Shown: one piece after another, positions 1 through 37,044 of the stretch
How the letters are laid out: each line of letters starts with the position of its first letter
Numbering within the stretch: position 1 is the stretch's first letter
Translations under genes and position numbers: made by a program
Notes under the pieces: generated by a model
The model's database searches: none
What the model saw: only the letters and a program-made list of their open reading frames with translations
Told to the model about the DNA's origin: nothing
Assembly: GCA_030693205.1 (NCBI GenBank)
Contig: JAUYBG010000015.1
Location: 1-37,044 of the forward strand
Direction of reading: 5' to 3'
Origin: a bacterium
Lineage (GTDB): Bacteria; Patescibacteriota; Minisyncoccia; JAHIHE01
DNA length: 37,044 bases

Positions 1-1211
1 TACGCTCCCGCGATATCGTAAATCGGCAGCAAGATCGCTGCCACCAAAATCGCGGCTGCAACGCCCAGCGCCAAAATGATCATCGGCTCGATAAGCGAAG
101 ATATGTTTTCAACCACGCCATTTACGTCTTTGCCGTAAAAATAAGCGATTTTTTTCAAAACCACGTCGAGCTTGCCTGTTTTTTCGCCAATTCTCATCAT
201 CGTCACCACCATCGGCGGCACCAATTTCTCGTTTTTCTTAAAAACCGAACTTATTGTTTCTCCGGTTTTAACTTTTTTTACCGCGTCCATGATCATTCTT
301 TTATAAGCGGTATTATCGATGACATTCGCTGAAATATGCAAAGCTTGTATCATCGCGATGCCGCCCGACAATAAAGTGCTCAAATTTTCCGCGAATTGAG
401 TGATATAAATTTTCTTGTAAAGTCCGCCGAACACCGGCAGTTTTATTTTTATTTCATCCCATACTTCATTGCCTTTTTGATATTTAAACCAGTATCTTAC
501 GAACCAAGCGATTCCCGCCGCCGCTATCAATAAGAGCAACCAATAATTTATCAGCGCGTCGCTCACGGCGATCAAAATTTTGGTGATAAACGGCAACTCT
601 TTGCCGCTTTCCTCGAACATTACGGTAATTTTTGGAACGATATAAACCATAAACACTATTCCCACCAAGCCGAAAACCGTCACAATAACAGCCGGATAAA
701 TAAGCGCGCCTTTTACTTTTGATTCCAATTCCGCTTCTTTTTCCAAATGATCCGCGAGATACACAAGCATTCCTTCCAAGTCTCCCGAAGCCTCGCCGGA
801 TTTAATCAAATTGATGTAGAATAAAGAAAAAGTATCCGAGTAGCGGCCAAGCGCGGCGGAAAACGTCATCCCCGCTTCCACGCTTGAAGCTATTTCATAG
901 ATCATTTCCTTGAACACTTTGTTCTCGCTCTGGTCTACGATCGCCCGAAGAGCTTGCACCAGAGAAACCTTGGCTTCGATCAATATCGCCATCTGCCTGG
1001 AAAATATAGCCAAATCTTTTTTCTTAATTTTGTAATAGAAAGAAAAATATTTCTCCGCGAACGAAGTAGTCGCGCTATCGGAAGATTTAATTGAAATAAC
1101 CACCAAATTATGGCGCTGTAAAAATTCTATCGCCGCTTTTTCATCGGACGAGTCTACCACTCCCGCTTGAATTTCGCCGTCTTGCGTTCTTGCTTCGTAA
1201 TTAAATTGCAT
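1..1211 (-). CDS. pilC: Type IV pilus inner-membrane platform protein PilC (GspF family), 3' end cut by window
   Basis: This is the polytopic platform protein of the type IV pilus machine, which links the cytoplasmic ATPases PilB and PilT to the growing pilus. Reading the minus strand from the ATG at 1211 gives an open frame of 403 codons that runs off the window edge with no stop. The N-terminus reads MQFNYEARTQDGEI, typical of PilC/GspF. Two GspF repeats follow, each with a phrase of the type LxxGISxxxAL or LLSGGIAMIQAL and GExxGxL (GEASGDLEGML, then GEKTGKLDVVL). Three hydrophobic segments are visible (around VIVTVFGLVGIVFMV, YWLLLLIAAAGIAW and the C-terminal AAILVAAILLPIYD). The last visible residues, LLPIYDIAGA, match the usual extreme C-terminus, so only a few residues are missing. 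It lies 21 nt after pilT and is probably co-transcribed with the pil genes upstream. Confidence 0.93.
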   Translation of the reverse strand, partial: MQFNYEARTQDGEIQAGVVDSSDEKAAIEFLQRHNLVVISIKSSDSATTSFAEKYFSFYYKIKKKDLAIFSRQMAILIEAKVSLVQALRAIVDQSENKVFKEMIYEIASSVEAGMTFSAALGRYSDTFSLFYINLIKSGEASGDLEGMLVYLADHLEKEAELESKVKGALIYPAVIVTVFGLVGIVFMVYIVPKITVMFEESGKELPFITKILIAVSDALINYWLLLLIAAAGIAWFVRYWFKYQKGNEVWDEIKIKLPVFGGLYKKIYITQFAENLSTLLSGGIAMIQALHISANVIDNTAYKRMIMDAVKKVKTGETISSVFKKNEKLVPPMVVTMMRIGEKTGKLDVVLKKIAYFYGKDVNGVVENISSLIEPMIILALGVAAAILVAAILLPIYDIAGA

Positions 1212-1232
1212 AGGTTTATTATAATTAAAAAC

Positions 1233-2312
1233 TTACTTTTGCAGCAACATTCTTAGATCTGAAGTATTTAAGGAATAAATTTCAGCGTTTTCCAGAGAAA
1301 TTATGCGGCTTTTGACCAAACCGGCCAAAGATTTATTCAGCGACACCATGCCGGCATCCGCGCCCGTATCGATAACCAGATCCAGCTGATGGGATTTTCC
1401 TTCCCGGATCAAGTTCCTAACCGCGGGATTGGCGATCAATATCTCCAAGGCCGGCACGCGGCCGGAATCGATCCTTGGAATCAGCCTCTGGGAAACGATC
1501 CCCAGCAAACTTCCGGACAATTGCATTTTTATCTGATTTTGCTGGCCGGCGGGAAAACTGTCTATGATGCGATCTATCGTTTGCGAAGCATTATTGGTAT
1601 GCAAAGTGGCAAATACCAAGTGCCCGGTCTCGGCGGCGGTGATCGCGGTGGCCATAGTTTCCGGATCGCGCATTTCGCCCACCATAATAATATCGGGATC
1701 TTGCCTGAAAGTCGCCCTTAAAGCGGAGCTGAAAGACATGGCATCGTGATAAACTTCGCGCTGATTGATAATACAGCGATCCGGCTTGAACAGATATTCG
1801 ATCGGATCTTCAATGGTTATGATATGGCTATTTCGGTTTTGATTGATGTAATCGATAAGAGCGGCCATGGTGGTCGTCTTGCCGTGTCCCGACGGACCGA
1901 CGATCAAAACAAACCCCTGGGAAGGCCTGGTCAGATCCAAAAGCATAGACGGCAAATCCAATTCTTCAATCGTCCTGATTTTCGCGGGAATCAATCTCAA
2001 AGCGGCGGCCAAATATCCTTTTTCATAAAACACATTGATCCTGAATCTCGCCTTATCGTCGAAATTATAAGAAAAATCAACTTCTTTTTCCTTCTCAAGA
2101 ATCTCTTTTTGCCTATCGGAAAGCATACAGTAGATCAAATCTTTGATGCTGGCGGGATTTAAAATTTTTCCCGGCATATATGGCACAAGATCCCCGTCTA
2201 TTCTCAGCGTGGGATAACGGCCTACCGCCAAATGCAAATCACTGGCGCCCTGCTCCGAAACAGCCGACAGCAAATTTTTTAAATTAATGGTTGATACACT
2301 TGATAAAACCAT
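1233..2312 (-). CDS. pilT: Type IV pilus retraction ATPase PilT
   Basis: Hexameric cytoplasmic ATPase that depolymerises pili and powers twitching and DNA uptake. The 359-residue length is normal for PilT. The P-loop is at residues 139-146 (GPSGHGKT); the usual PilT form is GPTGSGKS, so the T-to-S, S-to-H and S-to-T changes are mild variations. The Walker B region with VGEMRD (211-216) and the His box ending HTNNA (238-242) are intact. The PilT-specific AIRNLIREGK motif appears as AVRNLIREGK near residue 295, which separates it from PilB. The ATG at 2312 is preceded by an A/T-rich leader without a Shine-Dalgarno. It sits between pilB and pilC in the operon. Identification is firm; its function as retraction motor is inferred from family membership. 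Confidence 0.95.
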   Translation of the reverse strand: MVLSSVSTINLKNLLSAVSEQGASDLHLAVGRYPTLRIDGDLVPYMPGKILNPASIKDLIYCMLSDRQKEILEKEKEVDFSYNFDDKARFRINVFYEKGYLAAALRLIPAKIRTIEELDLPSMLLDLTRPSQGFVLIVGPSGHGKTTTMAALIDYINQNRNSHIITIEDPIEYLFKPDRCIINQREVYHDAMSFSSALRATFRQDPDIIMVGEMRDPETMATAITAAETGHLVFATLHTNNASQTIDRIIDSFPAGQQNQIKMQLSGSLLGIVSQRLIPRIDSGRVPALEILIANPAVRNLIREGKSHQLDLVIDTGADAGMVSLNKSLAGLVKSRIISLENAEIYSLNTSDLRMLLQK

Positions 2313-2325
2313 GATAATAATTAAT

Positions 2326-2346
2326 GATTTAAGATTTAAGATTTAA
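2326..2346. repeat. Three tandem GATTTAA heptamers between pilB and pilT
   Basis: Three exact copies of the 7-nt unit GATTTAA lie in the 89-nt spacer upstream of pilT, and the rest of the spacer (2360-2395) contains degenerate variants of the same A/T-rich words. It is non-coding. Similar simple A/T repeats fill other spacers in this window. Confidence 0.8.
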
Positions 2347-2401
2347 GAAAAAACTCCAACTCGTTCATAAATCGTAAATCATAATTCATAAATCTTGCAA
2401 A

Positions 2402-4156
2402 TTATCCTTCATCGTCTTTTGATACTTCAAAAACCTCTTCCACCATCACGTCCCCTCTTACCGCTTTGATAATTCCTGATTGCCGGATAGTGATCATATC
2501 TTGGCGCTTCGACTCTTTTATAACCGCCTCCTGCGAAAGGCCGTCCGTAATTATTTTTGCCAATTCTTTCGTCATTTCCAGCATTTCATAAAGGCCGATC
2601 CTTCCTTTGGTTCCTTTATTCTGGCAGCGCTTGCAGCCGACTCCGCGGGAAAGCTTGATGGGGCGCTTGTCAATAAAACTGCCGATCTCTTTTCTCCGCG
2701 CGGCGCTAAGCTGAGAAATTTCTTTTAAAATCCTGGTTTCCACTTCCGCCGAAGGAGCGTATTCTTCCTTGCAATATTTGCAAATTTTTTTTACCAGCCT
2801 TTGCGCCACTGCGATATTCACAGAAGATGCCAATAAAAACGGCTCTACGCCCATATCTATCAAGCGCGGTATCACGCCTATCACGTTATTCGTATGGATA
2901 GTGGACAGAACCAAATGCCCGGTCAAGGCGGCATGAACCACCAGTTCCGCTGTTTCTTTGTCTCTTATTTCACCGACCGAGATCACATCGGGATCCTGAC
3001 GCATGATCGAACGGAGCCCGGAAGCGAAAGTATAGCCGATTTCCGGCCTTATCTGGCTTTGATTGATGCCGTTAATATAATATTCGATCGGGTCCTCCAG
3101 AGTGATAATATTCGTACCGTCCTGATTTAAGATCGATAAAAGAGCATAAATAGTGGTGGATTTTCCGCTTCCGGTCGGTCCGGATACCAGAATAGCGCCA
3201 AAAGGCTTTCGAATGTTCTCCAGGATCATCTTGCGATAATGGACGCCCATGCCCATATTTTCCAAATTCTGGATGCCTTGGTCTTTATCTAAAATTCTCA
3301 ACGCGACTTTTTCACCCCTGGAAGTCGGAAGGCTGGAAACGCGAAAATCTATAAATTTGCCGTCAAGATTAACCTGAAACCTGCCGTCCTGAGGCTTTCT
3401 CTGCTCATCTATTTTCAGATTGGCTAATATTTTAATGCGAGAAACAATTGGGAGCTGCAGCGATTCGGGAAGTTCGGAGCTCGTTTGCAGCACGCCATCG
3501 ATCCGATTCCTGACTCTCAATTTTCCATCCACCGGTTCAATATGAATATCGCTCGCCTTCGCATCCACCGCGGAGCGCAAGATCATATCCACGATCTTGC
3601 TTACCGGCGCTTCTTCGGTCAAAACTTCCGAAAGTTTTATCACGCCTGAGTCCACTTCCGATTTTTTATCAGCGCTTTGAATATCTTCGAGCGCTTTTTT
3701 TACTTCCGTATTTATAATATGATACTGCTTGAAAGCGCTTCGAAAGCTTGCTTCGGAACAAATATAAGTTTCGATTTTTTTCCCTTTCTGCCAGGTGAAA
3801 AATCTTAAAGCTTCCTGGGCTTTTGCGTCTTCAGGATCAAATTGAGCGACTTTGATCTTTTCATCATCGGAAAAAAAAGGAACAAACTGATAATGCGATG
3901 CCGCTTCTTCGGGCACCTGGCTCAAAATCTCCGCGGGAATATATTCTTCTCTCAGGTCAACATAACCAATATTAAAAAAAGCTGCCTTGATCTTTGCCAC
4001 ATCCTCTTCGTCAACGCTTTTATTCTCTATTAACGCGTCTTCCAGGACCAAACCATGCTCCTTTGCCACTTTTTTTGCGCTATCAATAGCCTCTCGCGTT
4101 GCCGCTTTTTTTTTCAGCAATAATTCAATAAGTTTCTCATCGCTTAAAAGAGGCAT
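2402..4156 (-). CDS. pilB: Type IV pilus assembly ATPase PilB (GspE family)
   Basis: Extension motor of the type IV pilus. The 584-residue protein has the N-terminal MshEN/GspE-N-type region (about 1-150) and a PAS-like N2 domain followed by the secretion ATPase core. The P-loop GPTGSGKS is at 326-333, the Asp box LRSIMRQDPD at 381-390 and the His box HLVLSTIHTN at 414-423. Two CxxC pairs (C459/C462 and C508/C511) form the zinc-binding tetracysteine found in GspE/PilB but absent from PilT. It is encoded after pilO and before pilT. The ATG at 4156 has no Shine-Dalgarno, as is the rule here. The identification is secure; the specific pilus it builds cannot be read because no pilin gene is in the window. 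Confidence 0.95.
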   Translation of the reverse strand: MPLLSDEKLIELLLKKKAATREAIDSAKKVAKEHGLVLEDALIENKSVDEEDVAKIKAAFFNIGYVDLREEYIPAEILSQVPEEAASHYQFVPFFSDDEKIKVAQFDPEDAKAQEALRFFTWQKGKKIETYICSEASFRSAFKQYHIINTEVKKALEDIQSADKKSEVDSGVIKLSEVLTEEAPVSKIVDMILRSAVDAKASDIHIEPVDGKLRVRNRIDGVLQTSSELPESLQLPIVSRIKILANLKIDEQRKPQDGRFQVNLDGKFIDFRVSSLPTSRGEKVALRILDKDQGIQNLENMGMGVHYRKMILENIRKPFGAILVSGPTGSGKSTTIYALLSILNQDGTNIITLEDPIEYYINGINQSQIRPEIGYTFASGLRSIMRQDPDVISVGEIRDKETAELVVHAALTGHLVLSTIHTNNVIGVIPRLIDMGVEPFLLASSVNIAVAQRLVKKICKYCKEEYAPSAEVETRILKEISQLSAARRKEIGSFIDKRPIKLSRGVGCKRCQNKGTKGRIGLYEMLEMTKELAKIITDGLSQEAVIKESKRQDMITIRQSGIIKAVRGDVMVEEVFEVSKDDEG

Positions 4157-4193
4157 AATCTATAATTATTAATCCATTAAATGTTTAGCAAAA

Positions 4194-4943
4194 CTAAAAT
4201 ATATTCCGATTGCCGATTTCATCCGCTCCAGCGTTAATATTATAACTGGAAGATAACAACAAATCGCTAAATGCTTTTTCCTTTATAAAACCCAGATTCT
4301 TGGCGGTAAAACTTTTAAATTTTCCGCCGCTCAACAATTTAGCGATATTTTCCTCCTCCGGAGGCTTGTATAAATAAGTTTTTAATTCAATATTATAAGA
4401 ATATGCTTTTATCTCTTCGCCCGTTTCGCTCACGGCGGAGTCAGCCAAAAAATCGACAAAAACAATATCCGTTATCCGCAAATTCTTCTCGATCGCGTTC
4501 AAAAAATTCTTAAAAGAAGGATAGCTGCCGCGCAAAGAAATTTTGACGCTTCTTGAATCAAAGTCGTATTTTTTGGGCGCAACGCCTTCCGGGTTTAAAT
4601 ATTCACTTCCGGAATCGATTTTTGCTTCAAAAACTATTCTTAGGGTTTCTAAGCCATTGGCGCTGGCTATATTATCTATATTGGATAATAAATTAGCCTT
4701 GCCTTCGTCAACAGGCAAAATTGAATCAAACTTGCCGATAGTCTCTTTGTTTTTTTCAGTGAAATCAACAAATTCAGTTAATCTTTTCAGCGTATCTTCC
4801 GAGTCTTTCGTAATTATTTCTTGAGCTTTGATCTTATCCTGCAAAACGCCGGTTTCCGGATAAACATTGAATATTTGCCAAATCAAAACAACCGTTATTA
4901 TCAAAAAAACAATTGCCGTAATTTGTGTGCCTTTTATATTCAT
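4194..4943 (-). CDS. pilO: Type IV pilus alignment protein PilO-like
   Basis: A 249-residue bitopic inner-membrane protein: short cytoplasmic N-terminus, one transmembrane helix (about residues 10-27, AIVFLIITVVLIWQIF), a coiled-coil stretch (about 30-70) and an extracytoplasmic alpha/beta domain. The domain contains the YPSFKNFLNAIEKNLR phrase typical of PilO (function: compute small residual difference between strands of the ferredoxin-like fold). PilO dimerises with PilN and forms the alignment complex around the motor. The family is weak in sequence, so much of the confidence comes from its position directly after pilN and before pilB. The C-terminal 50 residues are less typical and may be lineage-specific. 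Confidence 0.8.
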   Translation of the reverse strand: MNIKGTQITAIVFLIITVVLIWQIFNVYPETGVLQDKIKAQEIITKDSEDTLKRLTEFVDFTEKNKETIGKFDSILPVDEGKANLLSNIDNIASANGLETLRIVFEAKIDSGSEYLNPEGVAPKKYDFDSRSVKISLRGSYPSFKNFLNAIEKNLRITDIVFVDFLADSAVSETGEEIKAYSYNIELKTYLYKPPEEENIAKLLSGGKFKSFTAKNLGFIKEKAFSDLLLSSSYNINAGADEIGNRNIF

Positions 4944-5000
4944 ATTTATTTTTTGAAATAATACAAAATTATATAACGATAGAATGATCCATTCTTCAGG

Positions 5001-5798
5001 CTATGGCGCCACCACATTGACTGTTCTGGTCGCTGTCTGAGAATTTCCGGCAGCATTGACGGCGCTATAAATCAGGGTGTAAGTTCCGGCAACATTCGTA
5101 TCTACCGAGCCGGTTGTCGTTACCGGAAGAACTCCGTCAACTCCGTCAACCGCGGATGCTCCGGCATCGGAATAACTGGAGCCGACTGTTATTTTGATCA
5201 AACCGGAATCTGATAATGTAATAACCGGCCGAACGGTTATTATCTTCGAATCAAGGCTTAAGTTAAGTGAAAACGCAACCTTCGCGTTTTTTTCCAATGT
5301 AGCTTCACTAAAAATCACATCCTTTATTTCTTTGGATTTTTTAAAAATTATCAATTGCTTCGCCAGCGCGTTATAACTATCCGCCTTGCCCGAAAGAGAC
5401 ACATTAATCATATTATCAGCGCCGATCTTCTCGGAAAATTTATCATACGAAACGCTTTTGATGGTCAGCTTCTCCAGTAATTCATAGATTTTTGACCCGT
5501 AGAAATGGTTCGACAATATTGACTTGATGCTTTTCCCTTTTGTAACGGCGGCGGCTACCGCTGAAAGCTCTTCTGTTGTTGAGATCTTGGAGATCTTTTC
5601 CTGGATATCCGCGCTTTCTTCCTCAACTGTGTTCAATTGTTTTTTAAGAAAAAAAGTATTGTAAGAATAAATGCCAAGATAGACTATGAAGCTGATAATT
5701 AAAAAAATAAGAATAATTGAAAAATAAAAAGGCCGCCTCGATTCTCCTCTAGCAGTGACATCCTCTTTCCTGGGCATTAAATTTATTTTTATTGCCAT
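5001..5798 (-). CDS. pilN: PilN-like protein with C-terminal Ig-like (DUF5011-type) domain
   Basis: PilN docks to PilM in the cytoplasm and pairs with PilO outside the membrane. The N-terminus carries the PilM-binding INLMP motif (residues 5-9, usually INLLP), one transmembrane helix (about 23-45) and a coiled coil with a ferredoxin-like domain (about 50-185). Unusually, residues about 191-263 form an extra domain with the hallmarks of DUF5011/HYR-type bacterial Ig-like modules: a GSSYSDAGASA phrase, a DGV-DG turn, GSVDTNVAGTY, and AAGN followed by TRTVNV at the end. Such domains are normally found in secreted adhesins. The reading frame is continuous, with no sign of a frameshift at the junction. 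The start is the ATG at 5798. It lies between pilM and pilO. Confidence 0.87.
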   Translation of the reverse strand: MAIKINLMPRKEDVTARGESRRPFYFSIILIFLIISFIVYLGIYSYNTFFLKKQLNTVEEESADIQEKISKISTTEELSAVAAAVTKGKSIKSILSNHFYGSKIYELLEKLTIKSVSYDKFSEKIGADNMINVSLSGKADSYNALAKQLIIFKKSKEIKDVIFSEATLEKNAKVAFSLNLSLDSKIITVRPVITLSDSGLIKITVGSSYSDAGASAVDGVDGVLPVTTTGSVDTNVAGTYTLIYSAVNAAGNSQTATRTVNVVAP

Positions 5799-5860
5799 GG
5801 TCGTTGCACTAAGTTAAAAATTAAAAACTAAAATTTGAAATTTAAATTTTTTATTTTTAT

Positions 5861-6952
5861 TTACAGCTCTCTCATTGCCAATCCGACCGCAATGGAAAAA
5901 GAAGGCGCTATTTCTTTTAGAACTTGTCCGAGGCTTGGCGGATCATAGCTGATTCGCCCCCAAGGATCTCCGATGCTGACAGGCAAGTGCAAATTCTCCG
6001 AAAAATACTCGACCAATCCGGGCAAACGCGCGGAGCCGCCGCACAAAATGACTCTCTCGACTTTTTTATTGCTTTTATAAAAATATATGCTGTTTACCCT
6101 TGATATTTCGCTGGCGATCAGGCTGACCACCGGCAGAATTATCTGATTGACGGAACTGTCGTTTTCGCTTTTCGCGTTTAATAATCCTCTGTCTCTTTTC
6201 ATAATTTCCGCCCGCTTAAAATTGATATTCAGAGCATGAACCAGAGCTCTGGTGATCTCGTTTCCGCTGGTATCCAATCCCTTGTTAAGCATAACATAGC
6301 CGTTATCCACCACCAGAATATTGGTCACCTTGGAACCGATATCCACGATAATGGTCGGGGTCAGATCATCTCCAATAAGCGAACGAGACAAAGCGAATGA
6401 TTCGAGCTCGATCGCTTTTAAATTCAGATTGGCGGCTTGAGCGATTTCAGCATATTTATTCGCGACTTCTTTGGGAATAGCCACAAGAAGAACTTCAATT
6501 TTTCTGATTGGATCCTCTCCGCTAACCTCAGACTTGTTTTTCCTGCCGATAATATTCCAACCCAAGATCACTTCACTCACGGGAACGGGGATATATTGCC
6601 GCGCTTCATAAGGAATTGATTCTTCCACCTCCGAATAAGGCATATCGGGCAATTCCATTACCGCGGAAAAAGTGGAAAAAACGGGAACCGACAAAATTAC
6701 GTCCTTAGTAGTGACTCTCGATTTTTCAATCAGGTCTTTTAGTAAATCTACGACCTGGCCGCCCAAAAGATGTATGGAACTCGTCTGAAGCGTGCTTTGC
6801 AAGAGTTCTATTTTTCCATAGGTTTCAAGCAAGCCGTATGCCTCGAGCTTGACCCGCTCTTCTTCCAATCCAAGCTGCACTATCTTAACGCTGGAAGTTC
6901 CTATATCTATACCCGCGTAGCTTTTGTGTTTTGCTTTTAAAAAATCAAACAT
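5861..6952 (-). CDS. pilM: Type IV pilus actin-like ATPase PilM
   Basis: Cytoplasmic actin-fold (FtsA-like) protein that binds the INLxP tail of PilN and nucleates the alignment complex. The 363-residue length is typical. The phosphate-1 loop is YAGIDIGTSSVKIVQL (about 12-27), the SHS2/1C subdomain follows, and the second phosphate and adenosine motifs are visible as VDIGSKVTNILVVD (about 200) and ILCGGSARLPGLVEYF (near 310). It is the first pil gene in the transcript and comes 84 nt after hsp20; that spacer contains an imperfect inverted repeat. The ATG at 6952 is the natural start because the P1 loop follows immediately. Confidence 0.93.
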   Translation of the reverse strand: MFDFLKAKHKSYAGIDIGTSSVKIVQLGLEEERVKLEAYGLLETYGKIELLQSTLQTSSIHLLGGQVVDLLKDLIEKSRVTTKDVILSVPVFSTFSAVMELPDMPYSEVEESIPYEARQYIPVPVSEVILGWNIIGRKNKSEVSGEDPIRKIEVLLVAIPKEVANKYAEIAQAANLNLKAIELESFALSRSLIGDDLTPTIIVDIGSKVTNILVVDNGYVMLNKGLDTSGNEITRALVHALNINFKRAEIMKRDRGLLNAKSENDSSVNQIILPVVSLIASEISRVNSIYFYKSNKKVERVILCGGSARLPGLVEYFSENLHLPVSIGDPWGRISYDPPSLGQVLKEIAPSFSIAVGLAMREL

Positions 6953-6964
6953 GGAACTTTATTT

Positions 6965-7021
6965 ACCCTGTTAAATAATTTCGCTTACGGTGAAATCCCG
7001 CAAAACAGGATTTAACGGGGT
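6965..7021. repeat. Imperfect inverted repeat between hsp20 and pilM
   Basis: The arms 6965-6976 (ACCCTGTTAAAT) and 7010-7021 (ATTTAACGGGGT) pair over 12 bp with one G-T wobble. A second pairing, CCTGTT at 6967-6972 with AACAGG at 7004-7009, competes with it. In the minus-strand transcript it lies between the hsp20 stop and the pilM start. There is no T-tract, so it is not a standard terminator; it may be a processing or attenuation hairpin or a small palindromic repeat. Confidence 0.7.
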
Positions 7022-7036
7022 GAGTTTTATAACAAT

Positions 7037-7495
7037 TTATACCTCTTCGATCATTATTTTTTTTGTCTTGCTTCCGATCAATTTCAATAATGTTATTTTC
7101 AACACTCCTTTTTTGATGACCGCCTTTATATCATCGACATCCACTTCGCACGGCAAAATAATTGAACGGGAAAATGGCCCCCAAAAGCATTCGGAGACAA
7201 AATAATTGATATTTTCAGCCGAGTCTATGCTTTTTTCCCTTACGCCTTTTATCATAAGCACGTTGTTCGATACCGATATATTGATATTTTCCGGATTAAC
7301 TCCGCCGATGATCGATTCCACGACGATCGCAGAGCTTGTTTCGTAAACATCAACCGCCAATTGGCCTTCCTGGACTTCTTTGGGATTTTCTTCGGTTTTA
7401 AAAGGGGATTCTTCTTTAACCGCATCTTCAGCCTTCAAAGATGCTTTTTTCCCGCCGGAAATTTTTTCAAAAAAAGATTGTTTTTCTTTCACCAT
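7037..7495 (-). CDS. Small heat shock protein, Hsp20/alpha-crystallin family
   Basis: ATP-independent holdase chaperone of the cytoplasm. It is 152 residues long, with a variable, charged N-terminal arm (about 1-45) and an alpha-crystallin domain (about 46-152). Visible signatures are LAVDVYETSSAIVVES, the PENINISVSNNVLMIKGVRE strand pair, FGPFSRSIILP in the form WGPFSRSIILP, and the terminal GVLKITL strand. The C-terminal IxI oligomerisation tail is not evident after the domain, which is unusual and may limit large oligomers. It is the first gene behind a good promoter (7563-7591) and could share its transcript with the pil operon downstream. The ATG at 7495 has no Shine-Dalgarno. Confidence 0.88.
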   Translation of the reverse strand: MVKEKQSFFEKISGGKKASLKAEDAVKEESPFKTEENPKEVQEGQLAVDVYETSSAIVVESIIGGVNPENINISVSNNVLMIKGVREKSIDSAENINYFVSECFWGPFSRSIILPCEVDVDDIKAVIKKGVLKITLLKLIGSKTKKIMIEEV

Positions 7496-7562
7496 AAATT
7501 TTGCTTAAAAAAATTACTTATTGATCTGTGACTAACTTATTAATAAATCATAATCTTAGCAT

Positions 7563-7591
7563 ATTATACCTTTTTCTTGTTTTTAAGGCAA
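7563..7591 (-). promoter_or_regulatory. Sigma-70-type promoter for hsp20 (and possibly the pil operon)
   Basis: On the minus strand TTGCCT (7591-7586) is followed by a 17-nt spacer and a perfect TATAAT (7568-7563). Transcription would start about 60 nt upstream of the hsp20 ATG. No heat-shock operator of the CIRCE type is visible. Confidence 0.72.
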
Positions 7592-7616
7592 ATAGAATAG
7601 ATATTACAATATTGAA

Positions 7617-7663
7617 ATATTAAGATATTAGTTAAAATAAAGAGAGAAACAATATCTTAATAT
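7617..7663. repeat. A/T-only inverted repeat overlapping the valS stop codon
   Basis: ATATTAAGATATT (7617-7629) and AATATCTTAATAT (7651-7663) are perfect 13-bp inverted arms with a 21-nt loop; the TAA of valS (7659-7657) lies inside one arm. It could act as a weak 3'-end hairpin of the valS message, although no T-tract follows. Confidence 0.6.
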
Positions 7664-10614
7664 CTTAATGATTGGTGCATTAATGTTTTCTTTTTTTCTT
7701 CCAGCTTCTTTATTGCGTCATAGCTGTTTTTTAATTTTTCCCTCGTATCCGCCACTATTTCTTTCGGGGCTCTTTCAATAAAATTTTTATTAGCCAAATT
7801 TCTCTCAGCTTCAGCGATCTTTTTCTCGTTTTCCTTAATTTCTTTTTCAACTCTCACAAGCTCTTTTTCCGCATCAATCAATCCTTCCAGCGGCAAATGG
7901 ATTTCCACGCCGTCAATAAACGCCGAGATCACTTTTTCGATCTTTTCCTTTTTTAATTCAATAACCAGATCTTCCAGATAACTAAGTTTTTTAATGATAC
8001 CGGCTTCTCTGTTGATCAGCCCTGTTTTTTTGCCGGCAAAGATCGCCTTGATCTTTTTCCCCGGTTCGATCTTATTTTCAGAACGCAAGTTCCTGATCGC
8101 CACAATGGAATTCCTGATCAAGCTGAAATCGGCGATGTCGCTCTTGCCGGCCTTAAATGAAAACTTCGGCCATTTTTCCGTCATCAACATAGTTTCATTG
8201 AACTTGCTCCAAATTTCTTCCGTCACAAAAGGAGTGAAAGGATGCAAAAGCTTTAATAAAGTTTTTAAGCAATGCGTGAGAATGGCGTCTTTTGACTTTT
8301 TTTCCGCCTCTCCCCGCTTGGATTCAATTTTGGCTATTTCCAAATACCAGTCGGCAAAATCGTCCCACATAAATTTCGTGATCTCTTCGCCGGCCGCGCT
8401 GAAATTGAATTTATCCAGATTTTTTGTTACGGATCCTGCCAGTCCGCTTAATCTCGCCAATATCCATTTGTCAGCCAGAGTTAATTTTTTCTTATCGATT
8501 TTTTTTATATCGGTATTATGATCCGCCGAATCGATATTAAACAGGATAAAACGCGAAATATTCCAAAGCTTGTTGGCAAAATTCCGGTAGCCCTCCACTT
8601 TTTCTTCGTAGAATCGCGCGTCGTTTCCCGGAGTCGTACCGATGATCAAGCTTAATCGCAAAGCATCAGTGCCATATTTTTTTATTATTTCCAAGGGATC
8701 TATCCCGTTTCCCAGAGATTTAGAAAACTTTCGACCGTCTTTATCTCTTAAAATTCCATGAATATAAACATCTTTAAATGGAATTTGATCAATGGTATAG
8801 GTAGACATCAGTATCATTCTCGCCATCCAGAAAAAAATTATTTCCGAACCCATTTGCATCCAGCTCGTCGGGTGAAAATCTTTAAAATCTTTTGTTCTGT
8901 CTGGCCACCCTAATATGGAAAAGGTCCAAAGCCCGGAAGAAAACCAAGTATCAAGAGTATCAGGGTCCTGAATCCACCCAAAAGTTTCGATAGGCTTTTC
9001 CCCAACGTGCCGCTCGCTTTCTTTATTATTTCTTTTAATTCTGTTTTTTTGAACCCAATCTTCATCAAATAAACCTTTCTCTTTAAGTAAATTAATATAC
9101 TGTCTACCTATTTGAATTTCACCTTTTTTCCATGATCCCCATGTCGCATCTTTATTTTCTTCGTTAATTTTCCATGAAAATTTATTAAATTCGCTTTCAT
9201 TTTTAAAACCAAGCTTCTGAAAAATAACATTTTCATTGAAATAAATTGCTTCCATCTCACTCCCAACTTCTGTTTTATACCAAACCGGAATTCTATGCCC
9301 CCACCACATTTGGCGTGAAATGCACCAATCCCGCAAATTATCAATCCAATTCAAATAAATTTTCTGAAATCTATCCGGCGTGATTTTTATTTTCTGTTTT
9401 ATTTTGCCATTGTGTCCAATTGTCACCGCTTCACGCATCAGGTCTTTCAAGCTTTTTTTCTTGCTTGCTTCGCCTAATTTAGGCGAGCCCGGAATTTTTT
9501 TGTTAACATCCACAAACCATTGCGTCATTGGCAAAACATCCACCACATCACCAAAACGATCCGATGTGCCGACGTTTTGCACGATATCTTCCTCTTTTTC
9601 CAGCAATCCTTCCTTTTTCAAATACTCAACGAATTTTTCCCGCGCTTCATCTACTGTCAATCCGGCATATTCTTTACCCGCTTCCGCGGTCATTTTTCCG
9701 TTTTCGCCGATTACTTTGATGACGGGCAATTTATTTTTTTCAGCCATTTCGAAATCGATCATACTGTGCGCCGGAGTCACGCCAAGTGCGCCAGTACCAA
9801 AAGCCGAATCAACATTTTTATCGGCAATAATTTTTATTTGCAAAGGTTTAGCCGCGCCGATATCTATCGTAAATTTTTGACCGATATATTTTTTCCATTT
9901 TCCTTCCGGATGCACCGCCACCGCCGTATCGCCTAGTTTAGTTTCTGGCCTAGTGGTGGCGATCGGAATTGGAAAATCCTTGGAATATTTAAAAGTGTAT
10001 AATTTTGCCGGACGTTCAATATGAACCAATTCATCGTCAGAGCAAGTCGATTGGCCTTTGACTGACCAATTAACAACCCTGTATCCCCGATAAATCAAAC
10101 CATCACGATACATTTTGGCAAAAACTTCATTCACTGCCCGGCTTCTCGGCTCGTCAAAAGTATAAGCCAAGCGATCCCAGTCGCAGCTTGTACCCATTTT
10201 GCGGATTTGCGACAGAATCATCGCTTTCGATTTTTCGGAATAATCGCGAATGATCTCCAGTAATTTTTCCCGGCCTAATTCCTGCCTGGGGTTTTTATAT
10301 TTTCCGGATTTAACCAGATCTTTTTCCACTTTGGCTTGCGTGGCAACCGCCGCGTGATCAGTGCCAGGAATTAATAATGCCTTTTTGCCTTGCATTCTTT
10401 GATACCGGATCATCGTATCCATCAGGGTATTTTCCAGCGCGTGCCCTAAATGCAAAATTCCCGTCACGTTCGGCGGCGGCATAGCAACAGAAAAAACCTT
10501 GGCGTTTTTGGGCAAATCCAAATTATCCGGATTAAACACGCCGGATTTTTCCCAAATTTTATAAATTTTATCTTCAACCTCTTGCGGATTGTAAGCTTTT
10601 GGAATTTCAGGCAT
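7657..10614 (-). CDS. valS: Valyl-tRNA synthetase
   Basis: Class I synthetase that charges tRNA-Val, with post-transfer editing. It is 985 residues long. The HIGH-type motif HLGH is at 55-58 after PPPNVTG; the KMSKS motif is KFSKS at 629-633; the CP1 editing domain has the TTRPETKLGDTAVAVHP signature (220-236); the tRNA-binding anticodon domain and a C-terminal coiled-coil arm (about 905-980) are present, all diagnostic of ValRS. Two oddities are visible. About 100 residues separate the WWGHRIPVWY motif (437-446) from DPDTLDTWFSS (550-560), where a zinc-knob linker of about 35 is more usual. The peptide around 376-385 (GSPKLGEASK) is encoded by an inserted palindromic element. The ATG at 10614 follows an A-rich leader. 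It lies 18 nt downstream of the 261-aa gene. Confidence 0.97.
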   Translation of the reverse strand: MPEIPKAYNPQEVEDKIYKIWEKSGVFNPDNLDLPKNAKVFSVAMPPPNVTGILHLGHALENTLMDTMIRYQRMQGKKALLIPGTDHAAVATQAKVEKDLVKSGKYKNPRQELGREKLLEIIRDYSEKSKAMILSQIRKMGTSCDWDRLAYTFDEPRSRAVNEVFAKMYRDGLIYRGYRVVNWSVKGQSTCSDDELVHIERPAKLYTFKYSKDFPIPIATTRPETKLGDTAVAVHPEGKWKKYIGQKFTIDIGAAKPLQIKIIADKNVDSAFGTGALGVTPAHSMIDFEMAEKNKLPVIKVIGENGKMTAEAGKEYAGLTVDEAREKFVEYLKKEGLLEKEEDIVQNVGTSDRFGDVVDVLPMTQWFVDVNKKIPGSPKLGEASKKKSLKDLMREAVTIGHNGKIKQKIKITPDRFQKIYLNWIDNLRDWCISRQMWWGHRIPVWYKTEVGSEMEAIYFNENVIFQKLGFKNESEFNKFSWKINEENKDATWGSWKKGEIQIGRQYINLLKEKGLFDEDWVQKNRIKRNNKESERHVGEKPIETFGWIQDPDTLDTWFSSGLWTFSILGWPDRTKDFKDFHPTSWMQMGSEIIFFWMARMILMSTYTIDQIPFKDVYIHGILRDKDGRKFSKSLGNGIDPLEIIKKYGTDALRLSLIIGTTPGNDARFYEEKVEGYRNFANKLWNISRFILFNIDSADHNTDIKKIDKKKLTLADKWILARLSGLAGSVTKNLDKFNFSAAGEEITKFMWDDFADWYLEIAKIESKRGEAEKKSKDAILTHCLKTLLKLLHPFTPFVTEEIWSKFNETMLMTEKWPKFSFKAGKSDIADFSLIRNSIVAIRNLRSENKIEPGKKIKAIFAGKKTGLINREAGIIKKLSYLEDLVIELKKEKIEKVISAFIDGVEIHLPLEGLIDAEKELVRVEKEIKENEKKIAEAERNLANKNFIERAPKEIVADTREKLKNSYDAIKKLEEKKKTLMHQSLRY
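9467..9488 (+). repeat. Short palindromic element, copy 1, inside valS
   Basis: On the plus strand the element reads GCTTCG, a 10-nt A/T-rich core, then GCGAGC; CGCCTAA (9471-9477) and TTAGGCG (9479-9485) form a perfect 7-bp hairpin. The same outer words recur at 12815-12838 and 22265-22289. It lies in frame and encodes part of residues 376-385 of ValS. Confidence 0.75.
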
Positions 10615-10632
10615 AAATTTTATTTTTTATCT

Positions 10633-11418
10633 TTAGATCGGACTTGCTGTCGGACTAGGCGACAAGGACGCTTCAGGACTCGGAGACAAAGACGCTTCTG
10701 GGCTGGGACTTGGACTCTGAGAAGCCACAGGCGTTCCAAATTCTTTCTCGTAAAAATCCCTGTCTTCGATCTTTATCTTTCCTTTAACCAAATCCCATTC
10801 TTCCTGAACATATTTCCCTGTCCCGCCGGCGATCAAAGGGCTGTAGCCGCTTTTAATTTCCTGCAGATCGTTGTATCCATCGCCATCCGTATCGGCTTTG
10901 GTTATATAAGTGCCGAGAACTTTTTCAATCGCGTCAGGCAAACCATCTTTATCAGAATCCAAATTTTTATCAACTGCCGGAGTTGGCGTAGGAATAACCG
11001 CGGCCGGAGAATTTATCGGTTCGGAATTATTGTCTTTTGTGTAAAAATAATATCCACCAATAATAATTAGGATCAAAACTATCGCGATCAATATGAATTT
11101 TGAATTTTTACCGCTTACCAGCGGAGGTTTTGGACCTTGTACCTCGGCGGAAGCGAGTTTGAATTGTTGGCCATTATGCTGTGCGTTCATATTTATTGAG
11201 GGTTTAAAAGTATTTTCCGAAGCCGGCGGAGCTTGCGATATCGGTCGCGCCGGAGGAGCAGCGGAAGAAACAAAAGAAGCGAAGGGAGCAAGCGGCACAG
11301 GAGGCGCAGGGGGCACGGGAGAAACAGGAAGATCGGGAGGAATGGAAGAAATAGGAGGAAGATTAACGTCACTTTTATCTTCGTTTTGATTATTAGGATT
11401 CGATGGTATTGGATCCAT
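10633..11418 (-). CDS. Membrane-anchored protein with thrombospondin type 3-like calcium repeats
   Basis: Function unknown. The 261-residue protein starts with a proline-rich, probably cytoplasmic region (about 1-105), has a single transmembrane helix (about 108-124, ILIAIVLILIIIGGYYF), and then an exported part. Two aspartate-rich calcium-binding loops, DSDKDGLPD (154-162) and DTDGDGYND (176-184), form a thrombospondin type 3/dockerin-like pair. The C-terminus (about 235-260) is a low-complexity Ser-Pro-Glu-Ala tail made of two near-identical nine-residue repeats. Such anchored TSP3 proteins are common in Patescibacteria and are thought to sit at the cell surface, but no activity is known. 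It lies between tsaD (23-nt gap) and valS (18-nt gap), so it is probably in their operon. Confidence 0.8.
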   Translation of the reverse strand: MDPIPSNPNNQNEDKSDVNLPPISSIPPDLPVSPVPPAPPVPLAPFASFVSSAAPPARPISQAPPASENTFKPSINMNAQHNGQQFKLASAEVQGPKPPLVSGKNSKFILIAIVLILIIIGGYYFYTKDNNSEPINSPAAVIPTPTPAVDKNLDSDKDGLPDAIEKVLGTYITKADTDGDGYNDLQEIKSGYSPLIAGGTGKYVQEEWDLVKGKIKIEDRDFYEKEFGTPVASQSPSPSPEASLSPSPEASLSPSPTASPI

Positions 11419-11441
11419 AGAATTTATTTATTTAATAAATA

Positions 11442-12536
11442 TTAACCTAATTTAAGCTTCGCATCCGCTTGTACGCTTTTCCAATTTCCCGCCTCGCCCG
11501 CTTTAAACCTGAAATATCCCGCTAAGGCGATCATCGCTGCGTTATCATTGCTATATTCTTTTTCCGGAGCTAAAAATTTCACTGTTGGCAATTTTTCCTT
11601 TAAGGATTTTTTTAACTCTCGGCGCAGCGCTTGATTGATGGAAACTCCTCCGCCGATGATCAAAGTTTTAATTTTGTATTCTTCGGCCGCCCTGATAGTC
11701 TTATCCGCCAAAACATCTATTACTGCGGCTTGAAAAGACGCGGCAATATCGGAAATGTAAGTATTCCGAATGCTTGGCAAAACTTTTAATTTTAAATCGA
11801 GAGACTCTAGGGTATACTTAACCGAGGTTTTAAGGCCGGAAAAACTAAAATCGTAATTGCGGCTTTTTGCCATCGGGCGGGGAAAATCAAAAGCCTTAAA
11901 ATTTCCTTTTTCCGCCAATTCTTCTATTTTCGCGCCTCCGGGATAACCCAAACCCAGCATTTTTGCCACCTTATCAAAAGCTTCCCCTGCCGCATCGTCG
12001 CGAGTTTCACCCAATATTTCATACTTTAACCAATCTTTAATTAATACCAATTGCGTGTGCCCTCCGCTGACCAAAAGCGCCAATGCAGGTAATTCAAACA
12101 ATTTTTCGTTTTTCGTTTTTCGTTTTTCGTTCGTTTCAAGCAAGCTTGAAACGATATGCCCTTCCATATGATTAACCCCGACAAGCGGTTTTTTCAAGCC
12201 CCAAGCCAAAGTTTTTGCCGCGCTCACTCCCACCAAAAGCGCCGGAATCAATCCCGGACCTTTCGCCACCGAGATCAGATCAATTTTATCTAAATCTTTT
12301 GATGCCGTAATTTTTGCGAGCTTCAGAGCTTTTTCCAAAACTAAAATAATGTTTTTCTGGTGCAATTTAGCCGCCAGCTGAGGCACTACTCCGCCGAATT
12401 TTTTATGTTTGGCGATCTGCGAGGAAATAACATTGGCCAAAACTTTGATATTCGTTTGCCCGTCTTTCTTTTCAATGATCTTTAGAACCGCCACGCCAGT
12501 TTCATCGCAAGTAGATTCAATGCCAAGAATAATCAT
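11442..12536 (-). CDS. tsaD: tRNA N6-adenosine threonylcarbamoyltransferase TsaD
   Basis: Catalytic ASKHA-fold subunit that makes t6A37 on ANN-decoding tRNAs with TsaB, TsaC and TsaE. It is 364 residues long. The N-terminal ATP loop IILGIESTCDETGVAV, the metal-binding HMEGH, the LLVSGGHTQL strand, the DDAAGEAFDKVAKMLGLGYPGG signature (positions about 180-200) and the terminal NDNAAMIALAG motif are all present. Between HMEGH and the VSGGHTQ strand there is an extra hydrophilic loop, SSLLETNEKRKTKNEK. It is encoded by a perfect 22-nt palindrome plus four tandem 7-nt repeats, so it looks like a recent DNA insertion in an essential gene. The ATG at 12536 is preceded by a good promoter (12637-12665). 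Confidence 0.97.
   Translation of the reverse strand: MIILGIESTCDETGVAVLKIIEKKDGQTNIKVLANVISSQIAKHKKFGGVVPQLAAKLHQKNIILVLEKALKLAKITASKDLDKIDLISVAKGPGLIPALLVGVSAAKTLAWGLKKPLVGVNHMEGHIVSSLLETNEKRKTKNEKLFELPALALLVSGGHTQLVLIKDWLKYEILGETRDDAAGEAFDKVAKMLGLGYPGGAKIEELAEKGNFKAFDFPRPMAKSRNYDFSFSGLKTSVKYTLESLDLKLKVLPSIRNTYISDIAASFQAAVIDVLADKTIRAAEEYKIKTLIIGGGVSINQALRRELKKSLKEKLPTVKFLAPEKEYSNDNAAMIALAGYFRFKAGEAGNWKSVQADAKLKLG
12102..12129. repeat. Four tandem TTTTTCG heptamers within tsaD
   Basis: Four exact copies of TTTTTCG (12102-12108, 12109-12115, 12116-12122, 12123-12129) followed by a partial TTCG. A 7-nt unit is not a multiple of three, so gain or loss of one copy would shift the tsaD frame. 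It encodes the Lys/Asn/Glu-rich loop. Confidence 0.9.
12132..12153. repeat. Perfect 22-nt palindrome within tsaD
   Basis: CGTTTCAAGC (12132-12141), a 2-nt AA centre, then GCTTGAAACG (12144-12153). The arms are perfectly complementary over 10 bp. It abuts the heptamer array and encodes the SSLLETN part of the extra TsaD loop. Confidence 0.9.
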
Positions 12537-12542
12537 AAAATC

Positions 12543-12627
12543 ATTTTAACATTTAAACATTCTAGCATACTAACGAACATTTTAATTGTTTTTTGTTTAA
12601 ATGTTAATATGTTAAAATGCTAAAATG
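12543..12627. repeat. Degenerate 8-nt tandem arrays in inverted orientation upstream of tsaD
   Basis: The right side (12600-12627) is built of ATGTTAAA-like octamers (ATGTTAAT, ATGTTAAA, ATGCTAAA). The left side (12543-12575) holds their complements (TTTTAACA, TTTAAACA, TTCTAGCA). The two arrays can pair into a long A/T-rich hairpin in the 5' leader of tsaD. Confidence 0.65.
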
Positions 12628-12636
12628 ATTTCTTCC

Positions 12637-12665
12637 ATTATACTCCTTTTTCCCTTGACGAACAA
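12637..12665 (-). promoter_or_regulatory. Promoter of the tsaD operon
   Basis: On the minus strand TTGTTC (12665-12660), 17-nt spacer, perfect TATAAT (12642-12637). The predicted leader is about 95 nt and contains the inverted octamer arrays. Its -35 box touches the -35 box of the plus-strand promoter. Confidence 0.68.
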
Positions 12666-12683
12666 GGGAATTTCTAGTATATT
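12655..12683 (+). promoter_or_regulatory. Plus-strand promoter leading toward tRNA-Glu
   Basis: TTGACG (12655-12660), 17-nt spacer, TATATT (12678-12683). The transcript would begin near 12690 and reach tRNA-Glu after about 285 nt, ending at the terminator at 13056-13087. Confidence 0.62.
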
Positions 12684-12814
12684 AATTGTATTGTTTGTTT
12701 TTACAATCCAACGCATAAACTACTCGGTTTCTAGCGGAATAATCCAATTTTATTAGATTTAATTCTTTTGGTTTTGTCATTTGGATTTAAACATTGATTT
12801 GTCATTAAAAATTT

Positions 12815-12838
12815 GCTCGCCTCGATTCGAGTCGAAGC
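12815..12838 (-). repeat. Short palindromic element, copy 2, intergenic
   Basis: On the minus strand: GCTTCG (12838-12833), a 12-nt core containing CTCGA-A-TCGAG, then GCGAGC (12820-12815). The outer words match the copies in valS and recG, while the core differs in sequence but is again palindromic. Confidence 0.75.
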
Positions 12839-12862
12839 GGGTCATTTGACATTTCTTCAACC

Positions 12863-12912
12863 CATGGCCCTATCGTCCCGCCTCATCGGCGGGTCGCCGA
12901 AGAGGTGACTAG
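12863..12912 (+). repeat. Partial copy of tRNA-Glu 5' end interrupted by a hairpin
   Basis: CATGGCCCTATCGTC at 12863-12877 is identical to 12973-12987, the first 12 bases of tRNA-Glu plus 3 upstream. The match breaks at an insert that contains an 11-bp hairpin with one mismatch (12881-12891 with 12895-12905). The next tRNA word, CTAG, resumes at 12909-12912. This suggests a duplicated tRNA fragment that later received a palindromic insert. Confidence 0.7.
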
Positions 12913-12975
12913 TTTGATTTATAAATTAAGAAGTAATGTTTATATTCTTAAAAGCTTAAATAATAAAAATTACAT

Positions 12976-13047
12976 GGCCCTATCGTCTAGTGGTTAGGAC
13001 ACCAGGTTTTCATCCTGGTAACAGGGGTCCGATTCCCCTTAGGGCTA
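12976..13047 (+). tRNA. tRNA-Glu (anticodon UUC)
   Basis: A complete cloverleaf is visible. The acceptor stem GGCCCTA pairs with TAGGGCT (one G-T at the end), the anticodon stem CCAGG/CCTGG encloses loop TTTTCAT with anticodon TTC at 13009-13011, and the T stem AGGGG/CCCCT has loop TCCGATT. The discriminator is A at 13047. CCA is not encoded, so it must be added by CCA transferase. It is the only plus-strand tRNA here and is followed by a strong terminator. Confidence 0.96.
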
Positions 13048-13055
13048 CAAAACAA

Positions 13056-13087
13056 AAAATAACCCCTTTATTTAAAGGGGTTATTTT
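13056..13087. terminator. Bidirectional Rho-independent terminator
   Basis: Perfect 15-bp inverted repeat, AAAATAACCCCTTTA (13056-13070) and TAAAGGGGTTATTTT (13073-13087), with a T-rich end on both strands. It ends the plus-strand tRNA-Glu transcript and the converging minus-strand transcript of the 87-aa gene. Confidence 0.93.
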
Positions 13088-13100
13088 ATTTATCCAAATT

Positions 13101-13364
13101 TCATTTTTTATCCATAAACGGCAAAATTATTTTATAGATTTGCCAGAAAGAAAAGGCACCTACCGCGAAAGCCAGCATAAAATCCAGAATTAAATGAATA
13201 GTTCGGTAATTTGGAATTAAATACTCGTCAAGAAAAAGCTTATCCAAATAATTATGCCCTGCAATCACAATAATAAATGGAATTGCTATATAGAATCCCA
13301 GTTGACCGACCAGTGACATTGCATATGTTGTTTTAAAGCCCTCGCTGAAACTTTTTTTAGACAT
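13101..13364 (-). CDS. Small two-helix membrane protein, possibly AtpZ/AtpI-like
   Basis: An 87-residue protein with two predicted transmembrane helices (about 15-35 and 57-80) joined by a polar loop. The phrase VGQLGFYIAIPFIIVIAGHNYLDK resembles the first helix of AtpZ/AtpI-type F0F1 ATPase accessory proteins, which usually read GLxLGxxIAxPxxxGxxLGxxLD. The glycine/proline positions fit only partly and no ATP synthase genes are nearby, so this is a weak suggestion. It stops just before the bidirectional terminator and lies about 90 nt after copA in the opposite sense of transcription order (copA ends at 13456, this gene begins at 13364), so it could be read through from the copper operon. 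Confidence 0.6.
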   Translation of the reverse strand: MSKKSFSEGFKTTYAMSLVGQLGFYIAIPFIIVIAGHNYLDKLFLDEYLIPNYRTIHLILDFMLAFAVGAFSFWQIYKIILPFMDKK

Positions 13365-13455
13365 ATTTTAATTAATAATATTATAAGCCGTTTAATATGT
13401 AAAGACGCCTTAGCTTAAATAATATTACAAATTTTTATCGCTCTTTATTACAATT

Positions 13456-16401
13456 TTATTGACTGGACATATTTGAACTGATCCTGCCAAATTCAATGAA
13501 CATCAGAGTGAATATGATGATCAAAATATACGGCGCGAGTATTGATATGTAATTTTTCTGATTGGGTTTGAAGTATTTGAGCAACAACGAATTGGACACC
13601 ACGGAAATAGAACTGAAAGCCATTGCCAGACCCGCCAATTCCGGCCTCAACACCAATCCGAGATCAACAAAAACCCTGGCCGCGATCGGTATGCCGATCA
13701 CGTTATAGAAAAGCGCGAAAAACATATTTTGTTTGATCTTCGCCATTGTTTCGCGGCTTAGGTCAAAAGCCGTCAGCACATCACGCAGATCATTCCTGAT
13801 GATCACGATTCCGCCGGTTTCCATCGCCACATCCGTGCCGCCGCCCATGGCAATCCCCAAATCCGCCTGCGCCAAAGCCGGCGCGTCATTGATGCCATCA
13901 CCCACCATCGCCACTTTCAAACTTTTTTCCTGTAGTTTTTTCACTTCATTGGCTTTGTCCTCGGGCAAAACTTCCGCTAAAACATTGGTAATGCCGACTT
14001 GCCTGGCGATCGCCTCCGCAGTCCGCCGATTATCGCCGGTGATCATATAAACCTCAATGCCTCTTTTTTGCAATCTTTGCACCGCTTCAAGAGAGCTTGA
14101 TTTCAAAGTATCCGCCACCGCCACCAGGCCCAAAATTTGTTTTTCATCCGCAAGAAGCATAACTGTTTTTCCCGCTTCTTCAAGCCTTTGCACTTTTCTC
14201 TCGGCTCTTTCCAGGCCTAATCCCAAATTTTCAGTGATCGATCTCCGATTGCCCAAAAAATATTTCTTTCCGCCAGCAACTCCTTCGACTCCGTGCCCGG
14301 GAATAGCTTTGAAATTTGCGACTTCCGGCAAGTCAATCGCTTCTTCCTCGGCGTATTTTATGATCGCTTCAGCCAAAGGATGTTCGGACAATTTTTCCAA
14401 TCCCCCGGCAATAGAAATAATTTCGTCCTCGTCCATCGCGCCAAGGCTCACAATATCCGTCACTTCCGGTTTTCCGTTGGTCAATGTTCCGGTTTTATCG
14501 AACACAATAGCCTGAATTTTATTGGCCGCTTCCAAAGGTTCGCCGCCCTTGATCAAAACCCCGTGCTCCGCGCCTTTGCCCACTCCCACCATGATCGCTG
14601 TCGGTGTAGCCAATCCCAAAGCGCACGGACAAGCAATAACAATTACCGAAGTAAAAGCCATCAAGCTGAAAGACAAACTGGCGCTCAAAAAGAAAAACCA
14701 ACCGATAAAAGTCAACGCCGCGAGCACCAAAACCGTCGGCACGAACCAAGCGGATATTTTGTCCGCCATGGCTTGGATCGGCGCTTTTGACCCTTGCGCG
14801 TCTTCGATCAAGCGAATGATCTGCGCCAAGGCGGTTTCATTGCCGACCTTAGTGGCTTCAAATTCAAAACTGCCGTGCTTGTTTATCGTCGCGCCGATTA
14901 TTTTATCGCCGATATTTTTTTCCACCGGAATGCTCTCGCCGGTGATCATCGATTCGTCTATTGACGAGCTTCCTTTGGTCAGAACCCCGTCCACCGGAAT
15001 TTTTTCGCCCGGGCGAACCACCACGATATCGCCCTTGACCACTTGCTCGATCGGTATATCAACCGCTTGTGCGCCGCGCATTACCCGCGCCGTCTTGGAC
15101 TGCAAACCCATCAATTTTCTTATCGCTTCGGAAGTCCTGCCTTTGGCTTTTGTCTCCAGCCATTTTCCCAAGATCACAAACGTAATAAGGAATGCGGCTG
15201 TTTCAAAATATAATTCAGGGATTTTTTCGCCGTTTATCCCGATCCACGAATTATTAGCGCTCGCGTAATTCCAGAATTGCCACAAACTATAAAAGAAAGC
15301 CGTGCTCGTGCCGATAGCGATCAAACTGTCCATATTGAAAGTTTTCATCCTAAGGCTGCTCCACATACCGCGGTAAAATCCGGCGCCGATCACGAACTGA
15401 ACCGGTATGGTCAGAAAAAGCGAGACAATGCCGATGTAAGGCATCAACACTTCCCGCCCGGGCAAAAAACTAAAAAAGTCAAATAGCATAAAATACAGCA
15501 TCGGCAAACTCAAGATCAAAGCGGAAAAAAATCTATTCCTATAATCAAGATTTTCCTGCTCTTTTCTTTTTCTCTCTTCTTCAGGATTGGAGTTGTCAGA
15601 AAGAGACGCTTTATATCCGGCCGCATTGACCGCCGCTATCAGGGCGCTGGCATTCGTTTTGGAACTGTCAAAAATAACTCTGGCTTTTTCAGCGGCAAAG
15701 TTCACATTCGCTTCTTTCACTCCCGGCACTTTTTGCAAACTTCTTTCAATGATATTGGCGCAGCTCGCGCAATGCATGCCGCCAACGACAAGGCTGGTCT
15801 GCTCATCTCCAGTTTTCCCGGCAATCGCGACATTTTCTTTAATATTTCCCTTGGCCTTAAACACAGAAGAAGGCGCGCCGGCATTATCGGAAGCGTCGCC
15901 GGAAAAAGCTCCCAATATCTGATTAATCTTTGAAGCATTGAATATGTCCTGAATTGTTTTCTCGACATCCTTCCGCCCTTCCGGTATTTCAAATTCCCCT
16001 CTTTTAAGATGATTTATTCTGCCTTTAAACTTCGGATTGCCGTCAGCTTGCGAAAACTCCCCATCGGCAACAACAGAAGACTCCAGTTTGATCTTTATCG
16101 GAGAATCTTTGCCAACAGTTTTTTTCTCGATAACAATGCTTCCTTTTTCGCCATCAATAACTTTTCCGCTGTCAGCGGCCGGATCGCGAACCACTGTTGC
16201 TTTATATCCGGCGCGAACGATCGCATTAACGATCATTTCCTCGCTTACTTTTCCTTCTTCCACTGCCACCTCTCCGATTTTCGCGGTAGAATCGATCTTG
16301 GCGGATATTACTCCACGAAGATCCAATAACTCCATTTCAATGATCTTTTCGCAACTTCCGCAATGCATTCCTTCGATCTGTACTTTTATAGTTTTTTCCA
16401 T
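13456..16401 (-). CDS. copA: Copper-exporting P1B-type ATPase CopA
   Basis: Membrane pump that exports Cu(I) with ATP. It is 981 residues long. Two N-terminal HMA domains carry GMHCGSC (C14/C17) and GMHCASC (C211/C214). The core has the TGES actuator loop (487-490), the intramembrane CPC metal site (591-593), the phosphorylation motif DKTGT (635-639), an HP locus (SEHPLAEA) and the [10 protein letters not shown] hinge. The M7/M8 region carries YN and [10 protein letters not shown], close to the YN and MxxSS ligands that define Cu(I) (P1B-1) pumps. About 120 residues between the HMA domains (80-200) have no recognisable motif and are longer than usual. It is the last gene of the copper operon, 16 nt after the small HMA gene. 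The ATG at 16401 precedes the first HMA directly. Confidence 0.95.
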
Positions 16402-16417
16402 AGATTTGTATTATTGT

Positions 16418-16618
16418 TTAAAACGATGCTGTTTTATCCGCTTTTGCCAAAGCGCTGGCTATTTCTTCTCGACTGATCTCTTTATCCGCTTCAACCACAG
16501 CCGCTCCGTTGCTTTCCACTTCTACATTTTTTACGCCCGGTATTTTTTTCAACGCCAAACTGCTTAGCTTAATGCAAGCATCGCAAGTTATATCATTGAT
16601 TTTAAATTTTGTTTTCAT
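16418..16618 (-). CDS. Small heavy-metal-associated (HMA) domain protein
   Basis: A 66-residue stand-alone HMA fold, the type of protein that carries copper to a P1B ATPase. The binding loop reads DITCDACIK with CxxC at residues 11-14; the usual GM before the first Cys is replaced by DI-T, so affinity or specificity may differ from CopZ. Strands KFKINDI and VKNVEVES and a GxxxV-type helix follow the standard beta-alpha-beta pattern. It lies between the HMA-DsbD-cupredoxin gene (13-nt gap) and copA (16-nt gap), which fits a copper chaperone delivering to CopA. This role is inferred from context. Confidence 0.82.
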   Translation of the reverse strand: MKTKFKINDITCDACIKLSSLALKKIPGVKNVEVESNGAAVVEADKEISREEIASALAKADKTASF

Positions 16619-16631
16619 ATTTTTTTATTAT

Positions 16632-18392
16632 TTAATTGATTACTTTAATTACTCCTCTGGGCACGCCCATGGCACAGGTAATATTATAATCTCCCGCAGT
16701 TTGCGGCGTAAAACTCAAAACCATTTTCGTGCCGCCTTGGAGATATTGAGCGCTATTATACAACCCCGACACCATTAAAGAACTCATACAACCCCGGCCG
16801 CTCTCTTTCACGTCGATCTCAAACCGAACCGGCGCTCCCCTTTTAACTTCGAACCTGTTCGGCGAAATATCTTTAGTTAGAGTATATTCCGCTTTTATCA
16901 GCTGTTCATTGTTATTATTCACCGCAGAAGTAGTTGTCGAATCAATAGGTTTTCTAGCGCCGCCTCCACAGCCTCCGCCACCGCCGCCAGAATTGCTCGT
17001 ATCAATCGTTCCCGCCGCGCTTTGAACGGCAATATTCGTACCTGCCTCGACCACAATAAATTTTCCCCTATACATTCCCATTGAACAGGAAAAAGAAATT
17101 TCGCCGGTTTCCGTCGGCACGAATTCAATGATATTTTCGCCTTTTACAAGACCCTTGCTTATTCCGTATTTGGGCATCACCAAAGAACTGGCGCAAGAAA
17201 ATTGATTCGTGGAAGTAATTATCCATTTAACTTTTTTTCCTTTTTCCACCGTAAAAATATTCGGCGAATATCCTGAACTGCTTTGAGTCATTCTTACTTC
17301 CTGAACATCGGACGAAACAACAACTCCCGCATCAGCACCTGGCGCCTTTCCCTGAAATACCAACTGGCTGCCATTCGTAATATTCACCCAGCCCAATATG
17401 ATAACCGCGAGGCCGGTAGCGGCAAAAAATATTCTCGCATTCTTACCTTTAAAAATCGAGGCCAAGCCGCCGATTCCCAACAACCCCGGAGCAGTCCCCA
17501 AAGCGAACAGCGACATGATCAGAGCGCCGTCGACAAAACTCCCGCTTGAAACCGCGTAAAGCTGCATCACTTGCGTAAAACCGCAAGGCAGAAAAAAAGT
17601 CAAAGCGCCGGTGATAAATGATCCCTTGTGGCTATATTCTTTTTGCTCTTTATTGATTCCCAAAAACTTTGAAATTCCCTTGGGGAGCGAGATCGATCTT
17701 TCTTTCAAAGCCGGAAAAATTTCTATCAATTTTAAGCCCAAGAATATCATCACCCCGCCGATAATTATCGTCATTAATCCCAAAGTGCCGGCTGACGGCT
17801 GGACTACCGAGCCGAGTAAAGCAAGCACTCCGCCCAAAAAACCGAAACCCAGAATTCGCCCCAGATTAAAATATAAATGCGGCGTAAATTTTTGTTTGGC
17901 GGAAATTTCCGGATGCGCTTCGGCATGGCGCGCCGAAATGCTTAAAACCAATCCGCCAACCAAAGCCATGCAGGTGGAAATGCCGGCGACCAAGCCCACC
18001 ATCAGCACTACCAGAAGGCTAGCGTTTTCCGTGTTAACATCGAGACTGAACAAACCGAATGATTTAGCGGCAAAATATAAAACAAATAATATCAAAAATC
18101 CGTATGATAAATAAATATAATCATTTTTATCCCGGGACAGCCACTCCAGCTTATTTTTATACCCAATCTCATAGCCCGTATCTTTGACGGTCTGCCGGAT
18201 ATCTTCGCTGATCCGGTCGACGAATTCTTTTGCTCCCGCTCCCTCTTTTTTATTGAAATATACTTCGGCTTTTCCCGTTTTATAATTAGCCTCTATCTTT
18301 TTTACGCCGGGAATATCTTTCAAGTTTTCTTCTATCAATAATTCACAACTCCGGCAATGCATTCCTTTTATTGGCACAATGATTTTAATCAT
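16632..18392 (-). CDS. HMA / DsbD-like (TauE-SafE/UreH-type) membrane / double cupredoxin-like fusion
   Basis: A 586-residue fusion probably moving or storing copper across the membrane. Residues 1-75 are an HMA domain with GMHCRSC (C13/C16). About 95-345 is a six-to-seven-helix DsbD_2/UreH-type membrane domain with membrane cysteines C141 (AGISTCMALVGG) and C270 (FFLPCGF). Residues about 377-448 and 509-586 are two related cupredoxin-like domains, each opening with SPNxFxVxxG and each carrying the same ligand pattern: C-x-SSL-x-M (C400...M406; C535...M540) and C-x-MG (C436/M438; C573/M575). A glycine-rich linker with a Cys (about 469-478) joins them. It is the first gene of the copper operon, directly behind the operator-covered promoter. 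The domain reading is clear; the exact substrate is inferred. Confidence 0.88.
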   Translation of the reverse strand: MIKIIVPIKGMHCRSCELLIEENLKDIPGVKKIEANYKTGKAEVYFNKKEGAGAKEFVDRISEDIRQTVKDTGYEIGYKNKLEWLSRDKNDYIYLSYGFLILFVLYFAAKSFGLFSLDVNTENASLLVVLMVGLVAGISTCMALVGGLVLSISARHAEAHPEISAKQKFTPHLYFNLGRILGFGFLGGVLALLGSVVQPSAGTLGLMTIIIGGVMIFLGLKLIEIFPALKERSISLPKGISKFLGINKEQKEYSHKGSFITGALTFFLPCGFTQVMQLYAVSSGSFVDGALIMSLFALGTAPGLLGIGGLASIFKGKNARIFFAATGLAVIILGWVNITNGSQLVFQGKAPGADAGVVVSSDVQEVRMTQSSSGYSPNIFTVEKGKKVKWIITSTNQFSCASSLVMPKYGISKGLVKGENIIEFVPTETGEISFSCSMGMYRGKFIVVEAGTNIAVQSAAGTIDTSNSGGGGGGCGGGARKPIDSTTTSAVNNNNEQLIKAEYTLTKDISPNRFEVKRGAPVRFEIDVKESGRGCMSSLMVSGLYNSAQYLQGGTKMVLSFTPQTAGDYNITCAMGVPRGVIKVIN

Positions 18393-18429
18393 ATTTATAA
18401 CTATTTTAAATTAAATTTCTGATTACTAA

Positions 18430-18472
18430 AATACCTACTATAGATTATAGTAGGTATTCAACTCTTTGTAAA
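18430..18472 (-). promoter_or_regulatory. Copper-operon promoter with overlapping BlaI/CopY-type operator
   Basis: On the minus strand TTTACA (18472-18467), 17-nt spacer, perfect TATAAT (18449-18444). A 13-bp perfect inverted repeat, AATACCTACTATA (18430-18442) and TATAGTAGGTATT (18446-18458), covers the -10 box. Its core TACTA-N7-TAGTA (18436-18452) matches the operator at 20078-20094. Repressor bound here would block RNA polymerase directly. Confidence 0.88.
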
Positions 18473-18493
18473 GGGTTAGTTATCCCCAGGCGA

Positions 18494-19573
18494 TTAATCC
18501 GCTCTGCACGTAGAATTTTCGTGAAAATCGGCATTGTCCAGATTATTAAAAATATCGCTGCTCGTGTTGCCGTTTTTTTGCTGGCTGATCAAACTGCAAG
18601 CCAAATCGCCTTCCGAGCCGGCAGGCGCAACACAGCTCGCGATTTTATGCATTTCAAATGCTTTAGTGCTGCTGGAAAAAACAAAAATAAACATAAGCGA
18701 GGCCGCCGCCAATCCCAAAGAACCAATGATCAAGCTTTTATCCAGAAATTTAAGTTTTGGGATATAAGTTTCATCGCTTAATCGGCTGGCTCTTTCCTCG
18801 ATCGCCGGAGTGAAAAAGGACAAAGACGAACCGGTCATATATCTTAAATTTTCTTCCTGTTCGGAAATTTTAAGTATAGCGCTGGCCAAGCAAGACCGCT
18901 CTGCCGAATTCCCGCTCGCCTTTTCGTCCGCCGCCAGCTCCGAAAAAGTGAAATATTTTTTCGCGGAAATTTTAAAACCGGGAAGGAAAAAAAATATGTG
19001 ATGAAAATATTTGATAATAAATACTTTAAAAGGCTCGTAAGAAATCATATGCTGCGCTTCATGGATCAGCACAGCTTCGAGTTCATCCTTATCAAGCATG
19101 CTAATTAAAGCTCGCGAAATGCAAATTTTTGGATGCCAAAAACCAAAGCAAAATACCGCTGATTCAGGATTGTTTATTTCAATAATCCTCGCTCCATCCA
19201 AATCCAGCGCTTTTATCGCCGCCTTTAATTTTACCGAGTGTTCCGCGCCGGCAAACGATAAATAATACGCGATATATTTTTTTGTCTGCGAAATCAATTT
19301 TACTAATTTATACAAAGAATATAAAATAAAAATTCCGATCCCGATCCCAAAAAAAATAACTGTCCCAAAAATAACCGGATGCATCGATAAAAATTGCGCC
19401 ATATCCGCGCAACCGCAAGCGTTAATTATTTTGTGCATTAATACATTTATATACAAGCCGGATAATTGGTAGGTTTTAAAAGACAAAAAAAACATTGCTA
19501 TAACTGCAATAATAACCATAAGAATGGTTTGATAAAACGCGCGATTTGTTTTTAAGGCAAAAATATTGCTCAT
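18494..19573 (-). CDS. M56-family (BlaR1/MecR1-like) membrane metalloprotease, predicted sensor
   Basis: Predicted intramembrane or membrane-proximal zinc protease that inactivates the adjacent repressor on signal. Numbered from the ATG at 19573 it has 359 residues. Transmembrane helices lie at about 16-31, 66-88, 184-199 and 281-300. The zinc site is HEAQH (171-175) with the third ligand in SELAADE (E212). It lacks the penicillin-binding sensor domain of BlaR1. The loop between the first two helices (32-65), predicted to face outside, has CGC (53-55) with M46, H47, M58, M64 and H65. The C-terminal tail (303-359) has M308, H309, C314, C326, H351 and C356. These are soft metal ligands, so it may sense copper itself. 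A TTG start 14 codons upstream is possible but less likely. It follows the repressor gene. Confidence 0.85.
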   Translation of the reverse strand: MSNIFALKTNRAFYQTILMVIIAVIAMFFLSFKTYQLSGLYINVLMHKIINACGCADMAQFLSMHPVIFGTVIFFGIGIGIFILYSLYKLVKLISQTKKYIAYYLSFAGAEHSVKLKAAIKALDLDGARIIEINNPESAVFCFGFWHPKICISRALISMLDKDELEAVLIHEAQHMISYEPFKVFIIKYFHHIFFFLPGFKISAKKYFTFSELAADEKASGNSAERSCLASAILKISEQEENLRYMTGSSLSFFTPAIEERASRLSDETYIPKLKFLDKSLIIGSLGLAAASLMFIFVFSSSTKAFEMHKIASCVAPAGSEGDLACSLISQQKNGNTSSDIFNNLDNADFHENSTCRAD

Positions 19574-19673
19574 AATATTACTGTACTTTGGATATTTTGA
19601 CAGCGTATCAGCCAAATATTAAGAACTGATGAAAAACATCGGCTCGACAGGTAAAACAAAAGCGAAGCCATGC

Positions 19674-20060
19674 TTACTTTATTAATTTTTTTAGTTTATT
19701 CTTCCACTCCTCTGATTTCGGCGCGCTTGATGTTTCTATAACATCCAAAAATTGCGCCACCGCCACATCGCCGTATTCTTTTAGAAAACCTTTGATTATT
19801 TTCTCCGATTTTTTCTCAATAAAAGTTTTTTTATCGTTTACCGGTTCATAGACAAAAGCCCCGCTTTTATTCATCTTTCGGACCAGAACGCCTTTTTCGT
19901 ACAGGCGCGACATCACGGTCATGACCGTAGTGTAAGCGATCTTCTTTTTCTTTTTCAATTCTTTCAAAACATCCCTGACGCAAGTCTGTCCATTGCACCA
20001 GACTATCTCCATTATTTCCGATTCCGAATCGCTTAATATTTTAATGCTGTTTATCGCCAT
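19674..20060 (-). CDS. BlaI/MecI/CopY-family transcriptional repressor
   Basis: Winged-helix repressor of 128 residues, the normal BlaI/MecI length. The helix-turn-helix core SDSESEIMEIVW (10-21), TVMTVMSRLYEKGVLVRK (about 50-66) and the wing GAFVYEPV are typical. The C-terminal half is a dimerisation helix bundle. It lacks the CxCxxxxCxC zinc/copper site of CopY, so it probably does not sense metal itself but is relieved by the M56 protease encoded next, as in BlaI. Cys 23 and 28 are the only cysteines and lie in the DNA-binding half. An operator overlaps its own promoter, so autoregulation is expected. The ATG at 20060 is 18 nt from that operator. Confidence 0.93.
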   Translation of the reverse strand: MAINSIKILSDSESEIMEIVWCNGQTCVRDVLKELKKKKKIAYTTVMTVMSRLYEKGVLVRKMNKSGAFVYEPVNDKKTFIEKKSEKIIKGFLKEYGDVAVAQFLDVIETSSAPKSEEWKNKLKKLIK

Positions 20061-20075
20061 AAATATCTTCGTTTA

Positions 20076-20118
20076 TATACTACATAGAGTAGTATAACAT
20101 ACTTTTTTAAAAAAGCAA
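20076..20118 (-). promoter_or_regulatory. Repressor-operon promoter with overlapping operator
   Basis: On the minus strand TTGCTT (20118-20113), 16-nt spacer, TATACT (20096-20091). The inverted repeat TATACTAC (20076-20083) and GTAGTATA (20089-20096) with a 5-nt centre includes the -10 box. Its core TACTA-N7-TAGTA (20078-20094) is the same as that of the copper-operon operator and close to the staphylococcal mec/bla operator TACTA-N6-TAGTA as I recall it. Confidence 0.85.
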
Positions 20119-20127
20119 ATGCTTAAT

Positions 20128-20161
20128 CAAATTAAAACCAGCCTCAATTTCTTGAGACTGG
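20128..20161 (-). terminator. Rho-independent terminator of the 265-aa gene
   Basis: On the minus strand CCAGTCTCAA, loop GAAA, TTGAGGCTGG (20161-20138) forms a 10-bp stem with one G-T pair, followed by TTTTAATTT. It ends the transcript of the gene at 20225-21022 just before the repressor promoter. Confidence 0.88.
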
Positions 20162-20224
20162 TTTTAAAAACTTATCTAACACGTGAACAATCGAGGAAGA
20201 TCATTCAGCGCTACTTGTACTGAG

Positions 20225-21022
20225 CTATTCTGTCGAAGCATCAGTTTTTTCTACGACACTCTTCATGTTCTTATAAGCTTCTTTCAAATCGCTAATTACG
20301 CTTTTCAGTTCTTCCTTTTCGGTTTTTGTTTTGGCAATGCTTATTTTTGCTTGCGCGGCGGCCAATAAAGTCTCCGGGGCAGAAGTATTTTGTCCAGCTG
20401 CTTTCAACTCGGCAATTTTAGCGGTTATTTCCGCCAATCGTCCTTCGGCATCCTTAATGGTTTTATCCGCCTTTGATGCCAAGATCGCATCAACTATCTG
20501 TTTAATAATATCTCTTTTGGTTTTAAACAGATCTTTAAGTTCTTGAGCAAAAGCTTTCAGATCTTCCGGCGCCGTGATAGCTTCCAATATCATTTTTTCC
20601 GTATTTAATTCGGCAATCGTTCCGTCAATTTCATTATTTAAACTCGTCTTTAGGTCTTCTTTTATGTTTGGCATTTTCGCGACGCGTTCTTTTATATTCT
20701 CCAGCTGCTTGACCCGAATATCAATCGATCTCGTTAAAACTATTTTTCTTTTTTCCTCTTTGGTTTTCCTCGCTTTTTCCTGCCGCGCCTCGATAACTTT
20801 GCGGTTTGAAACATTTTTTTCTTTCGCAATCAAAACTTTATCGCTTTCCTCTTGCAGTTTATTATTTTTAAAATCTTCTTTATCTTTGCGCAATTGGACC
20901 AAAGAGTCCTGAATATCATCGCCTTCCTTGATTGCCGGCGGCGTGGCAAAAACCATCGGCGCAAAAAGCGAAAAAACAAACGCCCCTAAAACCAAACCTG
21001 TTATTAAATTTATTTTTTTCAT
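20225..21022 (-). CDS. Secreted, highly charged coiled-coil protein of unknown function
   Basis: Not recognised. The 265 residues begin with a clear signal peptide (MKKINLITGLVLGAFVFSLF, cleavage probably after VFA near residue 26). The mature part is almost entirely charged helix with heptad character: about 35-105 (KDKEDFKNNKLQEE onward), about 105-165 with paired leucines, and about 185-255. There are no cysteines and no catalytic motif. The shape suggests an extracytoplasmic structural or metal/cation-binding helical protein. It lies 56 nt downstream of the 130-aa membrane protein and ends at a strong terminator, so the two probably form a two-gene operon separate from the copper regulators. 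Confidence 0.8.
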   Translation of the reverse strand: MKKINLITGLVLGAFVFSLFAPMVFATPPAIKEGDDIQDSLVQLRKDKEDFKNNKLQEESDKVLIAKEKNVSNRKVIEARQEKARKTKEEKRKIVLTRSIDIRVKQLENIKERVAKMPNIKEDLKTSLNNEIDGTIAELNTEKMILEAITAPEDLKAFAQELKDLFKTKRDIIKQIVDAILASKADKTIKDAEGRLAEITAKIAELKAAGQNTSAPETLLAAAQAKISIAKTKTEKEELKSVISDLKEAYKNMKSVVEKTDASTE

Positions 21023-21055
21023 ATAATACGGTTTAATAATTATCTATTTAAATTA

Positions 21056-21075
21056 AATTGAATTGAATTGAATTG
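21056..21075. repeat. Four tandem AATTG pentamers between two genes
   Basis: Four exact AATTG units, followed by AATTA, directly abut the stop codon (21078-21080) of the upstream gene on the minus strand. Simple-sequence spacer with no visible signal. Confidence 0.85.
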
Positions 21076-21077
21076 AA

Positions 21078-21470
21078 TTAAATAGAGACCTCTTGCAAAA
21101 ACTGATCAATTTCTTTATTAACAGCTTCATCGTTGGATAAAATTCCCAAATCACTGTCAAAACTGCTTAAATTTTTTTCATCATTCCTTAATCCTACGGT
21201 TGCCTCGCTAATTTCCCCCACTTCAGTCAAGGTCGCATCCAATTCTTGCGAAACAACATCATCTTCGGCGAATAAAGACAGATCAGCGTCAAAACTATTC
21301 AGTTCGGCAACATTTTTATCTATTTCAGCAATATCTTCTTTTAAATATGGCGCGGGGACAGAACCTGATTTATTGCCAAGCTTAAGCACTGCGCCCAATG
21401 CGACAATAAGCGCAAAAAGAACTATCGTTAAAACCAAAAATTTTTTACTCAAACCGCTAAAATTTTTCAT
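21078..21470 (-). CDS. Single-pass membrane protein with a duplicated acidic motif
   Basis: Not recognised. Read from the ATG at 21470 it has 130 residues; a TTG 17 codons upstream would also be in frame, but the ATG sits directly before the signal-anchor and behind the usual A/T-rich leader. Residues about 11-31 form one transmembrane helix. The exported part contains two related segments of about 34 residues (53-86 and 97-130), each with LxSFDxDLxxL(F)xxDxxVxxEIDxxLxEV. This is an internal duplication with acidic residues at fixed spacing, perhaps for calcium or protein binding. It is first in a two-gene operon with the secreted coiled-coil protein and has its own promoter. Confidence 0.75.
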   Translation of the reverse strand: MKNFSGLSKKFLVLTIVLFALIVALGAVLKLGNKSGSVPAPYLKEDIAEIDKNVAELNSFDADLSLFAEDDVVSQELDATLTEVGEISEATVGLRNDEKNLSSFDSDLGILSNDEAVNKEIDQFLQEVSI

Positions 21471-21622
21471 ATTTATTTTTTTTATAAAACTCTTTTGAAA
21501 CAATTGTTTATTTGTCCCCAATGGATTTCATAAAAAAACAATTATTGGTAGTTTATTTTAATCGACCTTTAGTCTCAAAAATTAATTTATTATAAAATTA
21601 TCTATATTTTTTCTTACTGTTT

Positions 21623-21651
21623 ATTATACCATTTTTTAAAAAACCTTACAA
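21623..21651 (-). promoter_or_regulatory. Promoter of the 130-aa / 265-aa gene pair
   Basis: On the minus strand TTGTAA (21651-21646), 17-nt spacer, perfect TATAAT (21628-21623). The leader to the ATG at 21470 is about 145 nt and A/T-rich. Confidence 0.7.
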
Positions 21652-21670
21652 TTTATTGTGTGTGGATAAC

Positions 21671-23842
21671 TCATTTTTCCACCGCCCTGCCTTTGTATTC
21701 TTCCAGCTTTTGACTGATCAAAGAATAATTTTTCAATTCAAAATCGCTGTTTAAAATTTTCTCTGCCTCTGCATGCGCATTTTTAAGCATTTTTTCATCA
21801 AATAAACTGGCCACTTTCAGCATGGGAAAACCGGATTGAATTTGGCCGATGCCCAAAAATTCTCCCGGACCGCGGTGGCGCAGATCCTCAATCGCAAGCT
21901 TAAAACCATCAGAGCTTTTTTCCATCACACTTAACCGTTCAAGGGTTTCCTCGCTGGCAGAATCGGTAAAAAGGAAACAATAACTTTCCGCGATTCCTCT
22001 TCCTACCCTTCCCCTGAATTGATGAAGCTCAGCCAAACCAAAATGTTCGGCGCCTTCGATCATCATCACTGTGGCATTCGGCACATCAACGCCTACCTCC
22101 ACCACCGAAGTTGACACGAGAATTTTTATCTTACCCTCGGCAAAATCCCTTATCGCTTTTTCTTTTATCTCGCCTTTAAGCCTTCCGTGAAGCAATCCCA
22201 GGGTTAAGCCTTTAAATTCTTTTTCCGCCAATCGCTTGAATTCCTTGGTGGCAGCGCGAGTCTCGCTCGCCTCGCTTTGCGATCGAAGCGGGTTCGTCTC
22301 CGACCCCTCAACACGAGGGCAAACAATAAATGCTTGATGCCCTTTTTGGATCTGACGCCTGATAAAATCATAAGCTTTCGCTCTATTCTCCGGCGAAACG
22401 ATTTTGGTGATTATTTTTTTGCGGCCGAGCGGCATTTCATCGATGCGTGAAATATCCATCGTGCCATAAAAAGCCAGGGCCAAGGTTCTCGGGATCGGCG
22501 TCGCGCTCATCGACATAATATGAGGCGCCAGCGCCGGTGTTTTATCAAATTTTATAAAACCATCCGCCTCCTCTTTCGAATGTTTTTTAACATTGAACAA
22601 AAACTGCCCGCGCTGGCGCACTCCAAACCGATGCTGTTCATCGATTATAACCAAACCGAGATTTTTAAATTTCACTTCTTTCTGAATAAGCGAGTGCGTT
22701 CCGATCAAAACTTCCACCTGCCCATTGGCGATCTTTCCCAACATCGCGCTTTTTGTGATCTCTTGCGGAGCTCCCACATTCGCGCTATAAAGTTTGGCCA
22801 TCGAACCCGTAAACAATCCGATAGTTAAATTTTTAGCTTTAAAAGTTTTTATCGCGCTGGTAAAATGCTGCGAAGCCAAAATTTCTGTCGGAGCCATAAA
22901 CGCCGCCTGAAACCCTTTGGCGGCAGTTTCAAGAGCGGCGATAAAAGCCACCGCGGTTTTCCCGCTTCCCACATCTCCCAGCAGCAAGCGATTCATCGGA
23001 TAACTTTTTTCCAGATCCTGCAAAATTTCCCAGGCCGCCAACCGCTGTCCGTTCGTCAATTTGAATGGCAGGCTTTTAACGAACTTTTGGATCAGTTCTT
23101 TGTCAAAAATGATCGGATTGGCTTTTTGTTTTTGCCAAATCTTTTTTTGCCGGATAGACGCGAGTTGAAGAATAAAAAGCTCCTCAAATGCCAAGCGATG
23201 CCTGGCGCGTTCCAGACTTTGTTTGCTTTCCGGAAAATGAATTTCGCCTACCGCTTCAAAATAAGAAGGAAATTTATATTGTTTAATAATGGACGGAGGC
23301 AATATATCGGGGATCATCTTGCCGAGCGGCAAGAATTTTTTTATTAAATTTCTGATATAGCGCGAGGTCAAGCCGGCGGTTTCGGAATAAACCGGCACGA
23401 AGCGCCCCGTATGCGTCAGATCGCCCAAAACCTCCATTTTCTCATACATTGGATTAGAAATTTGAACGCCTTTTTTGTAGTGCTCGATCTTGCCGCTCAA
23501 ACTGACACTCGTGCCCTCTTCCAAAAGTTTGGCCAAATATGGCTGGTTGAACCAAATTGCCTTGATACTGCCTGAATCATCTTCGACGATCGCTTCCGTA
23601 ATATTGATATGCCGGCGGAAGATCGAAATACTTTTGATCTTCAAAATTTTTCCCTGTATGGTCGCCACTTGGCCGGCTGATACATTGGCAATCGGCATCA
23701 AATTGGTAAAATCATTATAGCGCCGGGGAAAATACAATATCAAATCTTCGATGGTATTGATCCCAAGTTTCTGGAATTTTTTAAGATAATAAGGAGTAAT
23801 GGTATTAGTATCGGAAAGAGTTGTCTCTAAATTAAAATTCAT
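21671..23842 (-). CDS. recG: ATP-dependent DNA helicase RecG
   Basis: Branch-migration helicase that reverses stalled forks and processes Holliday junctions. It is 723 residues long. The N-terminal wedge/OB domain (about 50-150) binds the junction. The SF2 motor shows motif I GDVGSGKT (289-296), motif II DEQH (401-404), SATPIPR (446-452) and the downstream HGRLKG, STSVVEVGVDVPNAT and QFRGRVGRG signatures. RecG is normally about 680-700 residues; the excess comes from loops, one of which (about 512-530, GSETNPLRSQSEASETRA) is encoded by an inserted palindromic element within motif IV/V spacing. The frame stays open and ends in TGA. The start ATG at 23842 follows A/T-rich sequence. Confidence 0.96.
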   Translation of the reverse strand: MNFNLETTLSDTNTITPYYLKKFQKLGINTIEDLILYFPRRYNDFTNLMPIANVSAGQVATIQGKILKIKSISIFRRHINITEAIVEDDSGSIKAIWFNQPYLAKLLEEGTSVSLSGKIEHYKKGVQISNPMYEKMEVLGDLTHTGRFVPVYSETAGLTSRYIRNLIKKFLPLGKMIPDILPPSIIKQYKFPSYFEAVGEIHFPESKQSLERARHRLAFEELFILQLASIRQKKIWQKQKANPIIFDKELIQKFVKSLPFKLTNGQRLAAWEILQDLEKSYPMNRLLLGDVGSGKTAVAFIAALETAAKGFQAAFMAPTEILASQHFTSAIKTFKAKNLTIGLFTGSMAKLYSANVGAPQEITKSAMLGKIANGQVEVLIGTHSLIQKEVKFKNLGLVIIDEQHRFGVRQRGQFLFNVKKHSKEEADGFIKFDKTPALAPHIMSMSATPIPRTLALAFYGTMDISRIDEMPLGRKKIITKIVSPENRAKAYDFIRRQIQKGHQAFIVCPRVEGSETNPLRSQSEASETRAATKEFKRLAEKEFKGLTLGLLHGRLKGEIKEKAIRDFAEGKIKILVSTSVVEVGVDVPNATVMMIEGAEHFGLAELHQFRGRVGRGIAESYCFLFTDSASEETLERLSVMEKSSDGFKLAIEDLRHRGPGEFLGIGQIQSGFPMLKVASLFDEKMLKNAHAEAEKILNSDFELKNYSLISQKLEEYKGRAVEK
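22265..22289 (-). repeat. Short palindromic element, copy 3, inside recG
   Basis: On the minus strand: GCTTCG (22289-22284), a 13-nt core containing TCGC-AAA-GCGA, then GCGAGC (22270-22265). Outer words match the copies at 9467-9488 and 12815-12838. It lies in frame in recG and encodes part of an extra loop. Confidence 0.78.
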
Positions 23843-23964
23843 ACTGAAATTTTAACAGATTTTAAATAATGGAGCAAATAAAAACAAAAAAAACAGAAAA
23901 TTAAAATTTCTGCTTTTAAAAAATATACTGCAAACTACTTCCGGCTAAACGAAAATTATTCTTG

Positions 23965-24036
23965 TGCTCCCGCTAGGAATCGAACCTAGATCACAAGCTC
24001 CGCAAGCTCGCATTCTATCCATTGAACTACGGGAGC
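23965..24036 (-). tRNA. tRNA-Arg (anticodon GCG)
   Basis: Minus-strand cloverleaf: acceptor GCTCCCG/CGGGAGC, D stem GTTC/GAAT, anticodon stem CGAGC/GCTTG around loop TTGCGGA with anticodon GCG, T stem CTAGG/CCTAG with loop TTCGATT, discriminator A. The D loop contains the GGATAG phrase usual in tRNA-Arg. CCA is not encoded. Most bacteria use ACG (edited to ICG) here. Confidence 0.95.
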
Positions 24037-24044
24037 GTAAAAAA

Positions 24045-24569
24045 CTATCCTTCCTGCGCATCTTCTTCCTTCTCCAAATATATCCCCAGAAAACTTTCAA
24101 GATCATTGACAGGCTCGTCTTTTATATAAATATTCTTAAACAGCGAGAATGATTTCCTCGGTTTTAAGATCAACGTCGGCAATTCATCGGTGTGCGATAT
24201 TTTAAAAGACTTGAATTCGCTAAAATTATAATGCTCATTATTGACATCAATTCCTTTTTCCGAAACTACTACCTCTATTTTTTTGGGTTCTTCGTTTAAA
24301 ACCAGAATGATCACGATCACCATCATTATGAATGTTACGACCATAACAAAGCTTCTGTTGTACAATCCCCACCCGATCATCGCCATCGCTCCGACCGCCG
24401 CCGCGGTAAAATAAAATTCCGTAAGCGGTTTTTTTATAAAATCCATCGTTGTCCAAGAAAAAATGATTGGCATATTTTCAAAAGCAACCGGTTCTTCCTG
24501 AGCTATTATTATTTCGTTCTTATTGCTAACGGATTTTTTTTCTTTTAAATTTTTAGTTTTTTTAGGCAT
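24045..24569 (-). CDS. Membrane protein with two helices and a C-terminal PH-like domain
   Basis: Function unknown. The 174-residue protein has a Lys-rich cytoplasmic N-terminus (1-35), two close transmembrane helices (about 52-70 and 73-92) and a C-terminal soluble domain (about 96-165) with alternating strands: IEVVVSEKGIDVNNEHYNF, KSFKISH, TLILKPRK. This helix pair followed by a beta-rich domain resembles bacterial PH-like proteins such as YcxB/DUF5673-type families. It is flanked by tRNA-Arg and tRNA-Ser in the same direction. No catalytic residues are evident. Confidence 0.8.
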   Translation of the reverse strand: MPKKTKNLKEKKSVSNKNEIIIAQEEPVAFENMPIIFSWTTMDFIKKPLTEFYFTAAAVGAMAMIGWGLYNRSFVMVVTFIMMVIVIILVLNEEPKKIEVVVSEKGIDVNNEHYNFSEFKSFKISHTDELPTLILKPRKSFSLFKNIYIKDEPVNDLESFLGIYLEKEEDAQEG

Positions 24570-24588
24570 AAAGATAAATAAAATTATA

Positions 24589-24678
24589 TGGCGGAGAGGG
24601 TGAGATTCGAACTCACGGTCCTCGTAAAAGGACTCCGGTTTTCAAGACCGGTGCTTTCAACCGCTCAGCCACCTCTCC
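24589..24678 (-). tRNA. tRNA-Ser (anticodon UGA), CCA encoded
   Basis: Minus-strand class II tRNA. Acceptor GGAGAGG/CCTCTCC, anticodon stem ACCGG/CCGGA-type around loop CTTGAAA (anticodon TGA), long variable arm GTCCTTTTACGAGGAC, T arm GTGAG/CTCAC with TTCGAAT, discriminator G and a genomically encoded CCA (24591-24589). It is the only one of the four tRNAs in this window that encodes CCA. Confidence 0.96.
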
Positions 24679-24687
24679 AAAATACTA

Positions 24688-25539
24688 TTAAACCACTTTT
24701 TCCTTTTTAACTCCCTTTCTGTCGTGTCTTGTGATATCTCCCATTTCCTCTATTTTACTCCCCGGCACAAGCCTTGCACCGCTTGGATTATCATTTTTCC
24801 TGATCTTTTTTTCATATCCTCCTATATCAATCGTATAACCGGTAACAAATTTTTTATCCACTTCGTCTATTTTGTAAGAAGAAACTTCCAAAGCCGCTTT
24901 AAATCCAAAATCCGCTTCATCTCCCGTTTCAATAAACCTTTTAGCCGCCTGTTCAATTTCTTTTTTCGTTTTATAAACAATTATCTTCTCGGCGTTTTTC
25001 CCGTTCACTGTTTCACGAAAACTATCCTTAAAATGATCTTTGATATCATCGGTGCTTTCTTCGATAAATTTTTTCACAAAATCTTCTCTCTTGGATCTAA
25101 GCTCGTCGATTATTTTTTTTGTTTCTCCTTTTAGCTTTCTGATGCTTTCGGGAATTTCTTTTCGAAACTCGACGACGCTCGGCGCTTTGCCTTCCTTGTT
25201 TTCCGGAATTTCCAGTGCGTCATATTCTAATTTATTTATTTTATCCTCGATCTCTTGCTGACCCAATACCAAGCCTCGCCTATCTTCATAAGAGATCTTT
25301 GCGATCCCGCTCAGTCCTTTTGATGCAATTTTAACCCCTTTTTCACTTTCTTCGATCTCGACTTTGGCTTTATCAAAAATTTTACCCGCTTCTTTATTGC
25401 GCTGTTCATATAGATCTTCGAGGCTCAACATATCTTCTTCGGGACGCGCTTCGTTTTCTTCAAATACATCGCGTTCCTTATTATCAAAACCGGCTGTCAT
25501 ATTATTCTCTCCCTCGTTCATTGTTCTTTTACTATTCAT
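24688..25539 (-). CDS. Soluble, highly charged protein of unknown function
   Basis: Not recognised. The 283-residue protein has no signal peptide or membrane helix. Residues 1-60 are acidic. About 60-170 is helical with Lys/Glu-rich coiled-coil stretches (VEFRKEIPESIRKLKG, KKIIDELRSKREDFVKKF). About 175-250 looks like a compact alpha/beta region ending TGYTIDIGGYEKKIRK. The last 30 residues are basic and disordered. No catalytic signature is visible. ATGs at codons 7 and 14 are alternative starts. It is the first gene behind a TTGATT-N17-TAGTAT promoter and is divergently oriented from the structured RNA at 25660-25907. Confidence 0.75.
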   Translation of the reverse strand: MNSKRTMNEGENNMTAGFDNKERDVFEENEARPEEDMLSLEDLYEQRNKEAGKIFDKAKVEIEESEKGVKIASKGLSGIAKISYEDRRGLVLGQQEIEDKINKLEYDALEIPENKEGKAPSVVEFRKEIPESIRKLKGETKKIIDELRSKREDFVKKFIEESTDDIKDHFKDSFRETVNGKNAEKIIVYKTKKEIEQAAKRFIETGDEADFGFKAALEVSSYKIDEVDKKFVTGYTIDIGGYEKKIRKNDNPSGARLVPGSKIEEMGDITRHDRKGVKKEKVV

Positions 25540-25570
25540 GGTAAAAAATAATTAAAATTAACTTCTATGT

Positions 25571-25599
25571 ATACTACCAGATAATAGAGCAAAAATCAA
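25571..25599 (-). promoter_or_regulatory. Promoter of the 283-aa gene
   Basis: On the minus strand TTGATT (25599-25594), 17-nt spacer, TAGTAT (25576-25571). It is divergent from the RNA promoter, with 25 bp between the -35 boxes. Confidence 0.6.
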
Positions 25600-25624
25600 G
25601 TCTTTAACTAAAAACCGCTCGCCC

Positions 25625-25653
25625 TTGACAAATTATAAAAATTGTAATAATCT
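25625..25653 (+). promoter_or_regulatory. Promoter of the structured RNA
   Basis: Perfect -35 box TTGACA (25625-25630), 17-nt spacer, TAATCT (25648-25653). Initiation is predicted at about 25659-25661. Confidence 0.72.
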
Positions 25654-25659
25654 ATAAAG

Positions 25660-25907
25660 GCTGGAAAGGCGCGATATTATTTGTACCTATCCGGCAAGCG
25701 GCAGGTTTAGCGCCTCATTCGAGATCGTGAATCCCCTCCGATACTTTAGAATGAGTAACGCAACGCTGCCGTATAATAGTGGGATAATTCTTTTCGGGCT
25801 TGGTGCGAGAATATATTTCGACCAGCCAAGACAAGGACTAAACTCCTTTTAAGATTATCCCGCTCCAATCATTTTATATTCCAAACTGCATTCAAGCAGT
25901 TTTTTTA
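25660..25907 (+). ncRNA. Unrecognised structured non-coding RNA with own promoter and terminator
   Basis: About 250 nt on the plus strand, in a window where all neighbouring protein genes are on the minus strand. The 5' domain has AGGCGC (25667-25672) pairing with GCGCCT (25710-25715), an inner hairpin (ACCT 25685-25688 with AGGT 25703-25706; CCG 25691-25693 with CGG 25699-25701), and CATTC (25716-25720) with GAATG (25749-25753). CGGCAG (25699-25704) can alternatively pair with CTGCCG (25766-25771), a potential pseudoknot. The 3' domain is closed by a 10-bp stem (25779-25788 with 25854-25863) and contains a hairpin at 25797-25827 (GGCT/AGCC, GGT/ACC, CGAGA/TTTCG) and one at 25833-25848 (AAGGA/TCCTT). 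I see no tmRNA, RNase P or SRP signature words, and no long ORF. Strand choice rests on promoter and terminator. Confidence 0.7.
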
Positions 25908-25912
25908 ATTTT
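25883..25912 (+). terminator. Rho-independent terminator of the structured RNA
   Basis: AAACTGC (25883-25889), loop ATTCAA, GCAGTTT (25896-25902), followed by TTTTTAATTTT. Perfect 7-bp stem with a U-tract on the plus strand only. Confidence 0.9.
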
Positions 25913-25945
25913 AAACCGCCGGCCTAAACACACTTTTAAAAAATT

Positions 25946-26452
25946 TTATAAACTATCGACTGCATTTATCTCTTTTTCCAGGATCACGTCGTTTTCCCCG
26001 AATTTAAAAATCGCTTTCAATAAATTACCGGCTAAAACTTTCGGCAGCCAAAACTCATCATCCGGCCACATCTTTTGGTACGGTATTTCCGGCACTGAAA
26101 ACCAAGCGGGATCCATTTCGTCGCTTTCGCCCGGATCGCCAAACCAGCGCTCCGCAAAAAAAACATGAACCTCCTGATCCCATGCCGGATTATGAACAAA
26201 ATAAAAAGCCAGTTCCGCGACTTTGTAAAAACCAATGATATCGACGCCGATCTCTTCTTTTGTTTCTCTCGCGGCGGCTTCAGCAACAGTTTCTTTTTGT
26301 TTATCGCCGACTTTTCCGCCAACGCCATTCCACCGCCCTTTTCCAAAACCGCGTTTTTTCATCGCAAGACAAATATCCGTTATTTTCCCTTGCGTTTTTT
26401 TTATTAAAAAAACAAGAGTGGCGCTTCTTAGTTTTGTTATGCTGTCTGCCAT
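25946..26452 (-). CDS. Nudix hydrolase, MTH1-like (8-oxo-dGTP diphosphatase type)
   Basis: Predicted sanitiser of oxidised nucleotides. It is 168 residues long. The phrase MKKRGFGKGRWNGVGGKV precedes the Nudix helix and is almost the human MTH1 (NUDT1) sequence. The helix contains REtkEEIGV (R-E-x-x-E-E-x-G), but two extra residues separate GGKV from the following E, so the canonical Gx5E spacing is stretched. Downstream, VHVFFAERW, ESDEMDPAWF and MWPDDEFWLP match the MTH1 base-recognition region. The ATG at 26452 follows A/T-rich sequence. It is downstream of the phospholipase-like gene and converges with the structured RNA. Substrate is inferred from similarity. Confidence 0.92.
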   Translation of the reverse strand: MADSITKLRSATLVFLIKKTQGKITDICLAMKKRGFGKGRWNGVGGKVGDKQKETVAEAAARETKEEIGVDIIGFYKVAELAFYFVHNPAWDQEVHVFFAERWFGDPGESDEMDPAWFSVPEIPYQKMWPDDEFWLPKVLAGNLLKAIFKFGENDVILEKEINAVDSL

Positions 26453-26595
26453 AATTTTTTAATATATTTAACCCTGATTATTAATCGTCGTCTTCATCGT
26501 CTTCGTCTCTTCGCGGCGGCGGAGTTATTTGCGCGGTATTTTGGCAAGGATACGAGTTTTATCTTTTGCTGTTATTTATATTTTGTGTACTAAAA

Positions 26596-27708
26596 TTATT
26601 TTATTTTCCCTTCTTTTTTAATTAAAATGTTCTTTTCCTCTATTTCTTTCTCTAACGCTTTATACTTATCCCAAGTCAAAAGCCAAACCATGGCAATTGA
26701 ATCAATGGCGTCTGCCAATACACAAACGCTTAGCCTGTCCAATTTTTCCTTATATTCGGGGTTTTCCAATATTTTTAATTTTTTATATTCTTCCGGTGGA
26801 ACATCCTCTGGAATAAAATCCGTAGAAATCAAATAGGAAGCATAGCATATTGCTTTCACGTAATCATATATTTTTTTATTTCCTTCGCCAAGAATCTCTT
26901 TATTAAAAGCTTCACCTTTTTGCTGACTAATAATCCATTTTCTATTATTAAGCTCCTCAATCACTTTATAAAGAATTGAATTTTTAAACTCGTCGTTTAT
27001 TATTCCGTTTTTAAGTTCGGGGGCGCCATCAATATCATAATCAAAAACGCCTCTTTCTTTATCAAATTCGTAATATTTCTCTATTTCTTTATCCCAGTAT
27101 TTTTCCATATCAGGATGAATTGTTGACGGTCCGTAAAAATCCCTGGCATCGCAATGCGGTGGAACATGAGCGTCGGCCAAATAATGGCTTAACATCAGAA
27201 AATAAAGAGTTATTTGGTCATCATTAGACAGAATATCGGAACCTTTTTGCTCTTTGTCTTGAATCAAAATCATATCTCGGATAGAATGGCTTAACGCTTC
27301 GCATCTGTCAGGCAAATTATAACCATCTTCCATATATAATTTTTCCTTTAAACGGCTTTCTTGGATTCCCAGTGCTTTTAAAGAACATAGATGCTTCGGC
27401 GTAAAATTAGTTATTTCCCGGGAATTTTTAATCTCCGTTTCATTAACCGGTTTTCTGAGCTTGAAAGTGTGTCCACCGGTCAAATTATCGGAAATAACAT
27501 TGTCAGGAAACCAGGCTCCTTGTACAAATGCGTCTTTGTGTTTATCAAAAAAAATGACAAATTTTTCCGCTTGGATTTGAAAGTACGGATCAAATTTGTC
27601 GCCCAAGAAAAAGTTTTGAAAATTTCCGCTAAAAAAACTGGAATCTTTAGAACACCTAAGCCTTTGCATAGCCATAAGCGCTAACCAAGCGTGAGCTATT
27701 GCTTTCAT
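26596..27708 (-). CDS. Zinc-dependent phospholipase C / S1-P1 nuclease-like protein
   Basis: A 370-residue protein when read from the ATG at 27708; a GTG seven codons upstream would lie in the structured leader and is less likely. The N-terminus KAIAHAWLALMA, the GAWFPDN phrase (about 75), HTFKL, LSHSIRDMI (about 150) and the strong MLSHYLADAHVPPH motif (about 185-200) resemble the metal ligands of the phospholipase C/P1 nuclease fold, where spaced His and Asp residues hold three zinc ions. No signal peptide is evident beyond the hydrophobic start, which is unusual for a family that is mostly secreted. The C-terminal 60 residues are Lys/Glu-rich. Substrate (phospholipid or nucleic acid) is not readable. 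Confidence 0.68.
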   Translation of the reverse strand: MKAIAHAWLALMAMQRLRCSKDSSFFSGNFQNFFLGDKFDPYFQIQAEKFVIFFDKHKDAFVQGAWFPDNVISDNLTGGHTFKLRKPVNETEIKNSREITNFTPKHLCSLKALGIQESRLKEKLYMEDGYNLPDRCEALSHSIRDMILIQDKEQKGSDILSNDDQITLYFLMLSHYLADAHVPPHCDARDFYGPSTIHPDMEKYWDKEIEKYYEFDKERGVFDYDIDGAPELKNGIINDEFKNSILYKVIEELNNRKWIISQQKGEAFNKEILGEGNKKIYDYVKAICYASYLISTDFIPEDVPPEEYKKLKILENPEYKEKLDRLSVCVLADAIDSIAMVWLLTWDKYKALEKEIEEKNILIKKEGKIK

Positions 27709-27719
27709 AAATAATAGCC

Positions 27720-27795
27720 GACCTATCACGGCCTAACTATGACAACAGAGATACCCGGCCAATCGGATCGCTCTGTTATCTCGGCTAAATAGGTC
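27720..27795 (-). promoter_or_regulatory. Structured 5' leader of the phospholipase-like gene
   Basis: Two nested stems: GACCTAT (27720-27726) with ATAGGTC (27789-27795), 7 bp perfect; GACAACAGAG (27741-27750) with CTCTGTTATC (27771-27780), 10 bp with one G-T pair; and a CCG/CGG tip (27755-27757, 27764-27766). The structure ends about 12 nt before the ATG, within a leader of about 170 nt, so it could control translation. Confidence 0.55.
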
Positions 27796-27885
27796 TACAC
27801 AATTAAAAATTATCCCGACGGTGTGCTTTCGAAAAAATTCTAACCGAAATATAAGACGATGAACGAAATCGCTTAATATATTTAC

Positions 27886-27914
27886 ATTATACCAGTTTTC
27901 CGTATTTTGCTCAA
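27886..27914 (-). promoter_or_regulatory. Promoter of the phospholipase-like gene
   Basis: On the minus strand TTGAGC (27914-27909), 17-nt spacer, perfect TATAAT (27891-27886). Confidence 0.72.
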
Positions 27915-27951
27915 ATTAAAGAAGCCTGCTATTGCGGCAAATTCTTGCGAA

Positions 27952-28746
27952 TTATATTTTAATCTTATAATCCTTACCGTCTCTTCCTGTGGTTTTTATT
28001 GAAACAAAATTATCGTTTAAATTCACAAGCGTAAAGGCGTTTGCGGGAGGACCTTTAATTTTTCCTGAAGTATTTTCAACCAATGACTGAATGGTTATGT
28101 AGTGAACGCCATTTACTACCGCCTTTTTATTCCAATGAAGATGTCCGTTAAAAACCAGCTTAACATTTTTACCGGCAATAATTTTTAAAAATTCGCCGTA
28201 ATTTTTAATAAAGGTCAAATCCGGTCTTTTGCTGAACCAAAAATTTCTGCGAGTATCTACCGGAACGAGCGAGTGATGCGAAAAAATAATTATTTTTTTA
28301 TCTGTATTTACTTTTTTCTTCAGCCACTTCAGTTGCGAAGAATCCAGTTTTGTTTCTCTTGCGGGATAAAAACGCTTTGTAAATAAAAAGATGAAACGGA
28401 AATTCTTGCAGTCGACATTAAAATACAATTTCTTGTATTTAAGGATTTCTTTCAAATATTTAATGTTCAAATATTCCAATTCGTGATTGCCGACAAGGTG
28501 ATATACGGGGCAATTCAATTTCGATAATATCGCAAGTCCCTTTTTATAGTTTTTCTTGTCCGCCGCTAGATTGACCTCCTCGATCATATCGCCTCCCTGA
28601 ACTACAAAGTCGGGTTTAAAAGATTTATTCATTTTCTGAACAAAATTCTTTAACAGCTTTTCTGCGTGGAGATTGGCTTTGCGATATATTCCTTTATACG
28701 GCCGATAATCGCCTAAATGAATATCGCTGATAATTGCAAATTTCAT
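27952..28746 (-). CDS. Calcineurin-like metallophosphoesterase
   Basis: A 264-residue binuclear metal phosphoesterase. All five family motifs are present: DIHLGD (8-13), GGDM (about 52), GNHE (about 81), SHH (about 156) and GHLHW (about 203). The absence of a signal peptide suggests a cytoplasmic enzyme. It resembles class III cyclic-nucleotide or icc-like phosphodiesterases, but the substrate cannot be deduced. It lies about 200 nt downstream of the OLD-family gene, separated by a decayed short frame, and upstream of a separately promoted gene, so it could be read from the defence-type module. Confidence 0.9.
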   Translation of the reverse strand: MKFAIISDIHLGDYRPYKGIYRKANLHAEKLLKNFVQKMNKSFKPDFVVQGGDMIEEVNLAADKKNYKKGLAILSKLNCPVYHLVGNHELEYLNIKYLKEILKYKKLYFNVDCKNFRFIFLFTKRFYPARETKLDSSQLKWLKKKVNTDKKIIIFSHHSLVPVDTRRNFWFSKRPDLTFIKNYGEFLKIIAGKNVKLVFNGHLHWNKKAVVNGVHYITIQSLVENTSGKIKGPPANAFTLVNLNDNFVSIKTTGRDGKDYKIKI

Positions 28747-28762
28747 AAATTATTACAATAAA

Positions 28763-28955
28763 TTATTTCGGTTCCACGGACTCAAAAATTCCCACAAAGA
28801 CGCGATCAAAAAAAAGACGAATTGCCGCCAAAATCAGCCAGCCCTTTTAATAGCTCGTCCTTCCGGGTTAAGACAAAAACAAAATATGTCGCCGCCACCG
28901 TGAAAATGGGAATTCTTGCTCTTAATAGCGCGGATTTTATAGATGGGATTATCAT
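28763..28955 (-). pseudogene. Possible frameshifted small membrane protein
   Basis: An ATG at 28955 lies one base after the stop of the OLD-family gene and opens a 49-codon frame (stop TGA at 28808-28806) with one hydrophobic helix (IPIFTVAATYFVFVL). Near its Lys-Gly codons (AAAAGGG) the +1 frame continues as a second hydrophobic helix (WLILAAIRLFF) to a TAA at 28765-28763. Joining the frames would give a two-helix protein of about 64 residues. It is either a one-base frameshift, a sequencing indel, or chance; nothing matches a family I know. Confidence 0.35.
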
Positions 28956-28956
28956 A

Positions 28957-30738
28957 TTATTTTTCCATGGGTGGTGGTGTTTCACTAAATTTTTTCAAAC
29001 CAACAATCAACCGTAAAAGCTCAGAATCAATATCAGTTTTGACAAAAGATTCAATTATCATATGACTCGTTAACGAAATTTTATATTTTTCTTGAAGGTA
29101 TTTATTTAAAGCCGACAAAGTGTCTTTTCCGGGAACAATCTTAAGCCTTTCCTCCAAAACTTTCCACTCTTTATCAAATTCTCTTATTGATTGACTGTCG
29201 CTAGTTGATTCATCTTCTCGAGGAGTTGCCTGCTTAACATATTGTCGACGATGTTTTAAGTATTGAGCGAGAATTTCTGGTTGGAAACCTTCTGTTATTT
29301 CATTGAGTATTTCTTCTGCCGAACGATGACTACTTAATTTCACTCCATCCGTCTCCTGCCTTTTTTTAATTGCGGCAGAAATAGCTCGATTTAATACCAC
29401 TGGCTGCAACAAAAAGTTTTCAATCTCTTTTCTTCGGTGTATTATAACAAATTCACAGGTACTTTGTAGCTCTTTTCCAATATGATCAATCTCACTACTA
29501 TTTCTATAATCGCGATCAAAAACAACGCATTTTAAAAGCGGAGTTTCAAGTGTTAATTCCATTCCTCTAGAAAAATTTTTAACCTTTTGGGGATTAAAAC
29601 CTTCAACTGGAACAACAGCAAAATCGGACCGGTTTGCTAGTCTATTATAACCTAACTTACGCGCAAACAGTGAAAGCAACTGAAAATCTTTTCCTTCGAG
29701 ATAAAGAACTCTGCGCGTTTTTGCAAGCTGTGTTAAAACAGGATTAGCGTTTGACCCAAGCAACTGATATATTTTTTGCAAATTTTGCGTGTTTGTAACC
29801 CGAGTAGCATGTAGTTTTTTCTTATTGATAGTAAGCAAAGACCTTGTTTCCACCTCAGTAATAATTTCTATTGAATGTGTGGCAATAATAATTTGCAAAT
29901 CAAGTTCTAGTAAAATACCAACCAACTGTCTCTGAAGATCGGAGTGTAAATAAATATCGGGTTCGTCTATAATCAATAAAGTTGCATCTTTTGCCTGGAG
30001 TATAAAAGTTAACATTTGACACCAAACCTGAAACCCAAACCCTGCCCAATAAATCTCCCGATCAATACGTTCTTCTGGACAAAACATAAATAATCTAGGT
30101 TTTTCAGTATCGTGCGCTATTTCCGGTGGTTTTATATCCATACCTGGCCAAGTACTACGTATTTTCTCGCGAAAATCTTCAAACCCATCTTTAAAATGGT
30201 ACCAAATATTTCTAAAATTTCTTGAGGCACGATGGGTTAAGAGTGCTTTCCGGGCTGCTTCAGGTTGATAAAGAATTTCATTATGCTCGACAGGTCCAAG
30301 AACCGGAACGTGACTAATTTTTATCGGAAAACTTTTTCTAAATATAGTTGGGGAGTTTACTGCTCCCGACGCTTCAGGAATTAAATAACAAACCTTGCTT
30401 TGAGGGAAAAAAAGCGTAAGTCGATTTTTATTTTCAAGCTCAAAAATAATAGTAGCCGCTTCAGTTTCATCGTAGTCATAGAATACGTTCTCAAGTGACA
30501 CCGGTATCTCATCCAAGTCAAGCCTATAAGCCCACACAAAACCTTTTACCCCAGCAGAGATTCGTTCGGCCTTTTTTGCATTTGCTTTTCTTAAACCCTC
30601 CGAGAGTATTCTTAAAGCTCCGAGAACAGTAGATTTTCCTGCATTATTTGGCCCAACTAATACATCAAAATCGGAAAGATTAATAAAAAAACTCTTAAAC
30701 GCTTTATAATGATGAAAAGAAATTTTTTTAATGCGCAT
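28957..30738 (-). CDS. OLD-family ATPase with C-terminal TOPRIM nuclease domain
   Basis: A 593-residue ABC/SMC-like ATPase of the overcoming-lysogenisation-defect (OLD) type. Walker A GPNNAGKST is at 29-37, a long insertion follows, and Walker B with D-loop IIDEPDIYLH is at 256-265; the switch His is in ATHS (286-289). The C-terminal half has TOPRIM landmarks: YLEGKD with E348, DRD (408-410) and the IENFL phrase (439-443) common in defence-related OLD nucleases. OLD proteins nick or cut DNA and are partners in systems such as Gabija and several retrons. It follows the helicase-nuclease gene in the same direction, 195 nt away. Its partner here is not UvrD-like, so this is not standard Gabija. 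Defence role is inferred. Confidence 0.88.
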   Translation of the reverse strand: MRIKKISFHHYKAFKSFFINLSDFDVLVGPNNAGKSTVLGALRILSEGLRKANAKKAERISAGVKGFVWAYRLDLDEIPVSLENVFYDYDETEAATIIFELENKNRLTLFFPQSKVCYLIPEASGAVNSPTIFRKSFPIKISHVPVLGPVEHNEILYQPEAARKALLTHRASRNFRNIWYHFKDGFEDFREKIRSTWPGMDIKPPEIAHDTEKPRLFMFCPEERIDREIYWAGFGFQVWCQMLTFILQAKDATLLIIDEPDIYLHSDLQRQLVGILLELDLQIIIATHSIEIITEVETRSLLTINKKKLHATRVTNTQNLQKIYQLLGSNANPVLTQLAKTRRVLYLEGKDFQLLSLFARKLGYNRLANRSDFAVVPVEGFNPQKVKNFSRGMELTLETPLLKCVVFDRDYRNSSEIDHIGKELQSTCEFVIIHRRKEIENFLLQPVVLNRAISAAIKKRQETDGVKLSSHRSAEEILNEITEGFQPEILAQYLKHRRQYVKQATPREDESTSDSQSIREFDKEWKVLEERLKIVPGKDTLSALNKYLQEKYKISLTSHMIIESFVKTDIDSELLRLIVGLKKFSETPPPMEK

Positions 30739-30800
30739 AATGATAAATTAATAAAATCGAATCTTCTAATAATAATCGCTTAAAGCAAAAGTCTGATCAG

Positions 30801-30823
30801 AAAAAGGTGTCAAGCACCTTTTT
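30801..30823. repeat. REP-like hairpin, copy A, between helicase and OLD genes
   Basis: AAAAAGGTG (30801-30809), loop TCAAG, CACCTTTTT (30815-30823): a perfect 9-bp stem, with T-tract on both strands. A related hairpin lies on the other side of the helicase gene (35794-35812). In the minus-strand transcript it could also act as a terminator between the two genes. Confidence 0.8.
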
Positions 30824-30933
30824 CTTACTTAATAAAATTGCACCTGACCATTTTGATTTCGAAAAACAGAAACACTAAAAATTCAATTCCGAGTGTGTCT
30901 ATTATTAGTAAAATTATTGTGGTCACAAAAATA

Positions 30934-33900
30934 TTAAATGATCGGCTTAATTTCTAGCTCTTTTAGTTTCTCCCAGAGACTATCGAGAGCTTTTTCTTTA
31001 TGTCTATAAAAAGAGCTTCCGGATACTCTCCAAAACTCCCAACCCGCTCGACGAAGTTGTCTTTCTCGAACTTGATCCTCCTCCCAATTTTCAAGTGTGT
31101 GATATTGATCTCCGTCGCATTCTACCGCTAAACGAGCATTTTCTCCTTGTACAACAAGGTCAATTCTATAGCCGATAACAGGGTATTCGGGTAAAACTTG
31201 ATAACCTCGATCGATCAATAAATTGCCCACATCGAATGAAAATTGCGATGCTCTACCGGAATCAAATTCTTTTTTCAAAGCTTTTCGACCAGCCTCTAAT
31301 TCTTCCGTTTTTGGATCATAATACCAATTAAGTATTTTATACCTCCAGTCGTTCTGATTTCTGAACTCTTGCACTGGTATCGAATGATATAGAAATACTT
31401 GATCACGACCACGAGTAGCGGCGACATTGAATCTTTGCGCGGTGCCTTTGTCGGCCAAGGCCTTAACTGTGTCATTTGGATTATTTGAATCAAGCGCTTT
31501 AACCATTGAGAGGAACATCACGTCTCGTTCGTCTCCTTGAAATGCGTAGGCATCGCCACAAACTATATCTCTTTCCTCAATAACTTTTTCACCAATTTTA
31601 GGATGTCGGAGAAGCAATTCTTTAATATATTTTGCTTGATCTTCTGCAAGTAGTGAAATCACACCGAATGTACAAATGTGCCCATCCGGTCTTTGTTGAT
31701 AGTTTGGATTCTCTAGTAATTCGGCTATTTTATCAACAATTGCTTTTGCTTCCGGTTCATTAACTTTATTGTTCGTATTTTGATAACCACCCTCGACCAG
31801 AACAGGAACCAGTGCGGGTTTCAGTAATCCTTTTGGGTGAGGGTATCTTAATGGTTTTAGTTTTCCTTCATAGACATGGTGATTACTGAAAGCAATAATC
31901 TCCGGCACACACCTAAAATGTTCGTTCAACTGAATCATGTTCGGTATTCGAATCTGAGCTAAACCGAACAAGCTTGAAGTAATAGAAAAATTATCTTTAT
32001 GTGGAATATCATACAAAAATCGCGAGATGAGTTCGTAAACCCTCTCTTGATCTTGAAAAATACCCGCAGGGCTTATCTGATCTGGATCACCGACGACCAA
32101 TAGTTTCTTTCCAAGGTATCCGATAGTAAGACCACGAATATCGCACTGACTGGCTTCATCAAAAATAACAACGTCGAACATTCCAGCTTTTGGATCGGAA
32201 AACATTTGTGCGGCACGATGCAATGGCATAATCCAAACAGGTACAGCATTTTTTGCTTCCCTTAAAGATTCTTGCGCCGCCGACAAATGTTTATGCGCCC
32301 ATTTCCCAGTTCCTTTTCCATATTTTCTCATCGAATCCGACCACGCCATCAATGCATCTCTTTGTCGTTTTGTGACTTTGTCGATTTGTTTCTGCCATGC
32401 AAGTACTGTAACGAGATCGGAGTTTAATTGAAATTCAAGTTTTGAGAGTCGCTCATGCTTACTTTGAAGTTCATCAATACTCACGTGATCATGAATATGG
32501 TCTATCCACGATTTTAGTCGGGCAATTTTCCATACTAATTCCAAATTGTCGGGACAATCAAATTTCTGTTTCTGATCAGCCAGACCAATCATATCTTGAT
32601 AGAGATTTGGGGCATGTTTGTTTATTCTTTCGGCAATCTCATTAAGTCTTATTGCATAGTCTTTATTCTCAATAAGTAAATCGAGTTCTTCGATAGCTTT
32701 TTTCCAAGCTGTATTGTTTCTTTTTTCAATAGCTTGAATAAGCCTCTCGCATACCCCATGCCTATTACCAATAGGGTCGTCGACAAGCTTTACCCATCCT
32801 TGGAAGGTTGCTTCTAGCTTAGACAATTCAAACTGTGCGACGCTTGATGCAATTAGTTCTCTGGCGGTTTCAATACTCTCAAGTTGCGTAAAAGATAGAT
32901 CTGCAAATTGTTTTACTCTTTTAAAAGATTCTGCAATTTCAGTAAAATTATCATAATAACATGCAATGCGGTTAGCACTTGCAACCAAGACCTCTAGTTT
33001 TATGAGATCGAGATTATCTTTGCGTAAATCAGACGCTCCATTTAGGCTTCCAAATCCTTGATCTAATAGAATCTTAATATCCTTTTCAGCGACTTGCGCA
33101 GATATCATGCTTTCAAGAAGTTCAATCCGTTCGAAACTATCAGGACAACGGCCATCCACCAAATAGCTTCCTAAAATCTTTTTTGCATCTGCAGAAAGAA
33201 GCATTTTCCCAAAAGTGCCCAACTTCGAGCCATTGGATACTTTTGTCTTGAGTGAATTGATCGCGTCTGTACATTCATTAAGCGATAATGGAATTGAACC
33301 AGAAATATCATGACCAATAATCATGTTTCTGCTTTTGCCAATGATCTGTATTTTCTCCGAGATTTTTGATAAAATCGTCTTCCATTTTTCACGTTCGCTC
33401 TGGCTTGTATTACAAGTATTAAAAATGTCACGCTCGTAATTTTCATTGATAGCAACCAATACCTTGCGAGCATTATTCAACATCTCCCATAATTTCAATA
33501 GCTCCTCTTGATTAAAATCATTCCCTGAATTACCAAAAACATTATTTGAAATTTTTGCCTTGACGCTCAATTCTCTATACGAAGCAAAGGCACCCAAAAT
33601 GACATCATCGTTTGGCAATGAAGATGAGTCTGGTAAATCAAATTTGTGCAAACTTCTATTTTCTTTACTTAAATCAGTGAGTAATTGATTTGCTTGCTTC
33701 AAGTCTTCAGCGGTAAAATTCAACTCTGTATCGAAATTTATTTCATCGGTAAACCAAGCCAAACTTCGATTATCATCATGCTCGCTTATGAATTTAGCCG
33801 CCTCAATCGGAGTAGCATCACCACCATTTGCGCGCAAAGTTTGCGTAGAATCTGTGAGAATATATTGACGAATCAAATTGGCTATAGAAGCCTTCTGTTC

Positions 33901-35748
33901 TCTTACACTCGCTAATTCTTTTCTAACAAGTTCCGCCTTTTGTTCACTGAATTTAGTACGGCGTTCGCCAAGATTAGAACTAATCTCTGTGATAGATTGC
34001 TGAAGCACATCATCACGCTTAGCTGTCTGATGTAACTGCGAGACAGCAAGGCTACGAATATTTTCCGGCAATTTATCACGTAGTACTTCCAGCGCTTTGC
34101 TTGTTTGTGAGGTAACAAGCACACTTTTCCCTTGTGCCAAAAATCTCGCAATTAAATTAGCAATCGTATGACTTTTACCAGTTCCAGGCGGTCCCTTAAC
34201 GACTACTCCATAATTTGTCTCTATTCTTTCCGCAATTCTCTTTTGCTCGTCATTCCAAGGAAGCGGAAAAAATAATTCTGATTCTTTTATTGCAATGTCT
34301 GTTTCTTTTCCACTTTCTCCCAAACCAATTCTATCTTCTCCTTCTTCATACTCACCGATGAGATCATTTATGAATTCCGTTGATTTTGCACCATTTTGTT
34401 CTATGCCACGCTTAATTGTTTCGGCATATTTCGACCACAAACTATTAGTTCTCTTTCGTACGAAAATTATTGGCGCATTCCAAACGCTAGGTTTATCAGT
34501 AAGAGCAGGAGCACTAACCCCCTCATCAGTAAAGTGATCTTCACCATCAGGAGATAGATAGTTTAGAAAAGTATTTGCTTGAGATTTTAATGTCTCTAAA
34601 TGCCAAAAATCAAAAGGATTAGAATTGACAGTGCCCATCCACTTATCCAAATCAATGTCTGCTGGATTGTCCATTTCAGACACTGGTGCAATCTCAACAA
34701 AACTTCTAAATAATGGGTCTGGATTAATTTCGATTGTGCGCTTAGAAGCATCAAAATCTAGCGTCAATGGTGTAAAGAAAATTGGAGCGTAGACTGCACC
34801 GACTGATGGATGTTTCCAAGTTAAAAATCCGTGCCCAAGAAGTAATTCGTGACTATCGCCCTCATTTTTAAGCAATAAACGCAAGGCGTAAAATTGATCG
34901 TATAGCAAATTCGCTTTGTATATTTTATTTACCTTATCAGCCCATCGTTTCCATTCATTTTCGATATATCCAATCAATAACTTTTCAAGCTCAGGATGGT
35001 CTGTCCAATTATCAGGAACGTACTTAACCTCTATGGCTTCCGGCAATTTATTCGGAGCCAAAACAACCCAACCCAATAATGACTTCGGCACACTGTCTCC
35101 TTGCTTAAAATCTTTACGGAATTTCTTAAATTCGTTTACACTCTCTTTATCGCTATCAAAACGTACTTTCCGGTCAATTTTTTCTAATGGTTTAGGCTTA
35201 TCAAGCGGGTTAACCTCAATAATCCACTCCGCGAGTTTTTCTGGCAAAACTGGAGCGGGTTCAATATTTTTCTTCTGAACTCTAAGCCAAGCACCGGACT
35301 CGGGACTTACCATTTCTTTTTCCATATCGAATTCGCGAATAAAAAGATTATCCAGATCACGAGGATAATCAGCTAACCACCATGGAGATGGCGGTATCAT
35401 TGATGACCGAAAATCGCGAACGATTGTATCGTCAAGCGCAAGAGCTTTTTCTAAATATGTAAAAAGTCTAACAATTTTATTTTGTGTTTTTGCAGAAACA
35501 TCAACACCAAAATTATTATCAGGTGTTTCAATTTTAGTATCTGATTGTTGCATGTTTTCTTTAGAAATTTTGCTAATTATCTCTTTTTTATTTAACACCT
35601 TAGGCGATTGCAAATTATTTTTTTCAATCAGTTTTTTACATTTATAACAAACCGTTCCACTTTTAACTTTATGTTGTTTACAAACGGTACATAGCGGCTT
35701 GTTTTCCCAATAAGCTTTTGCATCAAATTTTTGACGATAAGAACGCAT
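30934..35748 (-). CDS. Giant zinc-ribbon / SF1 (UPF1-like) helicase / Vsr-like nuclease
   Basis: A 1604-residue protein likely acting against foreign DNA. A four-cysteine zinc ribbon lies at C20/C23 and C34/C37. An N-terminal region without known motifs runs to about 500. The helicase shows motif I GPPGTGKS (about 517-524), motif II FDEASQ (about 1193), motif III GDPDQISP, motif IV NEHFRC, motif V DAYAFQGDERD and motif VI VAATRGRDQ, the set typical of UPF1/DNA2-like SF1. A Leu/Lys/Glu-rich helical insertion of roughly 600 residues separates motifs I and II. The C-terminus (about 1500-1600) is a Vsr/DUF559-like PD-(D/E)xK nuclease with IDLVVQ, ECDGDQYH (about 1542) and AGWEFWRVSG. DUF4011-helicase-Vsr defence proteins are organised similarly, but I do not see DUF4011. 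The ATG at 35748 follows an A/T-rich leader. Confidence 0.87.
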   Translation of the reverse strand: MRSYRQKFDAKAYWENKPLCTVCKQHKVKSGTVCYKCKKLIEKNNLQSPKVLNKKEIISKISKENMQQSDTKIETPDNNFGVDVSAKTQNKIVRLFTYLEKALALDDTIVRDFRSSMIPPSPWWLADYPRDLDNLFIREFDMEKEMVSPESGAWLRVQKKNIEPAPVLPEKLAEWIIEVNPLDKPKPLEKIDRKVRFDSDKESVNEFKKFRKDFKQGDSVPKSLLGWVVLAPNKLPEAIEVKYVPDNWTDHPELEKLLIGYIENEWKRWADKVNKIYKANLLYDQFYALRLLLKNEGDSHELLLGHGFLTWKHPSVGAVYAPIFFTPLTLDFDASKRTIEINPDPLFRSFVEIAPVSEMDNPADIDLDKWMGTVNSNPFDFWHLETLKSQANTFLNYLSPDGEDHFTDEGVSAPALTDKPSVWNAPIIFVRKRTNSLWSKYAETIKRGIEQNGAKSTEFINDLIGEYEEGEDRIGLGESGKETDIAIKESELFFPLPWNDEQKRIAERIETNYGVVVKGPPGTGKSHTIANLIARFLAQGKSVLVTSQTSKALEVLRDKLPENIRSLAVSQLHQTAKRDDVLQQSITEISSNLGERRTKFSEQKAELVRKELASVREQKASIANLIRQYILTDSTQTLRANGGDATPIEAAKFISEHDDNRSLAWFTDEINFDTELNFTAEDLKQANQLLTDLSKENRSLHKFDLPDSSSLPNDDVILGAFASYRELSVKAKISNNVFGNSGNDFNQEELLKLWEMLNNARKVLVAINENYERDIFNTCNTSQSEREKWKTILSKISEKIQIIGKSRNMIIGHDISGSIPLSLNECTDAINSLKTKVSNGSKLGTFGKMLLSADAKKILGSYLVDGRCPDSFERIELLESMISAQVAEKDIKILLDQGFGSLNGASDLRKDNLDLIKLEVLVASANRIACYYDNFTEIAESFKRVKQFADLSFTQLESIETARELIASSVAQFELSKLEATFQGWVKLVDDPIGNRHGVCERLIQAIEKRNNTAWKKAIEELDLLIENKDYAIRLNEIAERINKHAPNLYQDMIGLADQKQKFDCPDNLELVWKIARLKSWIDHIHDHVSIDELQSKHERLSKLEFQLNSDLVTVLAWQKQIDKVTKRQRDALMAWSDSMRKYGKGTGKWAHKHLSAAQESLREAKNAVPVWIMPLHRAAQMFSDPKAGMFDVVIFDEASQCDIRGLTIGYLGKKLLVVGDPDQISPAGIFQDQERVYELISRFLYDIPHKDNFSITSSLFGLAQIRIPNMIQLNEHFRCVPEIIAFSNHHVYEGKLKPLRYPHPKGLLKPALVPVLVEGGYQNTNNKVNEPEAKAIVDKIAELLENPNYQQRPDGHICTFGVISLLAEDQAKYIKELLLRHPKIGEKVIEERDIVCGDAYAFQGDERDVMFLSMVKALDSNNPNDTVKALADKGTAQRFNVAATRGRDQVFLYHSIPVQEFRNQNDWRYKILNWYYDPKTEELEAGRKALKKEFDSGRASQFSFDVGNLLIDRGYQVLPEYPVIGYRIDLVVQGENARLAVECDGDQYHTLENWEEDQVRERQLRRAGWEFWRVSGSSFYRHKEKALDSLWEKLKELEIKPII

Positions 35749-35793
35749 ATTTAATAATTTTATTCTTTCGTTTTGTGAAAATAAAAGAAATTA

Positions 35794-35812
35794 AAAGGTG
35801 TCAGATACCTTT
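35794..35812. repeat. REP-like hairpin, copy B, upstream of helicase gene
   Basis: AAAGGTG (35794-35800), loop TCAGA, TACCTTT (35806-35812): 7-bp stem with one G-T pair. It shares AAAGGTGTCA with copy A (30803-30812) in the same orientation. It lies in the leader of the helicase mRNA. Confidence 0.7.
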
Positions 35813-35847
35813 ATTTAACCACCGCTATCTTAGAACTCATTAAACTA

Positions 35848-35876
35848 ATATTAACCCAAAACAGACAAATAATCAA
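35848..35876 (-). promoter_or_regulatory. Promoter of the helicase-nuclease gene
   Basis: On the minus strand TTGATT (35876-35871), 17-nt spacer, TAATAT (35853-35848). The leader of about 95 nt contains hairpin copy B. Confidence 0.58.
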
Positions 35877-35877
35877 C

Positions 35878-35900
35878 AAAAAAAAACCGCATTGAAGCGG
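35878..35900 (-). terminator. Weak terminator after the GIY-YIG unit
   Basis: On the minus strand CCGC (35900-35897), loop TTCAAT, GCGG (35890-35887), then nine T residues. The stem is only 4 bp, but the U-tract is long. Confidence 0.5.
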
Positions 35901-36051
35901 ATTTTTATAATTTGCTAACATTCTCTGAATCTTCCCTTTTCAAACCCGCTTTACTCGACACAAACTGCTGTTCCGTAGCAAAGCACTATTATAATATTGT
36001 TATATTCCATAAATATTTTTTAAATGATTACGGTTCTTAAAATTTTACTAA
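35901..36051. other. Spacer with no recognised feature
   Basis: About 150 bases of A/T-rich sequence between the terminator and the tRNA-Ser 3' repeat. I see no ORF with a plausible start, no RNA fold, and only isolated TATAAT-like words. Confidence 0.5.
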
Positions 36052-36066
36052 TGCGGAGAGGGAGGG
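36052..36066. repeat. 15-nt copy of the tRNA-Ser(GCU) 3' end (distal)
   Basis: TGCGGAGAGGGAGGG is identical to 36397-36411, which covers the 3' acceptor strand and start of the T arm of tRNA-Ser(GCU) on the minus strand. The two copies bracket the GIY-YIG gene like the ends of an integrated element. Confidence 0.85.
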
Positions 36067-36070
36067 TATC

Positions 36071-36370
36071 CTATGCTTTTCGCTTCGGACTACCTTTTCT
36101 TCCGTCTTCAAAATCCCTCGCCAAAGCTACAGATACCAAGCGCTTATAAGCAAAAGATTTTCCTGAACCTGATTTTAGATAAAGCTCAAAATCTCTTGCT
36201 TGCTTCTCTGTTTCAAACGCGCAGTACCATACAAGCTTCCACGGTAAATGTGGTTTAGTAGATGGTACTTTTCCAAGGTTATGTAATTTTAACCTTTCTA
36301 CAAGATTATTTGTAGACCCAAAATAGAAAATATGAGATTTTGAGCTTAATAAAATATAAGTATAGTGCAT
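36071..36370 (-). CDS. GIY-YIG domain nuclease (UPF0213/YhbQ-like)
   Basis: A 99-residue single-domain GIY-YIG protein. The motif appears as YTYIL (3-7) and FYFGST (about 15-20); the conserved Arg is in NLVERLKLHN, and the Glu region in KLVWYCAFETEKQARDFE (about 45-62), ending with KSGSGKSFAYKRL. The ATG at 36370 is chosen because the longer open frame upstream only runs through tRNA-Ser(GCU). Stand-alone GIY-YIG proteins of this type are very frequent in Patescibacteria, with unknown cellular role; some relatives nick DNA. It is 29 nt downstream of the tRNA in the same direction and its stop lies 4 nt before the duplicated tRNA 3' end. Confidence 0.88.
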   Translation of the reverse strand: MHYTYILLSSKSHIFYFGSTNNLVERLKLHNLGKVPSTKPHLPWKLVWYCAFETEKQARDFELYLKSGSGKSFAYKRLVSVALARDFEDGRKGSPKRKA

Positions 36371-36396
36371 GCAATTCCGTAGCTTTAGCGAAGGAT

Positions 36397-36411
36397 TGCG
36401 GAGAGGGAGGG
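36397..36411. repeat. 15-nt direct repeat within tRNA-Ser(GCU) (proximal)
   Basis: Proximal partner of 36052-36066, identical over 15 bases, lying at the 3' end of the tRNA. 345 bases separate the start points of the two copies. Confidence 0.85.
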
Positions 36412-36489
36412 ATTCGAACCCTCGATAGGGGTTTAAATCCCTATAACAGGTTAGCAACCTGCCGCCTTCAGCCACTCGGCCACCTCTCC
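36399..36489 (-). tRNA. tRNA-Ser (anticodon GCU)
   Basis: Minus-strand class II tRNA of 91 nt. Acceptor GGAGAGG/CCTCTCC, D arm GGCCGAGTGGCTGAAGGC, anticodon stem-loop CAGGTTGCTAACCTG with anticodon GCT, long variable arm (TAGGGATTTAAACCCCTA), T arm GAGGG/CCCTC with TTCGAAT, discriminator G. CCA is not encoded in full (C, A only). Its 3' end is duplicated at 36052-36066. Confidence 0.96.
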
Positions 36490-36566
36490 AAAAAATCCGA
36501 TTTACTGGTAAAATATAGCATTAATTAAACCGATTTGCAAGGGAAATAATCAAAAAAAGGGCTTAC

Positions 36567-36962
36567 TTAATCTTCAGCCCTAACCGGAATATTTAGTTCC
36601 GCTATTTTTTTGTCTATTAAATTTTCCAGTTGCACCCTGGGTCTATTGTGGCTTCCTTCTGTTTTAAGGAGCCGTAAAAGTTCATATATGTATGGGTCCT
36701 TTCTGATTTGCCGATCACTGTGCAATTGTCTGGTTTTTCTTCCGGCAAGAGCATCAAGGAAATCTTGGGTTCCTCTTATAACCCATTTCTTGATCCATGG
36801 CTCATCTTTTACTTTCATAGACTTAACCGTTTCGTGTCCCAGGAAACCCTCCCATTCATCTGCCCGGTTTTTCAATAACCAATTGAATATTTTTTGATTC
36901 AAGTGGTTTGCCAGCAAATATCGAAAAATCGCTTTATCCCTGTTGTTTCTTCTGTCAATCAA
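36567..36962 (-). CDS. Basic protein of unknown function with Shine-Dalgarno and TTG start
   Basis: Not recognised. Read from TTG at 36962 it has 131 residues. This start is preferred because a GGAGGTG Shine-Dalgarno (36974-36968) stands 5 nt before it and the promoter lies just upstream; a longer frame would begin inside the promoter. The protein is basic, mostly helical and rich in Arg/Lys/Trp: RDKAIFRYLLANHLNQKIFNWLLK, EPWIKKWVIRGTQDFLDALAG, and RQIRKDPYIYELLRLL (each shorter than 25). No signal peptide or catalytic motif is seen; it could bind nucleic acid. The Shine-Dalgarno is exceptional in this window. Confidence 0.72.
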   Translation of the reverse strand: MIDRRNNRDKAIFRYLLANHLNQKIFNWLLKNRADEWEGFLGHETVKSMKVKDEPWIKKWVIRGTQDFLDALAGRKTRQLHSDRQIRKDPYIYELLRLLKTEGSHNRPRVQLENLIDKKIAELNIPVRAED

Positions 36963-36993
36963 TTTTTCACCTCCATTTATTTTTCTTGGTATA

Positions 36994-37022
36994 AATATAT
37001 CACAAAAATAATAAATTGACAA
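36994..37022 (-). promoter_or_regulatory. Promoter of the TTG-start gene
   Basis: On the minus strand TTGTCA (37022-37017), 17-nt spacer, TATATT (36999-36994). The predicted leader is only about 25 nt and consists mainly of the Shine-Dalgarno. Confidence 0.7.
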
Positions 37023-37044
37023 AAAAACAATAAACCATCGCCAT

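Follow-up and report, generated by a model that had tools for sequence, protein, structure and literature searches.

The stretch of DNA analysed here (the window, 37,044 nucleotides) comes from a Patescibacteria-type bacterium with a tiny genome and carries a gene pair encoding a BlaI/MecI-family repressor and an M56 membrane protease beside a set of copper-export genes. An initial annotation of the locus proposed a copper-responsive system in which the protease relays the signal to the repressor. The locus thus raises two questions, namely whether the pair controls the copper operon and, if so, which signal it would convey. The features that bear on these questions are the following, in window coordinates.

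13456 to 16401, minus strand: Cu+-translocating P1B-type ATPase (CopA) with two HMA domains (TIGR01511, 632 bits, cut-off 397).
16418 to 16618, minus strand: small HMA (CopZ-like) protein, 66 residues (PF00403).
16632 to 18392, minus strand: 586-residue protein with an HMA domain, a DsbD_2 transmembrane domain and two cupredoxin-like domains (PF00403, PF13386, PF13473).
18430 to 18458, no strand assigned: operator 2, a 29-bp inverted repeat, AATACCTACTATA-GAT-TATAGTAGGTATT, covering the -10 box of the copper promoter and kept in the related genomes G517 and G651.
18436 to 18452: core of operator 2, TACTA-N7-TAGTA, TACTATAGATTATAGTA.
18444 to 18472, minus strand: copper operon promoter, TTTACA-N17-TATAAT, 11/12 in a consensus scan, with the same geometry in relatives.
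18494 to 19573, minus strand: M56 (BlaR1-type) membrane metalloprotease, 359 residues, HEAQH motif (PF05569, 49.6 bits).
19674 to 20060, minus strand: BlaI/MecI-family winged-helix repressor, 128 residues, with no CxC metal cluster (PF03965).
20078 to 20094, no strand assigned: operator 1, TACTA-N7-TAGTA, TACTACATAGAGTAGTA, overlapping the -10 box of the blaI-M56 promoter, with a counterpart 5' of the BlaI gene in loci L068 (G517) and L107 (G651).
20091 to 20118, minus strand: putative repressor-protease promoter, TTGCTT-N16-TATACT, read from the sequence.
20132 to 20167, minus strand: terminator-like hairpin between the upstream gene and the blaI promoter.

The operon behind operator 2 consists exclusively of copper genes. 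CopA possesses the CPC, YN and MxxSS motifs, which together with its subfamily score identify it as a P1B-1 Cu+ ATPase, and the HMA-DsbD_2-cupredoxin protein is 69-72% identical to its counterparts in L107 and L068. The CopZ-like protein matches the NCBIfam CopZ-type models, but under their cut-off. No match to a CsoR-type repressor (PF02583) was found in the window's genome.

The best-scoring promoter of the region in the consensus scan places the -35 box of the copper operon (TTTACA) at 18472-18467 and its -10 box (TATAAT) at 18449-18444, entirely within the operator 2 palindrome. The putative blaI promoter, which is not among the results of that scan and was read from the sequence, has a -35 box (TTGCTT) at 20118-20113 and a -10 box (TATACT) at 20096-20091 that overlaps operator 1. 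Both palindromes of the initial annotation were recovered at 18436-18452 and 20078-20094, each on a -10 box as had been claimed, and the first indeed forms part of an inverted repeat with perfect 13-bp arms (18430-18442 and 18446-18458) around a 3-nt centre. The dyads span 17 bp, again with a 3-nt centre, and read TACTATA-N3-TATAGTA in the window and TACTACA-N3-TGTAGTA in relatives. Exact matches to TACTA-N7-TAGTA number two in the whole genome (1,002,048 bp in 23 contigs), both at this locus, and sites with one mismatch were fewer than for a reversed control pattern, giving no sign of a wider regulon in this genome. It is hardly credible that the palindromes arose by chance or are terminator-like elements that share no regulator: the core is short and the genome AT-rich, but the only two exact sites fall at the two promoters, and we reject a chance origin on this genome-wide count together with the conservation and the control palindromes described below.

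To assess the conservation of this arrangement, the HMA-DsbD protein was searched against 380 genomes from the phylum, 180 of which contain relatives of it, and 62 copper loci were read (60 of the best, together with L068 and the window). The BlaI-M56 pair lies directly upstream of the copper operon in three of the 62, those of the window, G517 and G651, whose proteases form one clade with 100/98 support in the protease tree. Each of these three loci has exactly two exact sites, one before blaI and one before the copper operon, and G517 and G651 share the order site-BlaI-M56-site-(CsoR)-HMA/DsbD-CopZ-CopA. Hence the neighbourhood and both operators, which the initial annotation had suggested looking for in relatives, are kept in these two genomes. 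The outer operator arms, AATACCTACTA and TAGTAGGTATT, are identical in all three although the window protease is only about 40% identical to those of G517 and G651, and a T-to-C change in the inner arm of the latter two (TATA to TACA) is paired with an A-to-G change on the opposite arm. The other 59 copper loci contain neither the pair nor a site in 737,475 bp; about four of them end within 0.9 kb upstream, so the absence of the pair is uncertain in those. With 59 of the 62 loci lacking the pair, BlaI-M56 wiring of this type of copper operon is rare.

The copper operon of the two closest relatives, G517 and G651, opens with a gene for a CsoR-like protein (PF02583, 66.6 and 59.6 bits), so that a CsoR-like gene (L068:10062-10337 and L107:6524-6796) stands inside a copper operon under a BlaI-type operator. 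Both proteins have Cys, His and Cys at the positions expected for Cu-CsoR, which we take to be its ligand pattern. With such a repressor in their operons, CsoR may sense copper in these two genomes, and its combination with the BlaI-type operator is possibly a two-layer copper control.

The promoter geometry recurs across phyla, well beyond these three genomes. A BlaI alignment scan of 84,980 species genomes, combined with earlier loci, yielded 73 non-duplicate BlaI-M56 pairs, of which 41 have a GC content below 0.58; in this lower-GC subset exact sites with a spacer of 6-8 were counted. An exact site was found near the blaI start in 24 of the 41 (controls, about 1) and within about 300 nt after the M56 gene in 29, where random windows gave about 1.2 and same-letter control palindromes at most 1. 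Of 33 downstream sites, 17 are preceded by a TTGACA-like box (no more than one mismatch) whose first base lies exactly 20 nt upstream of the site, and for 3 more the distance is 21 nt; two Chloroflexi loci (L198 and L204) are included. With the -35 box exactly 20 nt upstream, the operator covers the -10 box and is therefore placed to block it. Because the sites are conserved with the pair, fall on the promoter in this manner and are absent where the pair is absent, the sequence comparisons strongly support a wiring in which one repressor acts on two operators, with the copper operon under operator 2.

Ahead of the same promoters, a DnaA-box-like motif, TGTGGATAA, occurs 35-37 nt before the post-M56 operator, and 15-17 nt before the -35 box, in L068, L107, L069, L070 and L168, being partly coding in L068 and L107. 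The window has TGGGGATAA at 18476-18485, with one mismatch to this motif and the same spacing as in the five other loci.

The repressor itself belongs to the Penicillinase_R superfamily (PF03965, 82.5 bits against a gathering score of 22.6), and a profile search matches it to MecI/BlaI structures. The NCBIfam BlaI/MecI models gave 28-36 bits against cut-offs of 180-250; with the curated models so far under cut-off and copper genes in the operon, we rejected assignment to the BlaI/MecI repressors of beta-lactam resistance. Its top NCBIfam match is CopY (TIGR02698), at 54.2 bits and thus under the cut-off of 121.95. This match, and the BlaI-family fold that it has in common with CopY, would be expected if the repressor sensed copper directly and the protease were an accessory. 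We consider such direct sensing very improbable, however, since the only cysteines of the repressor are C22 and C27, no CxC motif is present, the G517 and G651 orthologues are cysteine-free, and the spacing of the dyads is unlike that of the cop box of CopY systems, RNYKACANNTGTMRNY (PMC7253601), whose TACANNTGTA centre the window dyads lack. Identification as CopY was rejected because of the low score, the lack of CxC motifs and the spacing of the dyads. The earlier statement that the repressor lacks a CopY-type cysteine cluster is thus borne out, and its sequence supports the view that it does not sense copper in the manner of CopY.

If the repressor is not the sensor, attention turns to the protease, whose most likely start codon is the ATG at 19573 (359 residues), not the TTG at 19615. 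Its residues H171, E172 and H175 of the HExxH motif, and E212 and D216 downstream, are invariant among 32 relatives. A Pfam search returned the M56 domain and a weaker M48 match and no other domain, hence no penicillin-binding or transpeptidase domain, in agreement with the initial annotation, and the blaR1_generic model scored 24.4 bits against a cut-off of 400. With the sensor domain missing, sensing of beta-lactams by the protease was ruled out, and the conclusion that it is not a beta-lactam sensor is supported. On a broader reading the pair would respond, like BlaR1/MecR1, to a different signal (cell-wall damage or an antibiotic), and its operator would have captured the copper operon. 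This reading draws on the kinship to BlaI/BlaR1 and on the different targets of M56-BlaI pairs in different lineages. It appears improbable to us, given that the penicillin-binding domain is absent, that the extracytoplasmic segments are short and rich in Cys, Met and His, and that the targets are repeatedly related to metals or thiols.

An AlphaFold model of the protease (mean pLDDT 82, pTM 0.75) comprises two long helices at the N-terminus (4-53 and 66-105), the protease core, a C-terminal helix at 279-312 and a disordered tail. Fold comparison placed ZMPSTE24/Ste24p and BlaR1 among the best matches with modest scores (BlaR1, E about 5e-3), and a direct sequence search against solved structures gave no match. 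In BlaR1 the protease core is cytoplasmic; taking the same orientation here, the 53-65 loop and the C-terminal tail would face outward. These predicted extracytoplasmic segments contain C53, C55, M58, M64 and H65 in a CGC-Met-Met-His loop, and M308, H309 and C314 in the tail. All of these residues, and H47, are invariant in the copper-clade proteases. In the nearest redox-linked proteases C53 and C55 are kept, some also retain H65, and three (L065, L067 and L168) have His at position 58. This difference between the clades suggests that the M56 protease is a metal or thiol sensor whose ligand set has shifted between them. As a separate observation, the window protease stops a few codons before its G517 and G651 relatives (18494 region), with TAA in place of the TAT of G517.

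The BlaI-M56 pair probably acts as a membrane-protease/repressor switch for copper export, in which a copper-activated protease inactivates the repressor. At low copper, a repressor dimer would bind both operators and keep both transcription units off. Excess extracytoplasmic Cu(I) would bind a Cys/Met/His site to which the loop linking membrane helices 1 and 2 (C53, C55, M58, M64, H65) and the tail (M308, H309, C314) both contribute, although this joint site remains a proposal, the tail being disordered in the model. Binding of Cu(I) would activate the cytoplasmic metalloprotease domain, repressor cleavage would follow as in BlaR1/BlaI and PetP/PetR, and loss of the repressor would derepress the copper operon and the blaI-M56 pair. 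Copper could then be bound at the surface by the cupredoxin-like, DsbD_2/HMA protein, chaperoned by CopZ and exported by CopA, until falling copper and newly accumulated repressor restored repression. That copper is the signal and that the repressor is proteolysed we infer from the target genes, the residue pattern and the precedent of PetR/PetP.

The targets of other pairs bear on the choice of signal. In other lineages the same operator immediately precedes HMA-DsbD/CopA genes (L227, L073) or a DsbA-led operon that includes HMA-DsbD/CopZ/CopA genes (L190, L072, L174). The sister pairs, with matching operator and promoter geometry, control operons for extracytoplasmic thiol-redox proteins (thioredoxin/DsbA, GILT-like and DUF1573-cupredoxin), and more distant pairs face SCO1 (L198), FtrD-like (L179 and L195, the former with a MacB/FtsX-type permease) or MerB (L171) genes. 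On the protease tree the copper label changes at least four times on well supported branches, and linkage to copper genes has therefore been gained or lost repeatedly. A search of the window's genome for a sister-type thiol-redox operon, made with one of its proteins and with no positive control, gave no match.

Since sister pairs govern thiol-redox operons, redox stress of the envelope must be taken seriously as a competing signal. The protease might sense envelope thiol/disulfide stress or soft metals generally, with copper export being induced because copper is one cause of it; the SCO1, FtrD-like and MerB neighbours of the distant pairs fit this, as does the CGC loop, which both the copper clade and the redox clade possess and whose cysteines could form a redox-active pair. 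We judge this unlikely on balance, but far from negligible, as M58, M64 and M308 are specific to the copper clade and point to a metal site, the operon in the window holds copper genes only, and the PetP precedent concerns copper. Of the copper-responsive relay proposed initially, then, the wiring is strongly supported, and copper as its signal is put in doubt by the sister pairs with the same operator on thiol-redox operons. Both kinds of target would be accommodated by a BlaI-M56 module that recurs in Patescibacteria. Its small M56 protease would directly sense Cu(I) or thiol state outside the cytoplasm by means of the Cys/Met/His loop and tail; the copper-export and thiol-redox versions would differ in their ligand set, and each would control the matching operon through one conserved operator placed on the -10 box. 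We advance this generalization tentatively, as a plausible view that may well prove wrong.

Three further observations concern these neighbouring operons. In redox-type operons one or two different proteins per operon share a C-terminal tag, ending exactly in MVGGC (12 cases; L065:6306-6662 and 6720-7520, and in L067, L168, L069, L070, L071 and L074), and a VGGC ending occurs in 1 of 3330 ORFs of background loci. The same type of operon encodes a CE(F/Y)CCG...CGCAHS protein family (L065:6720-7520, L069:11188-11937, L070:7181-7957), the one member scanned having no Pfam match. In L171:2537-4390, a KSB1 BlaI-M56 pair has operators on both sides, and the gene after it codes for a protein with an alkylmercury lyase (MerB) domain.

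No paper describing control of copper export by a BlaI-M56 pair was found in the open literature, with subscription journals mostly outside the scope of the search. If the favoured reading is true, this would be the first protease-repressor switch of its type on copper export. The operator/promoter layout (TTGACA, 20 nt, TACTAC-N-GTAGTA) predicts targets for many BlaI-M56 pairs whose signals are unknown, and the candidate sensing residues named above can be mutated.

Among known systems, BlaI/BlaR1 and MecI/MecR1 likewise join a BlaI-family repressor to an M56 HExxH protease, with palindromic operators at the shared and the target promoters, but the window protease lacks the penicillin-binding sensor and the targets are copper genes rather than beta-lactamase or PBP2a. 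CopY/CopR resembles the window in having a BlaI-family repressor before a copper ATPase operon, and differs in the CxC cluster and dyad spacing; the window repressor scores under the CopY cut-off and has a protease partner. The CsoR family enters through the gene that leads the orthologous operons of G517 and G651, with none found in the window's genome. The closest precedent is PetR/PetP of Synechocystis sp. PCC 6803, a copper-dependent BlaI-like/M56 relay that is already known: a BlaI-family regulator is paired with a BlaR1-family membrane protease, loss of PetR requires both PetP and copper, and the regulon comprises four genes (PMC7896320; PMC13421787). According to a 2023 review, PetR/PetP does not drive a copper-homeostasis response, and what BlaR homologues do in other marine bacteria is still an open question (PMC10141476). 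The window pair resembles PetR/PetP in placing a BlaI-like regulator beside an M56 protease that lacks a penicillin-binding domain; PetR/PetP controls petE/petJ and two further genes, whereas the window pair faces a copper-export operon. If our reading holds, copper-dependent repressor proteolysis would not be confined to the plastocyanin/cytochrome c6 switch of cyanobacteria but would also govern copper export, in minimal-genome bacteria for which few regulators are known.
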